Below, piece by piece: positions 1-64,000 of a stretch of 64,000 nt of DNA (the stretch's first letter is position 1; each line of letters opens with the position of its first letter). The translations under genes were made by a program, and so were the position numbers. Location: NCBI RefSeq assembly GCF_007197885.1, contig NZ_VKKG01000006.1, positions 248,001-312,000 on the forward strand, written 5' to 3'. Source of the DNA: Tessaracoccus rhinocerotis. GTDB lineage: Bacteria; Actinomycetota; Actinomycetes; Propionibacteriales; Propionibacteriaceae. A model generated the notes under the pieces. That model worked only from the letters and a program-made list of their open reading frames with translations. It did not search any database and was not told the DNA's origin.

Positions 1-60
1 ATTCCTGTGTTACCGTGCACGCGGCAGCTACTTCCGGACTCAACGATGAGGGGAAATCGA

Positions 61-3000
61 ATGCGCGTGAACAAGGGGACCAGGGTCGGTGCGCTCCTGG
101 CCACGACGGCGATGGTGACCGCCGGTTTCGTCACCTCCCAGACCTCGGCGGCAGCGCCGGGCGACGACGTGGGCAGCGCGCCCGACGTCACCATCACCGT
201 CGATCCCAGTTACGCCAACCCCGACTTCGAGGGCTGGGGCACCTCCCTGATCTGGTTCGCCAACGCCACGGGCGACTACCCCGACGAGGTCCGCGAGGCG
301 CTCTACGAGCTGGTCTTCGGCCAGGAGGGCCTCAGGCTGAACATTGCCCGCTACAACGTCGGCGGCGGAAACGCGCCCGACGTCACCGACTACCTGCGCG
401 CCGGCGGCGCCGTCGAGGGCTGGTGGCAGGCGCCGGAGGGCACCACCCGCGCGGACAAGGACTGGTGGGACCCGAACAACCCCGAGCACTGGAACGAAGA
501 CGCCGATGCCACCCAGCGCTGGTGGGTGGAACGCATCAAGGGCGACATCACGCACTGGGAGGCGTTCTCCAACTCGCCGCCGTGGTTCCAGACCGTCTCC
601 GGCTACACCTCCGGGGGCTTCAACTCCAGCGCCGAGCAGATCAGGGCCGAGTCAGTCGAGGACTTCGCGGCCTACATGCTCGGCGTGGTGGAGCGGCTCG
701 AGGACGCCCACGGCATCTCCGTCGACACCATCGACCCGCTCAACGAGCCCAACACCAACTACTGGGGAACCACCCTGGTGGACGGGGAGCCCGTGGGCGG
801 CCGCCAGGAGGGCGCCCACGTCGGTCCGGCCAGGCAGGCCGAGATCCTGGACGCGCTCGCGGCCGGACTCGCTTCGGCGGATACCAGCACCGATGCCGTC
901 ATCTCCGCCATGGACGAGACCAACCCGGGCACCTTCGCCACCAACTGGCGCGCCTACGACGAGCAGACCCGCGCCGCCGTCAGCCAGTTGAACGTCCACA
1001 CCTACGGCACGAACGGCCGCACCAGCGTGCGCGACATCGCCAAGATCGAAAACAAGCCGCTTTGGATGAGCGAGGTGGGCGGCAACTGGGGCGTGGGCCA
1101 GGACTTCGTGTCCATGGACCCGGGGCTCGGGCTGGCGCAGCACGTCGTCGACGACCTGCGGCTCCTCGAACCGGACGCCTGGGTGTTCTGGCAGCCCGTC
1201 GAGGACTTCGACAACATGGCCCCCGGCGGCGAGTCGGAACTGGGCATGAACTGGGGCTCCATCCAGCTGCCGTTCGACTGCACCGACACCGACACGCTCG
1301 AGACCTGCTCGATCCACACCAACTCGAAGTACGACACCGTGCGCAACTTCACCCACTACATCGAGCCCGGCTCCACCCTCGTGGCCACCGACGACGCCGA
1401 CACAGTGGCGGCGGTCAACGCCTCCGGCGAGGGCGCCTCCGTGGTGCACGTGAACCCGAGCGCCGCCGAGCGGACCGTGAGGCTGGACCTCACCGGGTTC
1501 GCCGACGTCGCGGGCGCCACCGTGACGCCCGTGGTCACCACCGAGTCCTCACCGCTGGTGGCGGGCGAACCCGTCGCGGTGGTCGACGGCGTCGCCGACC
1601 TCTTGGTCCCCGCCCGTTCCGTGGTGACGTTCGAGGTGTCCGCGGTCTCCGGCATCGACGAGTCCGTCGCCCTCGGGCAGGAGGGCCACCTGTACCGGGT
1701 GGTCGGCACCCAGTCGGGCCGCGCGCTCGCCGACGGCCGCACCATCGAGGACGTCGACTCCTCCGACGCGTCCCAGGCCTGGTATCTCGAGCGCGTCTCC
1801 GGCGGCTTCACCAACAACGCCGCCTACACGCTCACCTCCGCCGCCGGGCAGGTCCTCACGTCCGACGACGGCGCCACCGAGTGGATTCTCTCCACCCCCG
1901 GCGACGGCACGTTCACCCTCGTCAACGCGCTGGACGAGCAGGTGTTGGAGGTCGGCAACCAGAACACGGCCGCCGGCTCCGACGTCACGATGTGGCAGCC
2001 GAACTCCGGCCCCAACCAGCAGTGGCGGATCGAGGACGTCACGCTGGCCACCGTCGACGACATCGAGGTCACCACCCTGGTGGGGACCCTGCCGGAACTG
2101 CCGGCCGAGGTCAGCGGCACCACCGTCGCCGGAACCTCCGAGACCGTCGCCGTCACGTGGGACGAGGTGCCCGCGTCCGCGGTCGCCGCACCGGGCACCT
2201 TCGCGGTCTCCGGGAGCTTCACCGACGTCGGCGGCACGGCCCACGACGTCAGTGCCACCGTCGCGGTGATCGCCGCCGAGTGCGTCCGGGACGCGCACAC
2301 CACCGCCGCACCCGGAATCCTCGGGGAGCTGCCCACCACCGTCGCGGTGCTTGGCGCTGACCCGGCCGCCGGCGAGGTCCAGGTGCCCGTTGCCTGGGAC
2401 CCGGTCACGGCCGCCGACGTGGCGGAACTGGGCCTCGTCGAGGTCGACGGCGTGGCCACGCTCCCCGACGGCACCACCGCCCCGGCCCGGCTGCTCGTGG
2501 ACGTGCTCCCCGCCGTCGCCGCACCGATGGCGGTGAATCCGCAGGTCAGCGCCACCTTCGTCGAGCCCGGCTACGGGACCGCCGGTTTGGTCAACGGCAA
2601 CCTCACCGACAAGGCCTGGTCCAACTGGAAGGCCAGCGACAAGAACCTGACCGACACCCTGACGGCGGCGTTCTCCTCCGAGCAGCAGATCGTCTCGGCC
2701 ACCTGGCACTTCTACGCCGACGGCAGCTCCATGTCGTGGCCGGTGACGATCCAGGCCGAGGCGCTGCTCGAGGGCGCGTGGACGCCCGTCGGCGAGCCCG
2801 TCGAGGTGGGCGGGATCGCGGGCACCGGGCCCGTCGTCGAGGTTCCCCTGGACGTCGACGCCGCACAGGTGCGGTTCGTCTTCACCGCCCGCGACAACAC
2901 CCACATGGTGGCCAGCGAGGTGACCTTCACCGGCATGGGCGTCAACCCCGTACTGCCCGAGCGCGAGCTGGGCTGCACCGCCCTCCCGGACACCGAGCCG

Positions 3001-3552
3001 ACGGCCGAGCCCTCGAGCACGCCCTCCGAGACGCCCTCCTCGGAGCCGTCGGTGGAACCCAGCCAGGAGCCCTCGCGGACGGCGACGCCCTCACCCGCGC
3101 CGACGGTTACGGTCACCGTCGACGCGCCGGCTGGGGACGTCTACTCCATCCCCGGGTTCCACAACTTCGGCGGCCGGATGTGGCACACCACCTGTGAGCC
3201 CTACTCGCAGACGATCCGGTGCACCACGCAGATCTGGGCAAACAGCGTCACGGTGGTGGACGGCCGGTTCGTGCAGCGCAACGGCTGGGTGCACAACAAC
3301 CTGACCTACCTGCCGTTCATGACGCGGGCCGCCTGGGCGACCAACCCGCTCGGCCACGACGCCGAGTGGATCGCCGCGGACGGCCGACGGTGGCGAACCG
3401 AGTGCGACACGGCCCAGACCGGCCGGAACGCCTGCCGCTCGTGGACGTGGTCGACGCTGGTCGCCTCGCAGCAGGGCGACGACGGCCGCTGGAGCCACCG
3501 GGTCACCCAGGACTGGGTGTTCAACAACATGGTCCGGTTCATGACCAGCTGA
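61..3552 (+). CDS. secreted GH30 endo-beta-1,6-galactanase, multidomain
   Basis: Predicted extracellular enzyme of 1163 residues that cleaves beta-1,6-galactan, as in type II arabinogalactan side chains. The signal peptide ends near AAA-AP (about residue 34). The GH30 domain covers about residues 38-530 and resembles subfamily 5, with the acid/base glutamate in LNEPN (E229) and the nucleophile in MSEVGG (E338). A ricin-type beta-trefoil follows (about 540-660, ending in QQWRI). Next come two Ig-like Big_4 modules with the VTW pattern (about 665-825), a discoidin-like beta domain (about 830-965) and a Pro/Ser/Thr/Glu linker. The last 135 residues are a four-cysteine module shared with three other loci here. 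The start at 61 follows GAGGGGA at a good distance and gives a clean signal peptide; ATG at 46 is an alternative. The specificity is inferred from family resemblance. Confidence 0.85.
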   Translation: MRVNKGTRVGALLATTAMVTAGFVTSQTSAAAPGDDVGSAPDVTITVDPSYANPDFEGWGTSLIWFANATGDYPDEVREALYELVFGQEGLRLNIARYNVGGGNAPDVTDYLRAGGAVEGWWQAPEGTTRADKDWWDPNNPEHWNEDADATQRWWVERIKGDITHWEAFSNSPPWFQTVSGYTSGGFNSSAEQIRAESVEDFAAYMLGVVERLEDAHGISVDTIDPLNEPNTNYWGTTLVDGEPVGGRQEGAHVGPARQAEILDALAAGLASADTSTDAVISAMDETNPGTFATNWRAYDEQTRAAVSQLNVHTYGTNGRTSVRDIAKIENKPLWMSEVGGNWGVGQDFVSMDPGLGLAQHVVDDLRLLEPDAWVFWQPVEDFDNMAPGGESELGMNWGSIQLPFDCTDTDTLETCSIHTNSKYDTVRNFTHYIEPGSTLVATDDADTVAAVNASGEGASVVHVNPSAAERTVRLDLTGFADVAGATVTPVVTTESSPLVAGEPVAVVDGVADLLVPARSVVTFEVSAVSGIDESVALGQEGHLYRVVGTQSGRALADGRTIEDVDSSDASQAWYLERVSGGFTNNAAYTLTSAAGQVLTSDDGATEWILSTPGDGTFTLVNALDEQVLEVGNQNTAAGSDVTMWQPNSGPNQQWRIEDVTLATVDDIEVTTLVGTLPELPAEVSGTTVAGTSETVAVTWDEVPASAVAAPGTFAVSGSFTDVGGTAHDVSATVAVIAAECVRDAHTTAAPGILGELPTTVAVLGADPAAGEVQVPVAWDPVTAADVAELGLVEVDGVATLPDGTTAPARLLVDVLPAVAAPMAVNPQVSATFVEPGYGTAGLVNGNLTDKAWSNWKASDKNLTDTLTAAFSSEQQIVSATWHFYADGSSMSWPVTIQAEALLEGAWTPVGEPVEVGGIAGTGPVVEVPLDVDAAQVRFVFTARDNTHMVASEVTFTGMGVNPVLPERELGCTALPDTEPTAEPSSTPSETPSSEPSVEPSQEPSRTATPSPAPTVTVTVDAPAGDVYSIPGFHNFGGRMWHTTCEPYSQTIRCTTQIWANSVTVVDGRFVQRNGWVHNNLTYLPFMTRAAWATNPLGHDAEWIAADGRRWRTECDTAQTGRNACRSWTWSTLVASQQGDDGRWSHRVTQDWVFNNMVRFMTS

Positions 3553-3559
3553 GGAGGCC

Positions 3560-4222
3560 TCAGACCAGGCGGTAGCCCATCCCGCGGACTGTCTCGAAGC
3601 GTTCCTTGCCCAGCTTGGTGCGCAGGTAGCGGACGTAGACGTCGACGACGTTGGAGCCGGGGTCGAAGTCGTAGCCCCAGACGTTGCTGAGCAGCTGCTC
3701 GCGGCTGAGCACCTGGCCGGCGTTCTGCAGGAAGGTGGCGGCCAGCGTGAACTCGCGGGCGGACAGGTCCACGGCCCTGCCGTCGACGAACGCCTGCCGG
3801 GTGCGCAGGTCCAGGCGCAGGCCGTTGTGCGAGAGCTCGGTGGCCGACGCGTCGGCCTGCGACTCCTTGCGCAGGCGCAGCCGGATCCGGGCCAGCAGCT
3901 CCTCGAAGCTGAACGGCTTGGGCATGTAGTCGTCGGCGCCACCCTCGAGGCCGGTGACGCGGTCGGTCACCGACGCTCGGGCGGTCAGCATGATGACGGG
4001 CACGTTGACGCCCTGGCCGCGGACGCGCTCGAGGACCTCGAAGCCGTCGATGTCCGGCAGTCCGACGTCGAGGATCACGAGGTCGAAGTTGCCGTGCACC
4101 GCGAGCGCGGCCCCCTCGGTGCCGGAGGCGGTGGTGTGCGTGGTGAAGCCGGCGGCCTTGAGGCCCTTGGCGACGAACGAGGCGATCCGCGCCTCGTCCT
4201 CGATGATCAGGATCGTGCTCAT
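3560..4222 (-). CDS. OmpR-family response regulator
   Basis: DNA-binding response regulator of 220 residues. The receiver domain has the acidic pair E8/D9, phospho-acceptor D52 in LDVGLPD, the LTA threonine and the YMPKPF lysine. A winged-helix DNA-binding domain follows (about 125-220, ending GMGYRLV). Its ATG overlaps the TGA of the upstream histidine kinase gene, so the two are translationally coupled and form a cognate pair. The 3' end is seven bases from the stop of the convergent GH30 gene. It probably binds direct repeats such as the pair found ahead of the operon at 6582-6599. The signal sensed is unknown. Confidence 0.95.
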   Translation of the reverse strand: MSTILIIEDEARIASFVAKGLKAAGFTTHTTASGTEGAALAVHGNFDLVILDVGLPDIDGFEVLERVRGQGVNVPVIMLTARASVTDRVTGLEGGADDYMPKPFSFEELLARIRLRLRKESQADASATELSHNGLRLDLRTRQAFVDGRAVDLSAREFTLAATFLQNAGQVLSREQLLSNVWGYDFDPGSNVVDVYVRYLRTKLGKERFETVRGMGYRLV

Positions 4223-5676
4223 GTGTTCTCCTTCTCGGGGGCCAGCGGCAGCACGATGGTGAACCTCGACCCCACCCCGTACTCGGACTCGATTTCGAGG
4301 CGGCCCCCGTGCGCCTCGACGATGCTCTCGACGATGGACAGCCCGAGGCCTGCCCCGGCCTTCTCGGACACGCCCCGACCGCGCCCAAAGCGGGTGCGGA
4401 TCTTGTCGATGTCGGCCTCGTGGATGCCGATGCCACGGTCCTCGACGCTCAGGCGAACCTCGCCGCGATCCAGTTCCGAGGCGAGCGTGATTGCGGAGCC
4501 GGGCTCGGAGTACTTCACGGCGTTGGCCACCAGCTGCAGCCACGCCTGCGTGATGCGGTCCGGGTCCAGCCACGCGTCTGCGGACTCGATGCCGCGCAGC
4601 CGCCAGCTGCGGTCGCCCAGGCCGCGGGACCGCTCGAGGACCTGGTCCGTCAGCGTCGCCAGGGAGAACCACTCCGGCTTCACGAAATCGCTCTGCTGCG
4701 ACTTGGCGAGCGTCAGCAGGTCCCCGACCAGGCGACCCATCCGGTCCAGCTCGTCGAGCGCCAGTTCGCGGGTCTGGCCGACGTCGAGGGCATCGTCGAC
4801 GTCCATCAGCTCGAGGTGCCCGCGCACGATCGTGAGGGGCGTGCGGAGTTCGTGGCCGACGTCGTCGAGCAGCCGGCGCTGGCCCTCCACGGACGTCTGG
4901 ACCCGGTCCAGCATGCGGTTGATGCTGACCGAGAGCCTTGTCAGGTCGTCGTTGCCGCGCTCGGGCACGCGGCTGGTGAGGTCGTTCTCGTGGATGCTCT
5001 CCGCGGCCACCCGGAGCTCCTCGACCGGCTTGAGCAGCCTGCTGACCAGCAGCCACGACACGGCGGCCACGGCTAGCGTGGCCCCGGCCGCGACGAGGAC
5101 GAACGCGAGCATCGTCTGGTGGAGTTCCTCGCGGGCGCCGTCGTAGTCGTGGACCTGGACCAGTGCTCCGATCTCGGTGGGGAAGTGCACCGGCGTGACC
5201 ATGAACCGGTACTCGTGCTCGGCCGTGGTCACGGAGCCGCTCGAGACGTGGTCAAGGGTGGTCATGGGCTCGATGTGCGCCATCAGCTCGGCGTCCGACT
5301 CCGGCTTGAAGATGGCGTTGTCGGAGGACTGCCAGTAGAGCCGTCCATCGACGAAGCCCACCTCGCCCTCGTTCACGCTGAGGACCGAACGGGTCAGGTA
5401 CAGGCCGAGGAGCTCCTGGGAGCCGGCGAACGGGAGTCCGGTCTCCGGGTCCATGCCCTCGGTGGCCAGCACGGTGAACTCCTGGCGGTTGCCCGCCAGT
5501 TCCGTCATGACCCGGCGCTCGATGGCCTCGGACTCCAGGAAGTAGACCAGCGTGCCCGTCACCGCGAGCGCGAACATGACCAGCAGCACCAGCGCCAGGG
5601 AGATCCGTTGCCGGATGGTCACCCGGCGCGGTTCCTTCCTCGGTCCGGTGGCGGTCACCACTCCATTCTTGCCCAT
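4219..5676 (-). CDS. sensor histidine kinase
   Basis: Membrane sensor kinase of 485 residues that phosphorylates the response regulator encoded just downstream. It has one transmembrane segment at about 25-47, an extracytoplasmic region of roughly 130 residues, a second transmembrane segment at about 180-207 and a HAMP linker. The H-box carries H275 in GHELRTP. The ATPase part has the N-box (VANAVKYS), G1 (DRGIGI) and G2 (GAGLGLSI). Start and stop codons overlap both neighbours by the ATGA arrangement. The extracytoplasmic region has no recognisable ligand-binding motif, so the stimulus cannot be predicted. The layout is that of MprB/CseC-like envelope sensors. Confidence 0.93.
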   Translation of the reverse strand: MGKNGVVTATGPRKEPRRVTIRQRISLALVLLVMFALAVTGTLVYFLESEAIERRVMTELAGNRQEFTVLATEGMDPETGLPFAGSQELLGLYLTRSVLSVNEGEVGFVDGRLYWQSSDNAIFKPESDAELMAHIEPMTTLDHVSSGSVTTAEHEYRFMVTPVHFPTEIGALVQVHDYDGAREELHQTMLAFVLVAAGATLAVAAVSWLLVSRLLKPVEELRVAAESIHENDLTSRVPERGNDDLTRLSVSINRMLDRVQTSVEGQRRLLDDVGHELRTPLTIVRGHLELMDVDDALDVGQTRELALDELDRMGRLVGDLLTLAKSQQSDFVKPEWFSLATLTDQVLERSRGLGDRSWRLRGIESADAWLDPDRITQAWLQLVANAVKYSEPGSAITLASELDRGEVRLSVEDRGIGIHEADIDKIRTRFGRGRGVSEKAGAGLGLSIVESIVEAHGGRLEIESEYGVGSRFTIVLPLAPEKENT

Positions 5677-6506
5677 CAGGCCCCGACCGTGGCCCGGGCG
5701 AGGACGGCGTCGAGGATCTCGGGGGAGTGGTGGCTGTGCGCTCCGAAGCGGGCGTTCACGCCCAGCACCACGGGCGTGCCGTTGCCGCGACGACGGATGT
5801 TCACCTCGGCCGGGCCCAGGATGCCGAGCTCGCGGCAGGCTGCCAGCGCCAGGGCTGCGACGTCGGGTGCGCTCACGCTCTCGACCGTCTCCCCTCCCTG
5901 CGCCCCGGAGTTGAGCGTGGTGGTGGTGGTGGTGACGACGTCGTCGCGCTCGTCCCGGGTGAGGTGCACGTCGGCGCGGTTGGCGGTCCCGGGGATGAAC
6001 TCGGCCACGATCTCGGCGGAGGTGAACTGGGGTGCGTCCGCCCAGCTCTCGAACACCCGGATGCCGTCGCCACCCGCGGTGCGGGGACGGGCGACGAACG
6101 GCTCGCCGATGAGGTCGCGGACCGGCCGGGACACCTGCCAGCCGTGCACCGAGAGCGGAACCCCGATGCCGGCGGCAGCGAGCCGCCGGGTGGTGAGCCA
6201 GCGGTCGTTCGCGGCGATGACTGCCTCCAACGGCGCGATCACCGCCTGCGGCAGGTTGTTGGCTGCGGCGACCAGGTGCAGGTCGCCGCCAGTGGGGATC
6301 AACAGGTCGACGCGGTGTCGGGCCAGCAGTCCGGCGATTTCGTTGACGTAGTGGGGGTCCCCGACGCTGGGGAGGCGGAGCCACTCGTGGGTCCGGTCGG
6401 GAGCGGGCAGCTGGTCCGCGCCGATGCCGTGGAGACCGCGTTCGAGGAGTTGGTCGAGCACGCTGCGGCCCGGGGCGGTCGTGGCGCCGGTGACGAGGAC
6501 GCGCAT
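5676..6506 (-). CDS. ATP-grasp domain protein, function unknown
   Basis: Protein of 276 residues with an N-terminal Rossmann-like pre-ATP-grasp segment (VLVTGATTAPGRS). An ATP-grasp fold follows, with a ligase-like nucleotide region (PFVARPRTAGGDG) and C-terminal metal/ATP ligands in the AEVN and GVNARFG segments, as in carbamoyl-phosphate synthase-like and PylC-like proteins. It lacks the tandem architecture of carbamoyl-phosphate synthase and is probably a carboxylate-amine ligase or related enzyme of unknown substrate. The start at 6506 is preceded by AGGAGGTG. It is the first gene of a three-gene operon with a two-component system, joined by ATGA overlaps. The pairing suggests that its product, or the process it modifies, is linked to the sensed signal; that is inference. 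Confidence 0.8.
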   Translation of the reverse strand: MRVLVTGATTAPGRSVLDQLLERGLHGIGADQLPAPDRTHEWLRLPSVGDPHYVNEIAGLLARHRVDLLIPTGGDLHLVAAANNLPQAVIAPLEAVIAANDRWLTTRRLAAAGIGVPLSVHGWQVSRPVRDLIGEPFVARPRTAGGDGIRVFESWADAPQFTSAEIVAEFIPGTANRADVHLTRDERDDVVTTTTTTLNSGAQGGETVESVSAPDVAALALAACRELGILGPAEVNIRRRGNGTPVVLGVNARFGAHSHHSPEILDAVLARATVGA

Positions 6507-6581
6507 CACGCACCACCTCCTGCGAATGTGACGGACCACGTGTACATGCGCTGATTCAAGCGGGCGGGTCTGAGTGGCATG

Positions 6582-6599
6582 TGAGAACCAGATGAGAAC
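6582..6599 (-). promoter_or_regulatory. direct repeat, candidate response-regulator box
   Basis: TGAGAAC occurs twice with an 11-base period (6582-6588 and 6593-6599), about 76 bases ahead of the ATP-grasp/kinase/regulator operon on the minus strand (GTTCTCA repeats in that direction). OmpR-type regulators typically bind tandem half-sites one helical turn apart, so this is a plausible autoregulatory site. It also lies upstream of the divergent TetR gene and could serve both directions. Confidence 0.4.
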
Positions 6600-6666
6600 G
6601 CCCTAATGCTGGCGGCGCGGCGTCTCTTTCAGACAGGTGGGGTGGGGGATCGGGATCACGAGCATA

Positions 6667-7251
6667 ATGTCCGCCATGCCCAAGATCTCTGCGCCTACCG
6701 TTGCCGAGCACCGCGCGACGCGTCGCGCCGCCCTCATCCGCGCTGGCGAGGAGGCCCTGCGCGAGGGAGGGCTCGCCGCAGTCATCCCGCGTGGCGTCTG
6801 CGAACGCGCCGGACTGTCGCGGTCGAGCTTCTACGACTACTTCACGACGCGCGACGACCTCCTCGCGGCCATGGCCATCGAGGCCATCGAGCGGTGGGAC
6901 GCGGAGCTGGACGTGGAGCTGGCGGGCGTCGAGCGGGGCCTGCCTGCGCTGCGCCGGTTCGTGGAGGCGACGATGTCGATGACGGCGGACGGTCGCCACG
7001 AGATCGCCGGCGTCCTCCGCGACGTCAACCTGGCGCCCAGCGACATGGAGGACCTGATGGAGCTGCACGAGGTGCTCATGCGCCCACTCCTGCGGATCCT
7101 GGGAGACCTCGAAATCGCCGAGCCGGGCACGGCCATGGTGCTCGTCAACGGGGTGCTCGGTGCCGGCATCCAGCTCGTGTCCCACGGCACCGACCACCGG
7201 TTGGTCTCCGAGGAGGTGTACCGACTCCTCACGAGCGGCCTGGTCGGGTGA
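6667..7251 (+). CDS. TetR-family transcriptional regulator
   Basis: Regulator of 194 residues. The N-terminal helix-turn-helix is recognisable as CERAGLSRSSFYDYF followed by the FTTRDDLL helix, typical of TetR. The C-terminal ligand-binding half is helical and not assignable to a ligand. The start at 6667 gives a short N-terminus before the HTH; ATG at 6676 is also possible. It lies 107 bases ahead of an FtsX-type permease/ATPase pair on the same strand, which makes that exporter its most likely target. That relationship is inferred from position only. Confidence 0.88.
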   Translation: MSAMPKISAPTVAEHRATRRAALIRAGEEALREGGLAAVIPRGVCERAGLSRSSFYDYFTTRDDLLAAMAIEAIERWDAELDVELAGVERGLPALRRFVEATMSMTADGRHEIAGVLRDVNLAPSDMEDLMELHEVLMRPLLRILGDLEIAEPGTAMVLVNGVLGAGIQLVSHGTDHRLVSEEVYRLLTSGLVG

Positions 7252-7358
7252 GCGTTCCCGGCGGCCTGTCGGGATGATTTTGATGTGGGGGCAAGCGGAT
7301 CTAGACTTGCAATGTTCCCGACACCGCGTCGGCAAACTTCACCCGCATAGGTCTCCCC

Positions 7359-8501
7359 ATGTTTCTAGCCCTCCGCGAACTACAGTTCGCCCGTGGCCGG
7401 TTCACGTTGATGGGTATCGTGATCGCCCTCATCTCCGTGCTGGTCGTACTACTCTCCGGTCTCTCCTCCGGCCTCGTCAACCACGGGGTCTCCGGCCTCA
7501 TGGCCATGCCCGTCACCAACTTCGCCTTCGACGGCGGGACCATCAAGGACAACGCCTTCAGCCGCTCCGTCGTGGAGGAGGACCAGCTGGCCGTCTGGCA
7601 GGACGCCGAAGGCATCACCGACGCCGAGCCGATGGGCGTCAACATCGTCAACGGTGTCGCCGACGACGGCACCCAGATCGACCTCACCCTGTTCGGCATC
7701 GAGCCCAGCGGCTTCCTCGCCCCGACGGTCTCCTCCGGCGAGCCACTCGGACCGCTGGACGGCATCGTCGTCTCCGAACCCCTGCGCGACAAGGGCATCG
7801 AGGTGGGCACCGTCGTGACTCTGGACCGCCTCGACCTCGAACTCACCGTCGTCGGCTTCACCGAGGGCCAGGCGACGTTCGGGCACGTCGACGTCGCCTA
7901 CCTGCCGCTCGACACCTGGCGGCTGATGGCGGCCGGGCTGGCCGAGCCGGGAGCCCCGACGCAGGCGCAGGTGGACGGGATGGACTTCCCCTACTCCAGC
8001 GTGATCGCGCTGCTGGCCGACGATGGTGCCGACGTCGACCTCGCCGCCATCGACGCCGACGCCGGCACCATGACGATGTCACTGTCGGAGTCGTTCAACT
8101 CCTCGCCCGGCTACGAGGCGGAGACGCTCACCCTCAGCATGATCCAGATCTTCCTGTACGCGATCTGCGCGCTGGTGATCGGGGCGTTCTTCACCGTCTG
8201 GACGATCCAGCGCACCCACGACATCGCGGTGCTCCGCGCGATGGGTGCCTCCAGCGGCTACCTGCTGCGTGACAGTCTCACCCAGGCCATCCTGCTCCTG
8301 TTCGGCTTCTCGGCCCTCGGGTTGGCCGTCGGAGTGGGGATGGGTGTTGCGATGCCGGACGCCATGCCGTTCGACCTCGAGCCGGTCCCGATCGCAGTCT
8401 CCACCGCACTCACCATCGGCCTCGGCCTCGTGGGTGCAGCCGTCGCGGTCCTCCGCATCACCCGAGTCGACCCGCTCCGAGCCCTGGGAGGCCAGCGATG
8501 A
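7359..8501 (+). CDS. FtsX-family ABC transporter permease
   Basis: Permease of 380 residues with the MacB/FtsX layout. It has one N-terminal transmembrane helix (about 17-39), an extracytoplasmic domain of about 220 residues, and three C-terminal helices (about 262-285, 303-330 and 342-368). The segment between the second and third helices, RTHDIAVLRAMGAS, is the conserved FtsX coupling region. The stop overlaps the ATG of the ATPase gene (ATGA), so the two are made together. Such pairs export lipids, peptides or drugs, or act as mechanotransmission devices; the substrate is not apparent. The upstream TetR gene may control it. Confidence 0.92.
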   Translation: MFLALRELQFARGRFTLMGIVIALISVLVVLLSGLSSGLVNHGVSGLMAMPVTNFAFDGGTIKDNAFSRSVVEEDQLAVWQDAEGITDAEPMGVNIVNGVADDGTQIDLTLFGIEPSGFLAPTVSSGEPLGPLDGIVVSEPLRDKGIEVGTVVTLDRLDLELTVVGFTEGQATFGHVDVAYLPLDTWRLMAAGLAEPGAPTQAQVDGMDFPYSSVIALLADDGADVDLAAIDADAGTMTMSLSESFNSSPGYEAETLTLSMIQIFLYAICALVIGAFFTVWTIQRTHDIAVLRAMGASSGYLLRDSLTQAILLLFGFSALGLAVGVGMGVAMPDAMPFDLEPVPIAVSTALTIGLGLVGAAVAVLRITRVDPLRALGGQR

Positions 8502-9187
8502 ACCAGCAAGACGTCTACGCACTCGACATCGATTCCGCCGTTCTCGAACTGGGCGACGGCGAGTCCAAGGTCCGCGCTCTCGACGAGGTCTCCATGGCCG
8601 TGCCGAGCGGCGAGTTCGTGGCTGTCGTCGGTCCCTCGGGATCTGGCAAGTCGTCGCTGCTGGCCATCGCCGGTGCGCTCACCCGGCCCGACAGCGGAAC
8701 CGTCCGCGTGCACGGCACGGACCTCGCGACGCTGTCGCGCCGCGACACCACCGCGTTCCGCCTGCGCAACATCGGGTTCGTGTTCCAGTCCGGCAACCTG
8801 ATCCCGGCGCTGACCGCGGCGGACCAGCTCCGACTCGCCGCCAAACTGGCCGGCAACGGCCACGTCGACCCCGGGCCGCTGCTGGAATCGGTCGGGATGG
8901 CGCACCGTGCGAAGCACCGTCCGGGTGAGCTGTCCGGCGGCGAGCGCCAGCGCATCGGCATCGCCCGGGCGCTGGTCAACAACCCCAGCCTGCTGCTGGT
9001 CGACGAGCCGACGGCCGCCCTGGACCGCCGGCGCAGCCACGAGGTGGTCCAGCTGCTCGCCGACCGCGCACACAGCGAGAACGTGGCCGTCGTCATGGTC
9101 ACCCATGACCGCGACGTCCTCGAGCACTGCGACCGCATCCTCGAGATGGTCGACGGTCGACTGGGAGAGCCCGCACTCGTCCACTGA
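8498..9187 (+). CDS. ABC transporter ATP-binding protein (MacB/LolD type)
   Basis: ATPase of 229 residues that powers the FtsX-type permease encoded immediately upstream. Walker A is GPSGSGKSS, the Q-loop region is FVFQSGNLIP, the signature is LSGGERQRIGIARAL and Walker B is LLLVDEP. The switch histidine lies in VTHDRDVLEHC. Length and order are those of LolD/MacB-type subunits. Its ATG overlaps the permease stop. It is followed by a convergent small gene 20 bases downstream. Confidence 0.95.
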   Translation: MNQQDVYALDIDSAVLELGDGESKVRALDEVSMAVPSGEFVAVVGPSGSGKSSLLAIAGALTRPDSGTVRVHGTDLATLSRRDTTAFRLRNIGFVFQSGNLIPALTAADQLRLAAKLAGNGHVDPGPLLESVGMAHRAKHRPGELSGGERQRIGIARALVNNPSLLLVDEPTAALDRRRSHEVVQLLADRAHSENVAVVMVTHDRDVLEHCDRILEMVDGRLGEPALVH

Positions 9188-9207
9188 CCAGGATGAATCC
9201 GCTGGTG

Positions 9208-9444
9208 TCAGCGCCGCTGGCGACCGCTGTTCCTCGGGTGGTCGCGGGCGGCGCGTTCGTTGCCGTGCCTGTAGTTGCCCGTCACCCGCGCCATCAACTG
9301 CTGTTCATCGCCCGCCCCCACGTCGGCGAGGAAGTCCGACGCCCGCCGGCCGCGCAGTACCCCGGCCTGTCGGCCATGGTGGGTGATGGCTACGGTGCCG
9401 TCCTTCCGGACGGAGTACTCGAAGCCCTCCGGTGCGTTGCCCAT
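9208..9444 (-). CDS. small conserved actinobacterial protein
   Basis: Protein of 78 residues with the pattern EYSVRKDGTVAITHHGRQAGVL, then RGxRASDFL and QLMARVTGNYRHGNER. I recognise this as a small conserved actinobacterial hypothetical family, often annotated only as uncharacterised. The KDG..ITHHGR segment followed by a basic C-terminus suggests a small cytoplasmic, possibly nucleic-acid-binding protein; no function is established. The start at 9444 (MGNAPEG) is preferred over 9468 because the family begins near this point and a GGGGCGGGG tract precedes it. Its upstream region carries the first copies of the inverted repeat that brackets the neighbouring exporter gene. Confidence 0.75.
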   Translation of the reverse strand: MGNAPEGFEYSVRKDGTVAITHHGRQAGVLRGRRASDFLADVGAGDEQQLMARVTGNYRHGNERAARDHPRNSGRQRR

Positions 9445-9468
9445 GTCGCCAGTAAACCCCGCCCCCAC

Positions 9469-9535
9469 CCGTTGGTCGAGTAGGGCGCGGAACCACCGTT
9501 GGTCGAGTAGGGCGCCCCGCGCCCGTGTCGAGACC
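9469..9535 (+). repeat. palindrome-family repeat, left flank of ABC exporter
   Basis: A 20-base unit (9469-9488, CCGTTGGTCGAGTAGGGCGC) is followed after seven bases by a 40-base unit (9496-9535) that begins with the same 20 bases and ends in GTGTCGAGACC. The 40-base unit recurs exactly, in opposite orientation, at 11436-11475, and the 20-base unit recurs inverted at 11487-11506. The exporter gene between them is therefore flanked by mirror-image repeats. TTGGTCGAGTAG/GTGTCGAGACC motifs are known as dispersed intergenic palindromes in Actinobacteria. Confidence 0.85.
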
Positions 9536-9582
9536 CCGCAACCGCTCCCCGACGTGCCCAGCGCCCTTCGCAGGAAGCCCGG

Positions 9583-11373
9583 TCAGGCAGTGATGTCCCA
9601 GTTGAGGAGCTTGGCCTTGTCAGCCTTGGACGTCGAGCCCTGCAGCGTCAGCAGTTCGGAGTAGATGCCTCCGGTGGTGGCCAGCTCGGCGGGCGTGCCC
9701 ACCTCGTCGATGGCGCCGTCGCGGATGGTGACGATTCGGTCCACCGTGGAGATGGTGGACAGGCGGTGGGCGATGATCAGCGTGGTCCGGCCAGCCATCA
9801 GTTCCTCGAGGCCGGCCTGCACCTGCCGTTCGGCCTTCGTGTCGAGGGACGACGTCGCCTCGTCCAGCACCAGGATGGGAGCGTCCTTCAGCATGGCCCG
9901 CGCCACGGCGATCCGCTGCTTCTGGCCGCCGGAGAGCTTGACGCCGCGCTCCCCGATCTCGGTGTCGAACCCGCGGGGCAGCTTCTCGATGAAAGCCAGC
10001 GCGTTGGCTCGGCGGGCAGCCTCGCGCAGTTCCTCGTCGGTGACGTCGCTGGTGCCGTAGGCGATGTTGCCGCGGACGGTCCCGGAGAACAGCGAGGCGT
10101 CCTGGAACACGACGCCGATCTCCCCGCGCAACGCCGCCGTCGGCACCTCGGTGGTGGAGCGGCCGTTGACGGTGATGGTGCCTGAGGTGGGGACGTAGAG
10201 CTTCATCAGGAGGTTCACGAGCGTGGTCTTGCCGCCGCCGGACTCACCGACGAACGCGATCCGCTCGCCGCGTCGGATGGCCAGTGACACGTCGCGGAGC
10301 ACCAGGTCGTCCTCGTAGCCGAAGTCGACGTCGTCGTAGGTGATGACCGGGTCGGTGTCCACCCACTCCACTTCGTGGGCGGCCTCGTCCATCGGGTTGT
10401 GGGGCTCGTCGGCCTGGTTCATGACGAGGTAGTACTCGTTGCTGCCCGTGATGGCGCGCTGGGTGCTGTCCACGATGTAGCTCATGCCGGTGATGGGCTG
10501 CTTGGCGATGTTGACCAGCTGCACCAGCAGCACCATGGTGCCGACAGTGAACTCGCCACGCGCGGTCTGGATGAAGATGATCAGGTACAGCCCGAAGAAC
10601 ACGAGGTCCAGCACCGCGCGGCGCAGCACGTCCATCGAGTGCCACCACCGGGACTGCTCCTGTGTGATGACCACGGCCTTCTCGAAGCGACCCGTGAACT
10701 GCTTCAGCTCCAGCCGCTCCGTGACGAAGGACTTCACCACGCGCATCTGGCCGATGACCTCGGCGAACCGGCCGCCGGCCTGGTCGTACTCCTCGTTCTT
10801 GAGCGTCTCCAGCTTCTGCCAGCGCCGCGACGTCAGAGCCGTCAGCCACACGAACGTCGGGTAGATGACCACCAGCAGCAGCGCCAGCCACGGGGAGTGG
10901 AACGCGGAGATCACCAGCACCGCCAGCACTGTCAGGATGGTGGTGAAGAAGCCGTTGGCGACGTTCTGCAGGTAGTCGGTGATCGAAGTGATGGAGCGGT
11001 TCAGGCGCGAGATGAGCGTGCCGGTGAGCTCCGAATCGAAGTAGCGCTGCGGCAGCCGCAGCAACTTGTCGAAGTAGCGCTGGGAGAGGATCACCCTCAG
11101 CCGCGTGCTCATGACGTCGCCGAGGTAGCCGCCGACGTTGGTCGAGAGCGTCGCTGTCAGCATGATCCCCAGCAGCGCCACCGCCAGCCAGACCAGCGTG
11201 GTGACGTCGCCGCCCTCGCCCGTGGCCATGTCGACGACAGTCTGCGTGGCCTGCGCGATCAGGAACGGCGCGAGCAGGGTGGTGGCTGCCGTCAGCACCG
11301 ACGCGGCGATGATTCCGACGTAGAGCGGCCAGAGGGTCTGGGCGGTGCCCATGATGCGGGCGATGCTTCTCAC
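9583..11373 (-). CDS. ABC exporter, fused permease and ATPase (multidrug/lipid type)
   Basis: Half-transporter of 596 residues of the MsbA/LmrA type. The N-terminal transmembrane domain (about 1-310) contains six helices, including the LRLPQRYFDSELTGTLISRL coupling segment. The nucleotide-binding domain (about 340-580) has Walker A GESGGGKTT, signature LSGGQKQRIAVARA, Walker B ILVLDEATSSLD and the H-loop in IIAHRLST. It probably works as a homodimer, since no partner half-transporter is adjacent. The substrate is unknown. The gene stands alone between mirrored repeats at 9469-9535 and 11436-11506. Confidence 0.95.
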   Translation of the reverse strand: MRSIARIMGTAQTLWPLYVGIIAASVLTAATTLLAPFLIAQATQTVVDMATGEGGDVTTLVWLAVALLGIMLTATLSTNVGGYLGDVMSTRLRVILSQRYFDKLLRLPQRYFDSELTGTLISRLNRSITSITDYLQNVANGFFTTILTVLAVLVISAFHSPWLALLLVVIYPTFVWLTALTSRRWQKLETLKNEEYDQAGGRFAEVIGQMRVVKSFVTERLELKQFTGRFEKAVVITQEQSRWWHSMDVLRRAVLDLVFFGLYLIIFIQTARGEFTVGTMVLLVQLVNIAKQPITGMSYIVDSTQRAITGSNEYYLVMNQADEPHNPMDEAAHEVEWVDTDPVITYDDVDFGYEDDLVLRDVSLAIRRGERIAFVGESGGGKTTLVNLLMKLYVPTSGTITVNGRSTTEVPTAALRGEIGVVFQDASLFSGTVRGNIAYGTSDVTDEELREAARRANALAFIEKLPRGFDTEIGERGVKLSGGQKQRIAVARAMLKDAPILVLDEATSSLDTKAERQVQAGLEELMAGRTTLIIAHRLSTISTVDRIVTIRDGAIDEVGTPAELATTGGIYSELLTLQGSTSKADKAKLLNWDITA

Positions 11374-11412
11374 GCCTCACACCCTATTCACCTGGGACAA
11401 CCCCCGGTGGAG

Positions 11413-11506
11413 CGTGTCGAGACCACCCCGGCACAGGTCTCGACACGGGCGCGGGGCGCCCTACTCGACCAACGGGGGAGGAGAGGGCGCCCTACTCGAC
11501 CAACGG
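11413..11506 (+). repeat. palindrome-family repeat, right flank of ABC exporter
   Basis: Contains the exact reverse complement of the 40-base unit (11436-11475) and of the 20-base unit (11487-11506) found left of the exporter. In addition CGTGTCGAGACC at 11413-11424 is inverted relative to GGTCTCGACACG at 11436-11447, making a local hairpin. It lies between the exporter start and the decayed glycosidase locus. It could act as a recombination substrate or transcription barrier. Confidence 0.85.
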
Positions 11507-11532
11507 GGGAGGAGGAGGGCGCCCCTTCCGTG

Positions 11533-13023
11533 TCAGCGCTTGAACAGCACCAGGTTGTTGAACACCTCAGTGCTCACCCAGCGGTAGCCGGTCGCAGTCG
11601 CCTCGACCACCCTTGCCTCGATGTGGCTGCGGCAACCACCACGACCCGTGGTGCTGGTGTCGCACTCGGTGACCTCCGTCCAGTCCTCACCGTCGTCGGA
11701 GACCGAGACGGTCACCTCGGCGGGTCGACCGTTGGCCGAACCCTGACGGGGCAGGAAGTTCAGCGCGCACAACTCCAGCGAATCACCGGCATCCATTTCA
11801 ACCCAGTGCGGGTAGGCGGGCTCGGCCGAGGACCACTGCGAGTGCCAGTAGGTGCTGGGGTCGCCGTCGAAGGCGGCCGCGACGAAGCCGCTCGGCGCCG
11901 GCTCGCCGCTGGTCTGCTCGGAGGACACGTCCACGGGTGTGGGGGAGAAGGTGGGTCCGCAGGTCCCGGTGATGATCACCCCGGCGACGGTGGTGCCGCC
12001 GTCGTAGGTGACGGCGAAGCTGATCACGTTGGTGCCGATCGCACCGTCGGAGGCGACGGTGAAGGTCGCATCATGTACTCGTCGGCGCCCATGTGCCAGT
12101 AGTCGGTGGTGAAGACGCCGTCGTACTGGTCGACTAGACCGGTGTAGAAGTCCAGGGCCTCGGGATGGGACAGGTCGAGCTGGTTCTGGTTCCGGTTGCC
12201 CGCATTGTTGCGCAGCTGCAGATCCGGACGGTGCTCGAGCCAGATGCCCAGGTGGCCCGGGGAGTTGATCTCGGGAATCACGTCGATCCCCAGCACGTCG
12301 GCTTTGGCCACCAACTCCGCGACGTCGTCGCGCGTGTAGTAGGACCAGGTGTTGTTGCGCGGATCGTCGGTCTCGAGCTTCATCTCCAACAGGAGGTGGT
12401 TGAGCTTGAGGTCCGCCATGTCCGTCAGGAGACGGTCGATGAAGTCGGTCTGGATGTTGATCTGGCACGCGCACAGCGTGACGCCGCGCTCCTCGTACAT
12501 CGGGACGTCGAGGGACGAACCTGCCGGGAGCGTCGTGGTCTGGCGCAGGAGCTGGGACAGGGAGCGGGTGCCGTAGAAGGCGCCGCGCTCGTCGGCAGCG
12601 GTGATGGTGACGCCGTCCGAGGCGATCTGCAGTTCATAGCCCTCGGTGCCCAGTTCGGTGGTGCGGGCGGTGTCGAGGACGATTTCGATGTCGTCGGCGT
12701 CTGCGCCGGACGTGGCGATCTCGACTGCCCCCGGGGTGGCCGGCACCAGATCGGTGGCGGCGTTGGCCGGGTTCAGGTAGACGTCAGTTCCTGTGCGAAG
12801 ACAGCCGCGCGCGGTGCGAACTCGGCCGGCGCGACGATGCGGGTGCTCTCGCCGAGGCTCCACTGGCCCTCAGCGCCGGTCCAGTTGAGCGACGGGATGG
12901 TTGGGGGCAACTCCCCGGCGGCGAACGGCGTGATGCCGTCTTCCGGAACTGGGTCCGCGTTCGAGACCAGCGGGAGGCCGACGGTGGCGAACAGGGCCAC
13001 CGCGGCCCCCAGGCCGATCCTGG
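11533..13023 (-). pseudogene. broken secreted GH20 beta-N-acetylhexosaminidase
   Basis: Remnant read on the minus strand in several frames. From about 13023 to 12776 there is a signal-peptide-like segment (GLGAAVALFATVGLPLVSNA) and the start of a GH20 N-terminal domain, ending at a stop. A frameshift near 12785 leads into the rest of the GH20 N-domain and barrel, up to the catalytic Asp-Glu pair in HMGADEY. Near 12065 the barrel breaks off and another frame continues with a beta-sandwich module (ATFTVASDGAIG) and a discoidin-like CBM. This ends at 11533 with only the last third of the four-cysteine module (ECDTSTTGRGGCRS, then FNNLVLF). Half the barrel and part of the CBM are missing, so deletions as well as frameshifts occurred. 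Assembly error is an alternative. Confidence 0.75.
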
Positions 13024-13627
13024 CCCATGCGGTGGGTCCAGGTGCCGTCGGCCTGCTGGCTGGACTGCACGAGGGAGCCGAAGATGTAGCTGCGGCAGGC
13101 GCCGTTGCCCGTCACCGCGGTGTCGCACTCGGTGCGCCAGCGTCGTCCCTCGTCGGAGAGCCAGGTGCCGGTCTGCCCGAGCGGGTTCTGGCTCCACTGC
13201 GCCCTGGTCATTCCCGGCAGGTAGGTCAGGTTGTTGAACTTCCAGCCGGTGCTGCCGACGAAACGGCCGCCGACGAACTCCACCTGGGTGGCCCAGATCT
13301 GGGTGGTGCAGCGGGTGGTCTGCGAATACGGCTCGCACGCGGTGTACCAGAAGCGACCGTTCACGTTGTGGTAGCCGGGCTCGCCGTAGACATCGACCCT
13401 GCCGGAGGAGGTCGGCGCCGTGGTGGGCGCCTGCGTGGGTGGCGTCGGGCGGGCGGTCGGTTCCGTGGGTTCCCCCGTCGGCTCGGTCGGCTCCTGCGTC
13501 GGTCGGACGACTCCTGGGGTGTGGGCAGGACCTCGGACGGGGCGACGGCGCTCGCCGGAGACCCCGAGACCACGACTCCTGTGACCAGGAGTGCGGCCGA
13601 GGCCAGTACGCAGGCGAGCTTCTTCAT
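13024..13627 (-). pseudogene. broken secreted protein with four-cysteine module
   Basis: The start at 13627 is preceded by AAGGGA and opens a good signal peptide (MKKLACVLASAALLVTG, cleavage after ASA). A frameshift near 13500 is needed to enter a Pro/Thr/Glu linker (PTQEPTEPTGEPTEPT). After it comes the four-cysteine module starting at VYGEPGYHN, with CEPYS, RCTTQIW, NNLTYLPG, RTECDT and GACRSY all present. The module runs to THRMGQ near 13024 and then joins, out of frame, the signal peptide of another gene, so its final VFNNMVRF segment is lost. This is most simply a fusion of two neighbouring secreted-protein genes by deletion. Confidence 0.7.
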
Positions 13628-13751
13628 CGGGTTCCCTTCACGACGCTGTGTGACGGGAGTCATGTTGCCCCGCCGCACCGACACCCTCGAGGGTTCAGCC
13701 CCAATCGCTCACTCGGCCTGCCGGCGTCACAAGGTTGCGCCGAACGCGAAA

Positions 13752-13778
13752 CCGCCAGCCCCCCGAAGGGACTGGCGG
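13752..13778 (-). terminator. intrinsic terminator after gltA
   Basis: Arms CCGCCAG and CTGGCGG, extended by further C/G pairs with one mismatch, form an 11-bp stem with a CCGAA loop. On the minus strand the stem is followed by TTTCGCGTT. It lies 17 bases past the citrate synthase stop, the expected place for a terminator. Confidence 0.65.
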
Positions 13779-13794
13779 CCTGCTGCAGCTTGGA

Positions 13795-15081
<1,287 letters not shown>

Positions 15082-15199
15082 GTTCAGATGTGCCTTCCTG
15101 GGGACTACGACGTCTGTGCCGCGGTGTCATCAATGGCTGTGCCTGCGTGTGCCCAGCCAACCATACAGCGTTGAACCCAACACTATTCGGGCCGAGACG

Positions 15200-15239
15200 G
15201 GGCGCCTCGGCGGCTTTCAGCGTAAGCGCGGAGGCGCCC
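15200..15239. other. hairpin in gltA-yceI intergenic region
   Basis: Perfect 9-base arms (GGGCGCCTC at 15200-15208 and GAGGCGCCC at 15231-15239) are separated by 22 bases, with TTT following on the plus side. It sits between two divergent promoters, so it could be part of the gltA leader or an insulator. No riboswitch class is recognised in this 263-base gap. Confidence 0.35.
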
Positions 15240-15268
15240 TTTGGCGAAAACATGTCCCCCCGGAACTG

Positions 15269-15298
15269 GTTGACTTTTCAACTAGATGGGTGCATAGT
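15269..15298 (+). promoter_or_regulatory. yceI promoter with overlapping operator-like palindrome
   Basis: TTGACT (15270-15275) and CATAGT (15293-15298) are separated by 17 bases, a good vegetative promoter 46 bases ahead of the yceI start. The -35 overlaps the palindrome GTTGA-CTTT-TCAAC (15269-15282), and AGTTGA recurs at the -10. A repressor of the MarR type could block the promoter here; no such gene is in the window. Confidence 0.55.
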
Positions 15299-15344
15299 TG
15301 AGGATGCAAGCACTTCTACAGACACCCACCCGAGGAGAATCATC

Positions 15345-15890
15345 ATGGCAAACCACCAGGAGCTGAACGGCGAGTACACCGTCGACGCGTCCCACACCAC
15401 CCTGGCCTTCGTCGCCCGGCACGCGATGATCACCAAGGTCCGCGGCACCCTCGCCGCCTCCGGCCAGGCCGTCCTGAACGCCGCCGACCCCAAGGCCTCC
15501 AGCATCACCGTCACCGCCGACACCACCTCGGTGAACACCGGCAACGCCGACCGCGACGCCCACCTGCGCAGCGCCGACTTCTTCGAGTCCGAGACCTACC
15601 CGAACATCACCTTCACCTCCACCGATGTCACCGTCGTGGGCGACGACGAGCTCCAGGTCACGGGCGACCTTACGATCAAGGACGTCACCCAGAGCGTCAC
15701 CATCCCGCTCGAGTACACCGGCACCGTCGTCGATCCCTTCGGCGCCACCCGCGCGGGCTTCGAGGGCAAGCTGCCCGTCAAGCGCTCCGAGTTCGGCCTG
15801 ACTTGGAACGCGGCCCTCGAGGCGGGCGGCGTCCTCGTCTCCGACAAGGTCACCCTCGAGTTCGACGTGGCCCTGGTCAAGAACGCCTGA
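15345..15890 (+). CDS. YceI family protein
   Basis: Lipocalin-like beta-barrel protein of 181 residues of the YceI family, whose members bind isoprenoid-type lipids and are often induced by acid or oxidative stress. Diagnostic blocks are GEYTVDASHTTLAFVARHAM at the N-terminus, HLRSADFFESETYPNITFTS in the middle and LTIKDVTQSVTIP. The ATG at 15345 follows CGAGGAGAA. There is no signal peptide, as usual for actinobacterial members. It is a single-gene unit with its own promoter and a strong terminator. Confidence 0.93.
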   Translation: MANHQELNGEYTVDASHTTLAFVARHAMITKVRGTLAASGQAVLNAADPKASSITVTADTTSVNTGNADRDAHLRSADFFESETYPNITFTSTDVTVVGDDELQVTGDLTIKDVTQSVTIPLEYTGTVVDPFGATRAGFEGKLPVKRSEFGLTWNAALEAGGVLVSDKVTLEFDVALVKNA

Positions 15891-15910
15891 TCCACCTCCT
15901 TCGGGAAGAC

Positions 15911-15945
15911 GAAGGCCCGGACAGCTCTCAGCTGTCCGGGCCTTC
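15911..15945. terminator. strong bidirectional hairpin terminator
   Basis: A perfect 16-bp stem (GAAGGCCCGGACAGCT against its complement) closes a CTC loop. It lies between the convergent yceI and DUF6458 genes, 20 bases from each stop, and can serve both directions. Confidence 0.9.
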
Positions 15946-15964
15946 GCGCCGTTGGTGAAAGGAA

Positions 15965-16210
15965 TCAGATGCCGTCCCGCGTCTCAGAGCGGGTCACCTG
16001 GTCACCGGTGTTGGGGTCGTTCATGACGCGGGTCTCAGTGCTGCGATGCCGCTGCGAAGCGATGAGCGACCAGATCACGCCGAAGACACCGCAGGCCATC
16101 AGGATGTAGCCGGCGATGTTGATGTTGAAGAACGAAACCGTGTCCTCGCTGATCGCGAAGGCAAGGATCGCACCCAGCGCCAGCAGGAAGATCGAGGTAC
16201 CGATACGCAT
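15965..16210 (-). CDS. small two-helix membrane protein (DUF6458-like)
   Basis: Protein of 81 residues starting MRIGTSIFLLALGAILAFAI. A second hydrophobic stretch (IAGYILMACGVFGVIWSLIA) and a short polar, charged C-terminal tail follow. This matches the small DUF6458 membrane proteins common in Actinobacteria, whose function is unknown. The tail (ETRVMNDPNTGDQVTRSETR) probably faces the cytoplasm. It is a single gene convergent with yceI. Confidence 0.85.
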   Translation of the reverse strand: MRIGTSIFLLALGAILAFAISEDTVSFFNINIAGYILMACGVFGVIWSLIASQRHRSTETRVMNDPNTGDQVTRSETRDGI

Positions 16211-16329
16211 GTCTTGTCCTCTCTAGTACGGAAGCGACCACGGGGGCCGCGTTTCGTCACTCTAGCGCCGACGCGTCCGATCCACGCGCCAGACACCTGC
16301 AGTTCACCAATCCTCGCTACGTTGAGCAC

Positions 16330-17694
16330 GTGAACAGCAACCAGCCGCCGTCGGGGCACCTCTACGATCCCGCAACGGCCGACGACGTCGTCGACATCAC
16401 CCTTGGCGCCCTGCCAGACACGCCCGCTCCCAAGTGGAAGGTCTTCAGTTGGGGCCTGTGGGACTGGGGCACGCAGCCGTTCAACACGGTCATCACCACG
16501 TTCGTGTTCTCGGTCTACATCACCTCCTCGGCGTTCGGCACCGAGAACCAGACCTCCATCGCCCTGTCCATCTCGACGGGCACCGCCGGCCTGCTGATCG
16601 CCCTGCTCGCCCCGATCCTAGGGCAGGGCGCAGACCGCTCCGGAAGACGCATGTTCCACCTGCGCTGGCAGACGTGGCTGCTCGCGGCCATCTCGGCGGC
16701 GCTCTGGTTCGTCGCGCCCGAGCCGTCATACCTCGTGCTCGGGCTGGTGCTGCTCGCCGCCGGCAACCTGGTGGGCGAGATCGCAAACGTCAACTACTAC
16801 GCGGCCATCGACAAGGTCTCCACCCCCGGGACCGTGGGCCGCATCTCCGGGCTCGGCTGGGGTCTCGGCTACATCGGCGGCATCGCGATCCTGCTGCTGA
16901 TCATCGCCCTGCGCGGCTCGGAGTTCGGCGCCGACGACGTGCGCTTCTCCATGATCGTGTGCGGCCTGTGGACGCTGGTGTTCACCATCCCGATCTTCGT
17001 CGCGCTCCGCGACGAGAAGGTCGAGAACCCGCCGCCGCGCCGGTCCCTGCCCGAGTGCTACCGCGACCTGTGGCGCTCGCTGCAGCGCGTCTACCGCGAC
17101 AACCCCCACACCGTGTACTTCCTGCTCGCCTCCGCGCTGTTCCGCGACGGGCTCGGTGGCGTCTTCACCTTCGGCGCGGTCCTGGCCGCCGGCACCTTCG
17201 GGTTCGAGTTCTCCGAGGTGATCATCTTCGGCGTCGCCGCCAACCTCGTGGCCGGCGTCTCGACGATGGCCTTCGGCCTGCTCGACGACAAGCTCGGCCC
17301 CAAGAGGGTCATCCTGATCTCGCTGTCCTTCCTCGTCGTGCTGGGCCTCGGCGTGTTCTTCCTGCACGACCAGGGCAAGACCGTGTTCTGGGTCCTGGGC
17401 CTTGCCATGTGCATCTTCGTCGGCCCTGCCCAGTCCGCCAGCCGGTCGTTCCTCGCCCGCGCGATCCCGGAGGGCAAGTCCGGTGAGATCTTCGGCCTCT
17501 ACGCCACCACCGGGCGTGCCGTCTCGTTCCTGTCCTCGACTTTCTTCGGCCTGTTCATCGTCATCGGCGCCGAGATCACCGGCAGCCAGGAGACGCAGTA
17601 CTTCGGCATCCTCGGTGTCGTCGTCGTCCTGCTGGCCGGCCTGCTCGTCATGATCCCGGTCAAGGAGGGCGGCCACAGCTTCAGCAAGCAGTAG
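16330..17694 (+). CDS. MFS transporter, UMF1/Atg22-like
   Basis: Integral membrane protein of 454 residues with about twelve helices. The segment WGLWDWGTQPFNTVITTFVF matches the WxLxDWGxxxFxTxI hallmark of the UMF1 (Atg22-like) branch, whose fungal members export amino acids from the vacuole. The bacterial substrate is unknown. The GTG start at 16330 opens a hydrophilic 35-residue N-terminus before the first helix. It is likely monocistronic; a GC-rich hairpin follows its stop. Confidence 0.9.
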   Translation: MNSNQPPSGHLYDPATADDVVDITLGALPDTPAPKWKVFSWGLWDWGTQPFNTVITTFVFSVYITSSAFGTENQTSIALSISTGTAGLLIALLAPILGQGADRSGRRMFHLRWQTWLLAAISAALWFVAPEPSYLVLGLVLLAAGNLVGEIANVNYYAAIDKVSTPGTVGRISGLGWGLGYIGGIAILLLIIALRGSEFGADDVRFSMIVCGLWTLVFTIPIFVALRDEKVENPPPRRSLPECYRDLWRSLQRVYRDNPHTVYFLLASALFRDGLGGVFTFGAVLAAGTFGFEFSEVIIFGVAANLVAGVSTMAFGLLDDKLGPKRVILISLSFLVVLGLGVFFLHDQGKTVFWVLGLAMCIFVGPAQSASRSFLARAIPEGKSGEIFGLYATTGRAVSFLSSTFFGLFIVIGAEITGSQETQYFGILGVVVVLLAGLLVMIPVKEGGHSFSKQ

Positions 17695-17703
17695 TCGGTA
17701 TCA

Positions 17704-17719
17704 GCGGCCCCCCGGCCGC
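17704..17719 (+). terminator. GC-rich hairpin after the UMF1 transporter gene
   Basis: GCGGCC-CCCC-GGCCGC forms a six-pair GC stem nine bases past the transporter stop. No T-run follows, so it is only a possible terminator separating that gene from the HNH-ATPase operon. Confidence 0.35.
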
Positions 17720-17799
17720 CTCTTCAGGAGAAGTAGCAGCATTCGTCCCGCCTGCGGGGGACAATCGTCGTGCGGGTCATCAGCGCTGGGGGGTGTGTG

Positions 17800-19812
17800 A
17801 TGGGGTTTCGACGGCCTACGGAACCGCGTGTGCTGGCCTCGGCGCGCTCCCGCGGCGCGGCGCCCGTGGGTCCACGCACGAAGCAACAGGCACCCGCGCC
17901 CGACCTCGCCCTCCAGCACCCCGACGTCGTGGGTGCGCTGCTGGAGGCCACCGCCTGGACTTGCGCCTACTGCGAGCGCCCGCTGACCGGGTCCGGCCCT
18001 GACGGCGTCATCGCCACCCACCACCGCCCCACCTGGGGCGCCGTCGACACGGACGGCACAGTCACCTTGGATGCCTACCGCTGGCTCGCGCTGGTGTGGG
18101 ACAACATCTACCCGGCCTGTGCCGACTGCGTCCGGGCCAAGGGGACCCGCTTCCCGGTCGACGGCCCCCGCGCGAGGCCCGACTCCGGCCTGTCGGCCGA
18201 GCGTGCCCTGCTGCTGGATCCCGCGGTCGACGACGCGGACGCCCACCTCCGGTACGGGGCCGATGGCCAGGTGGTGGCGCTCACCCGGCGGGGCAACGCG
18301 ACCATCGAGGTGCTGGCGTTGAACCGGGACGCCCTCGTCGGCGCCCGGCGTCGCCTGGCCGAGGAGCCGGGCCAGGTGCTCGGGTTCCCCACGATGCGGC
18401 GCCAGGCCGGCGGTCTCCCCACGGGCGAACGGGTGGACCGCGAGGAGATGCAGGGGGCCGCCCCACCGCCGCAGTCCCTTCCGGCCGGGCCCGCCCTGCC
18501 GTCGGGCGAGACCGGCTACGACCTCAGCGTGCGGCTGGCCGACGGCGAGAAGCAGCAGTACTTCCAGGCCACACAGTGGATCGAGCGGGTGGTCATCCGG
18601 AACTTCCGCCCCATCCGGGAGCTCGAGGTGGACCTGGCGCGCTCCACCAGCGAGCAGGGCCCCTGGACGGTCCTCCTGGGCGAGAACGGCAGCGGCAAGA
18701 GCTCCATCCTGCAGGCCGTCGCGTTGACCCTGATGGGCGGTGAGCAGCGCCGCGCGCTGGGCATCGACGCCCGCAGCTACCTGCGCCACCGCGCGCGCAA
18801 GGGCCTGGTGCAGGTGTTCCTCACTGGCCGCCGGGAACCGCTCGAGCTGCGCTGGGAGCACGGCGACGTCGAGTTCACCGGCCCCGAGCCGGTGCCGGTG
18901 CTGCTGCTCGGCTACGGCGCCACGCGGCTGTTGCCGCGGCACGCCGACGCCGGTGCCGACTCGCGGGCCGTGCGTGTCGACAACCTCTTCGACCCGCTCC
19001 TGCCCCTCACCGACCCCACCTCCTGGCTCCTCTCCCTGGAAGACGACACCTTCGCCGACGTCGCGGCTGGCATCCACGACCTCCTCGCCCTCGACGGCGA
19101 CTCCGAGCTCGTGCGCACCCGCGAGCACGTCCGCCTGCGCCAGGGGCGGGCCGAGTCGGACCTGACCACCCTCAGCGACGGCTACCAGGCCATGGTGGTG
19201 ATGTCCTGCGACATCCTGCGCAGCGTGCTGACCATGTGGCCGCAGGCGTCGCTGGCCGAGGGCATCGTCCTGATCGACGAGGTGGGCGCCCACCTGCACC
19301 CCCGCTGGCGGATGCGGATCGTCACGGCCGTGCGGCAGCTCCTGCCGCGCGTGCAGTTCATCATCTCCACCCACGACCCGCTGTGCCTGCGCGGCGTCCT
19401 CGACGGCGAGGTGGTCGTCGTGCGCCGCAACAGCGAGGGCGACGTCGTCACCATCGTCGACCTGCCACCCGTGGCCGGCATGCGGATCGACCAACTGCTC
19501 ACCTCCGAGCACTTCGGCCTGGGCAGCACCGACGACCCGGAGATCACCGAGCTGTGGGAGACGTACTACTCGCTGCAGGGCCTGCGGCGCCCGGACGACG
19601 AGCAGCTGGACCGGCTCGACGCCGTGCGCGCGCGCCTCGACGAACTCGAGCAGCTGGGGACCACCGAGCGCGAACGGCTGCTGCTGGCGGCCGCGGACCG
19701 CTACATCGCGCGCCGCCGCGAGGCCGGCGACGCGGTGACGCCGGGCCCGGCAGCCGTCACCGCGGAGCTCTCGCAGCTGTGGGCGGAGAACCTGCCCGGG
19801 GTGAAGAAATGA
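17800..19812 (+). CDS. HNH nuclease-AAA/ABC ATPase fusion (Septu-like)
   Basis: Protein of 670 residues joining two modules usually encoded separately. Residues about 50-120 form a zinc-type HNH domain, with CAYC (C55, C58), the THHRP histidines (H74/H75) and CADC (C107, C110) in the same order as PtuB/TIGR02646-type nucleases. From about 270 an SMC/OLD-like ATPase begins (VVIRNFRPIRELEVDL). It has Walker A GENGSGKSS (G294-S302), signature-like LSDGYQAMVVM, Walker B IVLIDE (D493/E494) and the switch histidine in STHDPLCL. No Toprim domain is visible. The start at 17800 follows a GGGGGG tract. Its TGA overlaps the next ATG. The combination points to ATP-controlled nucleic-acid cleavage, probably in defence; that role is inference. 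Confidence 0.85.
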   Translation: MGFRRPTEPRVLASARSRGAAPVGPRTKQQAPAPDLALQHPDVVGALLEATAWTCAYCERPLTGSGPDGVIATHHRPTWGAVDTDGTVTLDAYRWLALVWDNIYPACADCVRAKGTRFPVDGPRARPDSGLSAERALLLDPAVDDADAHLRYGADGQVVALTRRGNATIEVLALNRDALVGARRRLAEEPGQVLGFPTMRRQAGGLPTGERVDREEMQGAAPPPQSLPAGPALPSGETGYDLSVRLADGEKQQYFQATQWIERVVIRNFRPIRELEVDLARSTSEQGPWTVLLGENGSGKSSILQAVALTLMGGEQRRALGIDARSYLRHRARKGLVQVFLTGRREPLELRWEHGDVEFTGPEPVPVLLLGYGATRLLPRHADAGADSRAVRVDNLFDPLLPLTDPTSWLLSLEDDTFADVAAGIHDLLALDGDSELVRTREHVRLRQGRAESDLTTLSDGYQAMVVMSCDILRSVLTMWPQASLAEGIVLIDEVGAHLHPRWRMRIVTAVRQLLPRVQFIISTHDPLCLRGVLDGEVVVVRRNSEGDVVTIVDLPPVAGMRIDQLLTSEHFGLGSTDDPEITELWETYYSLQGLRRPDDEQLDRLDAVRARLDELEQLGTTERERLLLAAADRYIARRREAGDAVTPGPAAVTAELSQLWAENLPGVKK

Positions 19813-20675
19813 GGAAGGTGCCGCTCCCCGCCGCCCCGCCCGGGCTGGACTCGGAGCGGGCCAGGCAGGAGCGCGCCGACGCCCTCGCGTTCTACGAGGA
19901 CTGGGACGGCGCCGCGAAGTTCGCGTTCGACGCCTACAAGGCCGCCGACGTGCGGCCCGCGCTGGAGGTGGCCTTCGGCGGCAAGTGCGCCTACTGCGAG
20001 ACCTACTACGGGGCGACGCAGCCGGTGGCCATCGAGCACTACCGCCCCAAGGGCGCGGTGGTGGTCGAGGGCAGCACGAAGCCCAAGCCGCCCGGCTACT
20101 ACTGGCTGGCCAGCGACTGGACCAACCTGCTGCCGTCGTGCACCGACTGCAACAGCCCGCGTGGCCAGGACCTGCCGGGGGAGCACCGCACCGCGGGGAA
20201 GGCGAACGCGTTCCCGCTGGCCTCCGAGGACACCCGGGCGCACGCGCCCGGGGAGGAGCAGGACGAGGACCGGCTGCTGCTGCATCCCTACTGGGACTTC
20301 CCCGAGAAACACCTCACGTTCGTGTGGGGCACCGACTCGGTCAGCGACGGCTGGGTCGAGCCCCGCCGCAGCAGCTCGGGCCGCGTGAGCGCGAAGGGGG
20401 ACGCCACCATCAGGGTGTGCGCCCTGCAGCGCCGCGGCCTGGTCAAGGCCCGCCGGGAACGGCTGGTCGACCTCGTCGCCCACCTCGAGGGCGTCGTCGA
20501 GGCCCGCGACAACGCCGTCGCACACCCGGACGACGCGCGCTTCGTCGAGCAGTTCGCCCGGCGCGTGCGGGAGGTGGCCCGCTTCGTCGAGGACCACGCC
20601 CCCTACAGCGCCATGGCCAAACAGGTCGTGGCCGCCTACCACGACAGGCTCTTCGGTCCCAAGGAGGAACCATGA
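19809..20675 (+). CDS. HNH endonuclease, PtuB/TIGR02646-like
   Basis: Protein of 288 residues with a textbook retron/Septu-type HNH domain: KCAYCE (C60, C63), IEHYRPK (E76, H77, K81), the YYWLASDWTNLLPSC block and CTDCN (C111, C114, N115). A KANAFPL segment and a charged, helical C-terminal half follow. Similar proteins are the nuclease partner (PtuB) of PtuA-type ATPases in Septu and in retron Ec78. Here the partner ATPase already carries its own HNH domain, so the complex would have two different HNH active sites. Both ends overlap neighbouring genes by ATGA, which implies fixed stoichiometry. Confidence 0.88.
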   Translation: MRKVPLPAAPPGLDSERARQERADALAFYEDWDGAAKFAFDAYKAADVRPALEVAFGGKCAYCETYYGATQPVAIEHYRPKGAVVVEGSTKPKPPGYYWLASDWTNLLPSCTDCNSPRGQDLPGEHRTAGKANAFPLASEDTRAHAPGEEQDEDRLLLHPYWDFPEKHLTFVWGTDSVSDGWVEPRRSSSGRVSAKGDATIRVCALQRRGLVKARRERLVDLVAHLEGVVEARDNAVAHPDDARFVEQFARRVREVARFVEDHAPYSAMAKQVVAAYHDRLFGPKEEP

Positions 20676-22561
20676 CCCGCATCGACCACTACGCGGCGCC
20701 GCCCCTGGAGTGCGACATCGTCATGAAGGGCGGCATCACCAGTGGCGTCATCTACCCGAGGGCGGTCGCGGAACTGGCGCGCACCTACCGGCTGCGGTCG
20801 GTCGGTGGGGCGTCGGCCGGGGCCATCGCCGCGGCCGCCGCGGCCGCGGCGGAACTGGGTCGGGCAGAGGGCGGCTTCGAGGAACTCGACACCCTGCCCC
20901 GCGACCTCACCGCGCCCGGCCCGGACGGCCGCTCGACGCTGTCCACCCTGTTCCAGCCCACCCGGACCGCTGCGCCCCTGTTCCGGCTGCTCGGCGCCGT
21001 CGGCGACAAGGAGGGTGCCGCGAAGGGGGCTGCCGTCGTCGGCGGCCTGCTGCGCGGCTACTGGTGGGCTGCACTGCTGGGCGCGCTGCCGGGGCTGGCG
21101 CTGGTGGTGCTGGGAGCCCTCGGAACGGGGACCGGTCGGGTGGCCGGGATCATCGGCGGCGTCCTGCTGCTCCTGGTGGGTGTCGTTGTCGGGGTCGCGC
21201 TGGCCGCTGGCAGGACCCTGGGGCGCGTCGCCTCCGACGGGTTCGGGATGTGCACGGGCATGCCGGGCGTCGATTCCGGGGCCGCCCCGGCCCTGACGCC
21301 GTGGCTGCACGCGAAGGTCCAGTCGCTGGCACGGCGCGCTCCGGATGCGCCCCCGGTGACCTTCGGACAGCTCGACGACGCTGGCGTCAAGCTGCGCATG
21401 ATGACCACGAACCTCACCCGCCACCAGCCGATGGCCATGCCGTGGCGCAGCCACGAGTACTTCTTCGACCCCCAGTACCTGCGCACCCTGTTCCCCGACG
21501 ACGTCGTGGACTGGATGGTGGCGCACCCACCCGCGGCGGGAGGGTTCTCGTCGCAGCTGCTGCGCGCCCAGGCCGGGAACCTGCGGCCGTGGCCGGACGC
21601 GCGCGACCTGCCCGTTGTCGTCGCAACCCGGATGTCCCTGAGCTTTCCGGTGTTGATCCAGGCGGTCAGGCTGGCCGCCGTCGACTACGGCCAGCCCGGC
21701 AACCGCGTTGCCCGCGAGGCCGTCTCCGCGTGGCGCAGGGAGCACCGCGACGGCACCGTCGAGCAGGCGCTGGCCGAGCTGCAGCCGCCGGAGTTCTCGC
21801 CCGTCTGGTTCACCGACGGCGGCCTGTGCGCCAACCTGCCGGTCCACTTCTTCGACTCGCCGCTGCCCAAGCACCCGACGTTCGCGCTCAACCTCGGACC
21901 GTTCCCGCCCGGGCGCTCCAAGCGGCCCGACGAGCGCGCCAACAGCTACCTGCCGACCGTCAACCAGGGCGGCGCCACCCGTGGCTGGTTCCCGCTGCCG
22001 ACCGACGGCCTCGGCGCCTGGGGAGGTTTCGCCGGGATCATGCTGCACACCGCCCGGGAGTGGGTGGACGCCGGGCAGATGACGATGCCCGGCTACCGCG
22101 ACCGGATCGTGACCGTGCACCACACCGCCTCCGAGGGCGGGATGAACCTGGACATGCCGCACGAGGTGGTCTCCGCCCTGGCCGAACGTGGCCGCCAGGC
22201 GGCGGGCAAGCTGGTCGCGGCGTTCGGTCCCACAGGTGATGCCTGGACCTACCACCAGTGGATCCGGATGCGCACCTCCACCGCCGGCCTGAGTGGCTGG
22301 ATGGCGGAGTTCCTCGACTCCTACCGGAGCCCGCAGCCGGTTCCGTACCCGAACCTCGCGGGGGAGGGTGCCGACGCCGAGCTGCCGTCGTACTCCGTGG
22401 GGGTGGGGGACCGGCGGCTGGTCAACCAGCACGTCGACGAGCTGGTGGACCTCGCCCGGTCGTGGGGCGGCGACGACGCTCTTGCCAAGGGGGCGCCCAG
22501 CCCGCGGCCGCAGCTGCGGCTGGTCCCCGACGACGGGACGGCGGAGGGTCTGAGCGAGTGA
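20672..22561 (+). CDS. patatin-like phospholipase with internal membrane hairpin
   Basis: Protein of 629 residues with the patatin catalytic dyad. The oxyanion loop is MKGGITSGVIYPRA (about 18-31), the nucleophile elbow GASAG has S48, and the aspartate is in FTDGG (D382). Between them, at about 130-180, lie two long hydrophobic stretches (LLGALPGLALVVLGALG and IIGGVLLLLVGVVVGVALAAG) that should form a membrane hairpin and anchor the enzyme. A strong AAGGAGG precedes its ATG, which overlaps the HNH gene stop. Patatin enzymes are known membrane-damaging effectors in defence (for example CapV in CBASS), but no nucleotide cyclase is nearby. Here it is likely controlled by the HNH-ATPase pair. Confidence 0.85.
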   Translation: MTRIDHYAAPPLECDIVMKGGITSGVIYPRAVAELARTYRLRSVGGASAGAIAAAAAAAAELGRAEGGFEELDTLPRDLTAPGPDGRSTLSTLFQPTRTAAPLFRLLGAVGDKEGAAKGAAVVGGLLRGYWWAALLGALPGLALVVLGALGTGTGRVAGIIGGVLLLLVGVVVGVALAAGRTLGRVASDGFGMCTGMPGVDSGAAPALTPWLHAKVQSLARRAPDAPPVTFGQLDDAGVKLRMMTTNLTRHQPMAMPWRSHEYFFDPQYLRTLFPDDVVDWMVAHPPAAGGFSSQLLRAQAGNLRPWPDARDLPVVVATRMSLSFPVLIQAVRLAAVDYGQPGNRVAREAVSAWRREHRDGTVEQALAELQPPEFSPVWFTDGGLCANLPVHFFDSPLPKHPTFALNLGPFPPGRSKRPDERANSYLPTVNQGGATRGWFPLPTDGLGAWGGFAGIMLHTAREWVDAGQMTMPGYRDRIVTVHHTASEGGMNLDMPHEVVSALAERGRQAAGKLVAAFGPTGDAWTYHQWIRMRTSTAGLSGWMAEFLDSYRSPQPVPYPNLAGEGADAELPSYSVGVGDRRLVNQHVDELVDLARSWGGDDALAKGAPSPRPQLRLVPDDGTAEGLSE

Positions 22562-22595
22562 GCGTCGGGGCACCCGCCGCGCCCGGCCCGGGTGG

Positions 22596-23771
22596 CTAGC
22601 GGCTGCCCCACTCCCACGGGACGGTGCTGAGGAGGCCCTGGCCCTCCAGTCGGGTCTCGCCGACTTCCTTCACCAGGTGGTGGTGGGTGACGGCGTCCTC
22701 CGCGCCGAGCGCGAGCAGCGGCTGGATCAGTGCGTCGGAGTGTGAGACCACCATCACCTGGGTGCGTGTGGCGACGTCCGTCATCAGCCGTGCCAGCACC
22801 GGTAGCACGTGCGGGTGCAGGCTGGTCTCGGGCTCGTTGAGCACCAACAGGCTCGGCGGTTGCGGGCTGAGCAGCGCGGTGGCCAGCAGCAGGAACCGCA
22901 GCGTGCCGTCGCTCAACTCGTCGGCGCCCAGCGGGCGCAGCATTCCGGGTTGGCGCACCTGCAGGTGGAACCGCCCGTCGGTGCCCTCCGCGTCGATGAG
23001 GACCTCGCTGCCGGGGAACGCCTCCTCGAAGGCCCGTGCGAACGGCCCGGCCCAGGCCGACTCGAGGACGGTTTGTACCGCGGCGGCGAGGTCGTGGCCG
23101 TCGTCGGCGAGTACCGGGGTCCAGGTGCCGACGCAGGAGGAGCGGGCGGGGGCGGCGGAGTCGGTGCGGAAGCTGTCGTAGAAGCGCCAGCCCGAGACCA
23201 CCTGCCGCATCCAGCCGATGTCCGGGTAGCCGTCGGGATCGGACAGTTCCGAGAGGATGCTGACCCGGGCCGAGAGCTTTGAGCCCACGGTGCGCGACTC
23301 GTCGTCGAAGACGGTCACCGTCGAGTTCTTGCGCTGCACCAGCCGGGAGGCCGGACGCAGGACGGGCGCGGCGAAGATCTCCTCGCGCTTGATCTGGGGG
23401 TCGCGGACGAAGGCGGTGGGGCTGGGGATTGGCAGCCCGATGTCGATCAGGTAGGCGAGTTCCGGGGTGGCGAACCCCAGCATCAGGCTGACCGGCTTGC
23501 TGCGCGACGAGGAGCCCTGCACTGCCACCTCCCCGCGGCGCATGGCTCCGGAGATCCGTTCGGGACCTGCCCACAGCACCCGGTCCAGGCCGCCTTCGGC
23601 GGCCAGGGAGCCGACGACCCCCGAGGTGGCGGTTCCCGCCAGCAGCCGCATCGCGCGGTAGAGGCTGGACTTGCCCGAACCGTTGGCGCCCGTGACCAGC
23701 GTGACGGGTGCCATCGGGACGGCGAGGTCGCGCAGCGAGCGGTAGCCGTGCACGGCGAGCGTGGTGATCAT
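22596..23771 (-). CDS. AAA ATPase, RecF/COG4637-like
   Basis: Predicted ATPase of 391 residues. The N-terminus ITTLAVHGYRSLRDLAVPM leads into Walker A GANGSGKSS. The distal part has a signature-like LSDGTLRFLLLATALL, a Walker B variant SLLVLNEPETSLHP (Asn in place of the usual Asp before Glu-Pro-Glu) and the switch histidine in VVSHSDALI. It belongs to the OLD/RecF-like soluble ABC ATPases and has no nuclease domain. It is convergent with the HNH/patatin operon, with only 34 bases between stops. It could be an accessory of that operon or an unrelated gene. Confidence 0.85.
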   Translation of the reverse strand: MITTLAVHGYRSLRDLAVPMAPVTLVTGANGSGKSSLYRAMRLLAGTATSGVVGSLAAEGGLDRVLWAGPERISGAMRRGEVAVQGSSSRSKPVSLMLGFATPELAYLIDIGLPIPSPTAFVRDPQIKREEIFAAPVLRPASRLVQRKNSTVTVFDDESRTVGSKLSARVSILSELSDPDGYPDIGWMRQVVSGWRFYDSFRTDSAAPARSSCVGTWTPVLADDGHDLAAAVQTVLESAWAGPFARAFEEAFPGSEVLIDAEGTDGRFHLQVRQPGMLRPLGADELSDGTLRFLLLATALLSPQPPSLLVLNEPETSLHPHVLPVLARLMTDVATRTQVMVVSHSDALIQPLLALGAEDAVTHHHLVKEVGETRLEGQGLLSTVPWEWGSR

Positions 23772-23811
23772 GGCGACAACCTACGGGGCCACACTGACGC
23801 CTCTCCCGGGC

Positions 23812-23896
23812 AACCCGCTGAGAACTGAACCGGGAACTCCGTGGGGCCGCGAATGAGTCGTTTCATTTTTTGTTCCGGGTCGCAGTATCAGCAGGG
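23812..23896. repeat. 86-base palindromic element, copy 1 (diverged)
   Basis: The left arm 23812-23837 (AACCCGCTGAGAACTG...) and right arm 23872-23896 (GTTCCGGGTCGCAGTATCAG...) surround a 34-base centre containing CATTTTTTG. The second copy at 58859-58944 has the same arm lengths, the same 34-base centre and the same CATTTT-GTTCCGGG junction. Both copies lie just past the 3' end of a minus-strand gene. Confidence 0.6.
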
Positions 23897-23928
23897 TCTC
23901 CGATCGCCCCGCGTGGCGGGGCCGACCT

Positions 23929-25854
23929 TCACGCCAGGATGGCCTCCACCGCCGCGTCGATCTCGCGCAGCATGGTGGGGTCGGTGCCGGGCATCGGCGC
24001 GATGATGGTGTCCCCGCGGGCGGCGTCGGAGGGGATCCCGAGCAGGTGGATGCGGTGCCGCCCGGCCGGTCCGATGAGTTCGCTGGTGACCTCGTCGATG
24101 GCGAAGGCCGGGCCGAGGGAGCGGTCGCCGTGGGCGGTCAACCTTCCGAACGGCTGCGCCAGGCCCTGCTCCAGCAGACCGGAGATGATCGGGTCCTGCG
24201 TGAACCGGCCGTCGTGCAGCCGAACCCACGCGTCCAGCAGCGCCGGCGCCTCCACCCGGGACCCCTCGATCAGCGGGGAGTGTGCCACGAATCCGGTCTC
24301 GCCCACCTCGACCGTGATCCTCGGTCCCACGAAGCGCACCAGTCCTGCGTCCACCAGGGCCAGCAGCTGCGCCGCCCGGAAGGCCGGCGGCCCGGAGCCG
24401 ATGGTGCCGCCGAAGGAGAGGAACTCGCGCAGGTCACCCTCGTAGCCCTCGGCGTCGATGCCGTCGAAGGCGGCCAGCTCGGTGAGGAACCTGCGCGCGG
24501 CGTTGGCCTCCCACAGCCCGGCCTTGAACGGTGAGTCGAGCCCGAGGCGGGCCTCGGCGAGGTCCGAGGCCACCCGGTCGACGATGAACTCCTCGTAGGA
24601 GTCCCGGCCCTGCGGGTGGACGTGCTCGTGGAGGAGGGCGTGGAAGTCGAAGGGTGGTAGCTCGTCGGGGAGGAGGTGCACGATGGCCGGGGCCAGCTCC
24701 CACGGCTCGTTGGCGTCGATGAGTTCGATGATCGCGTCCAGGTCGATGTCGTGGAACCGGGCCGCGGTCTCGTAGTAGGCCTGGGTGGCGTCGCGGGCGA
24801 GCAGGGGGAGGAAGTCCTCGGTGAACCGCAGGGGCCGGCGGGCCCGCCAGTCGACTGCGCAGACGCGGGCCAGCTTCACCGCCGGCGGCAGACCCTCGTA
24901 GACCGACTTGGCGCGGAACGGCAGCCCCTTGCGGGAGCCGACGTGCAGGATCGGCTCCTGCCCGCTCGGCACGTAGCGCAGGCGCTCGCCGTCGGGCTCG
25001 AACCGGCCGCCGCGGCCGATGGTGAGCATGGACATCGAGTCGAAGAAGCCCATCCCGAATCCGCGCACGATCACCGGCTCGCCGGCACGGATCCCGGAGA
25101 GGTCCTGCTCGATGGGGCTGTCCGGCGGCACCCACGTCACGTCCACGCCGGAGGACTCCACGGCGGCCGCGAGCGCCTTGTCCGCGTGGTTGGGCTCGCT
25201 CTCGAGCCACCCCAGGGCCAGGGCCACGGCGTCGGCCCGCAGCACCTCGCCGTCGGCCAGCTCCACGACGGGGCGCCCTGCATCGTCGGTGGTGACCCGG
25301 GTGGCGCGGGTGCGGTGCCAGACCACCTGCACGTCGGGGCCCAGCTTCGCCAGTGCGGTGCGCAGCACCCAGTCCTGGTAGAGCCCGAACAGGGCACGGC
25401 TGGGGTGCGAGCCGGGGCCGGCGGCGGCGACCTCCGCGCGGAACGCCTCGTCGGCGGCGACCAGCTCGACGTCGGCCCCCTCCAGGAACGCGCGGCGGTG
25501 GGAGTCGGGGATCGGCGGCGCGTCGGCGGGCTCGCCGGTGATGGTCTCGTGGGCCAGGCGGCACCACTCCCACAGGGTGGGGCCCTCGACGACGGGGCCC
25601 GCGCCGCTGAAGGAGTCGTCGGTGAACATGGTCACGGCGCCGGCGAGGGTGTTCATGCACATGTCGCGGTCCTGGTCGGTGCGCCAGAGCCGGCCCGCCC
25701 CGGGCTGAGCGTCGTCGACGAGGTGGAGGGTCAGTTCGCGGTTGCCGCGGGCGCCGATGCGCTCGAGCAGGGAGACGCCTCGCGGCCCCAACCCGACGAT
25801 CACAACGGTCAGTGCCGAATCCGCCACCACTCCACCCTTCTGTTCATGCCCCAC
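23929..25854 (-). CDS. FAD/NAD(P)-binding protein (COG4529-like)
   Basis: Protein of 641 residues with an N-terminal Rossmann fold (VVIVGLGPRGVSLLERIG). The following HLVDDAQPGAGRLWRTDQ segment is typical of the NAD_binding_9 family of putative flavoproteins. A second nucleotide-binding region includes VALALGW and VIVRGFGMGFFDSMSML. No catalytic cysteine pair or defined substrate motif is evident; members are annotated only as putative oxidoreductases or hydroxyacylglutathione-like proteins. It diverges from the branched-chain-type ABC importer operon with a 126-base shared control region. A link to metabolism of the imported substrate is possible but unproven. Confidence 0.8.
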   Translation of the reverse strand: MGHEQKGGVVADSALTVVIVGLGPRGVSLLERIGARGNRELTLHLVDDAQPGAGRLWRTDQDRDMCMNTLAGAVTMFTDDSFSGAGPVVEGPTLWEWCRLAHETITGEPADAPPIPDSHRRAFLEGADVELVAADEAFRAEVAAAGPGSHPSRALFGLYQDWVLRTALAKLGPDVQVVWHRTRATRVTTDDAGRPVVELADGEVLRADAVALALGWLESEPNHADKALAAAVESSGVDVTWVPPDSPIEQDLSGIRAGEPVIVRGFGMGFFDSMSMLTIGRGGRFEPDGERLRYVPSGQEPILHVGSRKGLPFRAKSVYEGLPPAVKLARVCAVDWRARRPLRFTEDFLPLLARDATQAYYETAARFHDIDLDAIIELIDANEPWELAPAIVHLLPDELPPFDFHALLHEHVHPQGRDSYEEFIVDRVASDLAEARLGLDSPFKAGLWEANAARRFLTELAAFDGIDAEGYEGDLREFLSFGGTIGSGPPAFRAAQLLALVDAGLVRFVGPRITVEVGETGFVAHSPLIEGSRVEAPALLDAWVRLHDGRFTQDPIISGLLEQGLAQPFGRLTAHGDRSLGPAFAIDEVTSELIGPAGRHRIHLLGIPSDAARGDTIIAPMPGTDPTMLREIDAAVEAILA

Positions 25855-25883
25855 CCCGCAACAACCGGGATCGTCTCGATTTC

Positions 25884-25955
25884 ATTCCCGTTCACATGAT
25901 CGGGAATAACCGGCGCGCGGCGGTGGTTGCCGGGTTCGGACGCACGCCTGCGTCC
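25884..25955. promoter_or_regulatory. paired inverted repeats in the livK upstream region
   Basis: Two perfect palindromes lie between the divergent FAD-protein and substrate-binding-protein genes: ATTCCCG-10-CGGGAAT (25884-25907) and GGACGCA-CGCC-TGCGTCC (25938-25955). Either could be an operator; the second could also be a leader hairpin ahead of livK. No regulator gene is adjacent. Confidence 0.4.
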
Positions 25956-25980
25956 TGAGTCATCGCAAGGAGTAGGAACA

Positions 25981-27141
25981 ATGCGTCCATCCATCAGGAA
26001 AACCCTGGCTGCCACCGCCTCCGCCGTTGCCATGCTGGCCATGGCCGCCTGTGGGCAGGACGCCGGCCCCGCCGAAGGCGGTGGTGGTGAGGACAAGGCC
26101 ACCAGCGTGACGTTCGGCGTCGTGGGCCCCAAGACCGGTGACCAGGCACAGTACGGCGAGGACTGGCAGAAGGGCTTCGACCTGGCGCTCGAGGAGCTGA
26201 ACGCCGAGGGCGACGTCGAGTACAAGATTGACTTCCAGGACTCCCAGGGCCAGCCCGCGCAGGCCAGCAACATCGCCCAGAAGTTCGTCTCCGACGACAA
26301 CATCTACGCCGCGATGGGCGACTTCTCGTCCGCCACCTCCATGGTCGCCAGCCCCGTGTTCCAGCGCGGTGAGCTCGTCCAGCTGGGCATCACCAACTCG
26401 CACCCCGAGTTCACTGACACCGGCGACTACATCTTCGCCTCTCCGGTGACGCAGGCCGTCGAGGGCCAGCTGCAGGCCGACGGCGCGAAGGCGCTCGGCG
26501 ACAAGGCCGCCGTGTTCTACCTCAACACCGACTGGGGCATCACCACCTGGGACGTGTTCGAGGACCGCGCCGCCGAGAACGGCCTGGAGATCGTCTACTC
26601 CTCCGCCGTCGAGGAGGCCTCGACCGACTTCAAGCCGCTGCTGCTGAACGCGAAGAACGCCGGCGCCGACGTCGTCTACATGCTCACCTACTACAAGACC
26701 ACCTCGCTGCTGGTGCAGCAGGCGGGCGACGTCGGTCTCGAGGCCGAGTTCGGGGCCGTAGGCTCCAACTACTCGCTCGAGTTCCTCGAGCTCGCCGGTG
26801 ACGCGGCCGACGGGGTCTACATGGCCACCACGTTCTTCCCGGCCTCGGAGGATCCCGAGGTGAAGGCCTACGTCGAGGCGTTCACGGAGAAGTACGGGTT
26901 CCAGCCGAACCTGTTCAACACCTACGCCTACGACGGCGTGAAGGCCCTGGCGAAGGCCTACGAGGAGTCCGACGGCACCCGCCAGGGACTGCGCGACTCC
27001 CTCGCCACCAGCTCCGAACTGCCCTCGATCGTCTACGGCACCTACGGCTTCAACGAGGAGCGTCGCATCGACAACCCGACCTTCCGCTGGATCCAGGTCA
27101 AGGACGGCGAGTTCGTCGAGGTCGACCCGCTCGTCGAGTGA
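25981..27141 (+). CDS. ABC importer substrate-binding lipoprotein (LivK-like)
   Basis: Lipoprotein of 386 residues that captures the substrate of the importer encoded downstream. The signal sequence ends in the lipobox LAMAAC, followed by a Gly-rich tether and a type I periplasmic-binding fold beginning VTFGVVGPKTGDQAQYGEDW. The family Glu/Asn/Tyr-rich hinge segments (FNTYAYDGVKALAKA) are present. The ATG at 25981 follows AAGGAGTAGG. The spacer to the permease gene (27142-27343) contains two copies of CGCCCGGCCGGG (27169-27180 and 27200-27211) able to form GC-rich structures. These may stabilise or end part of the livK message, as is usual for binding-protein genes. Branched-chain or related amino acids are the likely ligand. 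Confidence 0.92.
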   Translation: MRPSIRKTLAATASAVAMLAMAACGQDAGPAEGGGGEDKATSVTFGVVGPKTGDQAQYGEDWQKGFDLALEELNAEGDVEYKIDFQDSQGQPAQASNIAQKFVSDDNIYAAMGDFSSATSMVASPVFQRGELVQLGITNSHPEFTDTGDYIFASPVTQAVEGQLQADGAKALGDKAAVFYLNTDWGITTWDVFEDRAAENGLEIVYSSAVEEASTDFKPLLLNAKNAGADVVYMLTYYKTTSLLVQQAGDVGLEAEFGAVGSNYSLEFLELAGDAADGVYMATTFFPASEDPEVKAYVEAFTEKYGFQPNLFNTYAYDGVKALAKAYEESDGTRQGLRDSLATSSELPSIVYGTYGFNEERRIDNPTFRWIQVKDGEFVEVDPLVE

Positions 27142-27343
27142 TCATCCCGGCCCGGCCGAGCGTGGAAGCGCCCGGCCGGGCATCGGCCGCTCGTGGGAAC
27201 GCCCGGCCGGGAATCTGGTTCGCCACCCTTGGTACAAGACGCTCCGGATGTGTCGGGAGCCTCGTGACCCCGGGGTGGCAAGCCGACGCAAGGGTGGCGA
27301 ACGCCACTGACGGGCCGACGCCCGAGCAGCAGGAAAGAGAATC

Positions 27344-29224
27344 GTGGACACAGTTCTGGCCGGACTCATCAACGGCAACGCCTACGCGCTGATCGCGCTG
27401 GGCCTGTCGTTGGTCATCGGCGTCGCAAACGTCATCAACTTCGCCCAGGGCTCGCTGTTCGCGGTGGGTGCCATGGTGGGCTGGTTGATGACCACCAGCC
27501 TCGGCCTGCCGCTGTGGGTGGCGGTCATCGTGGCGATGGCGGTCACCGCCCTGCTCGGGTGGGTGATCAACGAACTCGCAGTCAAGCCGTTCGCGGGCAA
27601 GGCCCCGATCGCGGCGGTGTTGTCGACGATCGCCATGATGATCATCCTCGACGCGTCCAACGAGCTCATCTTCGGCCCCGAGCTGCGCCCCATGCGCACC
27701 GGCCTGCCCGACGTCTCGTTCCAGCTGTTCGGCCTCACCATCAACCCGATCGACATCGTCATCCTCTGCACCTCGGTGGTGCTCATGGTCGGCCTCGCCG
27801 CGCTGCTGCGCTTCACCCGTTTCGGCCGGGCCGTGCGCGCCACGTCGCAGGACCGCGAGGCAGCCGCCCAGATGGGCGTGCCCGTGAACCGGGTGCAGGC
27901 GCTGGCGTTCATGCTGGCCTCCTCGCTCGGCGGGCTCGCGGGCGTGCTCGTGGCCGCCTACTTCACCACCATCTCGCCCACCCAGGGCTTCACCATCGGC
28001 CTTGCCGGCATCGCCGCCGCGACCCTCGGTGGCCTCGGCTCGCTGCTGGGCGCCGTCGTCGGCGGCCTCATCCTCGGTGTCATCGAGGCCTTCGGCGTCT
28101 CGCTGTGGGGCGACGCCGCCCGCCAGATCATCACCTTCGGCGTGCTGCTGCTGGTGCTGTGGATCCGCCCGCAGGGCCTCCTGGGTGCCAAGGCAATCAA
28201 GAAGGAACCCCTCACCGGTACGTTCTTCGCCGCTGCCCGCAAGATCCGCGTCCCGTGGTGGGGAGTGCTGCTGCTCGTGCTGATCGGCGCCGTGCCGATG
28301 GTCCCGGGGCTGCTGGACGGGTACACCGTGCAGGTGGGCATCCAGATCATCCTGTTCGCGCTCGCCGCGCTCTCCATGACCATCCTCGGCGGCCAGGCGG
28401 GCCAGCTCTCGCTCGGTCAGGCCGGCACCGTGGCGCTCGGCGCCTACGCGCTGGCGCTGCTCACCAAGAACGCGGGTCTGCCGTTCCTGCCGGCGGTGCT
28501 GATCGCGGGTCTGATCGGTGCAGTGATCATGACCGTCGTCGCCGCGCCCAGCTGGCGCCTCAGCGGCCACTACCCTGCGATCGCGACGCTGGCCACCGGT
28601 GCCGCGATCACCGCCGTCGCCGCCAACTGGAACTCCGTCACCGGCGGCGGCGCAGGCATCGCGCTGATCCCGCAGGCCGAGGTCTTCGGGATCGTGCTTT
28701 CCAGCAACTCCGCCCGCTACGGCCTGGTGTTCGTCGTGCTGCTCATCCTGTGCGGCCTGGTGTTCCTGTGGAGCAAGTCTCACGTCGGCATGTACTGGCG
28801 CGCCATCCGCGACGACGAGGTGGCCGCCCGCGCCGCCGGCATCGCCACCCCGCAGTACAAGTCCCTCGCGTTCGGCGTCTCCGGCTTCATCGCCGGCATC
28901 GCCGGAGCGCTGTGGGCCGCCGACTACGGCTTCATCGACCCGAAGACCTTCCCGCCGATGATGAGCTTCCAGATCGTCATCGTCGCGGTGCTGGGCGGCA
29001 TGCTCAGCCCGATCGGCGCCATCCTCGGCTCCGCCGTGATGGTGGGCGGCCTGGAGCTGTTCCGATTCTCCGCCTCGGCCCGCCTGCTGGCCTACGGCCT
29101 GATCCTGCTCCTGCTGATCCGGTTCCGCCCGCAGGGCCTGTGGACCCACTTCGACTGGTTCGACCGCCTCAAGCAGCGGTTCGGCCGCAACAAGGACTCC
29201 GAGCTGGAAGGGAGCGACGCATGA
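27344..29224 (+). CDS. fused LivH-LivM permease
   Basis: Integral membrane protein of 626 residues containing both permease halves of a branched-chain amino-acid-type importer. Residues 1 to about 290 match LivH (start DTVLAGLINGNAYALIALGLSL, coupling region FGRAVRATSQDREAAAQMG). About 300-600 match LivM (GQAGQLSLGQA, coupling region MYWRAIRDDEVAARAAGI). Both halves end in the conserved LLxxRPQGL. In most bacteria these are two genes; a natural fusion is the simplest reading, since the frame is open through the linker. GTG start at 27344; the stop overlaps the next ATG. Confidence 0.93.
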   Translation: MDTVLAGLINGNAYALIALGLSLVIGVANVINFAQGSLFAVGAMVGWLMTTSLGLPLWVAVIVAMAVTALLGWVINELAVKPFAGKAPIAAVLSTIAMMIILDASNELIFGPELRPMRTGLPDVSFQLFGLTINPIDIVILCTSVVLMVGLAALLRFTRFGRAVRATSQDREAAAQMGVPVNRVQALAFMLASSLGGLAGVLVAAYFTTISPTQGFTIGLAGIAAATLGGLGSLLGAVVGGLILGVIEAFGVSLWGDAARQIITFGVLLLVLWIRPQGLLGAKAIKKEPLTGTFFAAARKIRVPWWGVLLLVLIGAVPMVPGLLDGYTVQVGIQIILFALAALSMTILGGQAGQLSLGQAGTVALGAYALALLTKNAGLPFLPAVLIAGLIGAVIMTVVAAPSWRLSGHYPAIATLATGAAITAVAANWNSVTGGGAGIALIPQAEVFGIVLSSNSARYGLVFVVLLILCGLVFLWSKSHVGMYWRAIRDDEVAARAAGIATPQYKSLAFGVSGFIAGIAGALWAADYGFIDPKTFPPMMSFQIVIVAVLGGMLSPIGAILGSAVMVGGLELFRFSASARLLAYGLILLLLIRFRPQGLWTHFDWFDRLKQRFGRNKDSELEGSDA

Positions 29225-30126
29225 GCGCCGTACTGACTGTCGACGGGCTGACCCGCAGCTTCGGCTCGCTGGTGGCGGTCGACGACTCCAGCTTCGAGAT
29301 CAACGAGGGGGAGGTGGTCAGCGTCATCGGGCCCAACGGCTCCGGCAAGTCCACCACCATCAACCTCATCTCCGGCGAGCTGCGGCCGGACTCCGGCAGG
29401 GTGCTGCTCGACGGCGTCGACATCACGGGCCACCCCCCGGACAAGGTCGCCCTCGCGGGGGCGCGTCGCACCTTCCAGAACGGGCGGGTCTTCGGCAACG
29501 CCACCGTCGAGGAGAACGTCATCCTCGGCCAGACCCCACTCGCGGAGAAGGTCTACCCGCTGCGCGCGCTGCGCGGCATCCCGGTGCTGCGCTGGCTCTC
29601 GCTCACCGCGGAGATCCTCTGGGCACTCATCCCCTCCCGCGGCAAGCGGCAGGAGCGCGAGCGCATGCAGGAGCGCGTCACGGGGCAGCTGGCCCGGTTC
29701 TCCGACAGGCTCACCCCGCGCCGGCAGCACAACGCCGCCACCCTCTCCTACGCCAACCGGCGGCGCACCGAGATCGCCCGCGCGCTGGCGTCGTCGCCGC
29801 GGCTGCTGCTGCTCGACGAGCCCACCGCAGGCATGAACACGTCGGAGACCGCGGAGGTCATGAACCAGCTGCTCGAGCTCAAGGAGCAGGGCCAGACCAT
29901 GCTCCTGGTGGAGCACAAGCTGGACCTCGTCATGACGGTCTCCGACCGCGTGGTGGTGATGGACTCGGGCGCCATCATCGCCGAGGGCACCCCGGCGCAG
30001 GTGCAGAACGACCCGCGCGTCATCGAGGCCTACCTCGGCAAGAATCGCGCCACCCGGCTGCAGAGCGGCCACGACATCGAACAGCTCACCGAGGGCGATC
30101 CACTGGGGACGAACTATGTCATCTGA
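29221..30126 (+). CDS. ABC importer ATPase, LivG-like
   Basis: ATPase of 301 residues energising the fused permease. Walker A is GPNGSGKSTT; the signature is degenerate (LSYANRRRTEIARAL in place of LSGGQ, as usual for LivG); Walker B is LLLLDEPTAG. The LivG-specific tail with VEHKLDLVMTVSDRVVVMD is present. An insertion of about 30 residues (YPLRALRGIPVLRWLSLTAE) lies between the Q-loop and signature, again as in LivG. It is coupled upstream by ATGA and overlaps the next gene by 11 bases. Confidence 0.95.
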   Translation: MSAVLTVDGLTRSFGSLVAVDDSSFEINEGEVVSVIGPNGSGKSTTINLISGELRPDSGRVLLDGVDITGHPPDKVALAGARRTFQNGRVFGNATVEENVILGQTPLAEKVYPLRALRGIPVLRWLSLTAEILWALIPSRGKRQERERMQERVTGQLARFSDRLTPRRQHNAATLSYANRRRTEIARALASSPRLLLLDEPTAGMNTSETAEVMNQLLELKEQGQTMLLVEHKLDLVMTVSDRVVVMDSGAIIAEGTPAQVQNDPRVIEAYLGKNRATRLQSGHDIEQLTEGDPLGTNYVI

Positions 30127-30859
30127 GAAGAAGCAACCACTGCTCGAGGCCCGGGACGTCAACGTCCACTACGGCCAGTTCCACGCGCTCCAGGACGTCA
30201 GCTACACCATCGGCAAGGGCGAGATCGTGTCCCTGCTCGGCGGCAACGCCTGCGGCAAGTCCACCAGCATGAAGACCATCCTTCGCCTGGTGGCTCCCAG
30301 CTCGGGCAGCATCACCTTCGACGGCGAGTCCACGCTCGGCATGTCCACCGCCGACGTCGTCAGCCGCGGCATCGCCTCGGTGCCGGAGGCGCGCCGTGTC
30401 TTCCCGGAGATGACCATCGAGGACAACCTCCTGGTGGGTGCCTACACCAGACGCGACGGCTCGGCCGAGATCCGCAAGGACCTCGCCGCCCAGTACGACC
30501 TGTTCCCGCGGCTGGCTGAGCGGCGCCGCCAGCAGGCCGGCACGATGTCCGGCGGCGAGCAGCAGATGCTGGCGTTCGCGCGCGCACTGATGAGCCGCCC
30601 GAAGCTGATCTGCATGGACGAGCCGACGATGGGTCTGGCCCCGATCATCGTGGACCAGGTCCTCGAGACCATCCAGCGCATCAACTCCGAGCTCGGGCTG
30701 TCGGTGTTCATGGTGGAGCAGAACGCGGAGCTCGCGCTGTCCATCGCGCACCGAGGCTACGTCCTGGTCAACGGCGTCGTCACCCTCTCCGGCGGCGCGA
30801 ACGAACTGATCCGCGACCCCCGGATCCGCGAGGCCTACCTCGGCCAGAAGGCCGCCTGA
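30116..30859 (+). CDS. ABC importer ATPase, LivF-like
   Basis: Second ATPase (247 residues) of the importer. Walker A is unusual, GGNACGKSTSM, with Asn-Ala-Cys where most LivF proteins have NGAGKST; the key Gly-Lys-Ser-Thr is intact. The Q-loop region is ARRVFPEMTIEDNL, the signature MSGGEQQMLAFARAL and Walker B LICMDEPTMGL. VEQNAELAL carries the LivF-type switch segment. It is the last gene of the operon, and a 12-base palindrome GGCAGCGCTGCC follows the stop at 30868-30879. Confidence 0.95.
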   Translation: MSSEKKQPLLEARDVNVHYGQFHALQDVSYTIGKGEIVSLLGGNACGKSTSMKTILRLVAPSSGSITFDGESTLGMSTADVVSRGIASVPEARRVFPEMTIEDNLLVGAYTRRDGSAEIRKDLAAQYDLFPRLAERRRQQAGTMSGGEQQMLAFARALMSRPKLICMDEPTMGLAPIIVDQVLETIQRINSELGLSVFMVEQNAELALSIAHRGYVLVNGVVTLSGGANELIRDPRIREAYLGQKAA

Positions 30860-30948
30860 GCCGCACTGGCAGCGCTGCCGCCCTGCAAATGTCAGGGTTT
30901 ACCCCGACGATAGCCGCGCGCTCCCAGCCCTAGGCTTCAGCAGTCAGG

Positions 30949-30988
30949 TGCCCGCCGGTGCGGGCATCCGCTGGTTTCAGGGGGGGGG
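30949..30988 (+). promoter_or_regulatory. leader hairpin and G9 tract before a surface-protein gene
   Basis: A hairpin TGCCCG-CCGGTG-CGGGCA (30949-30966) is followed by nine consecutive G residues (30980-30988), ending six bases before the ATG of the Thr-rich secreted protein. The G tract probably serves as the ribosome-binding region. Its length could vary by slippage and change start spacing. Confidence 0.45.
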
Positions 30989-30994
30989 TTGGGG

Positions 30995-31741
30995 ATGCGG
31001 GGAGTTGCGCTCGGTGCATGGGTGGTGCTCACGGCCTTGTCGGCGCTGGGCGTGTTGCTCGCGTCGTCGCCGACGGTGCGTGCCGCGAACCCTGACGCCA
31101 CGGTGACCACCACCGCCACGGCTACGACGACGGTCACGGCCACCGCCACGTCGTCGACCACGGCCACGGCCACCGCGCCGGTTGCCACCACGACGGCCAC
31201 CGTCACCGCGACGGCCACCGCCACCACCACCGCGACCTCGACGGCCACCGCCACGGCGACGGCCTCGCGGACCGTAGTGGTGACACCGGAGCCGGAGCCG
31301 ACGGTGACCACCACCGAGACCGTGACGCCGCCGCCCGTGGAGAAGGACCTCTACGAGACGCCGGGACGCCACACGTCGGCGGGCAGGCAGTGGATGACTG
31401 CCTGCGAGCCCTACTCGGTGACCCACCGCTGCTGGACCTGGATCTGGGGGACCCGGGTCCAGCACGTGGGCGGTGACCGGTTCCTCGCATCCGCGGGCTG
31501 GGTGTTCAACAACCTCACCTACGTCGCGTCGCCGAAGTCGCTGTGGGTGGGCAACCCGCTGGGCAGCGCCGGCTCATGGACCGACGAGGAGGGCCGCCAG
31601 TGGCGCACCGAGTGCAACACGCCGGTCACCGGCGGCAACGGTTGCCGCTCCTGGGTGACCACCAAGGTCGCGGCGCGCACCGCGGACGGGTTCGGATTCG
31701 TGCGCACGGAGGTGTTCAACAACATCGTGCGCTTCAGCTGA
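30995..31741 (+). CDS. secreted Thr/Ala-repeat protein with four-cysteine module
   Basis: Secreted protein of 248 residues. The signal peptide is MRGVALGAWVVLTALSALG, with cleavage after VRA near residue 30. Residues about 34-95 are an extended low-complexity linker of Thr, Ala and Val. A short Pro/Glu stretch (TPEPEPT) follows, and then the four-cysteine module (118-248) with CEPYSVTHRC, WVFNNLTY, WRTECNT and CRSW, ending in FNNIVRF. There is no enzyme domain, so the protein is essentially a stalk plus the module, suggesting that the module itself has a binding or anchoring function. It is 113 bases ahead of a giant protein with the same ending. Confidence 0.85.
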   Translation: MRGVALGAWVVLTALSALGVLLASSPTVRAANPDATVTTTATATTTVTATATSSTTATATAPVATTTATVTATATATTTATSTATATATASRTVVVTPEPEPTVTTTETVTPPPVEKDLYETPGRHTSAGRQWMTACEPYSVTHRCWTWIWGTRVQHVGGDRFLASAGWVFNNLTYVASPKSLWVGNPLGSAGSWTDEEGRQWRTECNTPVTGGNGCRSWVTTKVAARTADGFGFVRTEVFNNIVRFS

Positions 31742-31854
31742 GGTGTATCAGGACGACGGCGGGGGACTCTTGGCCGTCTGAGAACCGAATGTTTGCAGCG
31801 GACCGGGGCCGGACGGCACCACCCGCGCGGGACGAGCCCCTCGGGGGCAGGGGG

Positions 31855-34800
31855 ATGAAGATGTCAAGCAGGAATCGCGGGTTGACGGCATTGCTGGCCA
31901 CCTCGGCACTGGTGCTTGGAACGGTCGGCGCACAACCGACCACGGCGACGGCCGACGCCACCGGTTTCGTGCTCAACCGGACCGGGTTCGGCGGCAACGC
32001 CGTCGTCAGGATCGAGCAGGGGGTGCTGACCCGCAACTGCGACCAGATCTACACCGCCTCGGACATCTACGTGGTGCCCACCGGCTCCGTCACCGGTACC
32101 GGCGCGACCCTCACGGACGTCAGCGGTGAACCCAACACCATCATGAGCCAGGCCGGCGGCGGCCTGTTCTTCGACGAGATCATCGGCTTCACCGGCCCGA
32201 GCGGGAAGATCCCAGAAGGCACCTACGACATCGTGGAGGACACCTGCCAGGACGGCGTCTTCGACAGCAGCAACGGTGAGCAGGGCTTCGACTCCATCCT
32301 CACCAACGCCTTCACCGTCGAGTACCCCGGTGGCGTGCCCCCGCTGCCGAGCGCGGCGATCACAGCCATGAAGGACGGCGCCCGCGAGCAGTCGGCGTAC
32401 TGGACCGGCACTGCCGCCATGTACTTCGTCCTCTTCGCGGTCGAGACCGTGCGCGACCTCAAGGCGATGGACCTGAAGACGCGGATGGGCAGGTACCTCA
32501 ACTTCTACTGCCTGCTCGATCCCGGCATCGAGGGGTCCCCGATGCCCGTCACGCCGTGGTGCCCCACGGTCAGCATCCTAGGGGCCACCGAGCTGCGGGC
32601 CGCCGTGGTGAAGACCATCCTCGACAAGGCGCTCAACTACTCCGGCATCGCGGCCGACCCGCCGGACTTCGACTACGCCGATCCCAGCGTGCCCGCCCCG
32701 GTGGACACCTTCGATGCCGTCACCGGCGGCCTCGGGGAGGCGTCACTGCTCGACCACGCCACGCTGCTGGCGCACGACAAGGCACTCTCCGCCGCCTTCC
32801 TCGGCGCCCTCGAGAAGTACCAGGGGGCGCAGATCGACGACGACCCGGCCGCTGCGCTCATGCACGCCCGCTCCGTCCAGAACTACGCGATCGCGCTGAG
32901 GGACGTGCAGTCGGCGCAGGCCACGACGGCCCAGAACTACTACAACCAGTCACGCACCTCACCCAGCGTCGACACCGTGATCGCACAGTGGGAGACGTTG
33001 CAGTCCGAGGTGGCAGCCAACGGCTTCACCGACGAGGACCGCCGCGAACTGCTGAACGCCGGGTTGGACGAGCAGGAGATCGCGAGCCTCGCCGAGGCCA
33101 TCGTCGGCGTCGACCTGGACCGGGAGTTCGAGAACGTCCCGGCGCTGCTGAACGGACAGACCACCGCGAACAACCAGATGGGCGCCGCCTGGGTGCAGCT
33201 CCACAACGAGTTCATCCCGATCGTCCAGACGCTGGAGGAGGTCGTGGCCGTCCAGGGCCTCGCGGCCGCTCCCGCCCTCGACGCCCGCGGCCCCTACAGC
33301 GCCAGCGTCACCCGTGCGCTCACGCTCAGCGCCGTCTGCGCGGACTGTGTCTCGGTCGCCTGGGACCTCGACGGCGACGGCGTCCACGACGACGCCACCG
33401 GTGCGCAGGTCTCGCACACCTTCACCGCCGGCAGGCACGTGGTGAGCGCGCTCGGCACCGGCGAGGGCGGCGGCCGCACCGTCGACCACGCCGTCGTGAA
33501 CGTCACCGGCGGCAACACCGCTCCCCGCCACAATGCGAAGACGCCGCGGGACGGTGACGTCGAACTCGTCGTCGGAGCCCAGCAGGAGTTCACGGTGACC
33601 CCGTACGACGCCAACTCCGACACCCTGGAGACCGTCTGGACCGTGGACGGCGTCGCCGCGGCCACCGGCACCAGCCACACCGTCACCGCGACGGCGGACT
33701 CCCCGCGGCAGGTGGTGGCCGTCAGCACCGACCCGTCGGGCGACTTCGCGACCACCCGGTGGGTCGTCGTGCCCATGCAGGCCGACGCCGACGGCGACGG
33801 CTGGCACGCCAACGTCGACTGCGACGACACCAGCGCCACCGTGCACCCCGGCGCCGCGGAGATCGGCGGCAACGGGATCGACGACGACTGCGACCCGGCC
33901 ACCTCAGACGCAGGCGCACCCACCGCGGCCTTCTCCCACGTGCCCGGCCTGGCGATCATCGGCGAGCCCGTCACCTTCACCGACCGTTCCACCGACCCGG
34001 AGGGCGACCTCGTCGCCTGGGCCTGGAGCTTCGGAGACGGCGCCACCTCCGACCTGCAGGACCCCACCCACACCTTCACGGCGGCCGGTACGCGCACCGT
34101 GACCCTCGAGGTCACCGACGGCGACGCCATGTCCGCCAGCACCAGCCGTGAGGTGACGGTGACGGACCGACCCGTCGCGTCGTTCACGTTCGAACCGGCC
34201 GACCCGAGGTCCGGCCAGGAGGTCGCCTTCACCTCCACCTCCGTCGACGCCGACGGGATCGCGCTGCTGGAGTGGGACTTCGATCACGACGGCTCGACCT
34301 TCGACGTCGACAGCACCGAACCCTCGCCCAGCCATGTCTTCGGGACCAGCGCCACCGTCGCCCTGCGCGTCACCGACAGCCTCGGCGTCGTGTCAGAGGT
34401 CGTCACCGCGCAGGTCGGCATCACCGGACCCCCGGTGGCGGCGTTCAACCCGCGGCCCGCGAACGGCGGGACCAACATGGCGCTGGTGCAGCACGGTGCA
34501 TCGGCGGTCAACTGGTCCAGCCAGTACGGCACCCAGTACTCGGCGACGGAGCTGATCGACGTCGACTACCCCAGCGGTGAGACCGGCTGGTTCACGGCCA
34601 CCGGACTGGCGAACAACCAGTGGGCCACCTTCGACCTGGGCGCCCCGTACCTGGTCGACCGGATCAAGGTGCAGCCCGACGGGTCCAGGACCTACCGGCC
34701 GGCCGACGTGAGCTTCGGCCTTTCCAGCAGCGGCAGCACCAGCGGGTTCACCACCGTCTTCGACGGTGGACTCGCGGACAACGCCGAGCTGCAGGAGATC

Positions 34801-37623
34801 GAGCTCGACGCGCCTGTCGAGGCGCGGTGGCTGCGCTTCGACGTGCTGGCCAACCGTGGCGCCAACCACGTCAGGACCACCAAGCTCGAGGCGTGGACGG
34901 GGCAGGTGGGCGACGCCGAGGTCACCTTCCACGACCTGTCCAGCGACCCTGACGGCGACTCCGACATCGTGTCTCGGGTGTGGGACTTCGGCGACGGCGC
35001 CACGTCTTCTGAGCCGAGCCCCACCCACACCTACGCCGGCCCCGGACTGTACGAGGTCACCCTGACGGTGACCGATTCCACCGGCAACACGAGCTCCCGC
35101 TCCCTGTCCCAGATGGTGGTCGGGCCGCAGGTGACCACTGCCTTCACCTCCGCCGCCGGCGCGGTGGAAGGTGGCAACACCCGGTTCACGAACGCCAGCA
35201 CCGTTCCGTCGAACTCCGCCGTGGTGCACCGCGAGTGGACGTGGGGTGACGGCAGCGCGACGATGCAGGGCACGCTGAGTCCGTACCACCGCTACACCGA
35301 TGACGGCACCTACGAGGTGACGCTGACCCAGACCGACACCTACGGGTTCACCACCACCGACACCCAGCAGGTGGAGGTGGCCAACGCAGCCCCGACCGCA
35401 AGCATGCCGGGGAGCACCACGACCTGGGTGGACCAGGAGATCCCGTTCAACACCATCACCGTCGGCGACGCGGGGTCGCTCGACGCCCAGTCCCTGCAGT
35501 GTTTGCTGGACCGCGGCGACGGCAGCGACGTCGTCGAGGTGCCCCAGTGCACGACCGCCCGGATCCGGCTCCCGCACACCTACACCGAGGCCGGCGAGTA
35601 CACCGCCACGCTGCGGGTGGTGGACAAGGACGGCGGCGCGGTGGAGGCGGCGACGCAGGTGACCGTCGAGAAGCGCCCGCTCCACGTCGTGGTCCACGCC
35701 GTTCCCGGCACGGCCAGGAACGGTGCGGTCGACGTCCGGGCCATCGTGCTGGACGCCGTCGACTGGACACCCGTGCAGGGCGCCGAGGTGAGGCTGGACG
35801 TGGACGGCAACACCGCCACCGTGGCGTCGAACGTCGGGGGAGAGGTGACCGCACGGCTGCCGTTCGTCGGTCCGGAGGGCCGGTTCTCGGCCGAGACCAC
35901 CGAGACCCGCGTCCACCTGGTCGGGTCCAACACGACCGCGCTGACCTCCGCGCAGCGACCCCCGGGTGACGTCTTCTTCATCGTCGACGAGTCCGGCAGC
36001 ATGGGCAGCTACCAGCAGCGGATGCGGGAGAACCTCGTGGCCATGTCTGAGCAGCTCGCCGACAGCCTGGACCACCAGATCGGTGTCGCGGGCATGCCCA
36101 CCAACGTGCACGGCCTGTTCATGAAGACTCCGCCCACCAACGACCTGGACGCCGTGGTCGCGGCCACGAACACGCTCAACACCTCCAACGGGGGAGAACT
36201 CGGGATCGACGGCGTGGTCATGGCCTCGCGGGCCTCGGTGGGTTGGCGCCCGGGCGTCGGGAAGTGCCTGGTGCTGATCGGCGACGAGCCGGCGCAGCGC
36301 CGCTCCGGAACCACCGACGAGATGGCCCACGAGGCGCTCGCCGACGCCGGCATCATCCTGTACTCCATCATCAACATCAACGCGCAGACCGTCTCCTACC
36401 AGGAGTTGGCCACCCAGTCCGGGGGTGCGTTCTTCGACATCAACGCCTTCCGTGACGACCCGGAGCCGGTGCTCGAGGCGCTGCTGGCCAACTGCGCCAG
36501 CTCCATCGTCGAGCGCCCGGACCTGAACGTCACCGTCGACGACGGCCTGGCGGAGGTGGTCGAGGGAGCCACGGTGGAGTACACCGTGACCGTCGCCAAC
36601 TCCGGCCCGATCGGGGCCACGGGAGTGGCGACCACGGTGACGCTGCCCACGGGGCTGGCCTTCGTTTCCGCCTCCGACGGTGGCACCCACGACGGCGGCA
36701 CCGTCAGCTGGCCGGCGTTCACGCTCGCCGGTGAGTCGAGCGTCACCCGCACGTTCACCGTCGAGGTCATCGGGGCGCCCGGCGACACCGTCACCGTCAC
36801 CGCAACGGCTGCGGACGACGGTGCCGGCGGCGAGGACGTCACGCCCGGGAACAACTCCGACGGCGACACCGACACCATCGTCGCCGCACCGACGCCGGAA
36901 CCGTCCGAGACGCCGACTCCCGAACCTTCGGAGAGCCCGACGCCGGAGCCTTCGGGGACGCCAACTCCGGAGCCCTCGGAGAGCCCGACGCCGGAGCCGG
37001 ACGTCACCGTCACGGCCACCGCGACCACAACGGCGACGACCACCACCACCGCCACGCCGACGGTGACCACGAGTCCCACTGTCACCGCCACGGCCACCGC
37101 GACGACGACGACGACGGCGACCGCAACGGCCACCGCCACCACCACCGCGACGGCGACGTCGACCCGGACCGCCGCCCCGGAACCGGCGCCGACGGTGACG
37201 GCCACCAGGACGGCAGAGCCCCAGGACCTCTACGAGACCCCCGGCTACCACGAGTCCGGCGGCCGCAAGTGGATGACGGTCTGCGAGCCGTACTCCGTCA
37301 CGCACCGCTGCTGGACCTACATCTGGGGCACCCAGATCAAGGGCGGACCCGGTGGCTACCACAAGGTGAACGGCTGGGTGTTCAACAACCTCACCTACAT
37401 GGCCTCGCCGCGCGCGATGTGGCGGGACAATCCGCTCGGGCACACGGCCTCGTGGGTCGACGAGGAGGGCCGCGGCTGGCGCACCGAGTGCGACACGTCG
37501 ATCTCGGGCCGCAACGGCTGCCGCTCCTACGTCACCACGAAGGTGCTGGACCAGACCCCAGACGGGATCCGCTTCGTCCTGGCCGAGAGGTTCAACAACA
37601 TCGTCCGTTTCACCATCCGATGA
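31855..37623 (+). CDS. giant secreted PKD/vWA surface protein with four-cysteine module
   Basis: Secreted protein of 1922 residues, probably a surface adhesin or matrix protein. Signal peptide 1 to about 34; then a family-unknown N-terminal region with a long helical part (about 170-455). A MopE-like metal-binding motif follows at about 643-682 (DADGDGWHANVDCDD, later NGIDDDCD). PKD domains lie at about 689-855, a discoidin-like domain at about 862-1020, and further PKD domains at about 1020-1290. A von Willebrand A domain (about 1371-1555) has an intact MIDAS DESGS (D1378). A DUF11-type beta domain (about 1556-1675), a PTPEPSE repeat stalk, a Thr/Ala stalk and the four-cysteine module (about 1791-1922) complete it. 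ATG at 31855 follows a G-rich Shine-Dalgarno. No sortase motif or C-terminal membrane anchor is present. Confidence 0.9.
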   Translation: MKMSSRNRGLTALLATSALVLGTVGAQPTTATADATGFVLNRTGFGGNAVVRIEQGVLTRNCDQIYTASDIYVVPTGSVTGTGATLTDVSGEPNTIMSQAGGGLFFDEIIGFTGPSGKIPEGTYDIVEDTCQDGVFDSSNGEQGFDSILTNAFTVEYPGGVPPLPSAAITAMKDGAREQSAYWTGTAAMYFVLFAVETVRDLKAMDLKTRMGRYLNFYCLLDPGIEGSPMPVTPWCPTVSILGATELRAAVVKTILDKALNYSGIAADPPDFDYADPSVPAPVDTFDAVTGGLGEASLLDHATLLAHDKALSAAFLGALEKYQGAQIDDDPAAALMHARSVQNYAIALRDVQSAQATTAQNYYNQSRTSPSVDTVIAQWETLQSEVAANGFTDEDRRELLNAGLDEQEIASLAEAIVGVDLDREFENVPALLNGQTTANNQMGAAWVQLHNEFIPIVQTLEEVVAVQGLAAAPALDARGPYSASVTRALTLSAVCADCVSVAWDLDGDGVHDDATGAQVSHTFTAGRHVVSALGTGEGGGRTVDHAVVNVTGGNTAPRHNAKTPRDGDVELVVGAQQEFTVTPYDANSDTLETVWTVDGVAAATGTSHTVTATADSPRQVVAVSTDPSGDFATTRWVVVPMQADADGDGWHANVDCDDTSATVHPGAAEIGGNGIDDDCDPATSDAGAPTAAFSHVPGLAIIGEPVTFTDRSTDPEGDLVAWAWSFGDGATSDLQDPTHTFTAAGTRTVTLEVTDGDAMSASTSREVTVTDRPVASFTFEPADPRSGQEVAFTSTSVDADGIALLEWDFDHDGSTFDVDSTEPSPSHVFGTSATVALRVTDSLGVVSEVVTAQVGITGPPVAAFNPRPANGGTNMALVQHGASAVNWSSQYGTQYSATELIDVDYPSGETGWFTATGLANNQWATFDLGAPYLVDRIKVQPDGSRTYRPADVSFGLSSSGSTSGFTTVFDGGLADNAELQEIELDAPVEARWLRFDVLANRGANHVRTTKLEAWTGQVGDAEVTFHDLSSDPDGDSDIVSRVWDFGDGATSSEPSPTHTYAGPGLYEVTLTVTDSTGNTSSRSLSQMVVGPQVTTAFTSAAGAVEGGNTRFTNASTVPSNSAVVHREWTWGDGSATMQGTLSPYHRYTDDGTYEVTLTQTDTYGFTTTDTQQVEVANAAPTASMPGSTTTWVDQEIPFNTITVGDAGSLDAQSLQCLLDRGDGSDVVEVPQCTTARIRLPHTYTEAGEYTATLRVVDKDGGAVEAATQVTVEKRPLHVVVHAVPGTARNGAVDVRAIVLDAVDWTPVQGAEVRLDVDGNTATVASNVGGEVTARLPFVGPEGRFSAETTETRVHLVGSNTTALTSAQRPPGDVFFIVDESGSMGSYQQRMRENLVAMSEQLADSLDHQIGVAGMPTNVHGLFMKTPPTNDLDAVVAATNTLNTSNGGELGIDGVVMASRASVGWRPGVGKCLVLIGDEPAQRRSGTTDEMAHEALADAGIILYSIININAQTVSYQELATQSGGAFFDINAFRDDPEPVLEALLANCASSIVERPDLNVTVDDGLAEVVEGATVEYTVTVANSGPIGATGVATTVTLPTGLAFVSASDGGTHDGGTVSWPAFTLAGESSVTRTFTVEVIGAPGDTVTVTATAADDGAGGEDVTPGNNSDGDTDTIVAAPTPEPSETPTPEPSESPTPEPSGTPTPEPSESPTPEPDVTVTATATTTATTTTTATPTVTTSPTVTATATATTTTTATATATATTTATATSTRTAAPEPAPTVTATRTAEPQDLYETPGYHESGGRKWMTVCEPYSVTHRCWTYIWGTQIKGGPGGYHKVNGWVFNNLTYMASPRAMWRDNPLGHTASWVDEEGRGWRTECDTSISGRNGCRSYVTTKVLDQTPDGIRFVLAERFNNIVRFTIR

Positions 37624-37722
37624 GACCCTCGGCCGGGCCACTCGGGGGATGGTCCGGCCGAGCCACTCGCGGTCGCGAGCAACGGCCGCAGCCGCCGCGG
37701 CCGGGAGTCTGCGGCCCGCAGG

Positions 37723-37794
37723 AGTTCGCGCCCGTGCTGTTCGGTCTTGCCCGTCCTACAGCGCGGGCGCGAACGAATAGCACGGGCGCGAACT
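37723..37794. repeat. inverted repeat in the intergenic region before prs
   Basis: AGTTCGCGCCCGTGCT (37723-37738) is exactly inverted at 37779-37794, and a third partial copy (GCGCGGGCGCGAACG, 37761-37775) lies between. It may terminate the giant surface-protein gene. GCGAACTGATC at the right edge recurs in the short gap after prs (near 38903), hinting at a dispersed repeat family. Confidence 0.7.
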
Positions 37795-37901
37795 GATCGG
37801 CGCGGTTCAACGGGCGGGACGATCCAGACAGCGACGAGCAACCAGCGCACGTCTGGGCCGGTGGCCGCTACTGTGGTCGCAACCCGTTGGAGGGAGCTTC
37901 T

Positions 37902-38885
37902 TTGAAGAACATCGTCGTGTTCTCCGGGTCCGCGCACGAGGCGCTGGCGGACGAGATCTGCAGCAACCTCGGTATCGAGCGCTCGCCGGTGAAGATCTCA
38001 CGGTTCAGCAACGACTGCCTGCAGGCGCAGCTGCTCGCCAACTGCCGCCAGCGCGACGTCTACATCGTGCAGCCACTGGTGCCGCCCACGCAGGAGCACC
38101 TGATGGAGCTGCTGTTGATGGTCGACGCGGCTCGGGGTGCGTCAGCGAAGCAGATCACCGCGGTGATGCCGCACTACGCCTACGCCCGCTCGGACAAGAA
38201 GGACGCCTCACGCATCTCCATCGGCGGCAGGCTCGTGGCGGACCTGCTCCAGACCGCCGGCGTGGACCGCGTGCTGACCATGGCCCTGCACGCACCACAG
38301 GTGCACGGCTTCTTCAGCGTCCCGGTGGACCACCTGACCGCCCTCGGCGTGATCGCTGAGCACTTCCGCGGACGCGACCTGAACAACCACATCGTCGTCT
38401 CCCCCGACCTCGGCAACGCCAAGCAGGCCACCCTCCTCGCGCGACTGCTGGGCCTGCCCGTCGCCGCCGGCAACAAGCAGCGGATGGCCGACGACAAGGT
38501 GGTCATCGAGTCCATCGTCGGCGACGTCACGGGCAAGACCGCGATCGTCCTCGACGACGAGATCGCCACCGGTGGCTCCGTGGTGGAGATCGTGCACCGG
38601 CTCGTCGACTTCGGGGCGACGTCGGCCACCGTCGTGTGCACCCACGGCCTGTTCACCGGCAACGCCGTCGAGAAGCTGACTGGCAGCCAGTACATCACCG
38701 AGGTGATCTCCACCAACACGGTGCCGGCACCCGAGGACTTCCCAGGGCTCACCACCCTGAGTGTCGCCTCCCTGTTCGCCGACGCCATCGACCGCATTCA
38801 CAGCGGCCGCTCCGTCTCGAAGCTGTTCAACGGCGTCGACCCGGCCTACGCCCCTCCCGAGGAGGAACTGCCCGGGTTGTTCTGA
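37902..38885 (+). CDS. prs: ribose-phosphate pyrophosphokinase (PRPP synthetase)
   Basis: Cytoplasmic enzyme of 327 residues forming PRPP from ribose-5-phosphate and ATP for nucleotide, histidine and tryptophan synthesis. It has the N-terminal FSGSAHEALADEI segment, the catalytic flexible-loop YARSDKKD, the pyrophosphate-binding VVSPDLGNAKQA and the PRPP loop VLDDEIATGGS. These motifs diverge from the classic VVDDMIDTGGT, so this may be a second, specialised paralogue. TTG at 37902 is chosen because GGAGGGA lies six bases upstream. Confidence 0.88.
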   Translation: MKNIVVFSGSAHEALADEICSNLGIERSPVKISRFSNDCLQAQLLANCRQRDVYIVQPLVPPTQEHLMELLLMVDAARGASAKQITAVMPHYAYARSDKKDASRISIGGRLVADLLQTAGVDRVLTMALHAPQVHGFFSVPVDHLTALGVIAEHFRGRDLNNHIVVSPDLGNAKQATLLARLLGLPVAAGNKQRMADDKVVIESIVGDVTGKTAIVLDDEIATGGSVVEIVHRLVDFGATSATVVCTHGLFTGNAVEKLTGSQYITEVISTNTVPAPEDFPGLTTLSVASLFADAIDRIHSGRSVSKLFNGVDPAYAPPEEELPGLF

Positions 38886-38940
38886 CTCGCGCCGGGACGT
38901 TGGCGAACTGATCCGACGCTGGCGAATTGCGCCGCGTCGG

Positions 38941-40254
38941 TCAGCGGCGTCGGTAGCGCTCCAGCACCTCGCGCCAGCTCGGCACGATCGTGCCCTGCTC
39001 CCGCATCAGGTGGCGCAGTCTGCGGCGGCTGACGTGGATGGCGACCAGCCCCACGGCGAAGATCGGAAGCTGGACCATCATCGCCCAGCGCAGCTGCTGG
39101 CCGGTGTACCCGTCGCCGTCGCTCATCAGGTCCACGAGGATGCCGATGGCGAGGATCGCGAACGTGCTGGCCGAGAACGAACCGGTGATGACGATCCCGT
39201 TCGCGGCGCCCAGCCGGTGCGCGGGCAGGTTGGTGCGCGTGAAGTCCAGGCCGATGGCGGTGCCGGGGCCGCCGGCAGCCGTCGCCACCACCAGCAGGAT
39301 CAGCAGCCAGAACGGTGCGGGTCCCGGCCAGAACAGCACCGCGACCCAGCAGGCCAGGTTCGCCCAGATCACCAGCAGCGCCAACGTGCTGCGGCGCAGG
39401 GGGTGGCGGCTGGTGAGCCAGCCGATGAGGGGTCCGAAGACCGCGCCGATCACGGCCGTCAGGATGAACAGCGCCGACGCGGTGGTCTGGCTCAGTCCCT
39501 GGCCGACAACCAGGAACGGGATGCCCCACATCATCACGAAGGTGTTGGCGGCGAACCCTCCGGTGAGGTGGATCCAGAAGCCCAGTGTCGTGGCGGGGTG
39601 CCGGGCGACGGCGGCCAGCTCGCGCGGCATCTCCCGCAGACGTTCGCCGCTGCGGGCGCGCTCCATGCCCTCCGGCACGTCCCGGATGCCCAGGTAGACC
39701 ACCACGGCCATCACGAAGGAGACGCCGGCGGCGAACATGAACGTCGGGCGCCAACCGGACAGCGCCACCATCGGCAGCAGCGCCCCCACCGAGGCCACCT
39801 GCCCCAGCTGCCCCATCAGGCCGACCATCTGCTGCAGCAGCGGCACCCGGCGCGGCGGGAACCAGAACGGCAGCAGCCGCAGCGCACCGGTGAAGATGCC
39901 CGCGTCGCCGACCCCCAGCAGGATCCTCGCGCCGATCGCCACGGGCAGCAACTCCGTCGTGGCCATCACCACCTGCGAGACGCCCATGATTGCGGTCCCC
40001 AGCGCTAGCACGGTCCGCGATCCCCATCGGTCCAGCAGGATCCCGACCGGGACCATCATCAGCGCGTAGGTGGCCAGCTGCACCACCACGAACGTCGACA
40101 CCACACCGGCCGTGGTGCCGAAGTGCTCCGCGGCGTGGATCCCCACGACCCCGAGACTCGTGCGCTGCATGATGGCGACGGCGTAGGCCAGTACACCGAT
40201 CGAGAACAGACCCCACGCCGCCGGGGTGGCGCGGGCGGGGGAGGGTGCCGTCAC
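38941..40254 (-). CDS. MFS transporter
   Basis: Major facilitator permease of 437 residues with about twelve helices. The motif-A-like loop is PVGILLDRWGSRTVLALG and there is a second-half counterpart GPLIGWLTSRHPLRRS. The N-terminal RTSLGVVGIHAAEHFG and the helix-5 segment WRPTFMFAAG recall the anion/carboxylate symporter branch. The substrate is not identifiable. The GTG start lies four bases past the stop of the alcohol dehydrogenase gene, so the two form an operon. Confidence 0.9.
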   Translation of the reverse strand: MTAPSPARATPAAWGLFSIGVLAYAVAIMQRTSLGVVGIHAAEHFGTTAGVVSTFVVVQLATYALMMVPVGILLDRWGSRTVLALGTAIMGVSQVVMATTELLPVAIGARILLGVGDAGIFTGALRLLPFWFPPRRVPLLQQMVGLMGQLGQVASVGALLPMVALSGWRPTFMFAAGVSFVMAVVVYLGIRDVPEGMERARSGERLREMPRELAAVARHPATTLGFWIHLTGGFAANTFVMMWGIPFLVVGQGLSQTTASALFILTAVIGAVFGPLIGWLTSRHPLRRSTLALLVIWANLACWVAVLFWPGPAPFWLLILLVVATAAGGPGTAIGLDFTRTNLPAHRLGAANGIVITGSFSASTFAILAIGILVDLMSDGDGYTGQQLRWAMMVQLPIFAVGLVAIHVSRRRLRHLMREQGTIVPSWREVLERYRRR

Positions 40255-40258
40255 CGCA

Positions 40259-41311
40259 TCAGGCCCCGATCGTGGCGGCGTCGATCACGTAGCGGTAGCG
40301 CACCTTCGAGGCGACGACGTCGTCGTAGGCCCGGTCGATCTCCTCGCCGCCGATGACCTCGACCATCGGCCGGATGCCCTTCCCCGCGCAGAAGTCGAGC
40401 ATCTCCTGGGTCTCGGGGATGCCTCCGATGTTGGAGCCGGCGAGCGCCCGGTTGCGGTGGATCAGGTTGCCGATGCCGACGCTGGTGGGCGACGACGGCA
40501 GCCCCAGGACGACCATCGCGCCGTCGGTGTCCAGCGTCCTGAGCAGGGCGTCGGTGTCGATGCCGTCGGAGACGGTGCAGATGAGCAGGTCGAAGGAGTT
40601 GCGCAGGCGCTTCAGCGTGCCCTCCTCCGACGTCGCGTGGTAGGCGACGGCGCCGAGCGCGAGACCGTCGGCCTCCTTGGAGCGGGTGCGGGACAGGACG
40701 TGGGTCTCGGCGCCGAGCGCGGCGGAGATCTGGACCGCCATGTGGCCGAGGCCGCCGAGCCCGACGACGCCGACCCGTCGGCCCGGACCCGCGCCCCAGC
40801 GGCGCAGCGGGCTGTAGGTGGTGATGCCGGCGCACAGCAGCGGGGCCGCGTGCTCGAGGGAGATCTCGTCGGGGATGTGGAGGGCGTAGTCCTGCTCGAC
40901 GGTGAAGCCGGTGGAGTACCCGCCCGCGGTGGGGAGGCCGTCGCGCCCGATGGAGTTGTAGGTGCCGACGGTGCCGCCCTCGCCGGTGCAGAACTGCTCC
41001 TGGCCGTCCTCGCACTCGGGGCAGGTGCCGCAGGAGTCGACGAAGCAGCCGACGCCGACCCGGTCGCCCACCTGGAACTTCGTCACCTCGGAGCCGACAC
41101 GCGTGACGGTTCCGGAGATCTCGTGGCCGGGGACCAGCGGGAAGCGGGCGGGTCCCCACTCCTCACGCGCGGTGTGGATGTCGGAGTGGCAGATCCCGGC
41201 GTAGGCGATCTCGAAGTAGATCTCGGTGGGCCCCGGTTCACGGCGGGTGATGGTGGTGCGGGCGAACGAGCCGGTGGGGGAGTCGATCGCGTAGGCGCTG
41301 ACCTCGGGCAC
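40259..41311 (-). CDS. zinc-dependent NAD(P)-alcohol dehydrogenase
   Basis: Medium-chain alcohol/aldehyde reductase of 350 residues, closest in pattern to the YahK/cinnamyl-alcohol branch. Catalytic zinc ligands are in GICHSDIH and PGHEISG. The structural-zinc cysteines lie in CGTCPECEDGQEQFC. The coenzyme site is VVGLGGLGHMAVQ, followed by a SRT segment after the second strand that favours NADP. The start is GTG at 41311, seven bases after AGGAGG; the longer in-frame extension is Arg-rich and unlikely. It is co-transcribed with the MFS gene. Confidence 0.93.
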   Translation of the reverse strand: MPEVSAYAIDSPTGSFARTTITRREPGPTEIYFEIAYAGICHSDIHTAREEWGPARFPLVPGHEISGTVTRVGSEVTKFQVGDRVGVGCFVDSCGTCPECEDGQEQFCTGEGGTVGTYNSIGRDGLPTAGGYSTGFTVEQDYALHIPDEISLEHAAPLLCAGITTYSPLRRWGAGPGRRVGVVGLGGLGHMAVQISAALGAETHVLSRTRSKEADGLALGAVAYHATSEEGTLKRLRNSFDLLICTVSDGIDTDALLRTLDTDGAMVVLGLPSSPTSVGIGNLIHRNRALAGSNIGGIPETQEMLDFCAGKGIRPMVEVIGGEEIDRAYDDVVASKVRYRYVIDAATIGA

Positions 41312-41430
41312 TGAACCTCCTGGATTGAGCGACGCTCTCATCCTAGTTCCGCCCGTGCCCCGTCGGGACGCAAACCCTGCTCGATCGTCGCCGGCACGCA
41401 GCGCGGCTGTTCGGTCGGGCCCGCGACGGG

Positions 41431-42276
41431 TCACTCGTCGGAGACGGCCTCGATCCAGCTGATCGCGTCGTCGGCCTCGGAGGCACCGGGCTTGGGCTCC
41501 TCGGCGCCGGCGTCGGGGACGGCGCACTCCGGCCTCACGCCGGGCTCGGGGCCGAACTCCTTGCCGCCGAAGACCTCCTCCTTCACGAACTCGTAGTAGC
41601 CGGCGAACTCGCCGGTGTCGTACGGGTTGTTCAGGGCGCAGCGGCCGACGTAGTAGCCGACGACGTCGGCGAAGGTCTCGGACTTGGAGCTGCCGGCGTA
41701 GTCACCGAAGCGGCCCTCGCTGCGGAACAGGTCCCCGAACTCCTGCCAGTAGGCGGGGTTGGAGTGGCGGTCGGAGTTGAGCACGTGCGCGATCTCGTGG
41801 ATCACGAGGCGGACGAGCCGACCCTCGTCGCCGGCGTCGAGCGCCTTGGCGAACTTGGCGAAGTCCAGGGTGACGTAGCTGCCCTTGGTGAGGCTCCAGT
41901 CGCCCCACGCCCAGCCGGAGATCCGGTTGGCGTTGAGGCCGACGTTGCCCTTCACCTTGGCCTGCAGGTTGGTGATGTAGTCGGTGCAGCTGACGGCGTC
42001 CAGGGTCTCCCACAGGATCTTGATGGAGGCACGGTTGTCCTCGGTCCACTGGGTGCCGGCGAGCTTGAAGCCGAAGTTGGCGGTGATCTGGGCGGCGATC
42101 GCGTCGATGCCGACGTCGTCGCCCGGCCATTCGAAGGTGACCGCGCACGGGGTGGGGATGCCGCTGACGGGGGCGACGGGGGGAGGGGCGACGGGCAGGG
42201 CGATCGCCTGGGCAGCGCCCAGGGTTGCTGCGGTGGCCACCACTGCAGTGGTGACTCGCGTCAGCAGCTTGCGCAC
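41431..42276 (-). CDS. secreted putative zinc metalloprotease
   Basis: Secreted protein of 281 residues. The signal peptide is about 1-26 (MRKLLTRVTTAVVATAATLG). The zincin helix is VIHEIAHVL, with H160, E161 and H164. Candidates for the third metal ligand are H171 or E200 in SETFADVVGYYVG; the latter arrangement is found in several secreted gluzincin-like families. Cysteines at 44, 97 and 213 and near the C-terminus may form disulfides. The C-terminal 40 residues are acidic and Pro-rich. I cannot assign a named peptidase family. It is upstream of the alcohol dehydrogenase on the same strand but 119 bases away. Confidence 0.75.
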   Translation of the reverse strand: MRKLLTRVTTAVVATAATLGAAQAIALPVAPPPVAPVSGIPTPCAVTFEWPGDDVGIDAIAAQITANFGFKLAGTQWTEDNRASIKILWETLDAVSCTDYITNLQAKVKGNVGLNANRISGWAWGDWSLTKGSYVTLDFAKFAKALDAGDEGRLVRLVIHEIAHVLNSDRHSNPAYWQEFGDLFRSEGRFGDYAGSSKSETFADVVGYYVGRCALNNPYDTGEFAGYYEFVKEEVFGGKEFGPEPGVRPECAVPDAGAEEPKPGASEADDAISWIEAVSDE

Positions 42277-42499
42277 CGAACCACTTCCCTTCCCGGACCG
42301 TCCAAGATTCTCTCAGGTTTCTCAGAAATGCAAACCACTCTCGCATCCCGGACACCCACCCGCCCCCGGGGCAACCTCGAAACGGATGAACAAGTGGTTC
42401 CGGGCCCGGTAACGGGCGCAGAACCACTGGTCGAACATCCCGTGGGGCGAGCGCGGACGGCCATCGCGGACCAAGTGTCTGCAGACTACTCTGAAGCCC

Positions 42500-43576
42500 A
42501 TGGGTCAATTCGTTCTCAACCGCAGCCAGAACCCCACCTCGGAGGCTGAGCGCAACGCCGCGCTCGCAGATCCCGGCTTCGGGCGGTTCTACACGGACCA
42601 CATGGCCGTGATGAACTACACCGAGGGTCAGGGCTGGCACGATCCCCGCCTCATCGCCACCGAGGACTTCTCGCTGCACCCCGCCGCGGCCGTGCTCCAC
42701 TACGGCCAGGAGATCTTCGAGGGCCTCAAGGCCTACCGCCGCGAGGACGACTCCATCTGGTTGTTCCGTCCCGAGCGCAACGCCCGCCGCTTCATGGGTT
42801 CCGCCGAGCGCCTCGAGATGGCCGTCCTGCCCGAGGAGACGTTCCTCAATGCTGTGACCGAACTCGTCGAGCTCGAGCAGAACTGGGTCCCCGAGGGCGT
42901 GAACGAGCAGAGCCTCTACATCCGGCCGTACATGATCGCCGACGAGCCGTACCTGGGCGTGCGCGAGGCGCACCGCTACATCTTCGCCGTCATCGCCACC
43001 CCGGCCGGCGCCTACTACCCCGAGCCCGTGAAGCTGTGGATCACCCCCAACTTCACCCGCGCCGCCAAGGGGGGCACCGGCGCTGCCAAATGCGGTGGCA
43101 ACTACGCCGCCAGCCTTGCCGCCGCGAACGAGGCGGCCAAGCACGGCTGCGGCCAGGTGCTCTACACCGACGGCGCCGAGCACAAGTGGCTGGAGGAGTG
43201 CGGCACGATGAACTTCATGCTGGTCACCGCCGACGGCCAGCTCGTGACCCCCGCGCTGGGCTCGATCCTCGACGGCGTGACCCGCAACTCCATCCTCGCG
43301 CTGGCGACCGACCACGGCCTCAAACCCGTCGAGCGGCCCGTGTCCATCGACGAGATGTGGGAGGGCCTCGACTCCGGCCACATCACCGAGACGTTCGCCT
43401 GTGGCACCGCGGCAGTGATCACCCCCATCGTCGGCTTCAACTCGCCCGATCGTGGCGAGGAGGCGGTCGGCGACGGCACCCCGGGTGTGAAGACCCGTGA
43501 GATCCGCGAGCACCTGCTGGAGATCCAGTACGGCCGCGCCGAGGACAAGCACGGCTGGATGCGCCGCGTCGTCTGA
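42500..43576 (+). CDS. ilvE: branched-chain amino acid aminotransferase
   Basis: PLP enzyme of 358 residues that interconverts valine, leucine and isoleucine with their 2-oxo acids. It has LHYGQEIFEGLKAYR (substrate pocket), RPEINAxR-like RPERNARRF, the AAKCGGNYAAS block holding the likely PLP lysine, and EECGTMNFM followed by LDGVTRNSIL (phosphate cup). Length and order match the BCAT (IlvE) group rather than D-amino-acid transaminases. It is monocistronic, with a large hairpin downstream. Together with the branched-chain-type importer at 26-31 kb it suggests active turnover of these amino acids. Confidence 0.95.
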   Translation: MGQFVLNRSQNPTSEAERNAALADPGFGRFYTDHMAVMNYTEGQGWHDPRLIATEDFSLHPAAAVLHYGQEIFEGLKAYRREDDSIWLFRPERNARRFMGSAERLEMAVLPEETFLNAVTELVELEQNWVPEGVNEQSLYIRPYMIADEPYLGVREAHRYIFAVIATPAGAYYPEPVKLWITPNFTRAAKGGTGAAKCGGNYAASLAAANEAAKHGCGQVLYTDGAEHKWLEECGTMNFMLVTADGQLVTPALGSILDGVTRNSILALATDHGLKPVERPVSIDEMWEGLDSGHITETFACGTAAVITPIVGFNSPDRGEEAVGDGTPGVKTREIREHLLEIQYGRAEDKHGWMRRVV

Positions 43577-43608
43577 CCGGCCGTCCGACTGGCAGCGGGG
43601 GTGGTCTC

Positions 43609-43714
43609 GGTCTCGACACGCCGACTCGTTCCTCGTCGGCTACTCGACCGGCGGTGGAGGGGCCCGCTGATCGAGTAGTCGCCGCGAGGAACGAGCGGTG
43701 ACGTGTCGAGATCA
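43609..43714. repeat. large palindrome of the GTCTCGACACG...TACTCGACC family
   Basis: The left arm (43609-43654, with GGTCTCGACACG, TCGTTCCTCG and TACTCGACC) and right arm (43667-43714, with ATCGAGTAG, CGAGGAACGA and CGTGTCGAGAT) form a long imperfect hairpin. It lies between the convergent ilvE and lipoprotein genes, so it may end both transcripts. It is the same motif family as the repeats around 9.5 and 11.4 kb, with a different core. Confidence 0.8.
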
Positions 43715-43725
43715 CACCGAGCCAG

Positions 43726-44238
43726 TCAGCCCTGCGCCAGGACGTCCTTCATCGACTCGGGGCCCCAGGTGATGAGCTGTGCGTTGGGGTAGGCGGTGAA
43801 CAGCACTGCGTTGCCGTGTCCGACGAACACCTTGCCGCCGGGGATCTCGGCGAAGACCTCGTAGCCGGCCTCGGCGGCGCTGGCGTTGACCATCTCGACG
43901 ACGGCGGTCTCGTCGGCGTCGGCGATCATGATCGAGGTGGGCAGCGCCTGGGTGACGAGTGCGTCCTCAGGAATCCGCAGTCCGGTCGGGATCTGCATCT
44001 CCATCATGTTCGCCGTGATGGTCTCGGTGGAGACCTCGCCCTCGAAGGTCTGGGGTTCGCCCTCCTCGCCCTCGACGGGCGGCGGGTTGGTGTCGCCCGG
44101 GTCCGCGGGGGCGCCGGTCTCAACCTGCTGGGTGCCGTCCGGGGTCGGCGTCTCCGGATCGTCGCCGGAGCAGGCGGTGAACAGGGACACGGCCGCGAGG
44201 CCTGCCAGCCAGGCGGCGAGGGACTTCTTGGTGCGCAT
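43726..44238 (-). CDS. putative lipoprotein
   Basis: Lipoprotein of 170 residues. The start at 44238 gives a signal sequence with lipobox SLFTAC, followed by an acidic Pro/Glu/Thr tether (about 25-65) and a compact C-terminal domain of about 100 residues. That domain has short beta/alpha elements (TSIMIADADETAVVEMVNA, GGKVFVGHGNAVLFTAYPN). I recognise no family. The context (between ilvE and a kinase gene) gives no functional clue. Confidence 0.75.
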   Translation of the reverse strand: MRTKKSLAAWLAGLAAVSLFTACSGDDPETPTPDGTQQVETGAPADPGDTNPPPVEGEEGEPQTFEGEVSTETITANMMEMQIPTGLRIPEDALVTQALPTSIMIADADETAVVEMVNASAAEAGYEVFAEIPGGKVFVGHGNAVLFTAYPNAQLITWGPESMKDVLAQG

Positions 44239-44290
44239 GGCGGCAATTCTATGCGCCGCTGCAACCCTTGCCGACGCTAGTCTCGGGCGC

Positions 44291-44932
44291 ATGCAGGAGG
44301 AAGCCGAGGTCACCGTCGCCGAGTTGGTGCGCCGCGCCGAGGCCCTCGCCGCGTCCTCGACGCGCGCGATCCTCGGCATCGTGGGGCCTCCGGGCGCGGG
44401 CAAGACCACCCTCGGCAGCGCCGTCGCGGAGGCGCTCGGGGAGCGCGCCGCACTGGTGCCGATGGACGGCTTCCACCTCGACAACCCCGTCCTCGAAGCA
44501 CTGGGACGGCGCAACCACAAGGGTGCGCCGGACACGTTCGACGTCGCGGGCTACGTCGCGCTGCTCCGGCGGCTGCGCGCCCAGGACGAGGTCCTCTACG
44601 CCCCGCGGTTCGACAGGTCGCTGGAATTGGCCATCGGCAGCGCGCTACCCGTCGCGCCCGACGCGCCGCTGGTGGTCACCGAGGGCATCTACCTACTGCA
44701 CGACGGCGACGGCTGGGACGCGGTCCGCCCGCTCCTGGACGAGGTGTGGTTCATCGACGTCGCACCGGACGAGCTCCACCGGCGACTCGTGGCACGGCGG
44801 ATGGCCGACGGCGAGTCCGCGCAGCAGGCGACGGCCTGGGTGGAGGGCGTCGACGCGGTCAACGGGGCGCTCGTGGAGCGGGGCCGCAGCAGGGCGGACC
44901 TCGTAGTGCGGATCTCGCCCGCCGGGCACTAG
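44291..44932 (+). CDS. uridine-kinase-like sugar/nucleoside kinase
   Basis: P-loop kinase of 213 residues. Walker A is GIVGPPGAGKTTL, the substrate loop VPMDGFHLDNPVL, then the KGAPDTFDVAGYVALL segment and TEGIYLL, as in the phosphoribulokinase/uridine kinase/pantothenate kinase superfamily. The closest group is annotated as nucleoside/nucleotide kinase or FrcK-like fructokinase. The AGE isomerase gene follows 35 bases downstream, so a ketose kinase role after isomerisation is plausible. That is inferred from context. Confidence 0.85.
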   Translation: MQEEAEVTVAELVRRAEALAASSTRAILGIVGPPGAGKTTLGSAVAEALGERAALVPMDGFHLDNPVLEALGRRNHKGAPDTFDVAGYVALLRRLRAQDEVLYAPRFDRSLELAIGSALPVAPDAPLVVTEGIYLLHDGDGWDAVRPLLDEVWFIDVAPDELHRRLVARRMADGESAQQATAWVEGVDAVNGALVERGRSRADLVVRISPAGH

Positions 44933-44967
44933 GCTCGGGCGCGGCACGAACTAGCACAGGAGGAGCC

Positions 44968-46233
44968 ATGACCCCTGGGGACTACGCCCACCGCAAAGCC
45001 GTCCGCGCCGACCTGCTGCGGTTCGCCGCCGGGTCCCGGCACGAGCACGGTTTCGGGTACCTCGACGACGCCGGCGCCGTGGTTCCGGACCGTCCCGTCG
45101 AGTTGTACGTCACCTGCCGCATGACCCATGTCTTCGCGCTGGGCCTGCTCGCGGGCGAGGAACCGGCCGACGGCGGCCCCGACGCCGCGACCCTCCGGGA
45201 CCTCGTCGACCACGGCGTCGCCGCACTGCTCGACGGGCCGCTGCGCGACACCACCGACGGCGGCTGGTTCGCCGCGGTGAACCCCGACGGCAGCGTGTCC
45301 GGCGCCAAGCAGGCGTACGCGCACGCGTTCGTCGTGCTGGCCGGCAGCAGCGCCGTCGCTGCCGGGGCGCAGCGCGGACAGGAGCTCCTCACCGCGGCCC
45401 TGCGCGTCCAGACGACGCGGTTCTGGGACGAGGCCGAGGGCCTGGCGGTGGAGGAGTGGAACGCGGACTTCTCCGAGCTCGACGACTACCGCGGCGTCAA
45501 CTCCAACATGCACACCGTAGAGTGCTACCTCGCAGCCGGTGACGTCACCGGCGACCGGGTCTGGCACGAGCGAGCCGGGCGGATCGCCGAGCGCGTGGCC
45601 GGGTGGGCCCGCGGCAACCAGTGGCGCATCCCCGAACACTTCAGCACCGCCTGGGAGCCGATGCTCGAGCACAACCGGGACCAGCCCACGCATCCGTTCC
45701 AGCCCTACGGCGCCACCGTCGGGCACGGGCTGGAGTGGGCCCGGCTGCTGGTGGCCGTCGACCAGAGCCTCGGCGAGGACTCGCCGGCCGGGCTCATCGA
45801 GGCCGCCGTCGCGCTGGCCGACCGCGCCTTCGCCGACGGCTGGGCCGTCGACGGCGCCGACGGGTTCGTCTACACCACCGACTGGGACGGCAACCCGGTG
45901 GTTCGTGCCCGGATGCACTGGGTGCTGGCCGAGGCCATCGCCACCTCCACGGTGCTCGCCCGCGTCGCCGGGGAAGAACCGCACCGCACCGACCTGCAGC
46001 GCTGGTGGGCCTACGCCGACGAGTACCTCATCGACCACGAACTCGGCTCCTGGCACCACGAGCTGGACGAGACCAACGCGCCGGCGGCCACCACCTGGCC
46101 CGGCAAGCCCGACGCCTACCACGCCTACCAGGCGGCCATCATCGCGGATCTCCCGACGACGCCCTCGTTCGCGGCAGCCCTGGCGTCCTCCCGCGGGGCG
46201 TCGCTGGACGACCGTCCGGAAGCGCACCGCTGA
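44968..46233 (+). CDS. AGE-family sugar epimerase/isomerase (YihS-like)
   Basis: Protein of 421 residues with the (alpha/alpha)6-barrel pattern of the N-acylglucosamine 2-epimerase family. Conserved segments include RMTHVFALG, AYAHAFVVLAGSS, NMHTVECYLA, GHGLEWARLL and GSWHHELDE, whose histidines and glutamates line the active site of aldose-ketose isomerases such as YihS and mannose isomerase. AGGAGG precedes the ATG. It lies between the sugar-kinase-like and Nudix genes, in line with a small sugar-catabolic unit. The exact substrate (mannose, sulfoquinovose or other) cannot be told from sequence. Confidence 0.88.
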   Translation: MTPGDYAHRKAVRADLLRFAAGSRHEHGFGYLDDAGAVVPDRPVELYVTCRMTHVFALGLLAGEEPADGGPDAATLRDLVDHGVAALLDGPLRDTTDGGWFAAVNPDGSVSGAKQAYAHAFVVLAGSSAVAAGAQRGQELLTAALRVQTTRFWDEAEGLAVEEWNADFSELDDYRGVNSNMHTVECYLAAGDVTGDRVWHERAGRIAERVAGWARGNQWRIPEHFSTAWEPMLEHNRDQPTHPFQPYGATVGHGLEWARLLVAVDQSLGEDSPAGLIEAAVALADRAFADGWAVDGADGFVYTTDWDGNPVVRARMHWVLAEAIATSTVLARVAGEEPHRTDLQRWWAYADEYLIDHELGSWHHELDETNAPAATTWPGKPDAYHAYQAAIIADLPTTPSFAAALASSRGASLDDRPEAHR

Positions 46234-46234
46234 G

Positions 46235-46720
46235 ATGCCGATGCGGGCCATCATCGGCACCCTCGGCTACGTCCGCCGCGGCGACGAGGTGCTGCTCGTG
46301 CACCGTCAGCGCGCGGGCGACGACCACCAGGGCAAGTACAACGGCCTCGGCGGGAAGCTTGAGCCGGGCGAGGACGCCGTCGCGTGCCTGCGTCGCGAGC
46401 TCCTCGAGGAGGCCGGCATCGTCGCCACGTCGCTGGCGCTGCGGGGCACCATCGCGTGGCCGGGTTTCGGCTCGGACGGGTCCGACTGGTTCGGGCTCGT
46501 TTTCGTCGTCGACGGGTTCGAGGGGGAACCGCCCGAGCGCAACGAGGACGGTCCGCTGTCCTGGGTGCCGGTCGACCGGATCCACGAACTGCCGATGTGG
46601 GAGGGCGACAGGCACTTCCTGCCCCTGGTCCTCGACGACGACCCGCGCCAGTTCCACGCCGTCCTGCCCTACCGGGACGGAGTCCTCCAGACCGAGGGGA
46701 TCGGGATCTGCCGGCTGTGA
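46235..46720 (+). CDS. Nudix hydrolase (MutT-like)
   Basis: Protein of 161 residues with a complete Nudix box, from GKLEPGEDAV through RRELLEEAGI. The flanking strands VLLVHRQR and YNGLGGK are typical of 8-oxo-dGTP diphosphatase-like members, as in human MTH1 and bacterial MutT paralogues. It probably cleaves an oxidised or sugar-linked nucleotide; the substrate is unproven. Its start lies one base after the AGE gene stop and its TGA overlaps the next GTG, so it is co-translated with both neighbours. Confidence 0.92.
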   Translation: MPMRAIIGTLGYVRRGDEVLLVHRQRAGDDHQGKYNGLGGKLEPGEDAVACLRRELLEEAGIVATSLALRGTIAWPGFGSDGSDWFGLVFVVDGFEGEPPERNEDGPLSWVPVDRIHELPMWEGDRHFLPLVLDDDPRQFHAVLPYRDGVLQTEGIGICRL

Positions 46721-47541
46721 CGAACCTCCCCAGACTCATCGCAACCGACCTCGACGGCACCCTCCTGCAGCCCGACACCTCCGTCTCGCCCCGCACCCGC
46801 GCGGCACTCGACGCGGCGCGGCGCGCGGGGATCATCGTCGTCCCCGTCACGGCCAGGCAGCCGATCGGCCTTCGGGCGATCGCGCAGGAGGCCGGCTTCC
46901 AGGAGTGGGCGCTGTGCGGCAACGCGGCGTTCTGCCTCCACCTCACCACCGGCGAGCTGCTGTTCCAGCGCACCCTGCCGGTCGACGTGCAGCGCGATCT
47001 CGTCGCGACCCTGTCCGCGCGCATCCCGGACCTGCGCCACGTCAGCATCCGCGACGCCGGCGAACTGTTCGTCGCGCAGGAGGGCTACGCCGCGCTCGCG
47101 TCCTTCACCGACCACCGCCGCGACCCCTCCACCATGGGTGGCGTCTCGCTCGACGACGTCCTCGCCGCCCCGAGCCTGAAGCTCGTCATCCGCCACGCCA
47201 CCCTGTCCGCCGGGGAGGTCCTCGAGGTGCTCGACGAACTCGACGGCGGCGCCTTCGAGGCGACCACCTCCGGAGCCCCGTTCGTGGAGGTGATGGCTGC
47301 GGGCGTCAACAAGGCCTGGGGGCTGGCGCGGCTGTGCGAGCACCTCGGCGTCACAGCCGACGAGGTGCTCGCCTTCGGCGACGCGCGCAACGACGTCGAG
47401 ATGCTGCGTTGGGCGGGCCGGGGCCTCGCGATGGCCGACGCTGACGTCGTCGTGAAGGAGGCGGCCGACGGTGTCGCGCCCGCCAACAGCGACGACGGTG
47501 TGGCGCAGGTCATCGAGGACCTGCTGGCCGCTGCGCGCTGA
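46717..47541 (+). CDS. Cof-type HAD phosphatase
   Basis: HAD-superfamily hydrolase of 274 residues with motif I DLDGTLL, motif II in VPVTAR, the motif III lysine in GVNKAWGL and motif IV FGDARNDVEML. A type IIB cap lies between motifs II and III. Cof-type members dephosphorylate sugar phosphates, FMN precursors or similar. The GTG start overlaps the Nudix stop. The gene ends the four-gene run beginning with the kinase at 44291. Confidence 0.93.
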   Translation: MTNLPRLIATDLDGTLLQPDTSVSPRTRAALDAARRAGIIVVPVTARQPIGLRAIAQEAGFQEWALCGNAAFCLHLTTGELLFQRTLPVDVQRDLVATLSARIPDLRHVSIRDAGELFVAQEGYAALASFTDHRRDPSTMGGVSLDDVLAAPSLKLVIRHATLSAGEVLEVLDELDGGAFEATTSGAPFVEVMAAGVNKAWGLARLCEHLGVTADEVLAFGDARNDVEMLRWAGRGLAMADADVVVKEAADGVAPANSDDGVAQVIEDLLAAAR

Positions 47542-47570
47542 ACTCGGGGACGGTTCAGGGTCTCCAACCA

Positions 47571-47595
47571 TTGTCCTTGACCCTTTCGAGGACAA
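47571..47595 (+). promoter_or_regulatory. inverted repeat upstream of the hydrophilic-protein gene
   Basis: TTGTCCT (47571-47577) and AGGACAA (47589-47595) are perfect inverted arms separated by 11 bases, 53 bases ahead of the start codon. It could be an operator or a leader hairpin. Confidence 0.35.
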
Positions 47596-47647
47596 CACTG
47601 GAGGTGGCCGCGGTGCAACCGCGTGACCGGAAAAGGAGTCGCAGACC

Positions 47648-48193
47648 ATGAACGAGAACAACAAGCCCGGTGGTTGGTACGACACGAACGCCACCAAGTC
47701 CGACGGCGAGCAGCACAGCCAGTCGGACAAGACCAAGGAGCAGCTCGACGCGCTCGGCGAGGACGCCAGGCAGCATGCCGAGAAGTTCGGCGAGGCTGCC
47801 GTGAAGTTCGCGCAGGAGGCGGGCTACGCCGCCGCCGGGTTCGCAGGACTGGTCGGGGACAAGGCCAAGGCCTTCTACGAGGAGCAGAAGAAGCAGTACG
47901 CCGAGACCCACCCGGACCAGGACAAGGACCCGGGCGCCAAGGAGTTCCTCGAGCAGCTCTCGGAGAAGCTGAACAAGTTCGTCGATGACCTCGCCAAGGG
48001 CTTCAAGGACATGGCCGAGCGTGGCCGTGAGACCAAGCAGCCCGAGGGCGCCGGCGAGCAGACGGCCGCGCAGGAGGACGTCGCAGACTTCGGCAGCGTC
48101 GACCCGGTCAATGATCCCGCCGACCTGCACGAGGATCCCTTCACGGACCAGACGTCGCACGACGCCGTCGACGACGAGCGCAGGGACATCTGA
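47648..48193 (+). CDS. hydrophilic helical protein, LEA-like, unknown
   Basis: Protein of 181 residues, strongly charged, without cysteine and with little hydrophobic core. A central amphipathic helical stretch (EQLDALGEDARQHAEKFGEAAVKFAQEAG, about 31-60, given here only by its ends EQLD and QEAG) is followed by a small Ala/Gly patch and a second Lys/Glu-rich helix. The C-terminal third is acidic and probably disordered. Such composition is seen in LEA-like and general stress proteins, which is the best guess; no family is recognised. AAAAGGAG precedes the ATG. Confidence 0.7.
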   Translation: MNENNKPGGWYDTNATKSDGEQHSQSDKTKEQLDALGEDARQHAEKFGEAAVKFAQEAGYAAAGFAGLVGDKAKAFYEEQKKQYAETHPDQDKDPGAKEFLEQLSEKLNKFVDDLAKGFKDMAERGRETKQPEGAGEQTAAQEDVADFGSVDPVNDPADLHEDPFTDQTSHDAVDDERRDI

Positions 48194-48214
48194 GGCCACC
48201 CACACCCAACCCAC

Positions 48215-48292
48215 CGACCCGACCCGCCGCACGGAATCGTCGCAGGGGGAGCCCGCTCCCTCTGGTCCCGATCCGCTCGGCGGGTCGGGTCG
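48215..48292. terminator. inverted repeat between convergent genes
   Basis: CGACCCGACCCGCCG (48215-48229) is perfectly inverted at 48278-48292, with a 48-base loop, between the convergent hydrophilic-protein and DUF5107 genes. The long loop makes it a weak classical terminator, but it is well placed to act in both directions. Confidence 0.45.
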
Positions 48293-48330
48293 TCCCGTGC
48301 CGGCGCCCGACCCCAGCCGGCCGGGCGGCG

Positions 48331-51279
48331 CTACTCCCGCGAGAACAGCAGCAGGTCCGGCAGGCTCGTGGCGAAGTAGTCGGTGACACCGTCGTCGCGG
48401 ACCGGTGCGGGAGCGGTGTACCGGGGCCGGGCCTCGCCGAGGTTCGCGGGCGGGTCTGCCGGGGCGAGCCCGAGGGACCGGAGGGTCTCGTCCCAGGCTG
48501 CCACCGCCTTGCCCTCGCCGCCCTCCCACGGGTGGAACCGTCGACCGGTGAGGATCTCATGGGCGCGCCGCGCGTCACCGTGCCCTGCCAGCAGCGTGAC
48601 GTACTCGATCGTGAAGTCGTCGCGGGTCAGGACGATTGGCTCCGACCCGGCCAGGCGCTCGAGCCGCGTCGCCGGATCGTGGCCCAGCCGGATCGCCAGC
48701 TGGTCCTGCTCGTAGCGGATCCGCGCGTCGTCGGGATCGGCGGCCACGGCCCGCTCGTAGAGCCGCCAGGCGAGGTCGTCGTCGCCGGCGACGTTGTACG
48801 CGGCCAGCCCGGCGTTGCGCAGCAGGACCGGGTGCTCGAGGCCCAGGTCGATCGCCGAGCCCCACAGCGCCATCGCCTCCGTCCGCCTGCCGTGGTGGTA
48901 GTGCAGCATCCCCAAAAGGTGCTTGGCGACGGGGTCGGCCGGGTCACGCTCCACGGCCGCGGTGAGCACGTCGAGTGCGTCCAGGCCGTTGGGGAAGGCC
49001 CGGCGGAGGTCACGCCCGGCGTGCTCTCGGTGCTGCTCCGCCTCGCGGGACCGTCCCAGGAGGTCCAGCACGGAGGCCGCCGCGTACCCGGCGACCGGCC
49101 GGAAGTTGCCCTCGGCCGTGGACGGCGCCGCGACCACCTCCTCGAACAGCGCCAGCGCACCGGTGGCATCGCCGGCGTGCAGGAGTTCGAACCCGACGTC
49201 GAGCAGCACTCCGGCGTCGGTGGGCCGGGACCGGCCGGCCAGCACCCTCGACGTGGCGTCCAGCGGGTCCTCGGCCAGCGCCCGCTCCAGCACCCTGTCA
49301 GCCTCCGCCAGCCGCCCCAGGCGGCGCAGGACGATGGTCCGCAGCCCGGCCCGGCGGGGGTCGTGGCCGACGACCCCGTCGAGGGTCTCCAGGACCCGCA
49401 GGGCAGCCCGGTTGCGGCCACGGTGGGCCAGCAGCTGCGCGAGTTCGAACCCGGCGGCCGCGGCCCAGGTGCCGTCCCAGCCCGCCTTGCCGAGCGCCTG
49501 CTCGGCCTCGTCCAGCTTCTGCTGGCGACGCAGCGTCAGTCCGAGCAGGTAGAAGGCCTCCGTGTCGGTCGGGTTCGCGTTCCTGCGCGTCAGGCGGGCG
49601 AGTGCCGTGCGCGCCAGCGCCTCCGCCGCGGCGTAGTTCCCGACGCGCAGCTCCCGCTCTGCCAGCGCCAGGTTGGTCCTCACGTCGCCGGGGTCGCGGC
49701 GCAGGGCCTCGGTCCAGTAGGGCAGCGGCGAGCGCGTGGGGTGTCGGTACTGGCTCAGGTGGAGTCCTGTCAGGTAGAGCTCCTCCACCGTCGCGGTGTC
49801 CGCGGGGCTGGGTGGTTCGTCGGCGGCCTCGGGCTCGGGGCGTTCGTCGTCGGCCTGTGCGGTCCACCGGACCAGGGTGCTGCCGTCGGCGGACCGCAGC
49901 TCCACACTGGGGCTGCCGTCCCCGGCCGCCTCCTCCTCGATGCGCGCTACGACGCCGGGTGCCATGTCGACCACCCGGCGGGCACTGATCCGACCATCCC
50001 TCAGGATGACCAGTTCCGCGTTTCGTCGGTGGGACGTGACGGCGAAGCTCGCCACGACCGCGCCGTCGCGCCGCACGTTCACGGCGGCGTCCGGGGTTGC
50101 CGCGTGCGCGGGACCGAGGTTCGGGATCGGGTACCAGAACTGGGAGAACACCTTGGTCTCGCCGGGGAGCAGCCACGAGAAGTCCGGCTGGTTGTCGGTG
50201 TGGACGCCCGCCATCAGCTCGACGTAGGGCCCGTCGGAATCGGTCAGTTGTGCATCCCACGCGTGCCCGAAGGGGGCATCGCCCCAGGTCCACATCTTCT
50301 TGCCCGGCGAGACCCTGCGCTCCGCCCAGTGGACGACGCCGGCGCCGGCGGTGTGGTCGTAGCCGCCGAAGAAGTCCCCCTGGGAGTCGACGACCATGTA
50401 CGACGTCGGTACGGGAATGTTGTGGTAGCGGTCGATCCTGTCGGATCCGGGATCCCGGGCGCCGCGAGCGGCGTAGTCGACGCCGTAGTACTCCCGGTCC
50501 GCCGCAGGGAACGCGGTGATCGCCCTGCGGGCGTGGTCAGCGACGTGGTGCACGTCCTCGGGGAAGAAGGACTGGTAGTCGTCACCCACGTAGGCGGCGA
50601 CGTTGGCCCACCACAGGAAGCTCTGCCGCAGACTCGTCCTGTTGTGCAGGCGCACGACGGCCTCCACCACCGAACTTTCCGGCCGCAGCCGGATCCCGTG
50701 GTGCGCCGACATCCGCTCGAACGGCTCGTGGTCGTGGCACCACACCGTCACCGAGCCGTCGTCGTCGCGCTCGATCCTCGTCTCCACCGGCAGGTAGGTG
50801 CCCGGGCGGTGGTGCTGGGGCCAGTTGAACTCGACCCCGCCGCTGATCCACGGGCCGCCGAGACCCACGAGCGCAGGCTTGATGACGTTGTTGCGGTAGA
50901 AGAAGTCGTAGCCGGTGGCCTTGTCCAGCCCGACGTGGATGCGGCCCCCGAGCTCGGGCAGCAACATCAGCCGGACGTGCGCGTTCTCGAGGTGGACCGC
51001 CTGCCACGGCCGGTCGCGCGCCTCGTCGGAGACGTGCTCGACGAAGGGCAGCGGGTAGACGCGGCCGGAGGAGCCCTGGTAGACGCGGTGGTCGAAGTAC
51101 ATCGGGTGCACGCTCGGCTCGCCGGACTCGTAGGTGCGGATGGTCACGGGCTCCTCCCACGCGACGGCCCCGCCCCGCGCCAACGCCTCGGCCAAGTCCG
51201 AGGGCGCGTCCGGCAGCCGGATCGTGCGCGCCTCGTCGGGGGTGTGTTCGGGTCCGGGGGCGGGGGCATCGGTGCGCAT
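48331..51279 (-). CDS. DUF5107 and TPR protein
   Basis: Cytoplasmic protein of 982 residues. The N-terminal half (about 40-430) has the DUF5107 pattern: YDFFYRNNVIKPALVG, GGVEFNWPQHHRP, VWCHDHEPFERM and HADNQP-like HTDNQPDFSW. It is related to galactose-mutarotase-like beta-sandwich folds. From about 510 to 900 there are degenerate TPR helices (YWTEALRRDPGDVRTNLALAE and repeats). Members sit in sugar-use loci in Actinobacteria and Firmicutes, and a carbohydrate-processing or sensing role is suspected. A LacI-type operator (51371-51382) lies about 92 bases upstream of the start. The start at 51279 is chosen because upstream residues do not fit the family. Confidence 0.85.
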   Translation of the reverse strand: MRTDAPAPGPEHTPDEARTIRLPDAPSDLAEALARGGAVAWEEPVTIRTYESGEPSVHPMYFDHRVYQGSSGRVYPLPFVEHVSDEARDRPWQAVHLENAHVRLMLLPELGGRIHVGLDKATGYDFFYRNNVIKPALVGLGGPWISGGVEFNWPQHHRPGTYLPVETRIERDDDGSVTVWCHDHEPFERMSAHHGIRLRPESSVVEAVVRLHNRTSLRQSFLWWANVAAYVGDDYQSFFPEDVHHVADHARRAITAFPAADREYYGVDYAARGARDPGSDRIDRYHNIPVPTSYMVVDSQGDFFGGYDHTAGAGVVHWAERRVSPGKKMWTWGDAPFGHAWDAQLTDSDGPYVELMAGVHTDNQPDFSWLLPGETKVFSQFWYPIPNLGPAHAATPDAAVNVRRDGAVVASFAVTSHRRNAELVILRDGRISARRVVDMAPGVVARIEEEAAGDGSPSVELRSADGSTLVRWTAQADDERPEPEAADEPPSPADTATVEELYLTGLHLSQYRHPTRSPLPYWTEALRRDPGDVRTNLALAERELRVGNYAAAEALARTALARLTRRNANPTDTEAFYLLGLTLRRQQKLDEAEQALGKAGWDGTWAAAAGFELAQLLAHRGRNRAALRVLETLDGVVGHDPRRAGLRTIVLRRLGRLAEADRVLERALAEDPLDATSRVLAGRSRPTDAGVLLDVGFELLHAGDATGALALFEEVVAAPSTAEGNFRPVAGYAAASVLDLLGRSREAEQHREHAGRDLRRAFPNGLDALDVLTAAVERDPADPVAKHLLGMLHYHHGRRTEAMALWGSAIDLGLEHPVLLRNAGLAAYNVAGDDDLAWRLYERAVAADPDDARIRYEQDQLAIRLGHDPATRLERLAGSEPIVLTRDDFTIEYVTLLAGHGDARRAHEILTGRRFHPWEGGEGKAVAAWDETLRSLGLAPADPPANLGEARPRYTAPAPVRDDGVTDYFATSLPDLLLFSRE

Positions 51280-51687
51280 GAGGTGCCTCGTTCTCGAGTC
51301 TCTTGGGTTTCCAGTGCCCGCTCGTGCGTCGAACGGGCACAACTGCCGGGTGTCCAACCCAAGTATGGGCGGAAAGCGCTTCTCGCGGGCGCTGTCCGGT
51401 GGGCGGTGCAAGACCGGAGCCGAGGCGCCCGGACCTGCGCCGTCCACCTCGTCCTACTGCGCGGTTCTGAGCGAGCGTCTGCTCAATTGGGCAGAAACCG
51501 CTGTTCACTTGTGGATCAACCTCTCGTCACGAGCCCGCTGTTGTGGTTTGGTTGGGTGCGGGTAGTCCGGTCGTGGCCAAGGTTGGTTCCGGGGCACCCA
51601 CGCATGGCCACCAGTACCGGGCCCAACCGGTTGGTCGTGCGCGACTTCAAGCTTGGGCCCGAGATCATTTCGCAACAGGAGACACCG
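51280..51687. promoter_or_regulatory. control region with LacI-type operator between DUF5107 gene and acs
   Basis: This 408-base gap holds no gene. GGAAAGCGCTTC at 51371-51382 centres on the AAGCGCTT palindrome typical of LacI-family or catabolite operators. A second palindrome, GTGCCCG-13-CGGGCAC (51314-51340), lies closer to the DUF5107 start. The part next to acs (51540-51687) contains an AACAGGAG ribosome-binding site and no other structure that I can identify. Confidence 0.5.
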
Positions 51688-53673
<1,986 letters not shown>

Positions 53674-53707
53674 CCGAACCGACCTTTCGGCCCGGCGCCC
53701 CCGGCCG

Positions 53708-54679
53708 TCAGCCGGCCAGCGGCTCGGGGACGTCGGGGGCCAGGCAGTCGGACCGCAGCCAGACCCGCGAGCCCTCGCCCAGGTCCAGTCCCCGCGCGGT
53801 GGCGCGGGTCATTGTCGCGACGACGGACTCGCCACCGTCGGTCAGCACCGTCACGCGCACCTCGAACCCGACCCGCAGGGCCCGCCGCACGGTCCCGGGA
53901 ATTGATCCGGGGGAGTGGGCGGTGGTGACCTCGACGTCGTGGGGACGCACCAACTGGCCGTCGAGCCGGGTGGTGGGTCCGAGGAAGCTCATCACGAAGT
54001 CGTTGGCGGGGGTGTCGTAGAGCTCGTCGGGGCTGCCGATCTGCTCCACCCGGCCCTCGTTGATGACGACGATCTCGTCGGCCACCTCGAGCGCCTCCTC
54101 CTGGTCGTGGGTGACGAAGACGGTGGTCACGTGGACCTCGTCGTGGAGGCGGCGCAGCCAGTCGCGCAGTTCCTTGCGCACCTTGGCGTCCAACGCGCCG
54201 AACGGCTCGTCGAGCAGCAACACGTTCGGCTCGATCGCCAGCGCGCGGGCCAGCGCCATCCGCTGCCGCTGCCCGCCCGAGAGCTGCGACGGCAGGCGGT
54301 GCGCGAACTGGCGCAGGTGCACCAGGTCCAGCATCTCGTCGACGCGGGCCCGGATCTCGTCCTTGGGCCGCTTGCGGATCTCCAGCCCGAACGCGACGTT
54401 CTTCGCCACGCTCATGTGCTTGAACGCGGCGTAGTGCTGGAACACGAACCCGACGTTGCGCTTCTGCGCGGGCAGCCTCGTCGCCTCCACCCCGCCGATG
54501 GCGATGGAGCCGGAGTCCGTGGTCTCCAGCCCGGCGATGATCCGCAGCAGCGTTGACTTGCCGCCGCCGCTGGGGCCCAGCAGGGCCGTGAGTCGCCCCG
54601 TCGGGATGGACACGTCGACGTTGTCGAGCGCCACGAAGTCCCCGAAGCGCTTGTTGATGCCCTTGACCTCGATGCTCAT
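53708..54679 (-). CDS. cysA: sulfate/thiosulfate ABC importer ATPase
   Basis: ATPase of 323 residues, last gene of the sulfate importer operon. Walker A is GPSGGGKST, the Q-loop region [14 protein letters not shown] is characteristic of CysA, the signature is [15 protein letters not shown] and Walker B is [18 protein letters not shown]-terminal TOBE-like regulatory domain (about 240-320) follows. It lies 34 bases after the permease gene stop, and its 3' end is convergent with acs. Confidence 0.94.
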
Positions 54680-54713
54680 CGCGGGCTCCTTCCTTGGTTT
54701 CTCGTCCGGCCGA

Positions 54714-55520
54714 TCACCGGTTGCCCCTGGGGCGGATTGCGGCGACCACGACGATGCACGCCACCGACACCATCGCCAGCAGGAACGCGACGGCGTAGGC
54801 GCCGGGCTGGTTGAAGTTGAGGTACTGCTCCTCGACGACGAGGGTCGCGGTCCGCGTGGAGCCGGAGATGTTGCCGGAGACCACCTTCACGGCGCCGAAC
54901 TCGCCGAGCGACCGTGCCAGGGACAGCACGACGCCGTAGACGACGCCCCACTTGATGGCGGGCAGCGTGATCCGGCGGAACGTCTGGACGGCCCCGGCGC
55001 CGAGGCTTCGGGCGGCCTGCTCCTGCTCGGTGCCGATCTCCTCCAGCACCGGCACCACCTCGCGGATCACCAGCGGCAGCGCGACGAACGCCGTCGCCAG
55101 GATGATGCCTGGGGTGGCGAAGATCACCTGGACGCCGGCGCCCTCCAACGCCGGGCCGAACCAGCCGCTGCGCCCCCCGTAGACCAGCACCAGCGCGAGG
55201 CCGACCACGACGGGGGAGACGGACAGCGGCAGGTCGATCAGGGCGCTGAGCACCCGTTTGCCGGGGAACTCGTAGCGCACCAGCAGCAGCGAGACCCCCA
55301 CGCCGAACACCGTGTTGACCAGCACGGCCACCAGCGCGACGACCACGGTCAGGCGCAGGGCGACGATGATGTCCGGGTCGGCGAGCACGCCCAGCAGCAC
55401 ACCGGGCCCGTCGGCGAACGTGTTGATGGCCACGAGCGAGACGGGCCACGCCACCAGCAGGAACAGGTAGGCGACCACGACGACTCGCAACCCCCACCGC
55501 AGCGACCTAGCCCCTGCCAC
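54714..55520 (-). CDS. cysW: sulfate ABC importer permease
   Basis: Inner-membrane permease of 268 residues with about six helices. The binding-protein-dependent transport motif is [28 protein letters not shown], here in the CysW position; [20 protein letters not shown] is diagnostic of sulfate permeases. It starts at GTG 55520 and overlaps the end of the other permease gene by 14 bases. It pairs with the CysT-like subunit to form the channel. Confidence 0.93.
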
Positions 55521-56331
55521 GGCCGGACACCTTCCGCTGGACTACGTCGAGGGTGACGATCACCGCGAGGGCGATGACAAGCAGCACGGCGGCGATCGCG
55601 GCCGCGCCGGGGAGGTTGTCGTTCTCGATGCTGCCGAGCATCCGAACCGAGGTGACCTCCGTCTGGAACGGCAGGTTCCCCGACAGCAGCACCAGCGAGC
55701 CGTACTCGCCCATCGCGCGGGCGAACGACAGCGTCGCGCCGGCGATGATCGCGGGGGCGAGGCTGGGCAGGATGATGCGGCGCAGCACCGTGAACCGGCT
55801 CGCGCCCAGCGAGACGGCCGCCTCCTCGACCTCCACCTCGATCTCCTCCAGCACCGGCTGCACCGCCCTCACGACGAACGGCAGCGTCACGAACAGGAAC
55901 GCCAGGAACACGGCCGAGGACCGGTTCGCCACCGAGATCCCGAACGGTCCGTCGCTGCCGTAGAGGGCGAGCAGCACCAGCCCGGCGACGATCGTCGGCA
56001 ACGCGAACGGGATGTCGATCAGCACCTCCAGCACCGAGCGACCCCAGAACCTGTCGCGCACCAGCACCCAGGCGATCACCGTCCCCATGACGACGTTCAC
56101 CGCTGTCACGAGGAACGCGTGCATGACCGTGAGTCGGATGGCTGCTGCGGTCTGCTCGTTGGTGATGGCGGCCCAGAACGCGGGCCAACCGCCCTGGCTG
56201 GCGGTGACGATAATCGCCAGGAGCGGGATCAGCACCAGCAGGCTGAACCACAGCATCGCGACGCCGAGCCCGAGTCCCGCGGACCGGGTGAGGGTCGAGC
56301 GCCTGGGCGCCGCAACCGCGACGGCGGTCAC
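55507..56331 (-). CDS. cysT: sulfate ABC importer permease
   Basis: Permease of 274 residues, partner of the CysW-like subunit. The coupling segment EAAVSLGASRFTVLRRIILP and the ARAMGEYGSLVLLSGNLPF block are typical of CysT (CysU). The start is GTG 56331, whose bases overlap the stop of the binding-protein gene (GTGA), so translation is coupled. The long upstream extension of the open frame overlaps the binding-protein gene and is not coding. Confidence 0.93.
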   Translation of the reverse strand: MTAVAVAAPRRSTLTRSAGLGLGVAMLWFSLLVLIPLLAIIVTASQGGWPAFWAAITNEQTAAAIRLTVMHAFLVTAVNVVMGTVIAWVLVRDRFWGRSVLEVLIDIPFALPTIVAGLVLLALYGSDGPFGISVANRSSAVFLAFLFVTLPFVVRAVQPVLEEIEVEVEEAAVSLGASRFTVLRRIILPSLAPAIIAGATLSFARAMGEYGSLVLLSGNLPFQTEVTSVRMLGSIENDNLPGAAAIAAVLLVIALAVIVTLDVVQRKVSGRGRG

Positions 56332-57368
56332 CGGGTGGCTTTCCCGGAGTGGGCGATCGCCTCGGTGACGATGCCACCCTCCTCCGCGAAGAACTTCTCC
56401 GTGAGTGTCGGCCAGTCGACGAAGTCGTCCTCGATCGTGAGCAGGTGCGGCACCTGCGGGAACGGGTCCGTGGGGTCGGCCGAGCCCTCGACGACCCCGC
56501 CGAAGTCGACGCCGTCGCGGATCGGGCGGAAGCCCTTCAGTGCGAACTCCCTCTGGCCGGCGTCGCTGAGCACGAACTCGAGCCAGTCCTCGGCCGCGGG
56601 GGTGGCGTCGACCAAGATCGTGCCGGGGTTCTCGATCAGCAGCGTGGTCTCGGGGACCACGTACTCGAAGCCCTGGCCGTGCTGCGCGGCGAGGATGGCC
56701 TCGTTCTCGTAGGCCATCAGCACGTCGCCGGTGCCTGCGAGGAAGCCGGTGGTGGCGTCGCGGCCGCTGTTGGGGAGGGCGACGACGTTGGCGAAGAACT
56801 GGTCGAGGTACTCGGCGGCCTCCTGCTCGGTGCCGCCGTCGGCCACCACCTGCCCCCAGGCCGCCAGCGCGTTCCAGCGGGCCGCGCCGGAGGAGGCGGG
56901 GTTGGGGGTGATGATCTCGACCCCGGGCCTGACCAGGTCGGCCCACGAGCGGATGCCCTTCGGGTTGCCGTCGCGGACGCCGAACACCACGACCGACGAC
57001 GACACCACGCCCGCGTTCTCCCCCTGGTCCCAGTCCTCGGCGACGAGGCCCTCCTCGACCAGGCGGGTCACGTCGGAGGCGACGGAGAAGTGGACGTAGT
57101 CGGCGTCGAGCCCAGCGACGACGGAGCGGCTCTGGTCCCCGGACGCGCCGTAGGACGTCTGGAAGGAGACACCCTGCCCGGCCTCGGTCTGGTTGAACGC
57201 CTCGCCGATTGCCTTGTTCGCGGCCTCCGGGACGGCGAAGCCGACGATCCTCAACGTCTCCGCCGTGGACCCGTCAGGCGGTGCGGCGGTGCTCGGGGAG
57301 CTGCAGGCTGTGAGCCCCAGTAGTGCGGCGGTGGTCGCTGCGAGCGCAGCATGCAGCCGTTGGCTCAT
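56328..57368 (-). CDS. sulfate/thiosulfate-binding lipoprotein
   Basis: Lipoprotein of 346 residues with lipobox GLTACS and a type II periplasmic-binding fold. Family blocks are FQTSYGASGDQSRSVVAGLDADYVHFS, ITPNPASSGAARWNALAAW and GTGDVLMAYENEAI, all characteristic of sulfate- or thiosulfate-binding proteins (Sbp/CysP). It is the first gene of the importer operon. The 222-base region upstream (57369-57590) contains no recognised S-box or other riboswitch, only a short CTCTG...CAGAG hairpin near 57395-57413. Confidence 0.93.
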   Translation of the reverse strand: MSQRLHAALAATTAALLGLTACSSPSTAAPPDGSTAETLRIVGFAVPEAANKAIGEAFNQTEAGQGVSFQTSYGASGDQSRSVVAGLDADYVHFSVASDVTRLVEEGLVAEDWDQGENAGVVSSSVVVFGVRDGNPKGIRSWADLVRPGVEIITPNPASSGAARWNALAAWGQVVADGGTEQEAAEYLDQFFANVVALPNSGRDATTGFLAGTGDVLMAYENEAILAAQHGQGFEYVVPETTLLIENPGTILVDATPAAEDWLEFVLSDAGQREFALKGFRPIRDGVDFGGVVEGSADPTDPFPQVPHLLTIEDDFVDWPTLTEKFFAEEGGIVTEAIAHSGKATR

Positions 57369-57590
57369 GGCCCTTCCCTCTTCTCCGGAGCTAGGTCTCT
57401 GCCGACATGACAGAGCACGGACGCTACGGGACCGGGTGGGGCGCTGAACAGGGAAATCGGGCCCGTTCGCCGGGCAGCGAAAAGACCGCCGGATCGGGAA
57501 TTAAACGGGGGCACCGGTGGTTGTGAAGAGATCGCCGCGACGCGGCCGCGCACCCGTCGGAGGGCGACGGTTCGGCGCAGGATCGCCCCC

Positions 57591-57944
57591 TCAGGAGTCG
57601 ATGATCTCCTGCAGCAGCCCAACGGCGTCCGCGTCGCCGAGGCCGAGGCGGCGCGCCCGTTCGAGGTACTCGCGGGCTGCGGCGGTCGCCTCCGAGCGGG
57701 CCGACGCCTCGGTGCCCACGACGAAGGATCCGTGGCGGCCCCGGGTCTCGATGATGCCGGCCGCCTCGAGCTCGCGGTAGGCGCGGGCGACGGTGTTGGC
57801 GGCGACGCCGAGCTCCGTGGCGAGACGCCGCACGGGCGGCAGGCGCTGGTCGGCGGGCAGCTCGCCAGAGGCCCGCTGCGCTGTGATCTGGGCCTTGATC
57901 TGCTCGAACGGCGGCGTCGGCAGGGTCGGGTCAACTCTCAGCAC
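57591..57944 (-). CDS. GntR-family regulator, YtrA-like
   Basis: Small regulator of 117 residues with an N-terminal winged helix (PFEQIKAQITAQRASGELPAD, LPPVRRLATELGVAANTVARAYRELEAAGII) and only a short helical tail. That is the YtrA subgroup, which lacks a ligand-binding domain and usually controls a neighbouring membrane-protein gene. The start is GTG 57944, six bases after GGGAGGAG. It overlaps the membrane-protein gene by 14 bases. It is likely to bind the palindrome at 58834-58849 and repress its own operon. Confidence 0.9.
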   Translation of the reverse strand: MLRVDPTLPTPPFEQIKAQITAQRASGELPADQRLPPVRRLATELGVAANTVARAYRELEAAGIIETRGRHGSFVVGTEASARSEATAAAREYLERARRLGLGDADAVGLLQEIIDS

Positions 57945-58803
57945 GGGTGCTCCTCCCAGCGACGGCGCTGCGCGGGCGGGCGCCTGCCCGGACATGCCCG
58001 AGAAGGGCGAAGTGTCCTGTGGCGAGCGCGTATCCGAAGGCGAGGATCGGAAGGTGGCCTACTGGTTCCGCTGCCGGGACGTCACCACGGTGTGCGAATG
58101 CTGAGATGGCAACGCCGAAGGCGAGGAGAGGTCCGATCGCCAGGATCGTGCAGAGGTCACGCCGCCGGTACGCGTAGCTCCACGTCAGTTCGTCGGCATC
58201 GCCGGCGAGTAGGGGTTGCGCGGCGAACCAGGACGCGAACACCCAGCCGGCCACGGTCGCACAGGCACTCACGACACCCAACCCGAGCACCCATGAACTC
58301 ATCTCCGGACGCATTGCGAGAGACGCGGGCACGTAGGTCGCGAGGAACCCGGCTTGGGCCAGGGTCGCCGCCACCCAGGCCCAGATCGGAATCCACTCGC
58401 GCAGCGGACGGACGCGGGCATCGGAGACCGCGGTTCCCGACGAGCGGTGGCCGTTCCCCTCGCGGGCCACCAGCAGCGCGATCACGATCCCGCGCCCCAC
58501 GAAGGCGGCCGCGAACAGAACGAAGGCGAGTGCCTGGAACGACGGGGGACCGGCAGGGAGCACGAGCAGGATCGATGCGCCGGTCAGGATTGCGCTGCCG
58601 ACCAGACCCCTACGTTCCCGGTACTGGTCACGGGCGATGACGGCCGCCGAAGCCGGGACTCGTGGAAGTCCCATGGGGCGCAGGACGCCGTTGAGTGCGT
58701 ACCGCTCGCGCCGCGCGTAGTCGGAGGAGGTGTAGCTGGCGTTGACGCATGTGACAGCCATACCGCCAACCAGGAGCGCGAGGATCACCGCGTATGCGTC
58801 CAA
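57931..58803 (-). CDS. integral membrane protein, unknown
   Basis: Membrane protein of 290 residues with about seven to eight hydrophobic helices (starting VILALLVGGMAVTCVNASY). No motif of a known transporter or enzyme is visible. The start is TTG 58803, seven bases after AGGGAGGTG; the ATG further upstream lies inside the operator palindrome and is unlikely. It is co-transcribed with a YtrA-like regulator, as is common for such proteins, which otherwise tend to accompany ABC transporters; none is adjacent. Confidence 0.75.
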   Translation of the reverse strand: MDAYAVILALLVGGMAVTCVNASYTSSDYARRERYALNGVLRPMGLPRVPASAAVIARDQYRERRGLVGSAILTGASILLVLPAGPPSFQALAFVLFAAAFVGRGIVIALLVAREGNGHRSSGTAVSDARVRPLREWIPIWAWVAATLAQAGFLATYVPASLAMRPEMSSWVLGLGVVSACATVAGWVFASWFAAQPLLAGDADELTWSYAYRRRDLCTILAIGPLLAFGVAISAFAHRGDVPAAEPVGHLPILAFGYALATGHFALLGHVRAGARPRSAVAGRSTRAES

Positions 58804-58833
58804 GGCACCTCCCTGTGTTCGAGCCCTGCAGTA

Positions 58834-58849
58834 AATGTAGCAATACATT
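58834..58849 (-). promoter_or_regulatory. operator palindrome for the GntR/membrane-protein operon
   Basis: AATGTA-GCAA-TACATT is a perfect palindrome 31-46 bases upstream of the TTG start, AT-rich in an otherwise GC-rich region, and overlaps the expected promoter -10 area (TACATT on the minus strand). It resembles YtrA-type sites with TGTA...TACA half-sites. Confidence 0.65.
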
Positions 58850-58858
58850 CAGGGGTGT

Positions 58859-58944
58859 GTCCCGCTGATACTTCGACCCGGAACTCTCCGGGAGGGCAAC
58901 CTGAAACGTCCCATTTTCGTTCCGGGTTCGAGTATCAGCGGGAC
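58859..58944. repeat. 86-base palindromic element, copy 2
   Basis: Arms 58859-58884 (GTCCCGCTGATACTTCGACC...) and 58919-58944 (GTTCCGGGTTCGAGTATCAG...) match as inverted repeats at 23 of 26 positions around a 34-base centre. The same design is found at 23812-23896. It lies 16 bases past the 3' end of the SDR gene. Confidence 0.75.
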
Positions 58945-58960
58945 GGTCAGGTGCCCCCGG

Positions 58961-59968
58961 TCAGAGGGCCTTCGCGTGCGCCACCAGACGGTCGAACCCG
59001 GCGTCCAGGTCCTCGTCGAACCGCTGCGATTCCGGGTGCGCGTCGAACCAGGCGATCTGCTCGTGCACGGCCACGTCGTAGGTGACCGTCGGGTTGAACT
59101 CGGGCACGAGGGCGCGCAGCTTGGAGCAGTCGAAGACCATCGAGTGCGCCTTGTCGCCGAGGAGTCCGGGGCCGAGGTCCGGCAGCGCCCGCGCGATCGT
59201 CTCCGACGCGACCGGCACCAGTTCCGGCTCCGCCACCCCGGCGGCCCGCGCCAGCCAGGTGTAGATCTGGTTCCACGTCGGCGAGTGCTCACCCATGATC
59301 TGGAACGAGTCGCCCACCGCCAAGGGATTGCCGAGCAGCCCCACGAACCCGACGGCGAAGTCGTCGGTGTGCGTGACGGTCCACAGCGACGTGCCGTCGC
59401 CGGGCACCACCACCGGCCGACCCGCCCGCAGCCGCGCAACGTCGGTCCAGCCGCCCATCGTGAGCAGCATCGTCTCGTCGTAGGTGTGCGAGGGGCGCAC
59501 GATCGTCGCCGGGAACGCGTCGTCCCGGTGTGCGCGCACCAGCACGTCCTCGCAGGCGATCTTGTCCCGCGAGTACTGCCAGAACGGGTTGCGCAGCGGC
59601 GTCGACTCCGTCACCGGCAGCCGCGACGGCGGGGTCTGGTAGGCCGAGGCGGACGAGATGAACACGTACTGGCCGGTGCGACCGGCGAAGCGCTCGACGT
59701 CGCGGGCGACGTGCTCCGGCGTGAATCCCAGGAACTGGGCCACGACGTCGAACTCGCGCCCGGCGAGCGCCTCGTCGACGGCGTCGCCGTCGGAGACGTC
59801 CGCGACCAGCGACTCCACCTCGTCCGGCAGTTCGTGCCTGGTGGACCGGCCGCGGTTGAGCACGCTGACGCGGTGCCCGAGCCGCACCGCTCGCTCGACG
59901 GACGCGTGCGAGATGGTGCCGCTGCCGCCGATGAACAGGATGTCGAGGGGGTTGCGGGCGCCGGTCAT
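58961..59968 (-). CDS. NAD-dependent epimerase/dehydratase (extended SDR)
   Basis: Protein of 335 residues with the N-terminal nucleotide site FIGGSGTISHASVERA. This is a GGxGxIS variant seen in the CSP41-like branch of extended SDRs. The catalytic Tyr-Lys is in YSRDK, with the serine in SSASAYQT. WTVTHTDDFAVGFVGLL matches the substrate-domain pattern. The substrate is probably a nucleotide sugar or related compound; CSP41-like plant proteins bind RNA instead. It starts one base after the branching-enzyme gene stop, so they share a transcript. Confidence 0.88.
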   Translation of the reverse strand: MTGARNPLDILFIGGSGTISHASVERAVRLGHRVSVLNRGRSTRHELPDEVESLVADVSDGDAVDEALAGREFDVVAQFLGFTPEHVARDVERFAGRTGQYVFISSASAYQTPPSRLPVTESTPLRNPFWQYSRDKIACEDVLVRAHRDDAFPATIVRPSHTYDETMLLTMGGWTDVARLRAGRPVVVPGDGTSLWTVTHTDDFAVGFVGLLGNPLAVGDSFQIMGEHSPTWNQIYTWLARAAGVAEPELVPVASETIARALPDLGPGLLGDKAHSMVFDCSKLRALVPEFNPTVTYDVAVHEQIAWFDAHPESQRFDEDLDAGFDRLVAHAKAL

Positions 59969-59969
59969 G

Positions 59970-61772
59970 TCAGGCCTCCTGGCTGTAGATGAGCACCGTG
60001 TACGGGCCGATGTCGATGTTGGCGTGGGCCGGGAGGTCGTCGTCCTCCTCGTGGAAGGCGGTCACGTCGAAGCTGTCGAAATCCCCGAACAGGGGGCTGT
60101 AGGCCTTGGCGTCGCTGTTGAGGCGCAGCTTCCACAGGCCCTCGGCGGGCATCCCCATCCGGTAGCCCTCGTAGCTGTTGTTGCTCAGGTTCACCACCAC
60201 GACGACGTCGTCGCCGGGGCCGCCGTCGAACCAGCGGTGGAAGCCCAGGACGTTGTCGTCGTCGTTCACGTGGAAGACGTTCAGCCCACGCCCGGTCAGC
60301 CCACGGGTGTGGCCGGACCGGTTGAGGCGGAGGTCGATGAGGTTGCGGTAGAGCAGCTCGATGCCGCGGAAGCGGGCGTTGCGCTCCCAGTCCAGCGGGT
60401 CGTCGTCGGTGAACCAACCACCCTCGAGCACCTCCTGGCCCTGGAAGATCATCGGGATGCCGGGGCTGGTCATGACCAGGGCGCCGCCGATGGTGGAGCG
60501 CTTCTTCGCGTGGTAGCCCTCGGAGTCCACCTCGTCGATCTCGTGCGGCACCCGCGCCGACCCGTTGGCCACCTCGTCGTGCGACTCGGTGTAGATGACG
60601 CGGCGGATGGGATCGCCGTCGTAGGTGTGCTCGATGGCGGCGCGGACCTCGGCCAGTGAGCGGTGCTCGTCACGCATGGCGGTGAGCGCCTCCCGGACGG
60701 GGTGGACGAACTCGGCGTCCCACTGGGCGTGGAAGCCGGCACCCCAGTCCTCGAGGCCCACGACACGGTCGTGGCCGTGGAGGTCTTCGGCGATGGTGAT
60801 CCGGCCGGGGAAGTCGTTGCGGACGGTCTCGGTGATCCAGCGCATCAGGCTCCAGCCCTCATCGAGGTCAAAGCCGGACCCGTCGACCGAACGCATGTAC
60901 GGCGTCATGTCGAGGCGCAGGCCGTCGATGTGGTAGTCGCGCAGCCACATCATCGCGTTGTCGTGGATGAAGCGCCGCACCTCCTCTCGCCCGTAGTCGG
61001 GGCGGGTGTCGCCCCAGGGGGTGGCGGAGCGGTGGTCGTTGTAGAAGTAGATGCCGCCCTTGTCGTTCTCGCTCCAGCCGTCGAACTGCCACAGGTCCAG
61101 GTCCGAGGGCCCGAAGTGGTTGTAGACGACGTCGAGGATGACCGCGAGGCCACGCCTGTGCGCCTGCTTGACGAGGTCCTTGAACGCGTCCGGGCCGCCG
61201 TAGGCGGACTCGACGGCGTAGATGTGGGCTGGGTTGTAGCCCCACGACAGGTCGCCGGCAAACTCGGCGACGGGCATCACCTGGATGGCGTTGACGCCGA
61301 GCCCGACGAGGTGGTCGAGGTGCGAGGCGACGTCGTCGAAGCCGCCCACCTCCTCCTGGGAGTCCTCGCGGAAGAACGTGCCGACGTGCATCTCGTAGAT
61401 GACGAGTTCGTGGTGCGGCGGGCAGTTGGCGGAGTCGCCCTCCCAGTCGAACTGGGAGTGGTCGTGGATGATGCCGTGGCCCACGGAGTTGGTGACTGCC
61501 TGCGCGTACGGGTCGATCCGGTCGGCCTCGAAGTCGCCGTTGACGAGGTGGAACTTGTAGCCCTGCCCGGTCCGGGCGCCGTCGACGAAGCCGTACCAGT
61601 AGCCGTTGTCCTCACTGTCCAGCGGGTTGGCGTCGCCGTCCCAGTCGTTGAAGTCGCCGATGACGCTGACGGAGTCCGCGTGCGGCGCCCACACGCGGAA
61701 CCCGACGCCGCCTTCCGCGACGATCGCGCCCATCCCGGGCAGCGGTGATTGGTTTACCTGTTCGGACATCAA
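59970..61772 (-). CDS. GH13 alpha-glucan branching enzyme-like
   Basis: Protein of 600 residues with an N-terminal CBM48/E-set domain (VGFRVWAPHADSVSVIGDFN). A GH13 barrel follows, with nucleophile region DGLRLDMT, acid/base region ITIAEDLHG and the third acidic motif YTESHDEVANG, then a beta C-domain. The WGYNPAHIYAVESAYGG block favours glucan branching or trehalohydrolase-type members over amylases. It is about 100 residues shorter than the common actinobacterial GlgB and lacks the tandem N-domain. The role is probably glycogen branching. The SDR gene follows in the same transcript. Confidence 0.85.
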   Translation of the reverse strand: MMSEQVNQSPLPGMGAIVAEGGVGFRVWAPHADSVSVIGDFNDWDGDANPLDSEDNGYWYGFVDGARTGQGYKFHLVNGDFEADRIDPYAQAVTNSVGHGIIHDHSQFDWEGDSANCPPHHELVIYEMHVGTFFREDSQEEVGGFDDVASHLDHLVGLGVNAIQVMPVAEFAGDLSWGYNPAHIYAVESAYGGPDAFKDLVKQAHRRGLAVILDVVYNHFGPSDLDLWQFDGWSENDKGGIYFYNDHRSATPWGDTRPDYGREEVRRFIHDNAMMWLRDYHIDGLRLDMTPYMRSVDGSGFDLDEGWSLMRWITETVRNDFPGRITIAEDLHGHDRVVGLEDWGAGFHAQWDAEFVHPVREALTAMRDEHRSLAEVRAAIEHTYDGDPIRRVIYTESHDEVANGSARVPHEIDEVDSEGYHAKKRSTIGGALVMTSPGIPMIFQGQEVLEGGWFTDDDPLDWERNARFRGIELLYRNLIDLRLNRSGHTRGLTGRGLNVFHVNDDDNVLGFHRWFDGGPGDDVVVVVNLSNNSYEGYRMGMPAEGLWKLRLNSDAKAYSPLFGDFDSFDVTAFHEEDDDLPAHANIDIGPYTVLIYSQEA

Positions 61773-61862
61773 GCTCCTGATTCTCGATTCTGCTGAGCCC
61801 AGTCTGTCGCAACCACATGCAGACCGCGGCCCGGTTGGGCAACTTCCACGTCGGTCGAGGTG

Positions 61863-62759
61863 TCAGCTCGTGACGTGGGCCACAACGGCTGCGATCACGT
61901 CGGGATCGCGCAGGATGCGCTGGTGGCCCAGGCCGGTGGTCGTCAGGAGCTCGGCGTCCTCCCATGAATCGGCGAGCAGTGCGGTCCCGGTGTACGGCGA
62001 CTCCTTGTCCTCCAGGTCGTGCACCACCAGCGTGCCCGGCGGGCCGGGGAGCGCGGTCAGGTCGAAGTCCGCGAGCGGGCGGCCGGCGAGGGCCTCGAGG
62101 CGGGTGTCGAACAGTGCCCGGGTTCGGGCACCGTACCCGAGGGTCTGGCTCATGGCGCGGGTCAGGGACATGACGTTCGGGTGCGGGGCCAGCAGCGCGA
62201 GCTTCTCGACGGGCATGCCACCCGCGATCGCGAGCGCCGTAGAGGTGCAGCCGAGGGAGTGGGCCACGACCGCGCCGGCACGGCCGTGCGTCGCGGTGGC
62301 GGCGGTGAGCGCGTCGATGAACTCGATCGCGGTCGCGCGCCCGGGGCCGAGGATGCCGGGGGCCGACTCGCCGTGGCTCGGCGCGTCGACGGCGACCACG
62401 CGTCGTCCGGCCGTCACGAGGGGGTCGACGAAGCCCCCGAGCTGTCCGCGCCAGCCGCCCCAGCCGTGCATCAGGTAGACGGGCTCGCCCTCACCCCAGA
62501 TCTCGACGGCCACGGAGCGGCCGTCCGGAAGGGCCAGTCTGGAAGTCTCGCCGGGGCTGGTGCGCTCGTCGCGGCGCCGGCCGCGGGTGTTCGGGACCGT
62601 GCACCAGATGCGTAGCGCCCAGCGGGCGGCGACGTCTGGTGCCATCCGGTCCAAGAGCTTGAACGCGGTTCGTGCAGCCGTGAGCTGCAGGGTGTTCCGG
62701 GGCCGCCGTCGGCCCGTGGCGGACTGGGTGGGGGCGCGGTTGCTGGTTGCGGTGATCAT
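61863..62759 (-). CDS. alpha/beta hydrolase
   Basis: Hydrolase of 298 residues with the oxyanion segment VYLMHGWGGWRGQ, the nucleophile elbow AHSLGCTS (catalytic serine in HSLGC), an aspartate near VVHDLEDKESPY and the catalytic histidine in GLGHQRILRDP. The first 60 residues are basic and may lie along a membrane. Its ATG overlaps the stop of the TetR gene upstream (ATGA), so it is the probable target of that repressor. Esterase or lipase activity is likely. Confidence 0.9.
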   Translation of the reverse strand: MITATSNRAPTQSATGRRRPRNTLQLTAARTAFKLLDRMAPDVAARWALRIWCTVPNTRGRRRDERTSPGETSRLALPDGRSVAVEIWGEGEPVYLMHGWGGWRGQLGGFVDPLVTAGRRVVAVDAPSHGESAPGILGPGRATAIEFIDALTAATATHGRAGAVVAHSLGCTSTALAIAGGMPVEKLALLAPHPNVMSLTRAMSQTLGYGARTRALFDTRLEALAGRPLADFDLTALPGPPGTLVVHDLEDKESPYTGTALLADSWEDAELLTTTGLGHQRILRDPDVIAAVVAHVTS

Positions 62760-63355
62760 GGTTGCTCCTGGGGGCGGGACTGGGCGAGCAGGCGCTCGAA
62801 GGCTGTTCGGGCGCGCTGCTCGGCGAGGGGGTCGTCGAGCAGCCGGTGCCAGTGGTAGAAGGCGAGCATGATGCCGTCGAGCTCAGCCGCGAACTGGTCG
62901 GCGTCGACGTCGGGGCGTAGGTGGCCCTCCTCGATGCCGGTGCCCACTATCCGGGCGATCGAGGCGTACAGCTGGCGGTGGTCGTCAGCGAGTTGGTCAC
63001 GGACGGCACCCTCCTGCTCGTCGAGTTCGGCGCTCGACTTGACGAAGAGGCAACCGCCGGGGGAGCGCATCACGCCGCTGCTGATCCAGTTCTCGAAGAG
63101 CGCGCGCAGCCGAGGCTCACCCCGGGGTTGGCCAAGCGCGGGAATCACCACCTCCTCCGCGAACTCCCGGGCCGCGTGTGCCAGGACGGCGAGCTGCAGG
63201 TCCTCCTTCGAGCCGAAGTGCGCGTAGAGACCGCTCTTGCTCAGCCCGGTGGCGCTCGCGAGGGTTCCGATGGTCAGGCCCGTCAGGCCGACGCGGTAGG
63301 CGGCCACCACGCCCTCGTGGAGGATGGCCTGCTTGGTCGACGCGCCCTTGCTCAC
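62756..63355 (-). CDS. TetR-family regulator of the hydrolase operon
   Basis: Regulator of 199 residues. The helix-turn-helix is TIGTLASATGLSKSGLYAHFGSKEDL, quoted here by its ends TIGTL and KEDL. The C-terminal domain has the TetR_C pattern GGCLFVKSSAELDEQEG and AELDGIMLAFYHWHRLL. The start is GTG 63355. It is translationally coupled to the alpha/beta hydrolase gene and has a palindrome 12 bases upstream, so self-repression is likely. The inducer may be a substrate of the hydrolase. Confidence 0.93.
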   Translation of the reverse strand: MSKGASTKQAILHEGVVAAYRVGLTGLTIGTLASATGLSKSGLYAHFGSKEDLQLAVLAHAAREFAEEVVIPALGQPRGEPRLRALFENWISSGVMRSPGGCLFVKSSAELDEQEGAVRDQLADDHRQLYASIARIVGTGIEEGHLRPDVDADQFAAELDGIMLAFYHWHRLLDDPLAEQRARTAFERLLAQSRPQEQP

Positions 63356-63366
63356 GGACCGAAAAT

Positions 63367-63384
63367 AGCACGATCGTTCGTGCT
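63367..63384 (-). promoter_or_regulatory. TetR operator palindrome
   Basis: AGCACGA-TCGT-TCGTGCT has perfect seven-base arms and lies 12 bases ahead of the TetR GTG start, where it would overlap the promoter of the TetR/hydrolase operon. Such sites are typical of TetR repressors of the AcrR/QacR type. Confidence 0.7.
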
Positions 63385-63402
63385 TGTACAGGGTCGTTTG
63401 CG

Positions 63403-64000
63403 TCAGGGTGTGCTGGGCAGGGTGAGGATCTCGGCGCCGCCCGCGGTGATGGCGACGGTGTGCTCGCTGTGGGCGGTGCGGGCGCCGGTGGCGCTGCGCA
63501 GGGTCCAGCCGTCGTCGTCGACCACCAACTCATCGGTGTCGAGCATCACCCACGGCTCGATGGCGAGCAGGAGGCCCGGGCGGAGCCGGTACCCGCGGCC
63601 CGGCCTGCCGCTGTTGGGGATGTGTGGGTCCTGGTGCATGGTCGAGCCGATCCCGTGACCGCCGAACTCGGTGTTGACCCGGTAGCCGGCGCCCTCGAGG
63701 ACGGTGCCGATTGCGTGCGAGAGGTCGCCGGTCTTGGCGAGCGGGCGGCAGACGGCGATCGCCGCCGTGAGTGCCCGCTCGGTGACCTCGATCATGGCGA
63801 CGTCGTCGGCCGACTTCGGCTGGCCGACGATGAAGCTGATGGCCGCGTCGGCCGCGATCCCGTCCTTGCTGACAGCGAGGTCAAGGGTGAGCAGGTCGCC
63901 GTCGGCGAGGGCGTAGTCGTGGGGGAGGCCGTGCAGGACGGCGTCGTTGACGCCGGTGCAGATGTAGTGCCCGAAGGGTCCGCGGCCGAAGGACGGGGCG
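63403..64000 (-). CDS. map: methionine aminopeptidase, type I, truncated by window edge
   Basis: The gene enters from the right edge, so its N-terminal part lies outside the window; about 198 residues are visible. It removes the initiator methionine from new proteins. The start of the visible part (YICTGVNDAVLHGLP) holds the substrate-pocket histidine. Metal ligands follow in LTLDLAVSKDGIAADAA, in the GGHGIGSTMHQDPHIPN block, in AIEPWV and in HSEHTVAI. The order matches bacterial type I enzymes. Confidence 0.95.
   Translation of the reverse strand, partial: APSFGRGPFGHYICTGVNDAVLHGLPHDYALADGDLLTLDLAVSKDGIAADAAISFIVGQPKSADDVAMIEVTERALTAAIAVCRPLAKTGDLSHAIGTVLEGAGYRVNTEFGGHGIGSTMHQDPHIPNSGRPGRGYRLRPGLLLAIEPWVMLDTDELVVDDDGWTLRSATGARTAHSEHTVAITAGGAEILTLPSTP

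Follow-up and report, generated by a model that had tools for sequence, protein, structure and literature searches.

Septu-type ptuA and ptuB genes recur beside a patatin-like phospholipase gene in Actinomycetota and Pseudomonadota

INTRODUCTION

In CBASS, patatins kill via membrane damage, and to our knowledge, those patatins of bacterial immunity that are known are switched on by cyclic nucleotides. For the Septu system EcB88, the Walker residues of PtuA and the HNH residues of PtuB are required, and the system is described as cutting tRNA-Tyr in its variable loop, according to the available part of that report (PMC13096335). A second report, as far as its available text goes, describes depletion of tRNA-Tyr by the PtuAB pair of retron-Eco7 and action on nicked DNA by the Septu system of E. 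coli ATCC 25922 (PMC11555353). In the PADLOC paper, the system named Septu type II includes a reverse transcriptase, and the portion available mentions no lipase (PMC8565338).

Here we describe a locus in a 64,000-nucleotide stretch of Tessaracoccus rhinocerotis DNA (the window) in which a patatin-like gene, C, follows genes of PtuA type (A) and PtuB type (B). An earlier note on this DNA had put the exact set forward as a candidate undescribed system. For the three genes together this stands, in that the literature searched (mainly open access, with subscription journals and preprints sparsely covered) yielded no report of a Septu system that includes a patatin. For the first two genes it does not, because A and B fall within the Septu models of PADLOC.

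RESULTS

Genes A, B, and C are all open on the + strand, and their coordinates were confirmed from the sequence. As the earlier note had claimed, each gene overlaps the next by ATGA, with A and B sharing 19809-19812 and B and C sharing 20672-20675. The features of the locus are as follows.

17800..19812, + strand: gene A, PtuA-type ATPase with a fused N-terminal HNH-like domain, 670 amino acids (PADLOC PDLC00292, AlphaFold2 model)
17932..18357, + strand: degenerate HNH domain of A, about residues 45-186 (T73, H74, N102, V111; C55, C58, C107, C110 retained)
18580..19464, + strand: ATPase domain of A, about residues 261-555 (Walker A 294-302 with K300, signature 458-462, Walker B 490-494, H-loop 523-527)
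19809..20675, + strand: gene B, putative PtuB-type HNH nuclease, 288 amino acids (PADLOC PDLC00328, motif)
20661..20667, + strand: strong ribosome-binding site of C, AAGGAGG, within the 3' end of B (sequence)
20672..22561, + strand: gene C, putative patatin-like phospholipase, 629 amino acids (Pfam PF01734, model)
20813..20815, + strand: codon of the nucleophile S48 of C (GGASAGAI), invariant in 31/31 trio rows
21062..21235, + strand: hydrophobic helical hairpin inserted in C (model helices 131-149 and 154-188)
21815..21817, + strand: codon of the catalytic D382 of C (DGG), invariant in 31/31 trio rows

On one side of the trio lies a putative MFS-like transporter gene, named from its sequence (16330-17694), and on the other a convergent AAA ATPase gene, P0004 (22596-23771). 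As a candidate fourth gene, P0004 adjoined the trio only in Tessaracoccus sp. OS52 (L082) among the loci scanned. Beyond P0004 is a gene at 23929-25854 whose L082 counterpart is a FAD-NAD(P)-binding protein. Nine further window genes scanned with PADLOC gave a single match, an ABC-transporter ATPase (mad3 model), and no nucleotide-cyclase (CD-NTase) gene was present among the window proteins scanned, which represent part of the window's genes. A retron was rejected: RVT_1 was absent from the window's own genome (in the control, 3 of 14 genomes had matches), and a search for a retron RNA gave no Rfam match at 15000-26000. A phage origin was rejected as well, in that C had no match in the phage collection, 0 of 72 pattern matches in viral contigs were confirmed, and A matched 7 of 50,697 phage records, with no match spanning over 80% of the protein.

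Judged by sequence, genes A and B encode a PtuA/PtuB pair of the Septu type. A matched the PADLOC PtuA1 model PDLC00292 with an E value of 1.8e-189, its ATPase is of the ABC/SMC type, and the best structural matches of its AlphaFold2 model were solved PtuA chains. B matched the PtuB1 model PDLC00328 at 3.1e-67, as well as NCBIfam PtuB (5.7e-13) and TIGR02646 (9.1e-10), both short of the curated cut-offs. Its E76, H77, N106, and N115 form a complete motif that was intact in 46/46 rows (30/30 from trios and 16/16 from patatin-less loci), bearing out the earlier assignment of B as a PtuB/TIGR02646-type HNH protein. For A, the fusion of an HNH domain to an SMC/OLD-like ATPase had been proposed; the domains are there, including C55/C58 and K300, but the HNH domain is degenerate, since T73, H74, N102, and V111 stand where B carries its four catalytic residues. 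The full catalytic set was missing from A in 30/30 trios and in 15/15 readable patatin-less relatives. Those relatives were mostly hand-chosen plasmid matches, and only 15 of 17 rows were readable because the reading used gave no HNH region for L160 and L166. With the HNH of A degenerate, cutting would be possible by B alone, which makes B the sole plausible nuclease. The sensor/nuclease pair that had been suggested therefore stands as a Septu-type PtuA/PtuB pair but probably not as two nucleases. As the motif of B is intact and that of A is incomplete, the trio would comprise one nuclease, one pseudo-nuclease, and one phospholipase. PDLC00292 is a 726-position profile, and its first 244 positions match protein B; the A+B pair, fused HNH included, is thus already covered by the PADLOC Septu models.

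C matched Pfam Patatin PF01734 at 2.4e-9, which passes the cut-off, and no PADLOC model matched it. Its structural model (pLDDT 90.0) had patatin-fold matches that included AbCapV and CapE, and the glycine-rich loop, serine nucleophile, and DGG aspartate of the patatin fold are present. Together with S48, D382, and two hydrophobic segments (residues 133-151 and 160-178), these results agree with the earlier description of a patatin with a Ser-Asp dyad and an internal membrane hairpin. The 31 trio rows scored for S48 and D382 include L037, from the same genome as L091; it was left out of the HNH motif counts and is also counted among the 69 others in the analysis that gave the hairpin and the A/C distances.

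We determined how often the trio occurs elsewhere. Of 138 patatin relatives found in a contig scan, we retained the best 80, which make up 79 loci, so the locus sample is biased toward close relatives. Using HMMs for A and B built from four trios, the window's among them, we found A+B beside C in 27 of the 79 loci drawn from the best 80 of 138 relatives, that is, in 26/57 fully flanked loci (at least 3.5 kb on each side) and 1/22 others. The trio recurs in Actinomycetota and Pseudomonadota, with hosts that include Tessaracoccus, Arachnia, Occultella, a Thermoleophilia bacterium, Rhizobium, Ensifer, Kaistia, Hoeflea, Tabrizicola, Rhodobacter, Rhabdaerophilum, Ruegeria, Shinella, and Comamonas. 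Three arrangements were seen: A-B-C on one strand (the default), C-A-B (L151, L156, and L157), and C facing B-A (L152). Among plasmids, C was present in 22 of 72,556 records, and A+B adjoined C by coordinates in 10 of these 22, with two loci confirmed by a complete reading and some of the records being near-copies. In 60 genomes around the window, its own included, C was found in 12, A in 11, and both in 10. B lay between A and C in 9/9 of those ten that were fetched, as it does in the window; A occurred without C in one genome of the same genus (G828) and C without A in two (G852 and G126). Of the 36 genomes of the genus, 9 had A and C, 1 had A only, 1 had C only, and 25 had neither (Fisher P = 1.0e-6, with kinship ignored). 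At an E value of 0.001, 394 genomes of the window's class gave C in 17 and A in 30, most of the A matches being weak; A and C both matched strongly in G360 and in the window, and G136 had A (1.5e-60) without C. Across 385 genomes of the class of G421, with two candidates scored per genome, the A profile matched in G421 only. Neither of these class-wide samples entered the linkage evidence. The co-occurrence check, set beforehand, came out positive, with the patatin and A+B recurring as neighbors across phyla. The trio is more than a chance assembly, as it recurs in other genomes.

The two modules also occur apart. A+B without C was found in 15 fetched, HMM-checked plasmid loci as well as in G828, and the plasmid loci show that C is optional. 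C stood without A+B in 31/57 fully flanked loci. Some of these solo copies follow housekeeping genes (glnE, a sigma factor, and dus), and in a close relative, L087, C follows a P-type ATPase-like gene. A search for A in trans, covering the genomes behind 40 of the 79 kept loci, detected it in 8/8 trio genomes and 1/32 others. The neighbors of 68 non-trio loci gave no shared partner: no neighbor cluster exceeded 6 loci (relatives of one family code), two covered 4 loci, and the scanned members of the latter two were short-chain dehydrogenases and ABC transporters. Ten genes next to solo patatins, nine of them upstream and one downstream, included one from a Gabija pair.

An enrichment near defense genes had also been asked about. 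In a coarse comparison (two genes per side, simple gene calls, capped family lists), 100 genes beside 27 trios matched 47 PADLOC families at an E value of 1e-20, and 94 genes beside 24 solo patatin loci matched 46, Gabija among them; no excess beside the trios was seen. Among the 25 of 47 trio-side families listed, mad3 was matched by 3 genes and a methyltransferase, HEC-01A, and IetA by 1 each. The mad3 model also matches an ABC-transporter ATPase of the window.

On a patatin tree of 93 rows (L036, L037, L038, L049, L095, and L120 left out as duplicate, fragment, short, or odd), trio status needed 10 changes versus a shuffled mean of 25.7; the 10 is an upper estimate because L085 ends at a contig edge and L145 retains only the end of B, in frame with C. 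Trio rows were L101, L123, and members of three groups, one Propionibacteriaceae-Occultella, one main alphaproteobacterial, and one C-first. For patatin status, the A tree (47 rows) required 6 changes (5 to 6 in bootstraps, with 3 forced by starred branches). The L152 patatin clustered with L151, L156, and L157 (SH-aLRT 100); its A instead sat with the other alphaproteobacterial set (98/86). A and C are co-inherited, their distances over 30 trios correlating with an r of 0.945 (0.963 and 0.925 within two groups), and the trio is under purifying selection. In the C-first four, the A-C correlation was weak (r = 0.556; 261 of 2,000 permutations were as high).

L082 carries the trio at the window's site, preceded by an extra metallophosphoesterase-like gene; its matched flanking proteins are 79 to 91% identical to the window's, versus 63 to 68% for A, B, and C. 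In G842, of the same genus, the citrate synthase, MFS, and FAD genes keep the window order, the trio and P0004 are absent, and the gap from the MFS frame to the FAD frame is 543 bp. In six further Propionibacteriaceae loci, no counterpart of the window's flanking genes was found close to the trio (the flanks of L083 being short). With the site empty in G842 and the trio at other sites elsewhere, these results fit a mobile, site-changing gene set.

DISCUSSION

We favor, with moderate confidence, reading the trio as a three-gene Septu variant in which a PtuAB-like pair works with a membrane-anchored lipase effector. A and B would assemble as PtuA and PtuB do: the ATPase would form an oligomer, sense infection, and carry B as the one active HNH nuclease. 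The dead HNH of A may retain a structural role, such as docking B. C would be a phospholipase held in the membrane through its hydrophobic hairpin. Upon infection, with a phage as the presumed trigger, the complex would activate B to cut nucleic acid, the targets reported for other PtuAB systems being host tRNA and nicked DNA. C would be turned on directly or indirectly, possibly through contact with A or B, and would hydrolyze membrane lipids so that the infected cell stops. We infer two killing arms, a nuclease and a lipase, and the trio probably acts by abortive infection; these functional proposals are modeled on relatives, namely, other PtuAB systems. Counted against a three-gene Septu variant are the separate occurrence of the modules, the lack of a defense-gene excess, and the weak A-C correlation in the C-first four. 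It is also quite possible, if short of probable, that the trio represents a widespread and undescribed Septu class with two effectors, in which one ATPase complex built around a dead HNH unleashes a nuclease and a membrane-embedded phospholipase, striking nucleic acids and membrane together without a diffusible second messenger.

The weight of the killing could instead lie with the patatin, with A+B mainly sensing infection and controlling C and the nuclease of B licensing or tuning the lipase. C has its own strong ribosome-binding site, invariant catalytic residues, and a fold matching that of AbCapV and CapE, and CBASS patatins act on the membrane. However, A+B pairs without C exist and the HNH motif of B is intact in all 46 rows, suggesting that B likely works as a nuclease on its own, and we regard a mainly lipase-driven system as quite unlikely. 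That C is a passenger with a role in lipid handling or stress, often cotransferred with A+B but working independently, also seems unlikely. It would explain why more than half of the fully flanked copies are solo, why A was elsewhere in just one solo-patatin genome searched, and why some solo copies adjoin housekeeping genes, and one plasmid relative is annotated "RpoH suppressor" (no source of the annotation was found). It sits poorly with a pairing repeated in different gene orders and tree positions, with the tight overlap in the window, and with the co-inheritance of C and A. Finally, a housekeeping operon for DNA or membrane maintenance, rather than defense, would be consistent with the missing defense-island context, given the sole PADLOC match among the nine further window genes, and with the absence of a defense-gene excess beside trios. 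This we consider very improbable, as A and B come from families tested as anti-phage, the trio is patchy in the genus (9/36), and its site is empty in G842 while other genomes carry it at other sites.

Were the patatin wired to the PtuA ATPase, a lipase would be controlled by an ATPase, some members of a large uncharacterized patatin family with a membrane hairpin would gain a function, and the retron class would be joined by another Septu class of three genes. The conserved dead HNH of A bears directly on how PtuA holds PtuB.

Compared with known systems, the trio is closest to Septu type I in its PtuA1 and PtuB1 matches, the adjacency of A and B with an ATGA overlap, and the PtuA-like fold of the ATPase. 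It differs from classical type I, which has two genes and no lipase, by its third gene, a patatin, and by the degenerate state of the fused HNH in A, although the fusion itself lies inside the PDLC00292 profile. Septu type II, or retron I-A (Ec78 and Eco7), shares an ATPase and an HNH protein of the same families and is likewise a three-gene PtuAB variant in the available part of its description (PMC8565338), but the third gene of the trio is a patatin and not a reverse transcriptase. Solo patatins of the same family have motifs and a hairpin in common with C but, unlike the trio, stand apart from A and B and from any common partner found. In contrast to the CBASS effectors CapV and CapE, C falls outside the PADLOC models, is longer, and has a hydrophobic hairpin.

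The patatin gene of the window converges, across a gap of 35 bp, with an ATPase gene, P0004:

22596-23771, minus strand, AAA_21 ATPase (P0004)

Tessaracoccus sp. OS52 (locus L082) has a counterpart of P0004 in the same place, 78.6% identical. In genome G842, which belongs to the same genus, P0004 is missing and so is the trio of PtuA-type ATPase with fused degenerate HNH, PtuB-type HNH nuclease and patatin. Two further genomes of the genus hold these modules separately: G828 has the PtuA/PtuB pair without the patatin (L188), and G852 has a patatin after a P-type-ATPase-like gene, without the pair (L087).

Rhodobacter viridis JA737 carries two differing trios in its single genome (L136 and L152), one in the order ATPase-HNH-patatin and the other with the patatin facing HNH-ATPase. 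Several large genomes of a single family (code f19) have patatins without the pair (L042-L048), possibly a resident solo form.

At L164 (7931-8944) and L177 (9160-10059), fused-HNH PtuA/PtuB pairs without a patatin were seen on Priestia and Rhizobium plasmids, with reverse transcriptase genes nearby on the opposite strand, one of them annotated as retron St85 family. In Mycobacterium sp. 852002-40037 (L093, 5563-11971), a Gabija-type GajA/GajB pair is followed about 240 bp downstream, on the same strand, by a close patatin relative, and therefore this patatin may pair with other defence ATPases.
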